The position numbers and the translations under genes are program-made. From contig SUTY01000008.1 in the NCBI GenBank assembly GCA_015152455.1, positions 1 to 35,240 of the forward strand: DNA of 35,240 nt. The letters run 5' to 3'. Shown in pieces: positions 1 through 35,240 of this stretch; position 1 is the stretch's first letter; each line of letters opens with the position of its first letter. Source of the stretch: Cyanobacteria bacterium SIG32 (GTDB taxonomy: Bacteria > Cyanobacteriota > Vampirovibrionia > Gastranaerophilales > Gastranaerophilaceae). The notes below the pieces were generated by a model. The model had not been told where the DNA came from and made no database searches. It was given only the letters and a program-made list of their open reading frames with translations.

Positions 1-53
1 AATGACTTGAGTAATTCTTCTTTTTCCTGAACTGTATAAGGTTTTCTTTTCAT
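1..53 (-). CDS. N-terminus of an unknown gene (cut by window edge)
   Basis: A minus-strand ATG at 51-53 is preceded by a near-perfect Shine-Dalgarno AAGGAGGT five bases away and opens a frame that runs off the left edge, giving MKRKPYTVQEKEELLKS. Only 17 codons are visible. The charged start with EKEELL could be the beginning of a helix-turn-helix or transposase-like protein, but nothing here proves that. It lies 90 bp downstream of hydA in the same direction, separated by a 12-bp inverted repeat, so it may be a tail gene of that operon or an independent gene. Too short for the ORF track. Confidence 0.55.
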   Translation of the reverse strand, partial: MKRKPYTVQEKEELLKS

Positions 54-73
54 CTTTACCTCCTTATATATTA

Positions 74-119
74 AAACCCTAAAACCATCTTTTTTTTTCT
101 TTGTCTAGTTTTAGGGTTT
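74..119 (-). repeat. 12-bp inverted repeat between hydA and the left-edge gene
   Basis: AAACCCTAAAAC at 74-85 is perfectly complementary to GTTTTAGGGTTT at 108-119, with a 22-nt loop rich in A on the minus strand. It could be a weak terminator for hydA (no clean U-run follows), a leader hairpin of the next gene, or a terminal inverted repeat of a small element. The role is undecided. Confidence 0.5.
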
Positions 120-143
120 CAGTTCACTTTCGAGCCTCTTTTT

Positions 144-1892
144 TTATTTTACATCTCTGTATGAATTTTGGAATCTATCAAAATACACTGTGTGTAACAA
201 TTCATGAGCTTTGTGAGAGTTTGGTTTTTCCAAATAATCACTATATAGTTTTTGAATTGATTCATTCAGGTGAGATTTACGAACCTTAAGTTCTTTATCT
301 TCTTTATAAAGACCTTCAGCACGTTTAGCTTTTACTGTTGTGTCATCACAACTTCTTGGTTGCCCACCACCATTAATACAACCACCAGGACAAGCCATAA
401 CTTCTAACAATGCAAATTGTGCCTTGCCTTCTTTGATTTCTTTCAATGATTTTTCAGCTTCTTTCAAGGTAGAAACAACTCTTACAACAAGTTTTGTACC
501 TTTTAAGTCTAACTCAACATCACGGCATCTGTTTGAAGTGCCACGTAAAGGTTTGATATCAACGTCTTGAAGCGGTTCACCTGTTGCATACTCATAAGCT
601 GTACGAACTGCAGCTTCAGCTACACCACCTGACGCACCAAAGATAGTACCTGCACCTGTATATTCACCATATGGAGAATCAGCTTCTTCAGGTTCTAATG
701 ATGCAAAATCAATACCTGCACTCTTAATCATCTTACCAAGTTCTTTTGTTGTTAAAACAAAATCTGTATCTTGCATATTGTTGTGTGAAAGTTCAGAACG
801 AAGTGCTTCAAACTTTTTACCTGTACAAGGCATAATTGAAACAATTGTCAAATCTTTTCTTTCAACACCCAACGCTTTTGGTAACAAATCAACCAAAACT
901 GCTGATTGCATTGACATTGGCGATTTACAACTTGATAAATGTTTTGTCATATCAGGGTGCATAGTTTCTACATATTTAACCCAGCCAGGACAACAAGATG
1001 TAAATAACGGTAAGTTTTCACCAGATTTTAATCTACCTAAAAATTCTGTTGCTTCTTCCAAAATTGTTAAGTCAGCTGCAAAGTTTGTATCAAATACCAT
1101 ATCAAATCCGATACGTCTTAACGCAGCATTCATTTTGCCAATTACGTTTTCACCAGGTTTCAATCCAAACATTTCACCTAATGCAACACGAACAGATGGT
1201 GCCATATGAGCTACAACCTTCATTGATGGGTTTGTAATTCTAGCCCAAACATCATCAATATAAGATTTGATAGACAACGCACCTGTCGGACAAACCGCAA
1301 CACATTGACCGCAATTGATACAATCAACTTGACCTAAAGGTCTGCCATTCATTGGTTGAACAAGCGTTTTAGAACCACGATTTGCAAATCCTAAAACTGA
1401 ATGTCCTTGATATTCAGAACAAGCTCTTACACAAGCTCCACACAAAATACATTTGTTTGGATCTCTAACAATTGCTGGACTGCTATCATCAACAGGTAAA
1501 AATTCTTCTTTTTCAGCGTAACGAATTTCTTTAATACCGTATTCTTCAGCATATCTTTGAAGTTCACAATCACCTGATTTTTCGCAAGTCAAGCATTTTC
1601 TGTCGTGATTTGCTAACAATAATTCTAAAACTGTTTTTCTGATTCTTCTTGTTTTTTCTGTATTTAGATGAATTTTAAGCCCAGCTTCTGGTGGCATTGT
1701 ACAAGATGATTGAATACCTCTGCCTTCAACTTCCACAACACACATTCTGCAAGCACCAAATGAAGTTAAATCAGGGCGATAACAAAATGTAGGAACATTC
1801 ATGCCAGCTTTTCTGATAACTTCAAGCAAATTAGGCTCGTCTGTAAATTCAACTTCTTTTCCGTCAATAAATAATGTTTTCTTATCTGTCAT
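144..1892 (-). CDS. hydA: [FeFe]-hydrogenase catalytic subunit HydA (NADH-linked, multi-subunit type)
   Basis: Catalyses reversible H2 formation at the H-cluster in the cytoplasm, taking electrons from HydB/HydC. The 582 residues show the full modular order: a [2Fe-2S] domain (C37, C48, C51, C64), a His-ligated [4Fe-4S] site (H96-x3-C100-x2-C103-x5-C109), two ferredoxin-type [4Fe-4S] sites (C148/151/154/158 and C191/194/197/201), then the three H-cluster signatures TSCCPGW (C300/C301), MPCTGKKFE (C356) and ACPGGCINGGGQP (C501, C505). All H-cluster ligands and the proton-relay Cys are present, so it should be active. Its length and domains fit the soluble trimeric/tetrameric class (HydABC). 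It is the last gene of hydC-hydB-hydA, 12 bp after hydB. HydEFG maturases are not in this window. Confidence 0.96.
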   Translation of the reverse strand: MTDKKTLFIDGKEVEFTDEPNLLEVIRKAGMNVPTFCYRPDLTSFGACRMCVVEVEGRGIQSSCTMPPEAGLKIHLNTEKTRRIRKTVLELLLANHDRKCLTCEKSGDCELQRYAEEYGIKEIRYAEKEEFLPVDDSSPAIVRDPNKCILCGACVRACSEYQGHSVLGFANRGSKTLVQPMNGRPLGQVDCINCGQCVAVCPTGALSIKSYIDDVWARITNPSMKVVAHMAPSVRVALGEMFGLKPGENVIGKMNAALRRIGFDMVFDTNFAADLTILEEATEFLGRLKSGENLPLFTSCCPGWVKYVETMHPDMTKHLSSCKSPMSMQSAVLVDLLPKALGVERKDLTIVSIMPCTGKKFEALRSELSHNNMQDTDFVLTTKELGKMIKSAGIDFASLEPEEADSPYGEYTGAGTIFGASGGVAEAAVRTAYEYATGEPLQDVDIKPLRGTSNRCRDVELDLKGTKLVVRVVSTLKEAEKSLKEIKEGKAQFALLEVMACPGGCINGGGQPRSCDDTTVKAKRAEGLYKEDKELKVRKSHLNESIQKLYSDYLEKPNSHKAHELLHTVYFDRFQNSYRDVK

Positions 1893-1904
1893 AATTTAAT
1901 TCCT

Positions 1905-3767
1905 CTACTTTAATACTATTGCCTTAAATGGACAGTTGTTTAAACAAGCCTCGCACTTAATACATTTATCTTGATTAATTACGTGAGGTTGTTTTACTGT
2001 TCCTTCAATTGCACCGACAGGGCAAGTTCTTGCACACTTAGTACAACCCTTACATTTGTCTTCTTCGATTACAATTGTTTTCATTGCTGTACATACGCCT
2101 GCAGGGCATTTTTTGTCAACAATGTGAGCAATATATTCATCTCTAAAGTATTTCAAAGTTGAAAGCACTGGGTTTGGAGCAGTTTTACCCAAACCACATA
2201 ATGAACCGTCTTTAACCGTATGAGCAAGTTCTTCCAATAAATCAAGATCTGAAAGTTCGCCTTTACCAGCGACGATTTTTTCAAGAATTTTCAACATGTT
2301 CTTTGTACCTTCACGACAAGGAACACATTTACCGCAACTTTCATTTTTAGTAAAGTTCATAAAGAATCTTGCAACTTCAACCATACAAGTATCTTCAGCC
2401 ATAACAACCAAACCGCCTGAACCCACCATAGCTCCTGCTTTTAATAAGTTGTCATAGTCAAGAGGCAAGTCTAAATGCTCTTCAGTTAAACAACCACCTG
2501 ATGGACCACCGATTTGAACCGCTTTGAATTTTTTACCACCACGAATACCACCACCAATATTAAATACGATTTCTCTTAATGTTGTACCCATTGGAACTTC
2601 AATAAGACCTGTGTTATTAACTTCACCTGTTAAAGCAAATGTTTTTGTACCTTTTGAAGTTTCAGTACCCATTTGAGCAAACCATTCTGCACCATTTAGC
2701 ATAATTACAGGAATATTTGCTAATGTTTCAACGTTATTAATCAATGTTGGTCTTCCAAACAAACCTTTATTTGCAGGGAATGGTGGTTTTGGTCTTGGCA
2801 TGCCTCGTTCACCTTCAATAGATGCAATAAGAGCAGTTTCTTCACCACAAACAAATGCTCCAGCACCTTCTTTAATATGTAAATCAAATGAGAAATCACT
2901 TCCCATAATATTTTTACCTAAGAAGTTTCTAGCCTCAGCATCTGCAATAGCTTTTCTTAAACGTTTAATTGCAAGAGGATATTCAGCACGAACATAAATA
3001 TAACCTTCGTCTGCACCAATTGCAAAAGCAGCAATTGCCATACCTTCAAGAAGTTTGTGCGGGTCACCTTCCATAATTGAACGATCCATGAATGCACCTG
3101 GGTCACCCTCATCACCGTTACAAACTACATATGATTTTCCACCTTTATTAGCGGCAGTAAATCTCCATTTTCTACCTGTTGGGAAGCCGCCGCCGCCACG
3201 ACCTCTTAAACCTGATTTTTCAATTGTATCAATTACGGCATCAGGATTATTTTCTTCTAAAATATTTGCTAATGCTTCATAACCTCTAACAGCAATTGCT
3301 TCATCTAAAGATTCAGCATTGATATGACCGCAATTAGCTAATGCAGTACGAGTTTGTTTTGCATAAAAATTAATTTCTTCGTTTTTATGAACGTGTTCAC
3401 CTGACATTGGATCTGTATATAGTAATCTTTCTACAGGTTTGTTATTTCTAACATGACTTTCATAAATTTCTTCAACATCTTTATAGCGAACTTTAACATA
3501 AGTTACGTGTTTATCTGGAATAATTACCAAAACACCTTGTTCACAAAAACCGTGACATCCTGTTGGCACAATTGTCATTTTATCGTAATCAGTTAAAACT
3601 GAAACATCTGCACCAAGCTCTTTAAATCTTTCTATAACACCTAAAGAACCGTTTGCAACACAGCCTGTACCTGCACAAACAAGAACTCTTAGTCCTTGTT
3701 GTTTAACAGCTTCCTGAGCTTTCTTTTGTTCTTCTTTGATATCAATAGTTAATTTTGTTTTTTCCAT
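1905..3767 (-). CDS. hydB: Hydrogenase flavoprotein subunit HydB (NuoF-like)
   Basis: NADH/FMN-binding electron-entry subunit of the hydrogenase, homologous to NuoF of complex I. The 620 residues contain an N-terminal thioredoxin-like [2Fe-2S] domain (VCAGTGC and GCHGFCEQG), the NuoF core with the glycine-rich nucleotide loop GRGGGGFPTGRKW and the FMN-site stretch CNGDEGDPGAFMDRS, a SLBB region, the [4Fe-4S] motif ESCGKCVPCREG, and a C-terminal two-cluster ferredoxin domain (CKGCTKCARTCP, CIKCEACLNNCP). The extra N- and C-terminal cluster domains are characteristic of HydB of trimeric hydrogenases rather than of respiratory NuoF. Its ATG lies one base after the hydC stop, so the two are translationally linked. 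Whether it bifurcates between NAD and ferredoxin or uses NADH alone cannot be decided from sequence. Confidence 0.95.
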   Translation of the reverse strand: MEKTKLTIDIKEEQKKAQEAVKQQGLRVLVCAGTGCVANGSLGVIERFKELGADVSVLTDYDKMTIVPTGCHGFCEQGVLVIIPDKHVTYVKVRYKDVEEIYESHVRNNKPVERLLYTDPMSGEHVHKNEEINFYAKQTRTALANCGHINAESLDEAIAVRGYEALANILEENNPDAVIDTIEKSGLRGRGGGGFPTGRKWRFTAANKGGKSYVVCNGDEGDPGAFMDRSIMEGDPHKLLEGMAIAAFAIGADEGYIYVRAEYPLAIKRLRKAIADAEARNFLGKNIMGSDFSFDLHIKEGAGAFVCGEETALIASIEGERGMPRPKPPFPANKGLFGRPTLINNVETLANIPVIMLNGAEWFAQMGTETSKGTKTFALTGEVNNTGLIEVPMGTTLREIVFNIGGGIRGGKKFKAVQIGGPSGGCLTEEHLDLPLDYDNLLKAGAMVGSGGLVVMAEDTCMVEVARFFMNFTKNESCGKCVPCREGTKNMLKILEKIVAGKGELSDLDLLEELAHTVKDGSLCGLGKTAPNPVLSTLKYFRDEYIAHIVDKKCPAGVCTAMKTIVIEEDKCKGCTKCARTCPVGAIEGTVKQPHVINQDKCIKCEACLNNCPFKAIVLK

Positions 3768-3768
3768 C

Positions 3769-4266
3769 TTATGCTTCCTCTTTCATTATGGTATCTAACA
3801 CAATGCTAATAGCATCTGAAGTCATTTGAGGATAAACTTTTTCGTTTATAACTACAACAGGTGCTAAACCACAAGCGCCTAAACAACTAACTGTTTCTAA
3901 TGAGAACAAGCCGTTATCACTTGTTAATTGTCCTTCTTTTAGATTTAATTTGTTTCTAATTGCGTTTAATACAGGCATTGAACCTCTAACGTGGCATGCA
4001 GTACCATCGCAAACTTTTATTTCATATTTGCCTTTTGGCTCTAATGAAAACTGCGCATAAAATGTTGCTACACCAAAAACTGTTGCAGGAGATAATCCTT
4101 CAATTTTTGTTCCGATATAAATCATAGCTTCTTCAGGTAAGTATCGGTATTCTTCCTGTACTTTTTGTAGAATAGCAATTAAGTTAGACTTTTTGAAATC
4201 ATAAGTGCTCAAAATTTCATCCAGCTTAGATGTGCTAATCTTGTGTGAACTGCCTACACTCATCAT
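3769..4266 (-). CDS. hydC: Hydrogenase [2Fe-2S] subunit HydC (NuoE-like)
   Basis: Small thioredoxin-fold [2Fe-2S] electron-transfer subunit, 165 residues, the usual length for NuoE/HydC. The four cluster cysteines are visible in CDGTACHVRGS and in CLGACGLAP; the preceding YLPEEAMIYI and FGVATFYAQF stretches are family hallmarks. First gene of the hydCBA operon. The ORF starts with two consecutive methionines and the second may be used. Upstream lies a sigma-70-type promoter and a short palindrome, described separately. Confidence 0.94.
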   Translation of the reverse strand: MMSVGSSHKISTSKLDEILSTYDFKKSNLIAILQKVQEEYRYLPEEAMIYIGTKIEGLSPATVFGVATFYAQFSLEPKGKYEIKVCDGTACHVRGSMPVLNAIRNKLNLKEGQLTSDNGLFSLETVSCLGACGLAPVVVINEKVYPQMTSDAISIVLDTIMKEEA

Positions 4267-4296
4267 TAACTCCTATTTAATTGTATATATTAACCC

Positions 4297-4326
4297 AGAT
4301 TGTTAAAGACCACCAATAAACAATCT
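4297..4326. promoter_or_regulatory. Palindrome at the hydCBA transcription start
   Basis: AGATTGTT (4297-4304) and AACAATCT (4319-4326) form a perfect 8-bp inverted repeat with a 14-nt spacer. It begins directly at the predicted start site of the hydC promoter, so it could be an operator or a 5'-end RNA hairpin. The halves resemble TTGTTA half-sites of redox regulators, but the spacing does not match the usual Rex site. Confidence 0.4.
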
Positions 4327-4333
4327 TAACAAA

Positions 4334-4362
4334 ATTATTGCACGTTCATACTAGAAAATCAA
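4334..4362 (-). promoter_or_regulatory. Promoter of hydCBA
   Basis: On the minus strand TTGATT (4357-4362) and AATAAT (4334-4339) are separated by exactly 17 bp, a good match to a housekeeping sigma-70 promoter. It lies about 70 bp upstream of the hydC ATG and just after the stop of the preceding gene, giving the hydrogenase its own transcription start. Confidence 0.6.
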
Positions 4363-4375
4363 GTTTTTTACAAGA

Positions 4376-4864
4376 TTATTTTGTAACTTTTTCAGTCATC
4401 TCCTGAATATTTCTATATAAATTCCTCAAAAAGGTATCTTCATTTGTTTTTTTAGTCTTTCTTGCATACTGCAACCCCTCTGAAGGCATATCAAAAAGCA
4501 TATAATCTGTTTTTTCAACTCTGTGGATTTTCTTTGTATCCGCAGATATGAGTTTTTCATCTTCCAAGCCATTTAGTAAATTTGTCACTTTTACTAGCAA
4601 CTTACCTGCTAAAGACTCATCTTTATGCGGTTTAACCGCATAACCAGATGTGACAGCTTCTTGCGCATCATAAATATCAACACCTACACCATTTTTCATT
4701 ACATAATTAGCCATCACCTTTTGAGCATCTTTCATTTCTTCATAGGCAGGCTTATTAATTCTATCTCCATGTATTGTTACAAAATTATTTAGTAACTTTT
4801 GTTCTTTGTTTCTTCTATATTCAACTCTTACTTGGCGTAATTTTGCCATTACTTTACTAACCAT
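4376..4864 (-). CDS. Hypothetical protein, 162 aa
   Basis: A soluble, basic, mostly alpha-helical protein of 162 residues with no signal peptide, membrane segment or motif that I recognise. It starts MVSKVMAKLRQVRVEYRRNKEQ and contains the conserved-looking stretch IHGDRINKPAYEEMKDAQ near the front. AAAGAGAA upstream serves as ribosome binding site; an internal ATG (MAKLRQ) is a possible alternative start. It follows nth by 13 bp on the same strand and is probably the last gene of the lpxK-nth run, since the hydCBA promoter lies directly after it. No function is proposed. Confidence 0.75.
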   Translation of the reverse strand: MVSKVMAKLRQVRVEYRRNKEQKLLNNFVTIHGDRINKPAYEEMKDAQKVMANYVMKNGVGVDIYDAQEAVTSGYAVKPHKDESLAGKLLVKVTNLLNGLEDEKLISADTKKIHRVEKTDYMLFDMPSEGLQYARKTKKTNEDTFLRNLYRNIQEMTEKVTK

Positions 4865-4877
4865 ATATTTCTCTTTT

Positions 4878-5513
4878 TCAAATATTCATATCACAATAAT
4901 CTCTAATTGGGCATTCTCCACATTTTGGATTAATTGGCTTACAAACATTTTGCCCATGCGTAACCAATAATGTATTTATATCAATCCAATATTTTTGTGG
5001 CATCTTTTCTCTTAATGCAAATTCAGTTTCTTCTGGAGTTTTTGTTTTTACATAACCCAAACGATTTGAAATTCTATGCACATGCACATCAACACATATC
5101 GCAGGTTTTTTGAAGCCTTCACTCAAAACCAAATTCGCCGTTTTTCTTCCGACTCCATTAAATTTACACAATTCTTCAATAGAATCAGGGACTTTGGAAT
5201 CATACTTATCTACCAAAATTTTTGAAAGCTCCACTATTTGTTTTGCCTTATTAGCATAAAATCCTACAGGATAAATAGCTTTAGCTAAAGCATCAGAATC
5301 CACATTGGCAAAATCAACAGGCGTTTTTCCTAATTTCAACATTCTTAATGTAGCAGGATAAGTTGTTCTGTCATTTGTTCTCAAACTTAATATACAAGCA
5401 ATCAAAACTAAGTATGGATCATTAAAGCTATCCATTAATTTAACAAATTCGCTTTGTGGTTGCTCAGCTTTTTTTAATATTTCTACAATTTTATCTATAT
5501 TACTTTTTGACAT
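4878..5513 (-). CDS. nth: Endonuclease III (base-excision DNA glycosylase/AP lyase)
   Basis: Removes oxidised pyrimidines and cleaves the abasic site. The 211 residues match the family length. The helix-hairpin-helix FNGVGRKTAN (118-127) carries the catalytic Lys at K124, the VDVHVHRISNR stretch supplies the catalytic Asp (D142), and the C-terminus has the [4Fe-4S] loop C191-x6-C198-x2-C201-x5-C207. The early motif LSLRTNDRTT differs from the LSAQATD of E. coli Nth and resembles archaeal and thermophile versions. The start overlaps the end of lpxK by 14 bp, showing translational coupling. Confidence 0.95.
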   Translation of the reverse strand: MSKSNIDKIVEILKKAEQPQSEFVKLMDSFNDPYLVLIACILSLRTNDRTTYPATLRMLKLGKTPVDFANVDSDALAKAIYPVGFYANKAKQIVELSKILVDKYDSKVPDSIEELCKFNGVGRKTANLVLSEGFKKPAICVDVHVHRISNRLGYVKTKTPEETEFALREKMPQKYWIDINTLLVTHGQNVCKPINPKCGECPIRDYCDMNI

Positions 5514-6525
5514 TTAAAAGTCTTTCTACGTCAATCGTTGTTTTTAACTTCAACGCATAAATATTATCTTTATTAAAACGTAATAATTTTACCGCATCTT
5601 TTTCTGTTGTTACAATATTACCTCTTATATCAACCAAATCTATTGGCGAATACTGATGATGATCGTCAAGGGCGATAGCATCTTTCAAATGATAACCAGA
5701 TAAAAAATCAAAAAATTGTTGAGGTTGACCTATTGCGCAAATAGCTGTTACCGCCTCACCTTCATCTAATCTTTCACCTGTTTTTATATTGTAGATATAA
5801 TCAGGTTCTGTATAACACAAATGCGTTTCTATGCTTAAACGTTTTTGCATAATTTTTGCAAATTTTTCAGCCTTTGTATGATCAATATTTTTGCTCACAA
5901 CTAACAATTTATCTATTCTATCAAGCGCTTCTGCACCCTCTCTCAATGGACCTGCAGGAAGTAATTTTTCATTACCTAAACCCATTTTACTGTCCATCAA
6001 GACAATATCTATATCTCTATGAAATTTTCTATGTTGAAATCCATCATCTAAAACTATTTTAGTTACACCAAAATGTTCAATAGCAAATTTTGCAGCTTTA
6101 TATCTGTCTTTACAAGTTAACACACAAACATTTTCAGCTTTTTGAGCCAACATAAACGGTTCGTCACCAGCCATAGCCGCAGTATAAAATATATTTCTAC
6201 CGTCAGAAATCACATTGACATTTTTATTTGAAAGTTTGCCACCATAACCTCTAGAAACTATAGCGACTTTTTCGCCTTTTTTAGCTAAATATCTGACGAT
6301 TTCAAGGACCACAGGTGTTTTACCAACCCCACCAGTTGTCATATTTCCTACTGAAATTACATATGCGTCAACTTTTTTAGGACGTAAAATCTTTTTATCA
6401 TACAACCAATTTTTTAAACTACTACCAACACCATAAACATAAGAACAGCATTCTAAAAGTTTGACCAAACCACCTTTGGCATCTCTATCATAATGAAGTT
6501 GTGTAATTCTGGTTTTTAAATTCAT
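5500..6525 (-). CDS. lpxK: Tetraacyldisaccharide 4'-kinase LpxK
   Basis: Phosphorylates the 4' position of the lipid A disaccharide precursor at the inner membrane, the sixth step of the Raetz pathway. The 341 residues show the LpxK P-loop GGVGKTP (65-71) within the signature VGNMTTGGVGKTPVV, preceded by a hydrophobic N-terminal region, and the diagnostic LDDGFQHRKFHRDIDIVLMD stretch followed by LLPAGPLRE. Its presence says the organism builds lipid A and so has an outer membrane. It lies 4 bp after the MCE protein gene and overlaps nth. Confidence 0.95.
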   Translation of the reverse strand: MNLKTRITQLHYDRDAKGGLVKLLECCSYVYGVGSSLKNWLYDKKILRPKKVDAYVISVGNMTTGGVGKTPVVLEIVRYLAKKGEKVAIVSRGYGGKLSNKNVNVISDGRNIFYTAAMAGDEPFMLAQKAENVCVLTCKDRYKAAKFAIEHFGVTKIVLDDGFQHRKFHRDIDIVLMDSKMGLGNEKLLPAGPLREGAEALDRIDKLLVVSKNIDHTKAEKFAKIMQKRLSIETHLCYTEPDYIYNIKTGERLDEGEAVTAICAIGQPQQFFDFLSGYHLKDAIALDDHHQYSPIDLVDIRGNIVTTEKDAVKLLRFNKDNIYALKLKTTIDVERLLNVKK

Positions 6526-6529
6526 ATCC

Positions 6530-7888
6530 TTAGAACATTAATCTGAACAATAAAAATCTTTTGTTTAATTTTTCTGAGAATTTTCTCAAATTACAAGTTG
6601 TTGCTGAAGTATCTTCAATAATTTGTTGAATCTCAGTTTTGTTTTCTGGTGTCAAATTATTCAATGACGCCAATGTTGTTGAAATATCTGTCATAGCTTT
6701 ATTAACTGTATTCACAGTATATGACAAATCTTTCTTTAAATTATCATCTTTAGTCATAGAGTTAATATATCCGCTGATCTCATTTACATTACGCATTGTA
6801 ATTCTTAAATCACTTGCAATAGCTTCAGCGTTACCATTATCCATAATTTTGTTTAGATTTTTAGCTAACAAATCAAGAGCATCAGCCGTTGAATAAAGTT
6901 TATCTTTAAACTCTTTATCTCCAAGATATTTATTTAAGTTAGCAGAAAGTTTAGAAAAATCATTACTTGTTCTATCAAGCATTGTCATCAACTGTTTCAA
7001 ATCACCATCTGATGCATCTATTAATTTATCAAATTTAGCGATAGTTTCTGCTGATTGAGCAGTTAATGAATTAATATTAGTAACAGAATTTTGCAATTCT
7101 ACAATAATTTCATCAGATAATAGTTCATTTATTTTTCTATTAGTTTCAGTTAGAGATTCAGCAGCTTTGTACTGCCATTCCATAAAATCTGAAATACGCA
7201 TTGGTTCAACAATTGTATATGGGGATTTTTGTTCAGGATAAGGCAAAATCGTATCATCTAACGTTGCAATTCGAAGTTTTTTATCATTTTTCGCATATTG
7301 AGCTGAACCTTTCATAAATTCTGGTAAAATTAATCCAGGTAAATCTACAACATAATCAATCTTATAAGCTGATTTGGTAGAAATATTATCACGATAATTA
7401 TAAGGAACTGCATCACGTGAAATAATTTCAATTGATTTCACTTTCCCAACGGTATAAAATTTATCATCCAGTTTCATCTCTACAGGGTCATCTTTATACA
7501 ACAAGTCTTTTGCCTGCATTGACAAATATACCGTTCTTGTTTTTGGAGGGGTAATTTCCAAGAATAATTCACCAATCAAACCTGATTGTTGAATTGAAAA
7601 CACAGAGGCTTTAGGAATTTCAATATCAGGATCGGTAATAACAAATTTTACTTTTACATAATTTTCTTCACCCTCAACAACAGGTTTTACTTCTTCAACT
7701 TGTCCAACTCGAAGCCCCATCATTTGAACTCCAGCACCAGGACGCATACCATTGACATCTTTAAATTGAATTTCAACTCTGTCAGCACTGGAAAAAGCAC
7801 GACCTTTAACCCTGAAGATTACACCAAACAACATAACCAATGCTATAAGTGTTAATAAACCTACCTTAAATGATGATGAGAATTTCAT
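6530..7888 (-). CDS. MCE/MlaD-family lipid-transport substrate-binding protein
   Basis: Membrane-anchored periplasmic component of a Mla-type phospholipid or lipid shuttle. One N-terminal transmembrane helix (LLTLIALVMLFGVIF, about 10-25) is followed by the MCE domain (VEIQFKDVNGMRPGAGVQMMGLRVGQVEEV), then a long, asparagine-rich helical C-terminus of about 200 residues with TNRKINELLSDE- and NKIMDNGN-like stretches that could form the tunnel helices of a longer MCE protein. At 452 residues it is longer than E. coli MlaD (183). No MlaE permease or MlaF ATPase is adjacent. Neighbouring lpxK fits a role in the outer membrane. AGAGGAAG is the ribosome binding site. Confidence 0.87.
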   Translation of the reverse strand: MKFSSSFKVGLLTLIALVMLFGVIFRVKGRAFSSADRVEIQFKDVNGMRPGAGVQMMGLRVGQVEEVKPVVEGEENYVKVKFVITDPDIEIPKASVFSIQQSGLIGELFLEITPPKTRTVYLSMQAKDLLYKDDPVEMKLDDKFYTVGKVKSIEIISRDAVPYNYRDNISTKSAYKIDYVVDLPGLILPEFMKGSAQYAKNDKKLRIATLDDTILPYPEQKSPYTIVEPMRISDFMEWQYKAAESLTETNRKINELLSDEIIVELQNSVTNINSLTAQSAETIAKFDKLIDASDGDLKQLMTMLDRTSNDFSKLSANLNKYLGDKEFKDKLYSTADALDLLAKNLNKIMDNGNAEAIASDLRITMRNVNEISGYINSMTKDDNLKKDLSYTVNTVNKAMTDISTTLASLNNLTPENKTEIQQIIEDTSATTCNLRKFSEKLNKRFLLFRLMF

Positions 7889-7952
7889 GAGCTTCCTCTA
7901 ATTATTCTGCTACAAAATAATTGTATCAAAAAAGAAAATTTTGTGCAAAATG

Positions 7953-8693
7953 TTAAACAAACAATTTATATAAAACAACCGCACAAGAAACACTTAAATT
8001 TAATGATTCTACAGTACTTGCCATTTCAATTTTAACACTATTTGTCGCCCAATTAATTAATTCATCTGACAAACCATCTGCCTCACTTCCAAACATAACA
8101 ACGCAAGGCAATTTCACATCAAAACTTTTTAGATGATTGTTTGTTCTTGGTAATGTTGCAATGCGTTCAAAACCACCGAACATCTGCTTCAACTCAGCAA
8201 AATTTTTAATTTCAACTACAGGAATTTTCCACAAATTACCGACTGAAGCCCTTACACATTTGGGATTATACAAATCAACGCTTTCACCGTACAACACGAC
8301 TGCATCAGCACCAAAAGCAACAGAAGTACGAAGAATTGTACCTAAATTCCCTAAATCTTTAATATTTTCCAGTAATACAACTTTTTCTGCATTTTTTAAA
8401 TATGATTTGTCATAAACCTTTTTGTAACCAACTGCAACTGCATCAGGTGCCGAATCTGTTGTTGAAATCTTTTTTAGTACAGGTTCATTTGTTAAAATAA
8501 TCTTATCACCAAGAAACGCATATTCCTCAGCTTTTTCAGATAATACAAATGCGTAATCAATTTTTATGCCTGCATTAAACGCTTCTTCTATAGCTTTATA
8601 TCCTTCCAACAAAAATTTCTCAGTTCTGTATTTTTTTTGTTGAAGTTTAACGGTTTCTTTTACCAAATCATTATTTAAACTTGTAATTTCCAT
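7953..8693 (-). CDS. TrmH/SpoU-family RNA 2'-O-ribose methyltransferase
   Basis: AdoMet-dependent RNA methyltransferase with the SPOUT trefoil knot. 246 residues with all three family motifs: motif 1 NIKDLGNLGTILRTSVAFGAD, motif 2 VVMFGSEADGLSDELI, motif 3 IEMASTVESLNLSVSCAVVLYKL at the C-terminus. The N-terminus (about 1-95) resembles the RNA-binding substrate domain of RlmB/TsnR-like enzymes, so 23S rRNA is the probable target; the exact nucleotide cannot be read from sequence. Its ATG abuts the stop codon of the upstream peptidase gene with no gap. Confidence 0.92.
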   Translation of the reverse strand: MEITSLNNDLVKETVKLQQKKYRTEKFLLEGYKAIEEAFNAGIKIDYAFVLSEKAEEYAFLGDKIILTNEPVLKKISTTDSAPDAVAVGYKKVYDKSYLKNAEKVVLLENIKDLGNLGTILRTSVAFGADAVVLYGESVDLYNPKCVRASVGNLWKIPVVEIKNFAELKQMFGGFERIATLPRTNNHLKSFDVKLPCVVMFGSEADGLSDELINWATNSVKIEMASTVESLNLSVSCAVVLYKLFV

Positions 8694-10247
8694 CTATATA
8701 ACTCCAAATTCTTCAAGCCATTTTTTTTCTTGTTCATTTAATATAGAATAATCTATTAATTTGTTTTCATACGGCAGATGTACAAATGAATTTATCTTGC
8801 CATTTTTTAGATAACAAGAATTTTCAAGCCTTACACCAAAATGTTCTGCATTATATAATCCTGGTTCAATTGTAAAACACATATTTTCTTTGAAAGGTTC
8901 TTTTGCAATTTCACTTTTACCAAGATTTGGCGGTGCTTCGTGTACATTTATACCAATTCCATGCCCTAAACCATGATTAAAAACAAACCCCTTTATTTTA
9001 TTCGAGTCAAAAAATTCTCTTGTTGCACTGTCAATTTCAAATCCTGACGTATTTGGCTCTATTTTAGTATTGTAAGCTCTTAAAAATGCTTTCAAAACTG
9101 TCGTATATACTTGTTTCTGCAATTCAGTAGGTTTACCTTTTACAAACACTCTTGTTATATCTGTAGCCAACCCCCCTTCAAAATATGCACCACAATCAAT
9201 TAAAACAAGACTACCGTTTCCTATTATTTCATTTTTAGAAGACTTAGAATAATGAGCCAAAGCCGAATTTTGATCTTTTGCGACAATCGAATTAAAACTC
9301 AAAGATTTTGCACCATTTTTCATGAATTCTTCTTCTAATTTTTGTGCAATATCATATTCTGAAATATTATCATTATTTAAAATATACTCTCTTACAGCTA
9401 AAACTGCCTTATCTGTTTTATTGAAAGCGTCAATATAATGAGAAATCTCAGCATCTGTCTTACAAGATTTCATTTTTTTTATCGGACTTGTTGCCATATC
9501 TTGCACTCTGTTTTTTATTAAAGAATAATCATATGCATTAATTGTTATTTTATCAACAAAAATCTTTTTATTCAAAGTTTTTATGTAATCTTCAAACTCA
9601 CTTTGATCTTCAAATAAGTGTGCTTCATCATTCAAAACAATAACTTTCGCTTTAATCATAGATGAAAACGGTACAGAAAAATCCCTCATGTTAAAAATGT
9701 AAGAAACTTCTTCCAAATTAGTAACCAAAATTGCCTCATCTTCTTTTAAATTCAATTCAGAAATTTTTTCTTCAACAGATTTGCCTGTAAAACCACAAGA
9801 CAAAACTTCTCTTGCACTTTCTTTAAAATTTACATCTTCACAAATCGGATCTACTGATAAAAGTTTTGTTTTTACACGAGCTTGAATTTTTTCAACTGTA
9901 GCTTGTGAATTTTTACGAGAAAAAACACCTAATACCGAATCTTGTGGGATTTTATTTAGCATTTCTTCTAAAAAAGATTGTCCCGTTTGTAGCTTTACAA
10001 CCGTTACTATGTTATGATCGACTTCTTGATCAGCTTGAATATGATAACGCCCATCAACAAACAAAAAAACATTGTCTTTTGAAACAAGGGCATCACCAGT
10101 AGAACCGGTGAACCCTGTTAAATGATATCGAGAATTTTCTGCCAAAGTATTATACTCCACCAAAAATTCATTTGTGGAATTTACAAGCAAAAAGTCGATT
10201 TTTTCTTCGACCATAAATTCTCTTATTTTTTTTAGCAAATTATCCAT
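8694..10247 (-). CDS. pepP: Xaa-Pro aminopeptidase (M24B, aminopeptidase P-like)
   Basis: Cytosolic di-metal peptidase releasing N-terminal residues before proline. At 517 residues it is longer than classical PepP and resembles the three-domain form: two creatinase-like N-terminal domains (to about 290) and a pita-bread catalytic domain. Metal ligands are visible in order: the two Asp in LIDCGAYFEGGLATDITRVF, His in NHGLGHGIGINVHE, Glu in CFTIEPGLY and Glu in GVRLENSCYL. The start overlaps the parvulin stop by one base (TAATG). The gene leads directly into the TrmH-family gene. Confidence 0.92.
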   Translation of the reverse strand: MDNLLKKIREFMVEEKIDFLLVNSTNEFLVEYNTLAENSRYHLTGFTGSTGDALVSKDNVFLFVDGRYHIQADQEVDHNIVTVVKLQTGQSFLEEMLNKIPQDSVLGVFSRKNSQATVEKIQARVKTKLLSVDPICEDVNFKESAREVLSCGFTGKSVEEKISELNLKEDEAILVTNLEEVSYIFNMRDFSVPFSSMIKAKVIVLNDEAHLFEDQSEFEDYIKTLNKKIFVDKITINAYDYSLIKNRVQDMATSPIKKMKSCKTDAEISHYIDAFNKTDKAVLAVREYILNNDNISEYDIAQKLEEEFMKNGAKSLSFNSIVAKDQNSALAHYSKSSKNEIIGNGSLVLIDCGAYFEGGLATDITRVFVKGKPTELQKQVYTTVLKAFLRAYNTKIEPNTSGFEIDSATREFFDSNKIKGFVFNHGLGHGIGINVHEAPPNLGKSEIAKEPFKENMCFTIEPGLYNAEHFGVRLENSCYLKNGKINSFVHLPYENKLIDYSILNEQEKKWLEEFGVI

Positions 10248-10528
10248 TATTTTTTATCAGTTAATTGGATTAAGTGCCATCCAAATTGAGTTTGAACAGG
10301 TTGTGATACTTCGCCAACTTCCATAGCGAATGCAGCATCTTCAAACGGTTTAACCATCATACCACGGCCAAAAAATCCTAAATCACCACCATTATAACCT
10401 GATGGGCATAATGAATTTTCTGAAGCAGCTTCTGCAAAAGATTTACCATTTTTAATTTCTTCTAACAAGCTCATCGCTTCTGATTCTGTTTTTACTAAAA
10501 TGTGACTTGCTTTAACTTCTGTTGTCAT
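10247..10528 (-). CDS. Parvulin-type peptidyl-prolyl isomerase
   Basis: A single-domain cytosolic rotamase, 93 residues, starting MTTEVKASHILVKTESEA and containing the parvulin hallmarks ASHILVKT, GGDLGFFGRGMMVKPFEDAAF and QTQFGWHLIQL. The ORF track start at 10591 is wrong: an AAAAAAGGAG ribosome binding site precedes the ATG at 10528, and a sigma-70 promoter lies between the two ATGs, so the longer form would not be transcribed. Length fits PpiC-like minimal parvulins. First gene of the run towards pepP and trmH. Confidence 0.93.
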   Translation of the reverse strand: MTTEVKASHILVKTESEAMSLLEEIKNGKSFAEAASENSLCPSGYNGGDLGFFGRGMMVKPFEDAAFAMEVGEVSQPVQTQFGWHLIQLTDKK

Positions 10529-10556
10529 AATTTTAACTCCTTTTTTATACAAAGGA

Positions 10557-10585
10557 ATTATAAACCAAAATGCACACAATAACAA
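10557..10585 (-). promoter_or_regulatory. Promoter of the parvulin-pepP-trmH run
   Basis: Minus strand TTGTTA (10580-10585), 17-bp spacer, consensus TATAAT (10557-10562). The predicted start leaves a roughly 22-nt leader carrying the Shine-Dalgarno of the parvulin gene. Confidence 0.7.
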
Positions 10586-10787
10586 GTCCAAAAAAGAAGT
10601 AAGTCCAACATATTTTAAACCAAACCGCTAAAGAAAAACTCTTATCGCAACCCCGAAAAAGTGTCTGGATACATTGAACTTACATATTCATGATAACGTT
10701 TTTTTAGGGGCATTACACCATTCTCTAGAGTAACTTTTTAGCATGAGAAAATACTTTTATATTACTAATTCTATCGAACTAGAAAAA

Positions 10788-10818
10788 TAAACAAGAGCCC
10801 CAAAAGGACTCTTGTTTA
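10788..10818 (-). terminator. Terminator of the tRNA-Gly gene
   Basis: Perfect 10-bp arms TAAACAAGAG (10788-10797) and CTCTTGTTTA (10809-10818) with an 11-nt loop, followed on the minus strand by TTTTTCT. It begins directly after the tRNA CCA end. The 200 bp between it and the parvulin promoter (10586-10787) hold nothing I can recognise. Confidence 0.85.
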
Positions 10819-10894
10819 TGGAGCGGAAGACGAGACTCGAACTCGCGACAGTCTGCTTGGAAGGCAGATACTCTACCAACTGAGCTACTTCCGC
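10819..10894 (-). tRNA. tRNA-Gly (anticodon TCC)
   Basis: The minus strand reads GCGGAAGTAGCTCAGTTGG at the 5' end; the acceptor stem GCGGAAG pairs with CTTCCGC. The anticodon arm TCTGC-CTTCCAA-GCAGA presents TCC, the T arm contains GTTCGAGTC, and an encoded CCA (10819-10821) follows discriminator T. 76 nt including CCA. All arms close, so it looks functional. Confidence 0.97.
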
Positions 10895-10983
10895 AACAAG
10901 AACATAATAAAATAAACATTTTTTTTTTGCAACAACTTTATACCATTAAAAATAAAAAAAGCAGAGATATTTATTCAAAAATA

Positions 10984-10992
10984 TGTTATAAT
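10984..10992 (+). promoter_or_regulatory. Extended -10 promoter for the HNH-like gene
   Basis: TGTTATAAT is a consensus extended -10 element about 32 bp before the ATG of the gene at 11025; no clear -35 is present at 17 bp. Confidence 0.5.
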
Positions 10993-11024
10993 AATAATAC
11001 AAGCATCTTGGAAGTATAAAATTT

Positions 11025-12071
11025 ATGGTAAAACCACAACCTAAAAGAATTACATCAGAAAACTACCTAAAATACTATTACGATATCCCTTACGAGGGGT
11101 CAACCTCTGCTGGCAAACCTCTAAGACGACTTCGTAATATCAGATGTCCTTATCGGGGAATTAAAATAATTTCTAGTGATGCGATAAAAGGATTTGAAAA
11201 AAATCTTGCTGAATGCAAAACTGCCGAAGAATTTGTGAATTTACTACATGGTTATACTGATTTCATGTTACCAACCGAAAAATCTATGTATGCTATTTTC
11301 AGCGATTTTGCAAATTTAAACCCAAAAGACAACCTGCAAAACTGTTTACAAATGATTTGTGACAACTGTCTTACCAGACTAAAACTTGAGGAATTTGAAG
11401 TGTTAGATGAGGTTGATGAATTATCTCGAAAACTTTCACCAAGTACGGCAATCAAACTTAGAGAAAAAACAACTCGTTGCAGACAACTGATATTAAGCAA
11501 TAGTAAAAAAGATACATTCAAACGTAAAGAATTTTTAAGTTCTTTAGAAGAAATTCAACCAAAAGAAAACGAACGTGAAATTTTCATTGAAATCAAGACA
11601 AAAGCTCTATTTTTGCCAACATCAGAAAGTAGTAAAAATGCGTTTATCGTAAAGTATTGCAAAAGAAAACAACCTGAAATCGCACGTCGCATATTTATTG
11701 CATCAACTGCATCTATTGAGCACGTAACACCAGCATCAGCAGGTGGTATAAACTCTATTGGAAACTTTTTATTAACAACTGCAAACGGAAACAGATACCG
11801 AGAGAACATGCCCTTACATATATATATTAAAAGATTTCCTGAAATTCCAACTTACATGCAACAATATATAGATGATGTTGTAGAATCCATACATCAAGGC
11901 AAAATGCAAGGTAATGAAACATATCCTTACAAAATTAAAAAGAAACTTTTTGATGAATCAGAGGGCAGAATTTTAATAAGTCTTTCTAAATACAAATATT
12001 CTGAAGAAGATGCGGCTGAAGCAGTCAAAGAGTACGAACACAGATGGGATAAATACAAAAAGAATTATTAG
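11025..12071 (+). CDS. HNH-endonuclease-like protein, degenerate zinc site (348 aa)
   Basis: The recognisable part is a bba-metal/HNH-like core near the C-terminus: IEHVTPASAGG (E232-H233) followed by GNFLLTT and NGNRYRE, i.e. an H-N-N arrangement. A possible remnant of a Cys4 zinc knuckle sits at the front (RCPYRGIKII), but only one Cys of the expected CxxC pair remains. The middle is helical and charged. It is a distant paralog of the protein at 21317-22756, sharing the order front motif, helical middle, LP(S/T)S segment, then (A)SIEH core. No toxin, methylase or phage genes are nearby, so it is not an obvious restriction gene. Cutting activity is uncertain. Confidence 0.7.
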   Translation: MVKPQPKRITSENYLKYYYDIPYEGSTSAGKPLRRLRNIRCPYRGIKIISSDAIKGFEKNLAECKTAEEFVNLLHGYTDFMLPTEKSMYAIFSDFANLNPKDNLQNCLQMICDNCLTRLKLEEFEVLDEVDELSRKLSPSTAIKLREKTTRCRQLILSNSKKDTFKRKEFLSSLEEIQPKENEREIFIEIKTKALFLPTSESSKNAFIVKYCKRKQPEIARRIFIASTASIEHVTPASAGGINSIGNFLLTTANGNRYRENMPLHIYIKRFPEIPTYMQQYIDDVVESIHQGKMQGNETYPYKIKKKLFDESEGRILISLSKYKYSEEDAAEAVKEYEHRWDKYKKNY

Positions 12072-12100
12072 TTGCCAAAAGTTTAAAAAAATGGTAGGAT
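12072..12100 (+). promoter_or_regulatory. Promoter of the G9 short ORF and pseudopilin
   Basis: TTGCCA (12072-12077), 17-bp spacer, TAGGAT (12095-12100). The same TTGCCA-N17-TAnnAT pattern occurs before the second G9 module (23220) and before yebC (18151). Transcription from here would carry the repeats at 12105-12143 and the short ORF at 12186 in the leader of the pseudopilin mRNA. Confidence 0.6.
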
Positions 12101-12104
12101 AAGA

Positions 12105-12167
12105 GGTGATCAAGGTTTTAGTGACCAAGTGATCAAAGTGATACATTTTAAGGTTGGAAGATCCAAC
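12105..12167 (+). repeat. GTGATCA-type short repeats and hairpin in pilin mRNA leader
   Basis: Three imperfect units around GTGATCAA, one within GTGACCAAGTGATCAA (12121-12136), which recurs inverted at 23758-23773 inside the coding start of another pseudopilin. A small hairpin GTTGGA-AGA-TCCAAC (12153-12167) follows, six bases before the Shine-Dalgarno of the short ORF. Confidence 0.65.
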
Positions 12168-12185
12168 AGAATAGGAGATCGTAGT

Positions 12186-12236
12186 ATGTTAAAAAGTGAA
12201 GCTATGACTGGCTTTAAGACCTTAGGGGGGGGGTAG
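12186..12236 (+). CDS. Short ORF ending in a G9 tract, candidate leader of the pseudopilin
   Basis: ATG at 12186 with AGGAG eight bases upstream encodes MLKSEAMTGFKTLGGG and stops at TAG directly after nine G (12225-12233). If one G is lost, or the ribosome shifts +1 on the G run, reading continues as GGGRNALLARLSDVLGL and joins the pseudopilin frame without a stop, giving a protein of about 364 residues. With nine G the two frames are separate. The promoter, ribosome binding site and lack of either at the downstream starts all suggest this is the real translation entry. Alternatives: a miscalled homopolymer or a decayed leader. Confidence 0.6.
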   Translation: MLKSEAMTGFKTLGGG

Positions 12237-12267
12237 AAACGCTCTCCTAGCAAGGCTTTCGGATGTT

Positions 12268-13281
12268 TTGGGATTATTCCCTCGCCCTATGGGAGAGGGT
12301 AAGGGTGAGGGGGCAGCATTTACTTTAGCTGAAGTCCTAATCACCTTGGCAATTATTGGCGTTGTTGCAGCAATGACAATTCCGACATTAGTTGCAAATT
12401 ATCAACAAAGATCTTGGGATACTGCATCAAGTGTTTTCAATAGAAGACTTGGTGAAGCATTGAAAATTATGAATGCTAATTCTAGTCTAGCAGGTTTTGA
12501 TTCTACTGCTGATTTTGTTGAAGAATTATCTAAACACATTAAAATAGTTAAAACATGTTCTAGTGATAAACTTACTGATTGTTTTACATCAGAAATTTTA
12601 ACTACTGCAGATCCTGTTGAAACAAGTAAGTTAAAAGCATCTAAAAATCTTTATTCAACAACAGACTATGGCACAGAAACAATTGGTGTAATGTTTGGTG
12701 ACGGAACATCTGCACTAATCGCTTACAATAAAAACGCAACAGAAGATCCATATTCAAACACAGTAGTAAGATTTTCAGGTGGACGTGATAGTGTAGCTAT
12801 GGGTACTGATGCAATATCTATTCTATATGATATTAACGGTCTAAAAACACCTAACCAAATGGATACAGGTAAGGATATAAGAGGATTAAATATTGCAATT
12901 AAAACTGGTGCTCCTTTCAAAAACCTTGGTAAAATATCAACACCAGTAGATTGTTCAACAACTGCTTCAACATCTACAGATGCAAAAATCAAAGCTGATT
13001 ATGACGCATATTGTGGACCAAATCCGTCAGGCTATTCATCTGACTACTGGGCAGGAGCTAAGAGAGCTTGCGTAGATGAAGGCATGCATTTACCAACACG
13101 ACAAGAACTCAAAGACCTCTATGCAAGAAAGGGTGAAGAAGGAATTCCAACTTCCGGCTGGTTCTGGTCTTCGTCAGAGGACAATATCTACCACGCGTGG
13201 GTACTCGACTTTGCCAGTGGGGAAGAGCCCATCAGCTACAAGGGCGACAACAACGATTACGTGTTGTGCTTAGGTAATTAA
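12268..13281 (+). CDS. Pseudopilin with DGR-target-like (DUF1566/Lcl) C-terminus
   Basis: The N-terminal class III signal and transmembrane helix read FTLAEVLITLAIIGVVAAM, as in type II/IV pseudopilins, so the protein should be processed and assembled or anchored outside the inner membrane. The C-terminal 90 residues (from about 248) match the DUF1566/Lcl C-type-lectin-like pattern: LPTRQELKDLY, then GWFWSSSED (W300-E304), AWVLDF, and a final VLCLGN. The last 34 codons are clearly richer in C-ending codons than the rest of the AT-rich gene, with 23 of 33 sense codons of NNC/NNT form, as expected of a retroelement-diversified variable region. The TTG start at 12268 and the ATG at 12289 both lack ribosome binding sites; entry by frameshift from 12186 is more likely. 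The bases 12279-12311 are a palindromic repeat coding MGEGKGEG. Confidence 0.85.
   Translation: MGLFPRPMGEGKGEGAAFTLAEVLITLAIIGVVAAMTIPTLVANYQQRSWDTASSVFNRRLGEALKIMNANSSLAGFDSTADFVEELSKHIKIVKTCSSDKLTDCFTSEILTTADPVETSKLKASKNLYSTTDYGTETIGVMFGDGTSALIAYNKNATEDPYSNTVVRFSGGRDSVAMGTDAISILYDINGLKTPNQMDTGKDIRGLNIAIKTGAPFKNLGKISTPVDCSTTASTSTDAKIKADYDAYCGPNPSGYSSDYWAGAKRACVDEGMHLPTRQELKDLYARKGEEGIPTSGWFWSSSEDNIYHAWVLDFASGEEPISYKGDNNDYVLCLGN
12279..12311. repeat. REP-like palindrome inside the pilin leader coding sequence
   Basis: CCCTCGCCCTATGGGAGAGGG is an imperfect palindrome followed by TAAGGGTGAGGG. Repeats of this look are common in intergenic regions of many genomes; here it lies in frame and encodes the part of the leader just before the FTLAEV signal. 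Confidence 0.6.
13180..13281 (+). other. Candidate DGR variable region (VR)
   Basis: The 3' end of the pseudopilin gene encodes DNIYHAWVLDF, then SGEEPISYKGDNNDY and VLCLGN. Codons such as GAC, ATC, TAC, CAC, GCC, CCC, AGC, GGC and AAC are what adenine-specific mutagenesis of AAC/AAT codons in a template repeat would give. The invariant scaffold residues (WSSSE before, AW and F within, VLC after) match DUF1566/Lcl domains used as DGR targets. No template repeat or reverse transcriptase is in this window. Confidence 0.6.
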
Positions 13282-13303
13282 AATCACCTATTTCCCAATT
13301 TTT

Positions 13304-13340
13304 CCTCGGCCCTTTCAAGGGGCCGAGGGGAATATTCCCC
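13304..13340. repeat. Twin GC-rich palindromes after the variable region
   Basis: CCTCGGCCC (13304-13312) pairs perfectly with GGGCCGAGG (13320-13328) around a 7-nt loop, and GGGGAATATTCCCC (13327-13340) is a perfect palindrome overlapping it. They lie 22 bp after the stop codon. In known DGRs a DNA hairpin downstream of the variable region helps retrohoming. A transcription-terminator role is less likely because no T-run follows. Confidence 0.65.
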
Positions 13341-13443
13341 ACAAAAATCAAAGTTAGACTTTACAAAAAAAATATTTTGCGTTGAATAGTTAAAAAGTTT
13401 AAAGGTTGAATGGTTTGATATTATAACTTTTTCAATAAAATAC

Positions 13444-13472
13444 AGGTCAGAATTTCGGTTCTGACCTTTTTT
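13444..13472 (+). terminator. Terminator after the pseudopilin
   Basis: AGGTCAGAA-TTTCGG-TTCTGACCT is a perfect 9-bp stem followed by six T, a strong rho-independent terminator separating the pilin from the ABC importer. Confidence 0.93.
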
Positions 13473-13490
13473 GATATCCTATTAACTTAT

Positions 13491-13519
13491 TTACTTATCT
13501 AATCTATTTATGCTATTCT
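13491..13519 (+). promoter_or_regulatory. Promoter abutting the ATG of the binding-protein gene
   Basis: TTACTT (13491-13496), 17 bp, TATTCT (13514-13519) with an extended -10 TG at 13511. The start site would fall on or next to the ATG at 13526, and no Shine-Dalgarno is present, so a leaderless mRNA is expected. Confidence 0.5.
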
Positions 13520-13525
13520 GATTTT

Positions 13526-15391
13526 ATGAAATGGGTTGTGTATATTATTTTAGTTTTGGTGATAGTTATGGGACTATTAAAGTCTTGTATTAATCGTGAT
13601 ATTCCAGAAACAACAAGTTTTCAAAACACAATTCAAACAACCAAAGAAATAATTTATCCTGAAGATCAAAAAACTATAACCATTGACGGTGTTGATTATT
13701 TGCAATCTCAAGCTCCTGTTGGCAATTTTGGAGGAGCATTAACATCTTCAACAATCGGAGAAGGTCCAAAAACATTTAATCCGTTTAATTCAAAAGATAA
13801 TATCTCAAGCATAATGTCAGAAATAATGTACGACGGTCTTTTGACAACTCACCCAATTTCAGGTCAACCAATTCCAAAACTTGCAAAATCTTTCACAATT
13901 TCTGACGACGGCAAAGACTACATAATTAATTTACGCAAAGGACTCAAATGGTCAGACGGTAAACCAATTACCGCAGATGACGTTGTTTTCACCTGGCGTG
14001 ACATAATTTTTGCTGGATTTGGAAATACTTCTACCAGAGATTCGATAATAATTGACGGCAAACTTCCTACAGTAGAAAAAATAGACAACTATACAGTAAA
14101 ATTCACAACCCCAAAACCTTACGCACCTTTCGTAAGAATGCTTTCTACTCCAATTGCACCTAAACATATTTTCATGCCTGCAGTTAAAAAAGGTACTGAA
14201 TATTTTGAAACTTTCCTGTCAACAAATACAAGACCTCGAGATTTTGTAATTTCAGGAGCTTTTAAACTCAAAGAATACGTGCCTGCACAACGTGTTGTTT
14301 ATGAACGAAACCCCAATTACTACATCATAAACAAAGATAACAAAAAATTGCCATACCTCGACAAACTTGTATATTTGATAGTTGGCGATTTGAATAATGA
14401 AGTCTTAAAATTTGAAGCGAAAGAAATTGACACAATCAGCCTACAAGGTTCTAAAGTCGCACGATACAAAGCAATGGAATCATATTCTGATTTTACAATA
14501 CATAATCTTGGCCCTGATACAGGAACAATGTACTTGGCTATGAATTTGAATAATCGCAAAAATGACAAAGGCGAATTTTATGTAAAACCTGAAAAACAAA
14601 TTTGGTTTCAAGATGTTAATTTCCGTCGTGCCGTTGATCTCGTGGTTGACAGAAAAAACATTGTTTTAAATATTGCAAACGGAATCGGCGCACCTTTATT
14701 TACTGCGGAAAGTCTAAACTCAATTTTCTTAAACAAAAATCTACAACCTTATGACAAAAACATAGACAAAGCCAAAGAACTTTTAAAACAATCAAACTTT
14801 TCTTGGGATAAAAACGGACAACTATATGACAAGTTTGGCAACCGCGTTGAATTCGATATGCTGACTAATGCTGGTAATACAGAGCGTGAGGCAATCGGAG
14901 TTATGGTGAAACAAGACTTAGAAGATTTGGGAATGAAAGTTAATTTCAAACCTATAGAATTCAATTCTCTTGTAAATAAACTTGTGAATACTCTTGATTG
15001 GGACATGGTGATAATGGGCTTTACAGGCTCTCCAATAGAACCAAATGGCGGTAAAAACGTTATGATGTCTGATGGAACTCTACACGTTTATAATATGAGA
15101 TTAGCTAAAGATAAAAATTCTCCTCGTTATAATTTTGAAAAACGTATTGACGAATTATTCACCAAAGGAGCCTTGGCTACTAAATTTGAAGACAGAAAAA
15201 AATATTATGACGAATATCAACAAATAATTTATGATGAAAAACCTTTTATTTACTTGTATGCACCAACAAGAATTATCGCAATTAGAAATAAATTCAAAAA
15301 CATATTTCCAACTTCCTTGGGTGGTGTAACATATAACATAGAAGAAATATTTATTGATAACGAAATTCAAAATGACAAGAGGTCAAAATAA
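13526..15391 (+). CDS. Peptide/oligopeptide ABC importer, substrate-binding protein (SBP_bac_5)
   Basis: Extracytoplasmic receptor of a Dpp/Opp-type importer, 621 residues. An N-terminal hydrophobic segment (VVYIILVLVIVMGLL) ends in KSC, an imperfect lipobox, so it may be a lipoprotein or stay anchored. Family hallmarks are ITISDDGKDYIINLRKGLKWSDGKP-like residues at about 115-150 (LRKGLKWSDGKPITADDVVF) and FRRAVDLVVDRKNI further on. It is the first gene before two permease genes, with no gap to the next (TAA followed by GTG). ATPase genes are not present and must be elsewhere. A promoter so near the ATG suggests leaderless translation. Confidence 0.92.
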   Translation: MKWVVYIILVLVIVMGLLKSCINRDIPETTSFQNTIQTTKEIIYPEDQKTITIDGVDYLQSQAPVGNFGGALTSSTIGEGPKTFNPFNSKDNISSIMSEIMYDGLLTTHPISGQPIPKLAKSFTISDDGKDYIINLRKGLKWSDGKPITADDVVFTWRDIIFAGFGNTSTRDSIIIDGKLPTVEKIDNYTVKFTTPKPYAPFVRMLSTPIAPKHIFMPAVKKGTEYFETFLSTNTRPRDFVISGAFKLKEYVPAQRVVYERNPNYYIINKDNKKLPYLDKLVYLIVGDLNNEVLKFEAKEIDTISLQGSKVARYKAMESYSDFTIHNLGPDTGTMYLAMNLNNRKNDKGEFYVKPEKQIWFQDVNFRRAVDLVVDRKNIVLNIANGIGAPLFTAESLNSIFLNKNLQPYDKNIDKAKELLKQSNFSWDKNGQLYDKFGNRVEFDMLTNAGNTEREAIGVMVKQDLEDLGMKVNFKPIEFNSLVNKLVNTLDWDMVIMGFTGSPIEPNGGKNVMMSDGTLHVYNMRLAKDKNSPRYNFEKRIDELFTKGALATKFEDRKKYYDEYQQIIYDEKPFIYLYAPTRIIAIRNKFKNIFPTSLGGVTYNIEEIFIDNEIQNDKRSK

Positions 15392-16363
15392 GTGGACATA
15401 CTAAAATACATACTGAAACGAATACTACAAACTATACCGCTACTTATCATAGTATCGTTAATTAGTTTTTTCATAATTCGACTTTCGCCTGTTGATCCTC
15501 TTGCAGAACTTAGATTAAATCCGTCAGTATCTCAAGAAACCTTAGAACGTGAAACACAAAGATTAGGATTAGATAAACCAATTATCGTACAATATGGCAA
15601 ATGGGCAAAATCATTTGTTAAGGGCGATTTAGGCATAACATCAAACGGCGAAAAGGTTAGTACCAAATTAAAAGAAAGAATTCCAAACACATTACTTTTA
15701 ACAACAATAGTAATCCTTTTAACCTGGCTTGTTGGTGTACCTCTGGGAATACTTGCCGCTTTAAAATGGAAAACTCCTACAGATAAAGTTTTAACCGTAT
15801 TAACAAGTATAGGCATGGCAATTCCTTCATTTTTCTTTGCGGTATTACTTTTGATTTTTGCCGTCAGGACTGGTTGGTTCCCTATAGGAGGTTTAACAAG
15901 TGCAAATTTTGCAGATATGGGATTTTTTGCCCAAGTTGCAGATATTGCTCATCACTTATTTTTGCCTGTAATTGTATTGTTCACAATTTCACTGGCTGGA
16001 CTTCAAAGACAAATGCGAGCAAATATGCTAGATGTATTAGATAGCGAATATGTAAAATTTGCAAGAGCCAAAGGTTTAAGTGAAGTTCAAGTTGTATATA
16101 AACACGCTTTGAGAAACGCAGTAAACCCTCTAATCACACTTTTGGGATTTGAATTTGCTGGGCTGTTAAGTGGTGCAGCTTTAACAGAATACGTATTCCA
16201 ATACCCTGGTTTGGGCAGATTAATTTTGGAGGCAGTATTAAAATCTGACATCAATTTAGTTATGGCATCTTTGATGATGGGTGCAATTATGCTTGTATTA
16301 GGCAACTTAATTGCAGATATTTTACTTATCATTACAGATCCAAGGATTAGGGTGAAAGCATGA
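15392..16363 (+). CDS. dppB: Peptide ABC importer permease (DppB-like)
   Basis: Inner-membrane permease, 323 residues with six predicted helices, beginning ILKRILQTIPLLIIVSLISF as typical DppB/OppB proteins do. The EAA loop that docks the ATPase is ARAKGLSEVQVVYKHALRNA near 225-245. It starts with GTG directly after the stop of the binding-protein gene, with GAGGT as ribosome binding site, and overlaps dppC by four bases (ATGA). Confidence 0.93.
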   Translation: MDILKYILKRILQTIPLLIIVSLISFFIIRLSPVDPLAELRLNPSVSQETLERETQRLGLDKPIIVQYGKWAKSFVKGDLGITSNGEKVSTKLKERIPNTLLLTTIVILLTWLVGVPLGILAALKWKTPTDKVLTVLTSIGMAIPSFFFAVLLLIFAVRTGWFPIGGLTSANFADMGFFAQVADIAHHLFLPVIVLFTISLAGLQRQMRANMLDVLDSEYVKFARAKGLSEVQVVYKHALRNAVNPLITLLGFEFAGLLSGAALTEYVFQYPGLGRLILEAVLKSDINLVMASLMMGAIMLVLGNLIADILLIITDPRIRVKA

Positions 16364-17424
16364 GAGAAGTTTTAATTCAATTATGGAAAGATAAATTTGC
16401 TCGTATTGCTCTAATAGTCCTTGGAGTAATTTATTTGGCACTATTTTTTGCTGATTTTTTGGCACCTTATACTAAAGATTTTTCTGACAGATCAATGGCA
16501 TACGTACCTCCATCAAAAATTTTTACAATAGATGAAAATGGCAAATTCTCAAGACCTTACACATACAATTACATAAGAGAATTTGATCAACAAAATCTTG
16601 AAATGAAATACAAACTTGATCGTTCAAAAAAATATTATTTAAAGTTTTTCGCTCAAGGTCAATCATACAAATTCTTAGGTCTAATACCTATGAAACGACA
16701 CTTGGTAACTGTAGAACCTAATGGCAGACTATTTTTACTTGGTAGTGATATCAATGGACGAGATGTTTTTTCAAGACTGCTTTTTGGTGGCAGAATTTCA
16801 ATGACAATTGGGTTTTTAGCTTTATTTGTGCTATTCCCTATTGGGTTGTTATATGGTGGTATTTCAGGATATTTAGGTGGTAAAATTGATGCAATTATGA
16901 TGAGATTTGCTGAAGCTGTAATGTCTATTCCGAGCTTCTATTTGCTAATAATTTTGGCATCAATTTTACCATCAGGAATGACCAGCATACAAAGATTCAT
17001 ATTAATTGTCATAATCTTAGCCCTAATCGGTTGGGCAGGATTTGCACGTGTAGTAAGAGGGATGGTTTTATCAATTAAAAATCAAGAATTTGTTCAGGCT
17101 GCAAAATCAATAGGCCAATCAAAACTTGGCATCATAATAAAACACATTTTGCCTCAAACAACCAGCTTCGTAATCGTTGCAATGACACTATCTGTACCGT
17201 CATACATTTTGTCAGAATCTGGATTGAGCTTTTTGGGATTAGGTATTCAACAACCTGATGCCAGCTGGGGTAATATGTTAAAAGAAGCACAAGAATTCAC
17301 AAATATAATATACCGACCTTGGCTTTTAACTCCGGGATTTTTAATTTTTGTTGCAGTTTTGTCTTTTAATATGATAGGTGATACAATTAGAGATATTTTA
17401 GATCCCAAATCCAAAGTTAAATAA
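16360..17424 (+). CDS. dppC: Peptide ABC importer permease (DppC-like)
   Basis: Second permease of the importer, 354 residues. Helix 1 (IALIVLGVIYLALFFADFLAPY) is followed by an extended periplasmic segment of about 100 residues that includes KFLGLIPMKRHL and GSDINGRDVFSRLLFGGR, the latter a DppC hallmark. The EAA loop is AAKSIGQSKLGIIIKHILPQ. It overlaps dppB by ATGA, and MgtC follows after 9 bp, so all may share one mRNA. Confidence 0.93.
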   Translation: MREVLIQLWKDKFARIALIVLGVIYLALFFADFLAPYTKDFSDRSMAYVPPSKIFTIDENGKFSRPYTYNYIREFDQQNLEMKYKLDRSKKYYLKFFAQGQSYKFLGLIPMKRHLVTVEPNGRLFLLGSDINGRDVFSRLLFGGRISMTIGFLALFVLFPIGLLYGGISGYLGGKIDAIMMRFAEAVMSIPSFYLLIILASILPSGMTSIQRFILIVIILALIGWAGFARVVRGMVLSIKNQEFVQAAKSIGQSKLGIIIKHILPQTTSFVIVAMTLSVPSYILSESGLSFLGLGIQQPDASWGNMLKEAQEFTNIIYRPWLLTPGFLIFVAVLSFNMIGDTIRDILDPKSKVK

Positions 17425-17433
17425 GGAGAGTAT

Positions 17434-18144
17434 ATGGAATTATTAAATTTTGATTTAACCATAGTATTAAGAGTAATATCCGCATTATTGTTAGGTTTTG
17501 CAATTGGCTTAGAAAGAGAAATGACAAACAAATATGCAGGCTTAAGAACAAACATTTTGGTTTGCTTAGGAGCATGCGTATTCACAATAATATCCATATA
17601 CGGATTTCCAGCAATTACCGTTACTGCTGCCGAATACGGAACTCGAGATACCGCTCGTGTTGCTGCTCAAGTTGTAACAGGTATCGGTTTTATTGGTGGT
17701 GGCACAGTGCTAAGACATGGTGCTACTGTTTTTGGATTAACAACGGCTGCAACATTATTTATGTCCGCCGCAATAGGTATGGCATGTGGCGCAGGAATGT
17801 ATGATCTGGCTATAATTGGAACAGTCGTATGTATTATCACATTGGTATCAGTAAGACTTTTTGAAAGAAATGTTTTGGTTTCTAGTACCAAAAACACCAA
17901 AAGATTAAAGGTTGCAATTAATTGCCAAAATCAAAATGCTACACAAATTTATGATTACATTATTGATAAATACCCTCAACTAAAAGAAATTAGCAAAAAA
18001 CTAAGCAAATCAGAAGAAAACATTACAAAAATTACTGTTATATTAGATGTTAAATCTAAAACACCTATGAAATCAATGTACAAAGAATTTCAAGCATTTG
18101 AAGGCGTTGAATCTATTTCAATTCAAGAATTTAATGAAGCATAA
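17434..18144 (+). CDS. MgtC/SapB-family membrane protein
   Basis: 236 residues: an MgtC domain with several helices (VISALLLGFAIGLEREM, then the conserved RDTARVAAQVVTGIGFIGGG and LTTAATLFMSAAIGMACG), and a C-terminal ACT-like cytoplasmic domain from about 150. MgtC proteins are linked to Mg2+ limitation and modulation of ATP synthase; the role here is inferred only. AAGGAG precedes the ATG and the gene follows the peptide permease closely. Confidence 0.92.
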   Translation: MELLNFDLTIVLRVISALLLGFAIGLEREMTNKYAGLRTNILVCLGACVFTIISIYGFPAITVTAAEYGTRDTARVAAQVVTGIGFIGGGTVLRHGATVFGLTTAATLFMSAAIGMACGAGMYDLAIIGTVVCIITLVSVRLFERNVLVSSTKNTKRLKVAINCQNQNATQIYDYIIDKYPQLKEISKKLSKSEENITKITVILDVKSKTPMKSMYKEFQAFEGVESISIQEFNEA

Positions 18145-18150
18145 TAATAT

Positions 18151-18179
18151 TTGCCAATTCTGAATATTTTTGCTAAAAT
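18151..18179 (+). promoter_or_regulatory. Promoter of yebC
   Basis: TTGCCA (18151-18156), 17 bp, TAAAAT (18174-18179) with extended -10 TG at 18171, about 30 bp before the yebC ATG. Confidence 0.7.
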
Positions 18180-18211
18180 AAGTCCATAGACACTATTAGA
18201 GAGGAAAATTT

Positions 18212-18961
18212 ATGTCAGGACATTCAAAATGGTCAACCATTAAACACAAAAAAGCAAAAGTAGATTCACAACGTGCAGTTGTTTTTCAAAAATATTCAAG
18301 AGAATTAATCGTATCAGCAAGACTTGGAGGACCAGATCCTGCAGGTAATTTCCGTTTAAGAACTGCTATTGAAAAAGCAAAAGCTGCAGGTTTACCGAAC
18401 GACAACATTAAACGTGCGATAGATAAAGGTGCTGGTGCCGCTGGTGCTGAAAATTACGAAGAACTAATTTATGAAGGATACGCAGCAGGTGGAGTTGCAG
18501 TAGTTGTTGAAGCAATGACTGACAACCGAAACAGAACAGCTGGTGACATCAGAAGTTATTTCACAAAATATAACGGCAGTCTTGGTGCAACAGGTTGCGT
18601 AGGTTGGATGTTTGATCCAAAAGGCAGCATTACTTTCGATAAAGATGTTGATTACGACAAACTTTTTGAAACTGCAATTACACTTGATGCTGAAGATATT
18701 TTAGATGAAGAGGAAGAATACAAAGTTATAACTTCTACAGAAAAATTCCAAAGTGTAGTTGAAGGTCTTGAAGCTGAAGGATTCAAAAGTGTTAGTGCTG
18801 AATTAACCAGAATACCGCAAAACACAGTTGAAGTAACTGACGAAGCCGTTGCTTCTCAAATTCTAAAACTTTTAGACAAACTTGAAGAACACGACGACGT
18901 TCAAAACGTTTATGCAAACTTTGATATTTCTGATGAAATAATGCAAAAATTAGAGGGCTAA
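18212..18961 (+). CDS. YebC/PmpR-family protein
   Basis: 249 residues with the invariant YebC start [20 protein letters not shown] and the conserved [14 protein letters not shown] and [22 protein letters not shown]-type stretches ([19 protein letters not shown]). Members are three-domain acidic proteins described as DNA-binding regulators and, more recently, as translation factors helping ribosomes through proline-rich stretches; which applies here is unknown. GAGAGGAAAA is the ribosome binding site. Its stop overlaps the start of the next gene (TAATG). Confidence 0.95.
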
Positions 18962-20181
18962 TGCTAGATAAAATAAAAGAATTATCTCAACTGCTTAATG
19001 AAAGCTACAGCGAAAAATCCGTTGTAACAGTTTTGAGTGATTTTTTTGCTGAGCATTATAATTCAAATTTGTGTAACTTAGTTTTAAATTCAGAATATAC
19101 TTCTAATAATAAATTATATCCGCTTTATAAATATAGCAAAGTAATCGGATATTTAGAATTTGACAAGACTACAACGGAACTTGAAAGTTTTTTAGATACA
19201 ACTTTGTACATGATTTCATTAAAAATTCAAAATTTAGTTTTGTCTGAAAGAATGCAAAAAGCAATTGATTTTCAACATTCTATGAAAAATATTGCTAAAA
19301 TCATAGAAACACAATATGAATTAAGATACATCATTCCTCTATTAGGAGAAATGATAGACAAATTCGTTCAAAATCATTTAATTTATATCTTTATAAAAGA
19401 AGATACACACGCATTCAAACTAATGTGGCCTAACACTTGCAAAGAAACAAAAATTTTTGATATCATCAACGCTGAGCCACTAAAAAGAGTTACGATAGAG
19501 GGATTTGGAATTTTTCCATTGGTGAGTGAAAATAAAGTTTTAGGTTATATAGTAACTAAAAACATTGACTCTAAATTAACCCTTAAAGAAATTGAATACT
19601 TAGAAGAACTCTCAAATCAAGCAGCAACTACAATAAATAGAGCTAATGTATATGCTGAAATTTTAAAACACGCAACACTTGATGCTTTAACAGGTTTTTA
19701 CAACAGAAGACAACTTGAAGAGCGTATCAAACAAGAATTTTCGAGTTCTCAACGTCAAAAAACACCTCTTTGCGGAATAATGACCGATATCGACCATTTC
19801 AAAAATGTCAATGATACGTATGGACACGCTGTTGGAGATTTGGTATTAAAAACTGTTTCTAAAGTTATCCGCTCTCAACTTCGTGAATACGACGTAGCAG
19901 GACGTTATGGTGGCGAAGAATTTGCACTACTTTTACCTTTCACCAAACTTAATGAAGCCAAAATGGTTGCAGAACGTCTTAGAGATTCTATTGAAAAAAC
20001 TAAAATAGATATATCAGAAGTTAATTCAGAAAGTAGCGATAAGGAAATTAGTGTAACTATAAGTTTAGGTATATACGAATTGAAAGAAACCGACAACGAA
20101 GAAGATTTACTAAAAAATGCTGACAAAGCACTTTATCAGGCAAAAGGAACAGGAAGAAACAGAGTTATAATTTATGAATAA
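18961..20181 (+). CDS. Diguanylate cyclase with N-terminal GAF-like sensor
   Basis: Makes c-di-GMP from two GTP. 406 residues: an N-terminal alpha/beta sensor region of about 220 residues with a GAF-like look and a linker helix, then the GGDEF domain. The active site GGEEF is at 317-321, the metal/nucleotide motif MTDIDHFKNVNDTYGHAVGD is intact, and the inhibitory I-site RxxD (308-311) sits five residues before GGEEF, so feedback inhibition is expected. No membrane segment is visible. It is translationally coupled to yebC and overlaps tsaE by 8 bp. c-di-GMP could bear on the pili encoded nearby, but that link is only inferred. Confidence 0.93.
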   Translation: MLDKIKELSQLLNESYSEKSVVTVLSDFFAEHYNSNLCNLVLNSEYTSNNKLYPLYKYSKVIGYLEFDKTTTELESFLDTTLYMISLKIQNLVLSERMQKAIDFQHSMKNIAKIIETQYELRYIIPLLGEMIDKFVQNHLIYIFIKEDTHAFKLMWPNTCKETKIFDIINAEPLKRVTIEGFGIFPLVSENKVLGYIVTKNIDSKLTLKEIEYLEELSNQAATTINRANVYAEILKHATLDALTGFYNRRQLEERIKQEFSSSQRQKTPLCGIMTDIDHFKNVNDTYGHAVGDLVLKTVSKVIRSQLREYDVAGRYGGEEFALLLPFTKLNEAKMVAERLRDSIEKTKIDISEVNSESSDKEISVTISLGIYELKETDNEEDLLKNADKALYQAKGTGRNRVIIYE

Positions 20182-20644
20182 TACATACGAAAAAATATGC
20201 AAAAATCTTGATGATACAAAAAATCTGGCACAAAAATTTGCAAGCCTTATAGAAGAAAAAGGTTGCTTTGTAAGTTTATACGGAGAAATTGGAGCTGGCA
20301 AAACAGCATTTGTAAAATTGGTTGCAGATGCTTTGGGCGTAAAAGAAAAAGTTACAAGCCCAAGTTTTGTAATCCTGAATGAATATCATACTGCCAAATT
20401 GCCTATCTATCACTTTGATCTGTATAGATTGGAACACGAAGGCGTTAGCACTATCCTTGACGAACTGAGAGAATATTCTGAAGGTAAACAGGCAACTTTT
20501 GTCGAATGGGCAGAATTTTCACAAGATGAAATACCTTTCAATCATTTAAAAATAAATGTTACATATGATGAAGACGATAACAGAAAATATTCGTTTGAAG
20601 CATTTGGTCATGATAACATTAAAGTTATAGAGGGACTAAAATAG
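20174..20644 (+). CDS. tsaE: tRNA t6A synthesis ATPase TsaE
   Basis: P-loop ATPase that works with TsaB and TsaD to make N6-threonylcarbamoyl-adenosine at position 37 of ANN-reading tRNAs. 156 residues with Walker A GEIGAGKTAF, the switch SPSFVILNEY and the HFDLYRLE stretch typical of the family. It overlaps the cyclase gene by 8 bp and runs into tsaB with TAGTG overlap, a common tsaE-tsaB pair. tsaD is not in this window. Confidence 0.95.
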   Translation: MNNTYEKICKNLDDTKNLAQKFASLIEEKGCFVSLYGEIGAGKTAFVKLVADALGVKEKVTSPSFVILNEYHTAKLPIYHFDLYRLEHEGVSTILDELREYSEGKQATFVEWAEFSQDEIPFNHLKINVTYDEDDNRKYSFEAFGHDNIKVIEGLK

Positions 20645-21255
20645 TGAAGATTTTGGCATTTGATACTTGCTTAGATAAAATGTATGTTGTACTAAGGACA
20701 GAAGATAGAATTTTATCATCAGAAATCGTAGAAAATACTGATAGCAAATATCATTCTGCTTTTTTAATTTCAACAATTTCAAAGATTTTGCAAGAAAATA
20801 ATGTAGAACCCAAAGATCTTGATGTTATTGGAATAAATATCGGACCTGGAAGTTTTACAGGCATAAGAGCTTGTACAACTGTTGCAAGAGTAATGGCTCA
20901 ACAACTTAACATAAAAGCAATTGGAGTTTCATCATTAGAAATACTTTCAAAAATAAAAAAAGAGAATCCTCTTGTTGCGCTTGATGCAAGAAAAAATAAA
21001 GCATATTTATGGTGCGACGGCGAAATAAAAGGGGCAATTGAACTGGAAGAAATCCAACAATTAATTGCAACAGATAAATATAACGTCATAACAGACGATA
21101 GATTACAAAAAACTCTAGGAGGAATTTCATACCAACAGGAAAAATATCCTTTAGGCGAAATTCTTTCGGACTTGGTGATTAAGAAGTTAAAGACTTCAAG
21201 TGGTAATTGGGCTGAATTAATGCCACTATACATACAACCACCACCAATGGGATAG
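20644..21255 (+). CDS. tsaB: tRNA t6A synthesis protein TsaB
   Basis: Inactive ASKHA-fold partner that activates TsaD for t6A formation. 203 residues starting with GTG as MKILAFDTCLDKMYVVL; the family signature NIGPGSFTGIR is present near 67-77, followed by GVSSLE. The start overlaps the tsaE stop by one base. A rho-independent terminator begins immediately after its stop codon. Confidence 0.94.
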   Translation: MKILAFDTCLDKMYVVLRTEDRILSSEIVENTDSKYHSAFLISTISKILQENNVEPKDLDVIGINIGPGSFTGIRACTTVARVMAQQLNIKAIGVSSLEILSKIKKENPLVALDARKNKAYLWCDGEIKGAIELEEIQQLIATDKYNVITDDRLQKTLGGISYQQEKYPLGEILSDLVIKKLKTSSGNWAELMPLYIQPPPMG

Positions 21256-21298
21256 ATTTGTCAGTTACGTTTCGTTACGAACTGGCAAATTTTTTTTT
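21256..21298 (+). terminator. Terminator after tsaB
   Basis: ATTTGTCAGTT and AACTGGCAAAT form an 11-bp stem with one G-T pair, extended by ACG/CGT-type pairing in the loop, followed by a run of T. It starts one base after the tsaB stop and ends just before the Shine-Dalgarno of the next gene, leaving no room for a promoter between. Confidence 0.88.
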
Positions 21299-21316
21299 GA
21301 GGGGACTTTAAAGATT

Positions 21317-22756
21317 ATGAAAATTTTACCGGTAATATTTTTCACAACACAAAAACCACAAAGATCTGATTACAATAAGAATCAGTATGATTCTTATTTG
21401 AATAAGGAACTTATTCAAGACACGTTCACATTTACTGGTAGAAAACCAATGTCAGGTAAAGAATTCAAGAAAAAATGCGCTCGATTTGTTCGTGATTTTT
21501 ACACTGGCGAACCAATGCTTGAAAGTTCTGATCTAACCAAAATGAAGAAACGAGGATTTTTTACCGGTACAATCAAGGAATTTCTTAAGAAAACCAAACC
21601 TTACGCAGAACAATTTATTGAACCGAAATCGGTAGAAGAAGAAGTTTACTTAAAAATAGCCGAAGCGGCCAAAACAAACCCTAATGCAACACTTCCAGAA
21701 TTATTTCAGAGTTGGTACAAACCTGCCAGAAGCTCTTTCCGTAGAGAACAAAAACCTTGTTTTGATTACATCAAAACCTTAGGTGCTATGCTTCCGCAAG
21801 AACATGCCGAACGATTTTTTAAGTTCATGGCAAAAATTGACCGCAAATTGTATGATGAACCTATTGTACAAGAATTTAGTATAAAAGAATTTAAGTATAA
21901 AATTTCTAAAACAATGGAAAAATCAACAGATATAGCCTTAAAAAACAGAATTTCCATGTATTTAGGACTACTTTCAGACCATAGTTTTGTTGATGATACA
22001 CCTATACATCCAAGTATTATAAAAAAGGTATTTAATTTTAAAAACGTAAAAGTTCCATATAGAAAATCAAAATATTATGATAAACATTTGAAACCTTACG
22101 AAACAGATAAAGATGCTGTTAAAATTAAAATTATTGAACTAATGCGTGACGCTTTAGCCGCTAAAGGTTATTTAAAACTAGAACGTATATGTAACGACAA
22201 TATCGATATGATTATGGGTAAACCTGTCAGAGTTCCGTTTAGTAACAAAACTTTTGTATATGATTTAGCTGAAGTATTACAAGACGTTCCTGATGAAAAA
22301 TTAAAAAAACAAATTCTTGCTGCGGCTGAAAATTTACCGTCTTCATCTCAAAGCCCTGAAGCTATGATTTTGAAACTTCACGACGCTGATGCGGACGTAA
22401 TTGGGGACAGATTATTTAATCCTGCTCTCGCTTCTATAGAACACTTCCACCCTGATTCTCTTGGGGGTTCTGACGATATGGTTAACTGCGGACTTGCAAA
22501 AAGATGGATTAACACTCTCAGAGGTAACGAAGCGCTTTGGGCATTCATTGAAAGAATGGGATTTGACTCAAAACATCAATATAGTTACGCAGATGATATT
22601 GTTAAATGTAATCACAAACAAAAAGTTCCATACGAAGACGCTTTAGGACATCTGGAAACTATTGAAAAAGAAGCAAGAATGGATTTAACTAAATATAAAG
22701 ATAAACTTAAACCGTATGAAGCTCCTGCAGATGTTATGAAAAAAAAAGTTTGCTAA
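21317..22756 (+). CDS. HNH-like protein with FTG-type N-terminal leader (479 aa)
   Basis: Second member of the HNH-like family seen at 11025. The core near the C-terminus reads SIEHFHPDSLGG (E375-H376), then NCGLAKRWIN and RGN, again an H-N-N layout. The front has the single-Cys FYTGEPML segment where relatives would have a zinc knuckle. A 45-residue extension, MKILPVIFFTTQK onward and ending TFTFTGRKP, has no counterpart in the first paralog but resembles the front of the peptidase at 25911. It has no signal peptide. GAGGGG lies 11 bases before ATG, rather far. Function unknown; nuclease activity only inferred from the core. Confidence 0.72.
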   Translation: MKILPVIFFTTQKPQRSDYNKNQYDSYLNKELIQDTFTFTGRKPMSGKEFKKKCARFVRDFYTGEPMLESSDLTKMKKRGFFTGTIKEFLKKTKPYAEQFIEPKSVEEEVYLKIAEAAKTNPNATLPELFQSWYKPARSSFRREQKPCFDYIKTLGAMLPQEHAERFFKFMAKIDRKLYDEPIVQEFSIKEFKYKISKTMEKSTDIALKNRISMYLGLLSDHSFVDDTPIHPSIIKKVFNFKNVKVPYRKSKYYDKHLKPYETDKDAVKIKIIELMRDALAAKGYLKLERICNDNIDMIMGKPVRVPFSNKTFVYDLAEVLQDVPDEKLKKQILAAAENLPSSSQSPEAMILKLHDADADVIGDRLFNPALASIEHFHPDSLGGSDDMVNCGLAKRWINTLRGNEALWAFIERMGFDSKHQYSYADDIVKCNHKQKVPYEDALGHLETIEKEARMDLTKYKDKLKPYEAPADVMKKKVC

Positions 22757-22859
22757 AAAATAATAAACAATTGTAAACTTTTTTTACTTTTTGCTTAAAA
22801 TCATTAAATTTTTACAAGAAGGTTTCCGATAACTTACTTGTAAGAATAGGAATGAAATT

Positions 22860-23147
22860 ATGGCAGATTCAGAATTTACTTTTAATAGACCGTACAAACC
22901 GTTTGGATTAAACGTAAAAGTCCCTGAAAGAACACTTAAACAAGCAAGTGAAACTTTAAGTAATTTAGCTAAAGCACCTGCAGATCCTCTGTTCAAGTTT
23001 TTAGAAGAAAATGAGAAAGTGTTCAATGGTGACTTAACATTCCAAATCAATAAAATATTTGCAGAAAGTTTTACTATTGGTTCTGCAATGCGTATGGAAG
23101 ACGAAAAAATGAACGGTATGCCACCATCATTTGATATGCACTTCTAA
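22860..23147 (+). CDS. Hypothetical protein, 95 aa
   Basis: Starts MADSEFTFNRPYKPFGLNVK after an AGGAATGAAATT leader and ends with a methionine-rich tail MRMEDEKMNGMPPSFDMHF. No membrane helix, signal or known domain is recognised. A 7-bp inverted repeat TTACAAG/CTTGTAA lies just upstream, and a strong terminator directly downstream supports it as a real single-gene unit. The minus-strand ORF over the same bases is a shadow. Confidence 0.7.
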   Translation: MADSEFTFNRPYKPFGLNVKVPERTLKQASETLSNLAKAPADPLFKFLEENEKVFNGDLTFQINKIFAESFTIGSAMRMEDEKMNGMPPSFDMHF

Positions 23148-23177
23148 TCGCAATAACAAAAGTTTTTCTCCTTTTTT

Positions 23178-23201
23178 AAACGCCACAAACGGCGTTTTTT
23201 T
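23178..23201 (+). terminator. Terminator after the 95-aa gene
   Basis: AAACGCC-ACAAAC-GGCGTTT, a perfect 7-bp stem followed by T residues to 23201. Confidence 0.92.
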
Positions 23202-23219
23202 ATTATAAAAATTCAGTTA

Positions 23220-23248
23220 TTGCCAAATATTGAAAAAAAAGGTAAGAT
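23220..23248 (+). promoter_or_regulatory. Promoter of the second G9 module
   Basis: TTGCCA (23220-23225), 17 bp, TAAGAT (23243-23248). The sequence around it (TTGCCAAAnnTTnAAAAAAAnGGTAnGATAA) is closely similar to the promoter at 12072, so the two modules share a common origin from promoter onward. Confidence 0.6.
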
Positions 23249-23256
23249 AAAAAGGC

Positions 23257-23313
23257 GCTAAGATACTAAGGCAGTAAGGCACTAAGAATTTACAAATAAA
23301 AGAACTTAGTATC
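23257..23313 (+). repeat. CTAAGGCA-type short tandem repeats with inverted copy
   Basis: Four imperfect units of (A)CTAAG(GCA) run from 23257 to 23286; GATACTAAG (23262-23270) has a perfect inverted partner CTTAGTATC (23305-23313). They occupy the same position, between promoter and short ORF, as the GTGATCA repeats of the first module but differ in sequence. Confidence 0.6.
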
Positions 23314-23339
23314 CTAGTAACTTATAAAAAAGGAACAAA

Positions 23340-23414
23340 ATGCTTAAAACCCAAGTAAAAACTTCAATAACTTACTTACATACTAACTCCCTAACTTCAT
23401 TAGGGGGGGGGTAG
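23340..23414 (+). CDS. Second short ORF ending in a G9 tract
   Basis: ATG with AAGGA upstream encodes 24 residues, MLKTQVKTSITYLHTNSLTS then LGGG, and stops at TAG after nine G (23403-23411), like the ORF at 12186. A 25-nt block beginning TTAGGGGGGGGGTAGAAA is identical in both. With eight G the frame reads LGGGRNALVVWVLAV and stays open to the TAG at 23614-23616, through the first palindromic element, but does not reach the pseudopilin at 23737. It is either an independent leader unit or a copy cut off from its pilin by repeat insertion. Confidence 0.45.
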   Translation: MLKTQVKTSITYLHTNSLTSLGGG

Positions 23415-23464
23415 AAACGCTCTCGTAGTCTGGGTTTTGGCGGTTTGCACAAAATCATACCGTC

Positions 23465-23485
23465 ATCCTGAACTTGTTTCAGGAT
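23465..23485. repeat. Palindromic repeat ATCCTGAA-CTTGT-TTCAGGAT
   Basis: Perfect 8-bp arms with a 5-nt loop, embedded in CCGTCATCC...GGATCTC. This dispersed palindrome is familiar from intergenic regions of many bacteria; its translation is RHPELVSGS. Confidence 0.7.
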
Positions 23486-23591
23486 CTCTAAATAAATTGA
23501 TAAATAATATAAAAATTGAAAGGTTGTTAACAAGAATTAGATCTTGTACAACCTTGTTTTGTTATGTGAAAAACAAATTTCAAGAAAAAAG

Positions 23592-23680
23592 TCCTCCCTT
23601 GCTAGGGAGGATTTAGGTGGGTGTTTATTAATAATAAAAGCTCACCCACCCCCAGCCCCGCCCTAGCGAGGGAGGGGAGT
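23592..23680. repeat. Composite GC-rich palindromic element (MITE/REP-like)
   Basis: The left part TCCTCCCT-TGCT-AGGGAGGA is a perfect hairpin; GGTGGGTG (23616-23623) pairs with CACCCACC (23643-23650), and the right part CCCTAGCGAGGGAGGGG is an imperfect inverse of the left one. The 89-bp block is far richer in GC than its surroundings, as expected for a transposed repeat. The rest of 23315-23736 outside these elements and the short ORF holds nothing else recognised. Confidence 0.7.
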
Positions 23681-23736
23681 AAAGAACAGTAATTTAAAAA
23701 ACAGTAGTACATATAAAAAATGAAAGGAAAAAGGTT

Positions 23737-24498
23737 ATGAAAAAAACTGTAAAAAACTTGATCACTTGGTCACCTAGTCACTTGATCACTTCCCCAAAAT
23801 CCGCTTTTACTTTGGCTGAAGTTCTAATCACCCTAGCAATTATTGGTGTCGTTGCGGCAATGACAATACCTACCTTGATAAGTAATTACAAAAAACAAGT
23901 TGTAGAAACAAAATTATCCAAATTCTACACCACAATGAATCAAGCTATTAGATTATCTGAAGTTGACAATGGTTCTATTTTGACCTGGAAAAGACTTGAA
24001 GTTGATGAAATCGTCGATAGTGAGGGAAACCAACAAAAAATAACAACAAATTCTCTAGAATGGTTTAACAAATACATTGCACCATATATAAAAATAGCAA
24101 AAGTCGAAGAAGTTGAAAACGACCGTGAGGGGAATATTTTGATTTATTTTCTTGATGGATCATTAGTAAGTATAGGAGCAAACAGTTGGTTATTCTATCC
24201 TGATGCAAAAGACTACAAGTCAAGTATTGGAACAGACGGATATGTAACAAGAGATACCGCAATATCTGGAAGTAAATATTTCACATTCCATTTTAACCCT
24301 CATAGTTCTTCACGCCACCATAAAGGAAAAGGGATGGAACCATATGGTGTTGGTTGCGACCTTTGTACCATAAAACATTTCAAAACTAGAGCTGACATTG
24401 GTTGCAGAAAAGATGCCACAAACGAAGCCGCATATTGTACAAAAGTCATCCAGTTAAACAACTGGAAAATTCCTAAGGATTATCCATTTGAATTTTAA
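23737..24498 (+). CDS. Pseudopilin with repeat-derived leader
   Basis: 253 residues. The N-terminal helix is FTLAEVLITLAIIGVVAAM, preceded by a 23-residue leader whose middle (LITWSPSHLITS) is encoded by GTGATCA-type repeats in inverse orientation. The residue before the cleavage site is Ala rather than the usual Gly. The globular part has a C-terminal cysteine-rich stretch, GVGCDLCTIKHF to CTKVIQLNNW, probably disulfide bonded. AAGGA lies eight bases before the ATG. Unlike the first pseudopilin it has no DUF1566-like tail. It probably belongs to a type II/IV-like secretion or pilus system encoded elsewhere. Confidence 0.88.
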   Translation: MKKTVKNLITWSPSHLITSPKSAFTLAEVLITLAIIGVVAAMTIPTLISNYKKQVVETKLSKFYTTMNQAIRLSEVDNGSILTWKRLEVDEIVDSEGNQQKITTNSLEWFNKYIAPYIKIAKVEEVENDREGNILIYFLDGSLVSIGANSWLFYPDAKDYKSSIGTDGYVTRDTAISGSKYFTFHFNPHSSSRHHKGKGMEPYGVGCDLCTIKHFKTRADIGCRKDATNEAAYCTKVIQLNNWKIPKDYPFEF

Positions 24499-24516
24499 AT
24501 AAATTGATACATTTAC

Positions 24517-24545
24517 TTGTTTTTGGAGTTATTGTTTTATATAAT
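24517..24545 (+). promoter_or_regulatory. Promoter of mscS
   Basis: TTGTTT (24517-24522), 17 bp, consensus TATAAT (24540-24545), placed 20 bp before the chosen mscS start. It overlaps a long inverted repeat described separately. Confidence 0.55.
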
Positions 24546-24560
24546 AACTCCAAAAGGAGT
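24521..24560 (+). promoter_or_regulatory. 13-bp inverted repeat across the mscS promoter and ribosome binding site
   Basis: TTTTGGAGTTATT (24521-24533) is perfectly complementary to AATAACTCCAAAA (24543-24555). Its right arm also forms an alternative hairpin ACTCC-AAAA-GGAGT (24547-24560) that covers the Shine-Dalgarno. It may be an operator around the -10 box or, in read-through mRNA, a switch between two hairpins. Confidence 0.5.
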
Positions 24561-24566
24561 ATGGAT

Positions 24567-25418
24567 ATGTTAACAGAAATTATGGGATTAGTAGATAAGT
24601 TTGAAACTGTTTTTAAAACTTTTAAACTTGACATTGTTTTGAGTGCAATCATTAACTTAATCATTATTGCAGTATTATTCAAACTAACAAATTTGTTTAT
24701 GCAAAAATTAAAAGAAAGAGCTGCAAAACAAGATTCTTCAGCCTTATCAAACCAATTAATTCCGATTTTGGATAAAATAATCAAGTTCTTAATTCTATTC
24801 TTCGTTATCGCTTCATTTTTACAAACCAACGGTTACTCAATAACATCTTTAATAGCAGGTTTTGGTATAACAGGTGTTGCAATAGGTTTTGCAGCCCAAC
24901 AAACCGTTGCAGATTTCTTCGGAACGCTTGCGATTATTGCAGACAAAATGTATAAAATCGGAGATTATATAAGTATTGCAGGAGTTGAAGGTACTGTAGA
25001 AGATGTAAATATGCTTTCGACAAAAATCAGAACTCTTGACGATTTTTTAGTTACTGTTCCAAACAATAACATATCTGGTGCTACAATTGTTAATATGTCA
25101 AAAGCTAAAAAACGCCGTATCAATGAAGTTTTTGGGGTAACTTATGACACAAGTAATGAAAAACTTCAAGAAGCAATGCAAATTATCAAAGATGTTTGTA
25201 ACGAACACAATAACGTAACAAAAGACACCAACGTATTCATTGAAACCTTGTCTGCAAGTTCAATTGATATAAGACTTCAAACTTACGTAAAAACAGGCGC
25301 TTTTGCAAATTTAGCAAAAGTTCGTTCTGAAGTCATTTTGGAAGTTGTAAAACGTTTTAGAGATGCGGAAATTGATTTTGCATTCCCATCACAATCCATT
25401 TATATCGAGAAAAAATGA
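24567..25418 (+). CDS. MscS-family small-conductance mechanosensitive channel
   Basis: Inner-membrane channel releasing solutes on hypo-osmotic shock. 283 residues: two or three helices at the front, the pore-lining TM3 region SLIAGFGITGVAIGFAAQQT, then the beta domain (IGDYISIAGVEGTVEDVNMLSTKIRTLDD-type, e.g. GTVEDVNMLSTKIRTLDD) and the C-terminal alpha/beta domain. The ORF track start at 24504 lies upstream of the promoter; the ATG at 24567 has AGGAG seven bases before it and is preferred. It overlaps rlmH by four bases (ATGA). Confidence 0.92.
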   Translation: MLTEIMGLVDKFETVFKTFKLDIVLSAIINLIIIAVLFKLTNLFMQKLKERAAKQDSSALSNQLIPILDKIIKFLILFFVIASFLQTNGYSITSLIAGFGITGVAIGFAAQQTVADFFGTLAIIADKMYKIGDYISIAGVEGTVEDVNMLSTKIRTLDDFLVTVPNNNISGATIVNMSKAKKRRINEVFGVTYDTSNEKLQEAMQIIKDVCNEHNNVTKDTNVFIETLSASSIDIRLQTYVKTGAFANLAKVRSEVILEVVKRFRDAEIDFAFPSQSIYIEKK

Positions 25419-25885
25419 ATATAAAAATAATCGCATTAGGAAAAATTAAAGAAAAATTTTTAAAAGACGGAATAGATGAATTTCTAAAACGTCTTGGACC
25501 TTATGCAAGCATTGAAGTTATAGAATTAGCACCTATTGAAATTAAAGACGAAAACTTAATCGAACGAGTTTTAGAACAAGAGGGTGAAAAAATACTTTCT
25601 CACATAAAACCTCAATCTTACGTTATTACATTAGAAATTCAAGGCAAAATGCTTTCTTCCGAAGAACTTGCTGAAAAAATTGCATCTTTAACTAACGACG
25701 GAATTGGTGAGATAATTTTCGTAATCGGTTCTTCTTGTGGAATTTCCAAAACTGTTTCAGCCAGAGCTAACTTTAAACTAAGCATGTCTAAAATGACATT
25801 TTTACATCAATTTGCAAGATTAATTTTGGTCGAACAAATTTATAGGGCATTCAAAATTATCAAAAAAGAAACATACCATAAATAG
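25415..25885 (+). CDS. rlmH: 23S rRNA pseudouridine-1915 N3-methyltransferase RlmH
   Basis: SPOUT methyltransferase acting on helix 69 of 23S rRNA in the assembled ribosome. 156 residues, the usual length, with the AdoMet site FVIGSSCGIS (usually FVIGGALGLS), the conserved LSMSKMTFLHQFARLILVEQ stretch and the C-terminal YRAFKI...TYHK. Start overlaps mscS by ATGA, so the two are translationally coupled. Confidence 0.95.
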   Translation: MNIKIIALGKIKEKFLKDGIDEFLKRLGPYASIEVIELAPIEIKDENLIERVLEQEGEKILSHIKPQSYVITLEIQGKMLSSEELAEKIASLTNDGIGEIIFVIGSSCGISKTVSARANFKLSMSKMTFLHQFARLILVEQIYRAFKIIKKETYHK

Positions 25886-25910
25886 CAAAAAAAATATTTA
25901 GGGTTTTTAT

Positions 25911-27785
25911 ATGAAAATCATGCATGTTGAAAAAGTAAAATTAAATACTCAAACATATTACACACAACAAAGAACCAAAAACAATGCTACAATTGCATTC
26001 CAATCAAATTCTAATTTACTGACTGCAAAATTAGAACAACTGGCAACATTAAATAAACCCTTTTTTTCTGGTAAAAATTACGAAATTGGACTTTCAACTG
26101 GGGAGTTAGTTGATAGGACATTGCCGTTTCATTTAACCGAAATCAATTTACTTTCTGAGGATTCTCCACAATACCAAAAACTAGAAAAAGGGGACAAATT
26201 AGCACTTGTTCATTTAGTTAAGGCTGCAAATATTATTGACGACATTGAATTACAACTTGATGATGAGAACAATGTCCCATTTCGTAATTATTTAGTACGA
26301 GAAATAGCTAAGGGCAATACAGATGCTACAAGAGCAAAACGTCTTTTTGATTCGCAAAGGGGAATTTTTGCACAAGATAAATTATTTCATCACTATTCTC
26401 TTGCAAAAGGATTAAACCAAGCCCCTGGGAGAGGGGTATATCCAAGAGATTTGGACGTTGTTGAATTTCACGAAACATTGAGAGAAATGCTAGAAAAAGG
26501 AATGGATGAAGAAGTCAAAAACATTTTAACTCAAAGAACTGTTGTCGTAAGAGATGGCAAATATTTAAAAGGAATTGACTATGTGGATAAATTTAAAACT
26601 GAATTCAGTATGGCTGCAGAACACTTAGAAAAAGCAGCCGAAGTTTCCACAAATAAAGATTTTAATGAATATCTAAGACTTCAAGCAGAGGCTTTTAAAA
26701 CTGCAGATCCTATGCTTGATGCAAAAGCTGATATAAAATGGGCAACATTACAAGATACACCATTAGATTTTACATTATCAAGAGAAAACTACGAAGATAA
26801 ATTTACACAAACAATATCAGAAAACGAAGAATTATCTGCTATGCTCAAAGAAAGAGGAATTACTCCAATTCCTAAAGATTTTTTAGGCGCAAGAGTTGCA
26901 ATTGTAGATAAAAAAGGTACAGAATTTTTAAAACAGGCAAAAGCGTTTATGCCAATTCTTGCTCAAATGATGCCATACAAAAACGAATACCAACAGGTTA
27001 TAACTACAGATAATAGCAAACAGACATCTGTTGATTTAGATTTGGTAATTGTTACAGGCGATTTAGGAGCAAGTAGAGGAAAACTTTCTGTCGCAAATAA
27101 TCTGCCAAATAGCGACAAATTGGCTCTTAGCTTAGGCGGTGGCTGCAGAAATGCGTATCACAAACAAATGCGTTTCGATAAAAGACAATTATTTGAAGCC
27201 TATACAGGAATCCTTGAAAATAAAGGCAAAAAATACATAACAGGCGAAAGTATGCATTATTTTACAGTTGGTCACGAAAATGCACACACGCTCGGACCTA
27301 AGAATGTGAAAAATCTTGGCAAATACAGAAATATTATCGAAGAAAATAAAGCTGACGTTGCTGCAATTGCCTTTGTTGATAAATTAACCCAACTAGGACT
27401 TTATTCTAAAAAAGAACGTGAAGGGATTTTACTATATTTTGTAACTCAAAACTTCTTACCAGCAAAACCTGATATGGCTATTGCTCATAGAGTTCGACAA
27501 GTAATGCAGGCAAAATATTTTGAAGAAAATGGTGTTTACAAATTAACAAGTGACGGAAAACTGAAGGTTGACCTCGAAAAAGTTGTACCTACTGCTCAAA
27601 AAATGCTTCAAGAAGTTATAAGAATTCAAGTTGATGATAGCTATGAAGCTGCAGAAGAATTTGTTAATAAGCACTTTGTCTGGACACCTACAATGCAAAG
27701 TATTTCAAAGCATCTTCGTTCGTCTTCCACATCTTTAAACTCATATATAAATACACCATTAGCTGACAAACTTGCTCGACAATAA
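25911..27785 (+). CDS. M49-like (DPP III-related) zinc metallopeptidase, long paralog
   Basis: 624 residues. The catalytic signature is VGHENAHTLGP with HExxH (H455-H459), and the third zinc ligand is in IIEENKAD (E477/E478). This HExxH...EExKAD layout with GP after the motif is that of bacterial relatives of dipeptidyl-peptidase III, which itself uses HExxGH. A 55-residue front (MKIMHVEKVKLN to NATIAFQSN) is absent from the next gene and resembles the leader of the HNH-like protein at 21317. No signal peptide, so probably cytosolic. It follows rlmH by 25 bp, likely in the same mRNA, and is a tandem duplicate of the following gene. Substrate unknown. Confidence 0.8.
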   Translation: MKIMHVEKVKLNTQTYYTQQRTKNNATIAFQSNSNLLTAKLEQLATLNKPFFSGKNYEIGLSTGELVDRTLPFHLTEINLLSEDSPQYQKLEKGDKLALVHLVKAANIIDDIELQLDDENNVPFRNYLVREIAKGNTDATRAKRLFDSQRGIFAQDKLFHHYSLAKGLNQAPGRGVYPRDLDVVEFHETLREMLEKGMDEEVKNILTQRTVVVRDGKYLKGIDYVDKFKTEFSMAAEHLEKAAEVSTNKDFNEYLRLQAEAFKTADPMLDAKADIKWATLQDTPLDFTLSRENYEDKFTQTISENEELSAMLKERGITPIPKDFLGARVAIVDKKGTEFLKQAKAFMPILAQMMPYKNEYQQVITTDNSKQTSVDLDLVIVTGDLGASRGKLSVANNLPNSDKLALSLGGGCRNAYHKQMRFDKRQLFEAYTGILENKGKKYITGESMHYFTVGHENAHTLGPKNVKNLGKYRNIIEENKADVAAIAFVDKLTQLGLYSKKEREGILLYFVTQNFLPAKPDMAIAHRVRQVMQAKYFEENGVYKLTSDGKLKVDLEKVVPTAQKMLQEVIRIQVDDSYEAAEEFVNKHFVWTPTMQSISKHLRSSSTSLNSYINTPLADKLARQ

Positions 27786-27808
27786 ATAATTCTACTTCAA
27801 ATGACTTA

Positions 27809-27838
27809 TTGCGGACAACCTTAAAATAATGCTATAAT
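27809..27838 (+). promoter_or_regulatory. Promoter of the second M49-like gene
   Basis: TTGCGG (27809-27814), 18 bp, consensus TATAAT (27833-27838) with extended -10 TG; the ATG is 25 bp further with AAGGAG. The second copy can therefore be expressed apart from the first. Confidence 0.7.
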
Positions 27839-27863
27839 TCGTATTATTAAAAGGAGAATTATT

Positions 27864-29585
27864 ATGAGAAATTTTGAGCTTAATTTATCAATGGAAGAAT
27901 TAGAAAAACGTACGCACAAAGATTATTTAATTACAAAGAAATTTTTAAAACCTGATTCTCCTGAATATCTTGAATTAGCAGATGGCGACAAACAAGCACT
28001 CAAACACTTGGTCAAAGCTGCAAACCATATCGGCAAAATTAATATGCAACTTGATTGTCATGATAACGTTGAATTTGAAGAATTCCTTGTTGAAGAAATT
28101 AAAAAAGGCAATAAACAAGCTGAATTAACCAAAATTCTTTTTGATGCCCAAAAAGGTATGAATGCAATTGACACAATGTCAACAAAAATCAATCTTGCAA
28201 AAGGGATTGAAGAATTACCAGGTAAAGGTGTCTATCCAAAAGATTTATCAAAAGCAGAATTTCACGAAATTTTAACAAGAATGATAAACGAAAACAAAAT
28301 TGATGAAGTTAAAAAAATCTTAACTCAACGTTCTGTTGTTGAACGCAGAGGCGAATATTTAGTTGGTATAGACTACATAGACAAATTCAGATCCGAATTT
28401 GAACTTGCAGCCAGAGAATTAGAAAAAGCGGCCGAAGTTTCAACAAATGAAGATTTTAATGAATATTTAAGACTTCAAGCAAAAGCATTTTTAACAGCAG
28501 ATCCAATGCTTGACGCTTATGCTGATAAAAAATGGGCAACTTTACAAGATACACCACTAGAATTCACCATAACACGTGAAAATTACGAAGATGAAATGAC
28601 AGGCACAATCGTTGAAAACTCTGAGTTAAAAGAATTACTGGACAAACACGGAATATCTCCAACTCCAAAAGATTTTTTAGGTGGAAGAGTCGGCATAGTA
28701 AACAAACAAGGTACAGAAGCACTTATGGCAATAAAAAAATATCTTCCTGAAATTGCTAAAAATATGCCATTTGCTGATGAATACGAACAAAATATTTCAC
28801 CAGACAAAGATACAAAACAAACAATGGTTGACGTTGATATGGTTCAAGCATCAGGTGATGTCGGCGAATACAGAGGTGGAATCACTTTGGCAGAAAACTT
28901 ACCAAATGACGATAAACTTTCACTACAAATCGGTGGCGGACGCCGTAATGTTTACCACAGACAAATTCGCTTTGTTAGCGATATGAAAAAACTTCAAGAA
29001 AGACTAGATGAAATATTAGACAAAAATCAACATCAATATTACTTAAACGAAGCTGATCATTGGTTCACAATCGGACACGAAAACGCACACTCACTTGGAC
29101 CTAAAAAGGGTTGCGAAGGTCTTGGCAAATATAGAAACATTATTGAAGAAAACAAAGCAGATATGGGTGCATTAGCTTTTGTAGATTTACTCACAGAACT
29201 TGGAATGTATTCAGAAGAACAACGCAAACAAATGATAGTAACCTTTATTGCGGATAACTTCTTAAAATCTAAACCAACTCTAAGCCAAGCTCATAGAGTC
29301 AGAACTGTTATGCAAAACAATTATTTCGCAAATCGTGGAGCATACGAACTTGTTGACGGTAAAATACACGTTAATATCGATAAAGTCGTGCCTATTGCTA
29401 AAGAAATGCTTGCTGAAATTGTAAGAATTCAAATTAACGAGAAATTTGAAGAAGCTGAAAAATATGTAAACGATAATTTCATTTGGTCAGACAATATGGA
29501 GGTTATCGCACAAAAACTTCAAAAAATTAATAAAGCTCTTAACGGCAGACTTGAAACAAAACTTGCCGACGAATTAGCAAAATAA
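27864..29585 (+). CDS. M49-like (DPP III-related) zinc metallopeptidase, short paralog
   Basis: 573 residues, aligning to the preceding protein over nearly its whole length without gaps of note; long blocks such as DFNEYLRLQA and WATLQDTPL are identical. Zinc motif IGHENAHSLGP (H405-H409) and IIEENKAD (E428/E429) are intact, so both copies should bind metal. It lacks the 55-residue leader of its neighbour. AAGGAG ribosome binding site and its own promoter are present, and a convergent terminator follows. A peptidase acting on short peptides, perhaps taken up by an importer such as the one at 13526-17424, is a reasonable but unproven guess. Confidence 0.8.
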   Translation: MRNFELNLSMEELEKRTHKDYLITKKFLKPDSPEYLELADGDKQALKHLVKAANHIGKINMQLDCHDNVEFEEFLVEEIKKGNKQAELTKILFDAQKGMNAIDTMSTKINLAKGIEELPGKGVYPKDLSKAEFHEILTRMINENKIDEVKKILTQRSVVERRGEYLVGIDYIDKFRSEFELAARELEKAAEVSTNEDFNEYLRLQAKAFLTADPMLDAYADKKWATLQDTPLEFTITRENYEDEMTGTIVENSELKELLDKHGISPTPKDFLGGRVGIVNKQGTEALMAIKKYLPEIAKNMPFADEYEQNISPDKDTKQTMVDVDMVQASGDVGEYRGGITLAENLPNDDKLSLQIGGGRRNVYHRQIRFVSDMKKLQERLDEILDKNQHQYYLNEADHWFTIGHENAHSLGPKKGCEGLGKYRNIIEENKADMGALAFVDLLTELGMYSEEQRKQMIVTFIADNFLKSKPTLSQAHRVRTVMQNNYFANRGAYELVDGKIHVNIDKVVPIAKEMLAEIVRIQINEKFEEAEKYVNDNFIWSDNMEVIAQKLQKINKALNGRLETKLADELAK

Positions 29586-29609
29586 CAACAATTATAAAAT
29601 TCATAATCG

Positions 29610-29648
29610 AAATATCCTCTTGTTAACAAATAAAATAAGGGGATATTT
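29610..29648. terminator. Convergent terminator between the peptidase and folE2
   Basis: AAATATCCTCTT (29610-29621) and AAGGGGATATTT (29637-29648) form a 12-bp stem with one G-T pair; AT-rich runs flank both sides, so it can serve the plus-strand peptidase gene and minus-strand folE2. Confidence 0.75.
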
Positions 29649-29668
29649 TATTATCACATTTAAGCACA

Positions 29669-30451
29669 CTAATAACAAGTTTCTTTTTGATAAGCCCAAG
29701 CAGAATGATTATGAATACTTTCAAAGGCTTCACACTCAACTTCAAATTCTTTAACTAATGGATGTTGTCTAAGTTTTACAACAGATTCCCTTAAAACATC
29801 TTCTACAAATCTTGGATTTTCCCAGGCTTTTTCTGTTACAAATTTTTCGTCTTTTCGTTTCAATAACGGATAAAGTGGACAAGATGCACAACTTTCAATA
29901 AGTTCTATCAAATCTTCAATCCAAATTTGCTCTGTTTCATCATACGAAACTTTAACAGAAATCAAAGCTCTTTGGTTATGTGCGCCATAGTCAGAAATCT
30001 CTTTAGAACAAGGACACAACGTTGTCACAGGAACAACAACACCTAAAATAAATTTATATGCACCGTTTTCAATTCTGCCTTCAAAAGAACAATCATAACT
30101 CATTGAGGCAGTAAAACCGGTCACAGGAGCACTTTTTTCAATAAAATATTTGAATTTGAATTCAACTTCACCACTTTCGGCATGAAGTTTTTTCAAAATA
30201 GATTCAAGACACCCTTTAATATCGACACCTAAAAGATTTTTGGTTTGATATTGACTTAAGACTTCAACAAAACGTGACATGTGAGTCCCTTTGTATCTTT
30301 TAGGTAAAGATACATTCACACGTGCCTTTGCATACACAACCTGATTAGAATTATTTTTACGCTGAATAGTCAACGGCATAGCAATATGCTTAATCCCAAC
30401 CTTTTGTATATCAACTTCTCTTGTATCTTCCGAATTTTGAATATCTTTCAT
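29669..30451 (-). CDS. folE2: GTP cyclohydrolase FolE2 (type IB)
   Basis: Converts GTP to 7,8-dihydroneopterin triphosphate, the first step to folate and queuosine. 260 residues, the family length, with KARVNVSLPKRYKGTHMSRF near the front, the catalytic-site cysteine stretch VPVTTLCPCSKEISDYGAHNQ, and the C-terminal NPRFVEDVLRE and HNHSAWAY-like segments. FolE2 is the metal-flexible alternative to the zinc enzyme FolE. No Shine-Dalgarno precedes the ATG, and an extended -10 TGTTAGAAT lies only seven bases upstream, pointing to a leaderless mRNA. Confidence 0.94.
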   Translation of the reverse strand: MKDIQNSEDTREVDIQKVGIKHIAMPLTIQRKNNSNQVVYAKARVNVSLPKRYKGTHMSRFVEVLSQYQTKNLLGVDIKGCLESILKKLHAESGEVEFKFKYFIEKSAPVTGFTASMSYDCSFEGRIENGAYKFILGVVVPVTTLCPCSKEISDYGAHNQRALISVKVSYDETEQIWIEDLIELIESCASCPLYPLLKRKDEKFVTEKAWENPRFVEDVLRESVVKLRQHPLVKEFEVECEAFESIHNHSAWAYQKETCY

Positions 30452-30457
30452 ATAGAT

Positions 30458-30466
30458 ATTCTAACA
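30458..30466 (-). promoter_or_regulatory. Extended -10 element abutting the folE2 ATG
   Basis: Minus strand TGTTAGAAT ends seven bases before the ATG at 30451; the start site would coincide with the initiation codon. No good -35 is seen. Confidence 0.4.
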
Positions 30467-30474
30467 CAAAAGCA

Positions 30475-31206
30475 TTAATAGTAGTTTATTTTAAATCCCT
30501 CTTCTAATAAACGAGCACCACAACCCTGTCCATTAGAGTTATCTGTAGGCAAAACTTTTTGCCCTTTTTGTCCGCATAAAGTTGCATCTTCATGCCAAGG
30601 TGTCCACCAAGCTGGACCAGCATTGGAATCACCCCAAGGGAACATTAAAGGCAAGTGTTCATATCTATTTGTACTAACATCCATAACAAACATAAATAAA
30701 TCTTTTCCATAAGTATTAGGAGCAGCTAGACCATTTGTGTCCATCAAAAGTAACAATGCACCATAAACACTACCCAAACAAGATAATGATGAACCATCTG
30801 CAAAAATAACCGTATAAGGACTTAAAACATCATCAAAATCTACATTTGAACCATCAATACCATACATTTTTTCTGGCAAACATTCATTCTTTTGTTCACT
30901 TCCTCGGCAAGTTTTCATAACCTTAAATGTAGATTCAAACATATTATCAATATGAGTATAATCTTCATCAACAACGGCTTCAAGATAATAATCCTGAATA
31001 GGAGAACAGATACTTGATGTACAATATTCATCAACCAAATATAACCTAAAACCGTTCATAATCATTGAATATGTTTTAGCAAACTTGGTTTCAAATTGCC
31101 TTCTTTGAAAATCTGTAATTAATGTTGGTATCGTCATAGAAGCCACCATGCCTATGATCCCAAGCGTTATAAGAACTTCTGCTAACGTAAAACCCAGCTT
31201 TTTCAT
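30475..31206 (-). CDS. Pseudopilin with canonical short leader
   Basis: 243 residues starting MKKLGFTLAEVLITLGIIG: a short basic leader, Gly at the prepilin peptidase site, Phe+1 and Glu+5, as in standard type IV/II pseudopilins. The globular domain has several cysteines and ends GQGCGARLLEEGFKINYY, a tail pattern seen in related pseudopilins of this group. TAGGAG precedes the ATG. It has no G9 module or repeat-derived leader, so it is the useful contrast to the two plus-strand pseudopilins. folE2 lies 23 bp downstream. Confidence 0.9.
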   Translation of the reverse strand: MKKLGFTLAEVLITLGIIGMVASMTIPTLITDFQRRQFETKFAKTYSMIMNGFRLYLVDEYCTSSICSPIQDYYLEAVVDEDYTHIDNMFESTFKVMKTCRGSEQKNECLPEKMYGIDGSNVDFDDVLSPYTVIFADGSSLSCLGSVYGALLLLMDTNGLAAPNTYGKDLFMFVMDVSTNRYEHLPLMFPWGDSNAGPAWWTPWHEDATLCGQKGQKVLPTDNSNGQGCGARLLEEGFKINYY

Positions 31207-31287
31207 AATATACTCCTAATATATAAATTCCCAATTCAGAACAATTATAACATTTTTTCTTTATTAAACAAACAAAAATTTACAAAA

Positions 31288-31318
31288 TAAAAAAAAGACC
31301 TTGTGATATCCAAGGCCT
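31288..31318 (-). terminator. Terminator for the thioredoxin gene
   Basis: On the minus strand AGGCCTTG and CAAGGTCT form an 8-bp stem with one G-T pair, followed by eight or more T. It lies 100 bp after the thioredoxin stop; that 100-bp stretch has a small CTTTAT/ATAAAG hairpin but no gene. Confidence 0.8.
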
Positions 31319-31417
31319 ATCCGTTTAAATAAGAAGAGAGAGCTTTATACTATAATAAAGTCCCATTTCTTCTAAAAATTGCTAAATTTTAACGAAAATG
31401 TTTACATTACTTTACAA

Positions 31418-31882
31418 TTACTTTTCTGGAACTGAATCCAATAGTTTTCTAACACGCAAATAACGATCCAATTCTACTCTCATTTTTTTCAAATCAGCAT
31501 ATATAGAATTGCTTATGTGAACTCTGTTATCATACTTTGGATCAATAATGTATAACGTTGGATATCCACCCAAAGTAACATCTTCTACTAAAGTTTTATA
31601 ACGAGGATTTTCTGCGTTCAACATAACAACGTTATAGTCCTTTTTATAGATTGAACTAATTGTTTTGTATTTAGGCATAAACTTTAAACAATATCCACAC
31701 CAATCAACATAAAATAATGCTAACATTGGTTTGTCAGATACAACAGCATCTTCATATTTAATCCCTATATTATAATCTGACGGTTTGTGTTTTTGATTCA
31801 TAGTGCCGTAAGCATAAGCACCAACAGAAGCCAATACAACAACTAACAAAATACTTAAACCAATAATTATTTTCTTCTTCAT
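31418..31882 (-). CDS. Membrane-anchored thioredoxin-like protein
   Basis: 154 residues: an N-terminal signal-anchor (IIIGLSILLVVVLASVGAYAYG) and a periplasm-facing thioredoxin fold with redox motif WCGYC in LFYVDWCGYCLKFMPKY and the cis-Pro segment GGYPTLYII. The CGYC pair is unlike CGPC of cytosolic thioredoxin and fits extracytoplasmic reductases or oxidases. The ORF track start at 31936 is replaced by the ATG at 31882, which has GGGAGG six bases before it. Cysteine-rich pseudopilins next door are possible clients, an inference from context. Confidence 0.87.
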   Translation of the reverse strand: MKKKIIIGLSILLVVVLASVGAYAYGTMNQKHKPSDYNIGIKYEDAVVSDKPMLALFYVDWCGYCLKFMPKYKTISSIYKKDYNVVMLNAENPRYKTLVEDVTLGGYPTLYIIDPKYDNRVHISNSIYADLKKMRVELDRYLRVRKLLDSVPEK

Positions 31883-32018
31883 ATTATCCTCCCTCACATA
31901 TAAATAATACAACAAAAAATACTGATATAAAAGCATTTTTCAAGATTTTTGAAAAATTCAACTTAATATTTCTTAATAATATGTTAAAAATGTTATATAT
32001 TTGGGTATATATAAAGTA

Positions 32019-32069
32019 TATACTATTTGTGTTAATCTTGTGTTTACCTTTACTTGCAAAAAGCAAGTA
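32019..32069 (+). promoter_or_regulatory. Possible -10 box and leader hairpin of the sigma factor gene
   Basis: TATACT (32019-32024) is a plausible -10. The following leader contains the perfect hairpin TACTTGC-AAAAA-GCAAGTA (32051-32069), 22 bp before the Shine-Dalgarno, which may influence mRNA stability or translation. Confidence 0.45.
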
Positions 32070-32103
32070 CAAAATTCGTGTTAAGAAGAAGAGGAGTTTT
32101 AGA

Positions 32104-33006
32104 ATGAGCAAAAATTCACCAATCAAAATGAAGAAAGTTTCAAATTTTTCCAACCCTGCAAACAATGAAGTTTTACAAGCAGATAGCATTTTATCTGATT
32201 ATCTCAAAGAAATTGCCCAATATCCATCACTAAGCGCAAAAGAAGAACGAGCAATTGCAAAACGAGCAAAAGAAGGCGACATTGAAGCTAAACAAAAATT
32301 AATCCAATCTAATCTAAAATTAGTTATTACAATCGCAAAAAAAGCAATTCACACTTCAAATTTACCTATGGTTGATTTAATTCAAGAGGGTAATTTAGGC
32401 TTGATGATTGCTGCTGACAAGTTCAATTACAAATTAGGTTATAAATTTGCAACATACGCAAGCTGGTGGATTAAACAATCAATGTTCAAAGCAATTTCAG
32501 AACAATCACATTGCATGAAAATTCCTGTATATATTCAAGAAACTTTGTCAAAATTTTCAAAAATTAAATCAGAAATGGAAAAAAATGCAAACGAACAAGT
32601 AAAAACCGAAGATGTTGCGAAGAAAATGAACATTTCCGCAGATAAAATTGATACATTTTTATCTGCATATACAAAAACCATTTCAATTGAAAGTGGCTTA
32701 GAAAGAGCTGATGGCAAAGAAATGAACGTTGCAGACATGCTAGCTGATGAAACAAGCAATGTTAGTGAAAAAATTGAATTTGAAGGCTTAAAAACCGATA
32801 TAGAAATGGTTGTATCAACATTAAAAGACAGAGAACAGGAAGTTGTTAAAATGCGTTACGGTCTAGGTGATACAACACGTCACACCCTAGAAGAAATCGG
32901 AAATATTTATGGCGTAACAAAAGAATGTATTCGTCAAACAGAATTAAGAGCTTTGAAAAAAATGAAATTATCTGGACAAGATTTATTGTCAGGTTACATT
33001 TCTTAA
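32104..33006 (+). CDS. Sigma-70 family RNA polymerase sigma factor (alternative, RpoD-like)
   Basis: 300 residues. Region 1.2 (DSILSDYLKEIAQYPSLSAKEE), region 2 with VDLIQEGNLGLMIAADKF and FATYASWWIKQSMFKAISEQ, region 3 and region 4 with MRYGLGDTTRHTLEEIGNIYGV are all present; no region 1.1 exists. Two usually rigid sites differ from primary sigma factors: the 2.4/3.0 boundary has HCMKIPVYI instead of RTIRIPVHI, and the 4.2 helix has KECIRQTELRAL instead of RERIRQIEAKAL. That suggests a group 2 or 3 sigma with altered promoter use. The longer ORF start at 31981 is rejected because AGGAG sits seven bases before ATG 32104. Confidence 0.9.
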   Translation: MSKNSPIKMKKVSNFSNPANNEVLQADSILSDYLKEIAQYPSLSAKEERAIAKRAKEGDIEAKQKLIQSNLKLVITIAKKAIHTSNLPMVDLIQEGNLGLMIAADKFNYKLGYKFATYASWWIKQSMFKAISEQSHCMKIPVYIQETLSKFSKIKSEMEKNANEQVKTEDVAKKMNISADKIDTFLSAYTKTISIESGLERADGKEMNVADMLADETSNVSEKIEFEGLKTDIEMVVSTLKDREQEVVKMRYGLGDTTRHTLEEIGNIYGVTKECIRQTELRALKKMKLSGQDLLSGYIS

Positions 33007-33039
33007 TTCGTCGTGTGTTTTATGTGTTTATAGTTTATT

Positions 33040-33067
33040 AAAATCGCCAAGAGGCGATTTTTTATTT
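33040..33067 (+). terminator. Terminator after the sigma factor gene
   Basis: AAAATCGCC-AAGA-GGCGATTTT, a perfect 9-bp stem with tetraloop and T-rich tail. Confidence 0.93.
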
Positions 33068-33083
33068 TAATACAAATAAACGG

Positions 33084-33111
33084 TTTACTTTAGAAAAAAA
33101 TTTATTATTAT
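33084..33111 (+). promoter_or_regulatory. Promoter abutting the ATG at 33118
   Basis: TTTACT (33084-33089), 16 bp, TATTAT (33106-33111). The start would lie on the ATG; no Shine-Dalgarno is visible. Confidence 0.45.
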
Positions 33112-33117
33112 ATAAGT

Positions 33118-33648
33118 ATGAAAAGATTTTTAACTATAATTTTCAGCTTTATAATTTTTTCTTCCTGCGCGGCATTTGCAGAAGGCGACTTGTGGGATAA
33201 TTACGGAGATCCGCATACTTATGGGCAGAAAGCAGTATCCGATAAGGAATTCGATAAAGCGTTAGAAAGTAAAAAGAAAAAGAAAAAAAGAAACAAAAAC
33301 GTACCTAAAGGAAACGAATTTCATCAAAGCAACGAAACTCAATTTATAAAAGAAGCTGAAGAAGAAATGCCTGTTCTTTGTATTCCTGTAAAACTTCAAG
33401 TTGGAGAAGATGTTATTCCTATAGGTCATTACCAGGTTGACGGCGAAAAAAAGGATGGAAATACATTCCTAAATTTATACCAAGCACACTTTTTAATTGC
33501 TAGTATCCCAGCTACAGAAACCCAAGATGATTATGGAAAAGAAACCGTTCATTTTGTCGAACTTCTAGGAGTTAACGACACCCAAGTTAAAATAATTTTT
33601 GGTTCTTTAGAACTTAACGCATATAGTATAATTAATATTGCCCAATAA
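33118..33648 (+). CDS. Secreted hypothetical protein with Lys-rich segment (176 aa)
   Basis: An N-terminal signal peptide (FLTIIFSFIIFSSCAAFA, cleavage probably after AFA) precedes a mature protein with a strongly basic run KKKKKKRNKN at about 52-61 and an acidic-hydrophobic C-terminal half beginning EMPVLCIPVKLQVGEDVIPIG that looks like beta strands. No known family is recognised. A cysteine lies within the signal region (SSC) but does not form a good lipobox. It stands alone between a terminator and deoB, and its mRNA may be leaderless. Confidence 0.75.
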   Translation: MKRFLTIIFSFIIFSSCAAFAEGDLWDNYGDPHTYGQKAVSDKEFDKALESKKKKKKRNKNVPKGNEFHQSNETQFIKEAEEEMPVLCIPVKLQVGEDVIPIGHYQVDGEKKDGNTFLNLYQAHFLIASIPATETQDDYGKETVHFVELLGVNDTQVKIIFGSLELNAYSIINIAQ

Positions 33649-33667
33649 ATACTCTTTGGTGTATAAT
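33638..33667 (+). promoter_or_regulatory. Promoter of deoB
   Basis: TTGCCC (33638-33643), 18 bp, TATAAT (33662-33667); AAGGGG follows five bases before the deoB ATG. Confidence 0.65.
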
Positions 33668-33686
33668 TTATACAAAAGGGGTAAAT

Positions 33687-34856
33687 ATGAAAAGAGCAAT
33701 AATAATTGTAATTGATTCTATGGGTATTGGCGCAATGCCTGATTGTAGAGAGTTTAATGACATTCCGGAATGCAATACATTAAAAAATGTTTGCGCTTTT
33801 AATAAAGGTTTGAAAGTACCTAATATGGAAAAAATGGGGTTAGGTAATATTCAGGATTTTGAAGGAATTTCAAAAGTTTCTAATCCTACAGCACAATACG
33901 GAACAATGGTTGAAAAATCAAAAGGGAAAGATACAACAACCGGACACTGGGAAATTGCAGGTCTTGTATCAGAAAAACCATTTGCAACATTTCCTGACGG
34001 ATTTCCAGACGAATTAATTCAACAATTTATTAAAGAAACAAATTGTGGTGGAATTTTAGCTAATATTCCAGCTAGCGGAACTGCAATAATTGAAAAACTA
34101 AATGAAGAACACCACGCAACAAAATTTCCGATTGTTTACACATCAGCTGATAGTGTTTACCAAATTGCAGTTGATACTGATTTAATTCCTTTAGAAACTT
34201 TATATAATTGGTGTGAAATTGCAAGAAAATTACTTGATAATGGTGGTTATAATGTTTCAAGAGTAATAGCAAGGCCTTATAAAGTTATTGATGGAAAACC
34301 TACAAGAATTTCAAAAGATAGACGTGACTACTCAATGGTTCCATCTCATACAATATTAGATGATATAAAAGATAGGGGCGGAAAAGTTATCGGCATTGGA
34401 AAAATTGAAGATATATTTTCAAAAGCTGGTATTACCCACGCAATCCACACCGGAACAAACAAAGAAGGCTTAGAGTTAACCCTTAAAGCCATCAAAAACG
34501 AATTAGATCTTAATACCATTGCATATGAAAATAAAAATTACGGAGAACCAACATTGATATTTACAAATCTTGTTGATACTGATATGCTTTTTGGACATAG
34601 AAACGACGCAGTAGGATATGGCAAAGCAATCGAAGAAATTGATGAATACATTGGAGTTATGCTAAATGAATTATCCGAAGATGATTTGTTAATTATAACA
34701 GCAGATCACGGTTGCGATCCAACAGTTCCTGGAACTGACCACACCAGAGAACAAGTTCCTCTACTTGTTTACAACAAAAACATACCTGGTAAAGATTTAA
34801 AAGTAATTAATGGCTTTGATTATGTTGCAAAAATTTTAAAAGACTGGATATTTTAA
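33687..34856 (+). CDS. deoB: Phosphopentomutase DeoB
   Basis: Interconverts ribose or deoxyribose 1-phosphate and 5-phosphate, feeding nucleoside sugars into central metabolism. 389 residues, the family length. Alkaline-phosphatase-superfamily metal sites are present: IVIDSMGIGAMPD at the N-terminus, the catalytic-Thr stretch KDTTTGHWEIAGL, and ITADHGCDPTVPGTDHTRE near the C-terminus, which supplies the Asp and His ligands. It is in its own transcription unit; no other deo genes are adjacent. Confidence 0.96.
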   Translation: MKRAIIIVIDSMGIGAMPDCREFNDIPECNTLKNVCAFNKGLKVPNMEKMGLGNIQDFEGISKVSNPTAQYGTMVEKSKGKDTTTGHWEIAGLVSEKPFATFPDGFPDELIQQFIKETNCGGILANIPASGTAIIEKLNEEHHATKFPIVYTSADSVYQIAVDTDLIPLETLYNWCEIARKLLDNGGYNVSRVIARPYKVIDGKPTRISKDRRDYSMVPSHTILDDIKDRGGKVIGIGKIEDIFSKAGITHAIHTGTNKEGLELTLKAIKNELDLNTIAYENKNYGEPTLIFTNLVDTDMLFGHRNDAVGYGKAIEEIDEYIGVMLNELSEDDLLIITADHGCDPTVPGTDHTREQVPLLVYNKNIPGKDLKVINGFDYVAKILKDWIF

Positions 34857-34866
34857 ATTTTTGTTT

Positions 34867-34872
34867 TATAAT
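34867..34872 (+). promoter_or_regulatory. -10 box before the ferredoxin gene
   Basis: TATAAT at 34867-34872, about 50 bp before the ferredoxin ATG; no convincing -35 at 17 bp. Confidence 0.45.
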
Positions 34873-34921
34873 AAATTTGTGGACCAAGTTCACAGACAGT
34901 AAAAAATAAGGAGAAATAGAA

Positions 34922-35098
34922 ATGACAGTAAAAGTTAACGATTCTTGTATCGGTTGTGGCGCTTGCGAATCAATTTGCGACGCTGTATTTTCAGTAGATG
35001 GTGTTGCTCAAGTTAATGAAGCAGCAGTAGCAGATAACATTGATGCAGTAAAAGAAGCTGCAGATGCATGCCCAGTTAGCGCTATTGAAGTAGAATAG
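34922..35098 (+). CDS. Small [4Fe-4S] ferredoxin, 58 aa
   Basis: Too short for the ORF track. ATG at 34922 with AAGGAG eight bases before it encodes a 58-residue acidic protein starting MTVKVNDSCIGCGACESICD. C9, C12, C15 and C50 (followed by Pro) make a single-cluster site; C19 is left over as the remnant of the second cluster of two-cluster ferredoxins, whose other cysteines are missing. A likely low-potential electron carrier, possibly a partner of the hydrogenase at 144-4266, which is an inference. A strong terminator follows immediately. Confidence 0.93.
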   Translation: MTVKVNDSCIGCGACESICDAVFSVDGVAQVNEAAVADNIDAVKEAADACPVSAIEVE

Positions 35099-35112
35099 TT
35101 TTTAATAAAACA

Positions 35113-35141
35113 AAAAAAGACCCCTTAGAGGGGTCTTTTTT
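35113..35141 (+). terminator. Terminator after the ferredoxin
   Basis: AGACCCCT-TAG-AGGGGTCT flanked by A and T runs, a long, perfect stem with a poly-T end. Confidence 0.95.
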
Positions 35142-35161
35142 ATTGCTTAAATTTTAAAATA

Positions 35162-35197
35162 AAAAAGCCCCCAAGAAAGAATAACAGGAGGCTTTTT
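35162..35197 (-). terminator. Terminator for the gene at the right edge
   Basis: AAAAAGCCCCC (35162-35172) pairs with GGAGGCTTTTT (35187-35197) apart from one mismatch; the minus strand continues TTTTTTATTTTA. It faces the ferredoxin terminator and follows a minus-strand stop codon. Confidence 0.75.
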
Positions 35198-35214
35198 CGT
35201 TTTGTTATGCAAAA

Positions 35215-35240
35215 TTAAACACTAGCTAAAGAAGTAGCTT
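35215..35240 (-). CDS. C-terminal end of a gene continuing past the right edge
   Basis: A minus-strand frame enters from the right edge and ends ATSLASV with TAA at 35215-35217, 17 bp before a terminator on the same strand. Only seven codons are visible, so the product cannot be named. Confidence 0.4.

Follow-up and report, generated by a model that had tools for sequence, protein, structure and literature searches.

The question raised by this locus is whether a prepilin-type gene whose last codons resemble the variable region (VR) of a retroelement of the DGR type, with no reverse transcriptase (RT) nearby, is rewritten in trans by a distant element of the same genome, and with what consequence for the protein that it encodes. 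The gene lies in a window of 35,240 nucleotides, the whole stretch of DNA that was analysed, from the Gastranaerophilales genome SIG32.

A prepilin-type gene with a lectin-like tail

One open frame on the forward strand (12235-13281) encodes RNALLARLSDVLGLFPRPMGEGKGEGA-AFTLAEVLITLAIIG...VLCLGN, and within this single frame we recovered all of the motifs named by an earlier, sequence-only reading of the locus (FTLAEVLITL, LPTRQELKDLY, WSSSE, AWVLDF and VLCLGN). The assignment of the pilin reading frame, RNALLARLS...AFTLAEVLITL...VLCLGN, is supported by the sequence and by a match above the cut-off to the prepilin N-terminal cleavage/methylation domain TIGR02532 (19.4 bits, cut-off 16.3). The segment A|FTLAEVLITL meets our criterion for a type IV prepilin or pseudopilin, namely a class III leader with a hydrophobic helix and E at +5; the residue at -1 is Ala, not Gly, and the Phe at 12319 would be the first residue of the mature protein. 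Assembly of this protein into a pilus is inferred, the basis being its N-terminus together with four matches in the SIG32 genome to the assembly-ATPase family PF00437. Type IV pilus genes have been reported from a termite-gut Gastranaerophilus genome (PMC5877343).

The C-terminal part of the frame forms a Lcl-like C-type-lectin domain (12940-13281, forward strand, the start being approximate). The sequence-only reading had described a DUF1566/Lcl-like tail and proposed checking it with an HMM, and the tail does match Pfam Lcl_C (formerly DUF1566) with an E value of 7e-05, although the score of 23.5 bits is under the curated cut-off of 34.9; Lcl_C is matched by 11 of 24 aligned pilins. An AlphaFold2 model built from these 24 pilins, which begins ten residues into the mature pilin, has a pLDDT of mostly about 90 or higher in the C-terminal domain. 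Its top match in the PDB is 8q4e, the C-terminal domain of Legionella Lcl (E 1.3e-4), followed by Bd2740 and then by C-type-lectin domains, and the comparison of this model with the PDB satisfies our criterion that a DGR target carry a C-terminal VR with a C-type-lectin fold. That the protein is a pilus tip with binding specificity, as had been proposed, may be inferred from the predicted fold and the family, and no binding has been shown.

The variable region among copies in the same genome

Full-length matches to the tail were found in the SIG32 genome on contigs C66, C29, C60, C91, C17, C69, C33 and C49, with a partial match on C25. On the sequence evidence the window gene belongs to a family of about nine scattered VR-bearing pilin copies, eight of them on other contigs, on which the sequence-only reading was silent. 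The C25 paralogue keeps the fold and was rejected as a DGR target because the codon pattern ending in C or T and the constant 3' end are both absent from it.

The VR comprises the last ~34 codons of the window pilin, of which ~27 are variable. A constant 5' flank (GGC TGG TTC TGG TCT TCG TCA GAG, 13156-13179), identical or nearly identical in most of the copies in the genome, is followed by the hypervariable codons (13180-13260), which are recognised by the synonymous and nonsynonymous counts among paralogues and by variability at template adenines, and then by a constant 3' end, GTGTTGTGCTTAGGTAATTAA (13261-13281), which is conserved among copies, lies at the IMH-like end of the VR and contains the stop codon; all three are on the forward strand. 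The hypervariable terminus had earlier been placed at 13080-13281, and this range holds for 13180-13260 and not for 13080-13155, which is a conserved part of the domain; the read-mapping check proposed in the sequence-only reading already began at 13180. The codon count given in that reading holds exactly, with C or T as the third base of 23 of the final 33 sense codons. As for the switch to C-rich usage, 17 of these 33 codons have C in that position, compared with 34 of 318 elsewhere in the open frame.

The footprint of a DGR is observed directly when the paralogues are compared. Among the four closest copies (C36, C66, C29 and C60) the pairwise codon differences upstream of the VR are 281 synonymous to 141 nonsynonymous, and within the VR they are 1 synonymous to 112 nonsynonymous; these pairwise counts are not independent. 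Over the same boundary the divergence at third positions falls from 0.254 to 0.069, while that at first and second positions rises four- to fivefold (from 0.08 and 0.06 to 0.36 and 0.32). Because the predominance of synonymous differences gives way to an almost exclusively nonsynonymous pattern exactly at the VR, the C-rich hypervariable tail is more than a chance feature.

The fixed bases of the VR are those of an AAC/AAT-rich template with the landmarks GCG, TGG, TTT, GGG, GAG and AAG, and the same layout is found in a template repeat (TR), FWSSSENNTNNAWNVNFDNGNSNNNNKNNQNGVLCVGN, of G287, which belongs to another genus of the same family. With this TR as a stand-in template, the VR columns in SIG32 vary at 17 of the 21 template adenines, compared with 12 of the 51 remaining bases (Fisher p=1e-5), and some of the 12 are sites where the template of G287 and that of SIG32 must differ. 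Our criterion that differences in a DGR target be concentrated at template adenines is thereby met, through the stand-in here and by direct comparison of TR and VR in G287.

Ordinary paralogue divergence or gene conversion in a pilin family under diversifying selection, without any retroelement, has to be weighed at this point, since multi-copy pilins with near-identical 5' leaders do suggest frequent intragenomic recombination. Such processes, however, predict neither invariant third bases (C or T) beside variable first and second bases, nor variability confined to template-adenine positions, nor the occurrence in relatives of cassettes of RT, Avd and TR with the same pilin targets, and we regard them as a very improbable source of the pattern.

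Retroelement machinery elsewhere in the genome

The expectation of a DGR RT elsewhere in the genome, with none at the locus, was borne out, as a DGR-family RT on contig C80 and a fragment of Avd on contig C5 are both observed in the same genome. The C80 gene is one of two RVT_1 genes in SIG32, the other being on C9. Its frame is intact and contains the motifs YVDD and LPIGNLTSQ; it begins 15 bases past a lytic transglycosylase gene and has relBE-type genes on its other side. The encoded RT shares 49-64% identity with RTs of relatives, some of which adjoin TR/VR pairs, and the best PDB match of its family is 8ub7 ('Reverse transcriptase', E 1e-50), which we take to be the RT of the BPP-1 DGR. 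The criterion of a DGR-clade RT in the genome is met by this gene. Two other assignments of the C80 RT were rejected, that of a defence RT (many PADLOC defence-RT matches) and that of a group II maturase (NCBIfam matches under the cut-off), both being outweighed by the linked TR and Avd evidence in relatives.

The Avd fragment (C5:3-212, 69 aa) matches NF033474 (DivGenRetAVD) and Pfam bAvd, in both cases under the cut-offs, which is unsurprising in a truncated gene: contig C5 starts inside avd, so that just the C-terminal two thirds are visible. Neither a TR nor an Avd adjoins the C80 RT, and no TR/VR-like pair was detected on the C80 contig. The VR and an all-A inferred TR both served as queries for the TR, an IUPAC pattern was run with up to 3 mismatches tolerated, and the examined loci were scanned without gaps. 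No TR for the pilin VR was found in the ~90% complete assembly, so that the template-repeat criterion for a DGR is not met, and the near-copy that had been expected next to a DGR RT did not appear. Of the matches on C45 to the VR or the inferred TR, one was discarded as chance low-complexity similarity and the other proved to be a leader fused to a VR-like remnant. With 98 contigs, 90% completeness and 3.5% contamination, the assembly is a fragmented MAG, and linkage between contigs therefore depends on binning. Since C5 starts inside avd, and since a cassette in the related genome G005 has a TR-like stretch just upstream of avd, we infer that the missing TR may sit in the assembly gap beside avd, before C5. 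The sequence-only reading was to be given up if the complete genome contained no TR or DGR RT and there was no excess of nonsynonymous variation, and this did not come about.

A relic DGR would also leave VRs made by such an element, with the TR (and perhaps the full Avd) since lost, the pilins persisting as frozen variants and the orphan C80 RT as a leftover. The absence of the TR from the assembly, the isolation of the C80 RT between the transglycosylase and relBE-type genes, the Avd cut at a contig end and the Treponema denticola isolates that keep targets after loss of the core DGR (PMC4891356) are all compatible with such a loss; the intact frame of the C80 RT with both of its motifs is not what a leftover would suggest, the single synonymous against 112 nonsynonymous differences in the VR of the closest paralogues imply little decay since diversification, and the gap at the start of C5 coincides with the TR-like position relative to avd in the second cassette of G005. 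We therefore consider a relic unlikely, without setting it aside.

SIG32 contains a second DGR, on C9 (L017, G000:C9, around 15289-15598), which has its own TR/VR pair and a 245-aa target. This element could be thought to be the one that edits the pilins, its RT being linked to a TR/VR pair in which 9 of 9 mismatches, in a 70-base stretch, are on template adenines. The C9 TR, however, has no similarity to the pilin VR, and the C9 and C80 RTs share only 32% identity where they align, which leaves this possibility with almost no weight.

Relatives with the same reverse transcriptase family and kind of pilin

In relatives, TR/VR pairs are observed alongside RTs of the C80 family and pilins like that of the window. 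G005, of the same genus, has a complete cassette comprising pilin/Lcl target, avd, TR and RT, and a second cassette with a TR-like stretch followed by avd and a convergent RT. A single TR in G287 matches 11 pilin VRs, one neighbouring and ten remote, and across these 204 of 429 adenines are changed versus 33 of 825 other bases. TR/VR pairs were found in six of 33 RT loci of relatives that were scanned, with mismatches located at adenines in 15/15 (G005), 20/20 (G287), and 17/18, 13/15, 12/12 and 17/18 (four others). The layout of the locus L069 (1501-2973, G005:C8) is unusual for a DGR, with a TR-like stretch and avd on one strand, a converging RT on the other and overlapping 3' ends.

Of 382 genomes of the class, 38 encode an RT of the C80 family, and pilins of the window type (at E 1e-8) occur in 11 of 288 genomes of the family, most of these being multi-copy with up to 18 copies. 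Named records with related loci are mostly Candidatus Gastranaerophilales or unclassified rumen bacteria. No relative of the window tail was found on viral contigs (21 pattern matches, none related), and there is thus no sign that these pilins are phage-borne.

A model of editing in trans

The proposal of a DGR-type tail edited in trans is supported by the adenine-type variation among paralogues, by the C80 RT and the C5 Avd, and by TRs in relatives that feed similar pilins both locally and remotely. We consider it very probable that about nine dispersed DGR targets, the window gene among them and all of prepilin type with a Lcl-like VR tail, are served in trans by the C80 RT and the C5 Avd. 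Under this model each target would join a cleavable N-terminal pilin helix to a C-terminal Lcl-like C-type-lectin domain that carries the VR. The C80 RT, together with Avd, would copy the RNA of a shared TR with random errors at adenines, and this TR, itself only inferred, would match GGCTGGTTCTGGTCTTCGTCNGAG...GTGTTGTGC but carry A wherever the VR is variable. The mutagenised cDNA would then replace the VR of any target that retains the constant flanks and 3' end, and the targets would come to form a repertoire of pilins, or of minor pilins, that differ in their binding faces. As the cDNA could be written into any flank-matched pilin, each cell lineage would carry a pilin set with different lectin faces. 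A DGR footprint on scattered pilin tips, with the RT elsewhere, implies that the binding of the surface fibre is probably continually re-invented, although present activity is an inference made without strain-level data.

A repeated leader upstream of the pilins

The ~200 bases 5' of the pilin are a dispersed repeat (12153-12318), to which the sequence-only reading did not refer. A pattern search gave 43 copies of it in the SIG32 genome, and 15 other genomes of the genus had no copy. The repeat, on the forward strand, opens with a small hairpin, GTTGGAAGATCCAAC (12153-12167, identified from the sequence and strand folding), which is followed by a Shine-Dalgarno-like AGGAGA (12173-12178) and by a leader ORF, MLKSEAMTGFKTLGGG (12186-12236), that is recognised from the sequence and the leader copies. 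Of the 40 copies read, 32 retain AGGAGA upstream of the G tract; among the eight that do not, one is truncated at a contig end. The ORF has 16 codons, starts with ATG at 12186 and terminates in GGG-GGG-GGG-UAG, with a G9 tract at 12225-12233 and UAG at 12234-12236, and the pilin is one base out of its frame. In 16 of the 40 copies a pilin is fused after RNALLARLS, and all 16 share one (+1) frame despite five spacer lengths (10, 26, 28, 44 and 48 codons). The tract is exactly G9 in 16/16 of these fused copies, versus 16 with G9, 6 with G10 and 2 with G7 among the 24 that are not fused (Fisher p=0.013). The copies share descent, and the frame test is for this reason weaker than the counts imply. 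In the copy L111 the stretch from the stop codon to the pilin contains no ATG, GTG or TTG.

The arrangement suggests, from sequence features only, that expression of the pilin may need a +1 frameshift, slippage or phase variation. Fusion of leader and pilin would be achievable by a +1 shift (GGG to GGU), by a G8 transcript or by a G8 genome; alternatively, internal initiation at 12289 (ATG) or 12268 (TTG) may suffice for most copies. Diversity may even have two layers, in that a single DGR hypermutates the whole chromosomal pilin repertoire in trans while expression of the repertoire is gated through the 43-copy G9-UAG leader by +1 frameshift, polymerase slippage or change in tract length, an idea that we offer tentatively and do not favour. 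If true, it would describe a system of both sequence and expression diversity for surface fibres, and a genuine programmed frameshift or phase switch, shared by 16 or more pilins, would stand as a finding of its own on how a repertoire is expressed.

Three further observations concern the leader. A second G9-UAG element lies in the window at 23400-23420, ~320 bases upstream of a pilin-type gene (23737-24498, DUF6613 and N_methyl). At L011 (1501-1555, G000:C45:20747) the leader is joined directly to a degenerate Lcl/VR-like remnant and the G tract is replaced by GGAGGAGGA. The leader insert 'AFTLAEGATHVGNCANYRKS' repeats the pilin cleavage motif in several paralogues (the N-termini of L002 and L004, and L094-L097).

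Comparison with known systems

Gastranaerophilales are gut relatives of cyanobacteria whose surface biology is little known, and a pilin-type lectin array open to rewriting from a single template would provide them with antibody-like diversity in adhesion or recognition outside phages. Legionella Lcl is a collagen-like adhesin, and we know of no evidence that it is a DGR target. The C-terminal domain of this protein (PDB 8q4e) is the best structural match of the tail.

The TvpA family of Treponema denticola is a DGR system with dispersed targets, up to seven in number (PMC4891356). As is inferred for the pilin system, one TR and RT serve remote paralogous targets with a C-terminal VR; the TvpA targets are described as varying cell-surface receptors (PMC4891356), whereas those of SIG32 are of prepilin type and number about nine, and in SIG32, unlike in Treponema denticola, the RT, the Avd and the targets are all on separate contigs. 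The DGRs of cyanobacteria, a related phylum, also have remote CLec paralogues scattered over the genome, but their variable proteins are mostly predicted to be cytosolic and are tied to signalling or regulation (PMC7517822); neither pili nor Melainabacteria are mentioned in that paper. DUF1566 (Lcl_C) targets of DGRs have the same C-terminal fold family and in some cases putative pilin structures (PMC6642488), but the pilin-linked ones are mentioned there in passing, without dispersed prepilin arrays in Gastranaerophilales. There is no mention of pilin or pili in Roux 2021, and a search limited to open-licence papers found none on DGRs with Melainabacteria, Gastranaerophilales or pseudopilins. 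The mechanism of DGRs is already known, and it is the dispersed pilin arrays as their targets in Gastranaerophilales that appear to be new; what this locus would add to the known systems is a DGR in this order whose targets form a chromosomal array of prepilin genes, with the parts on separate contigs, and an odd leader.
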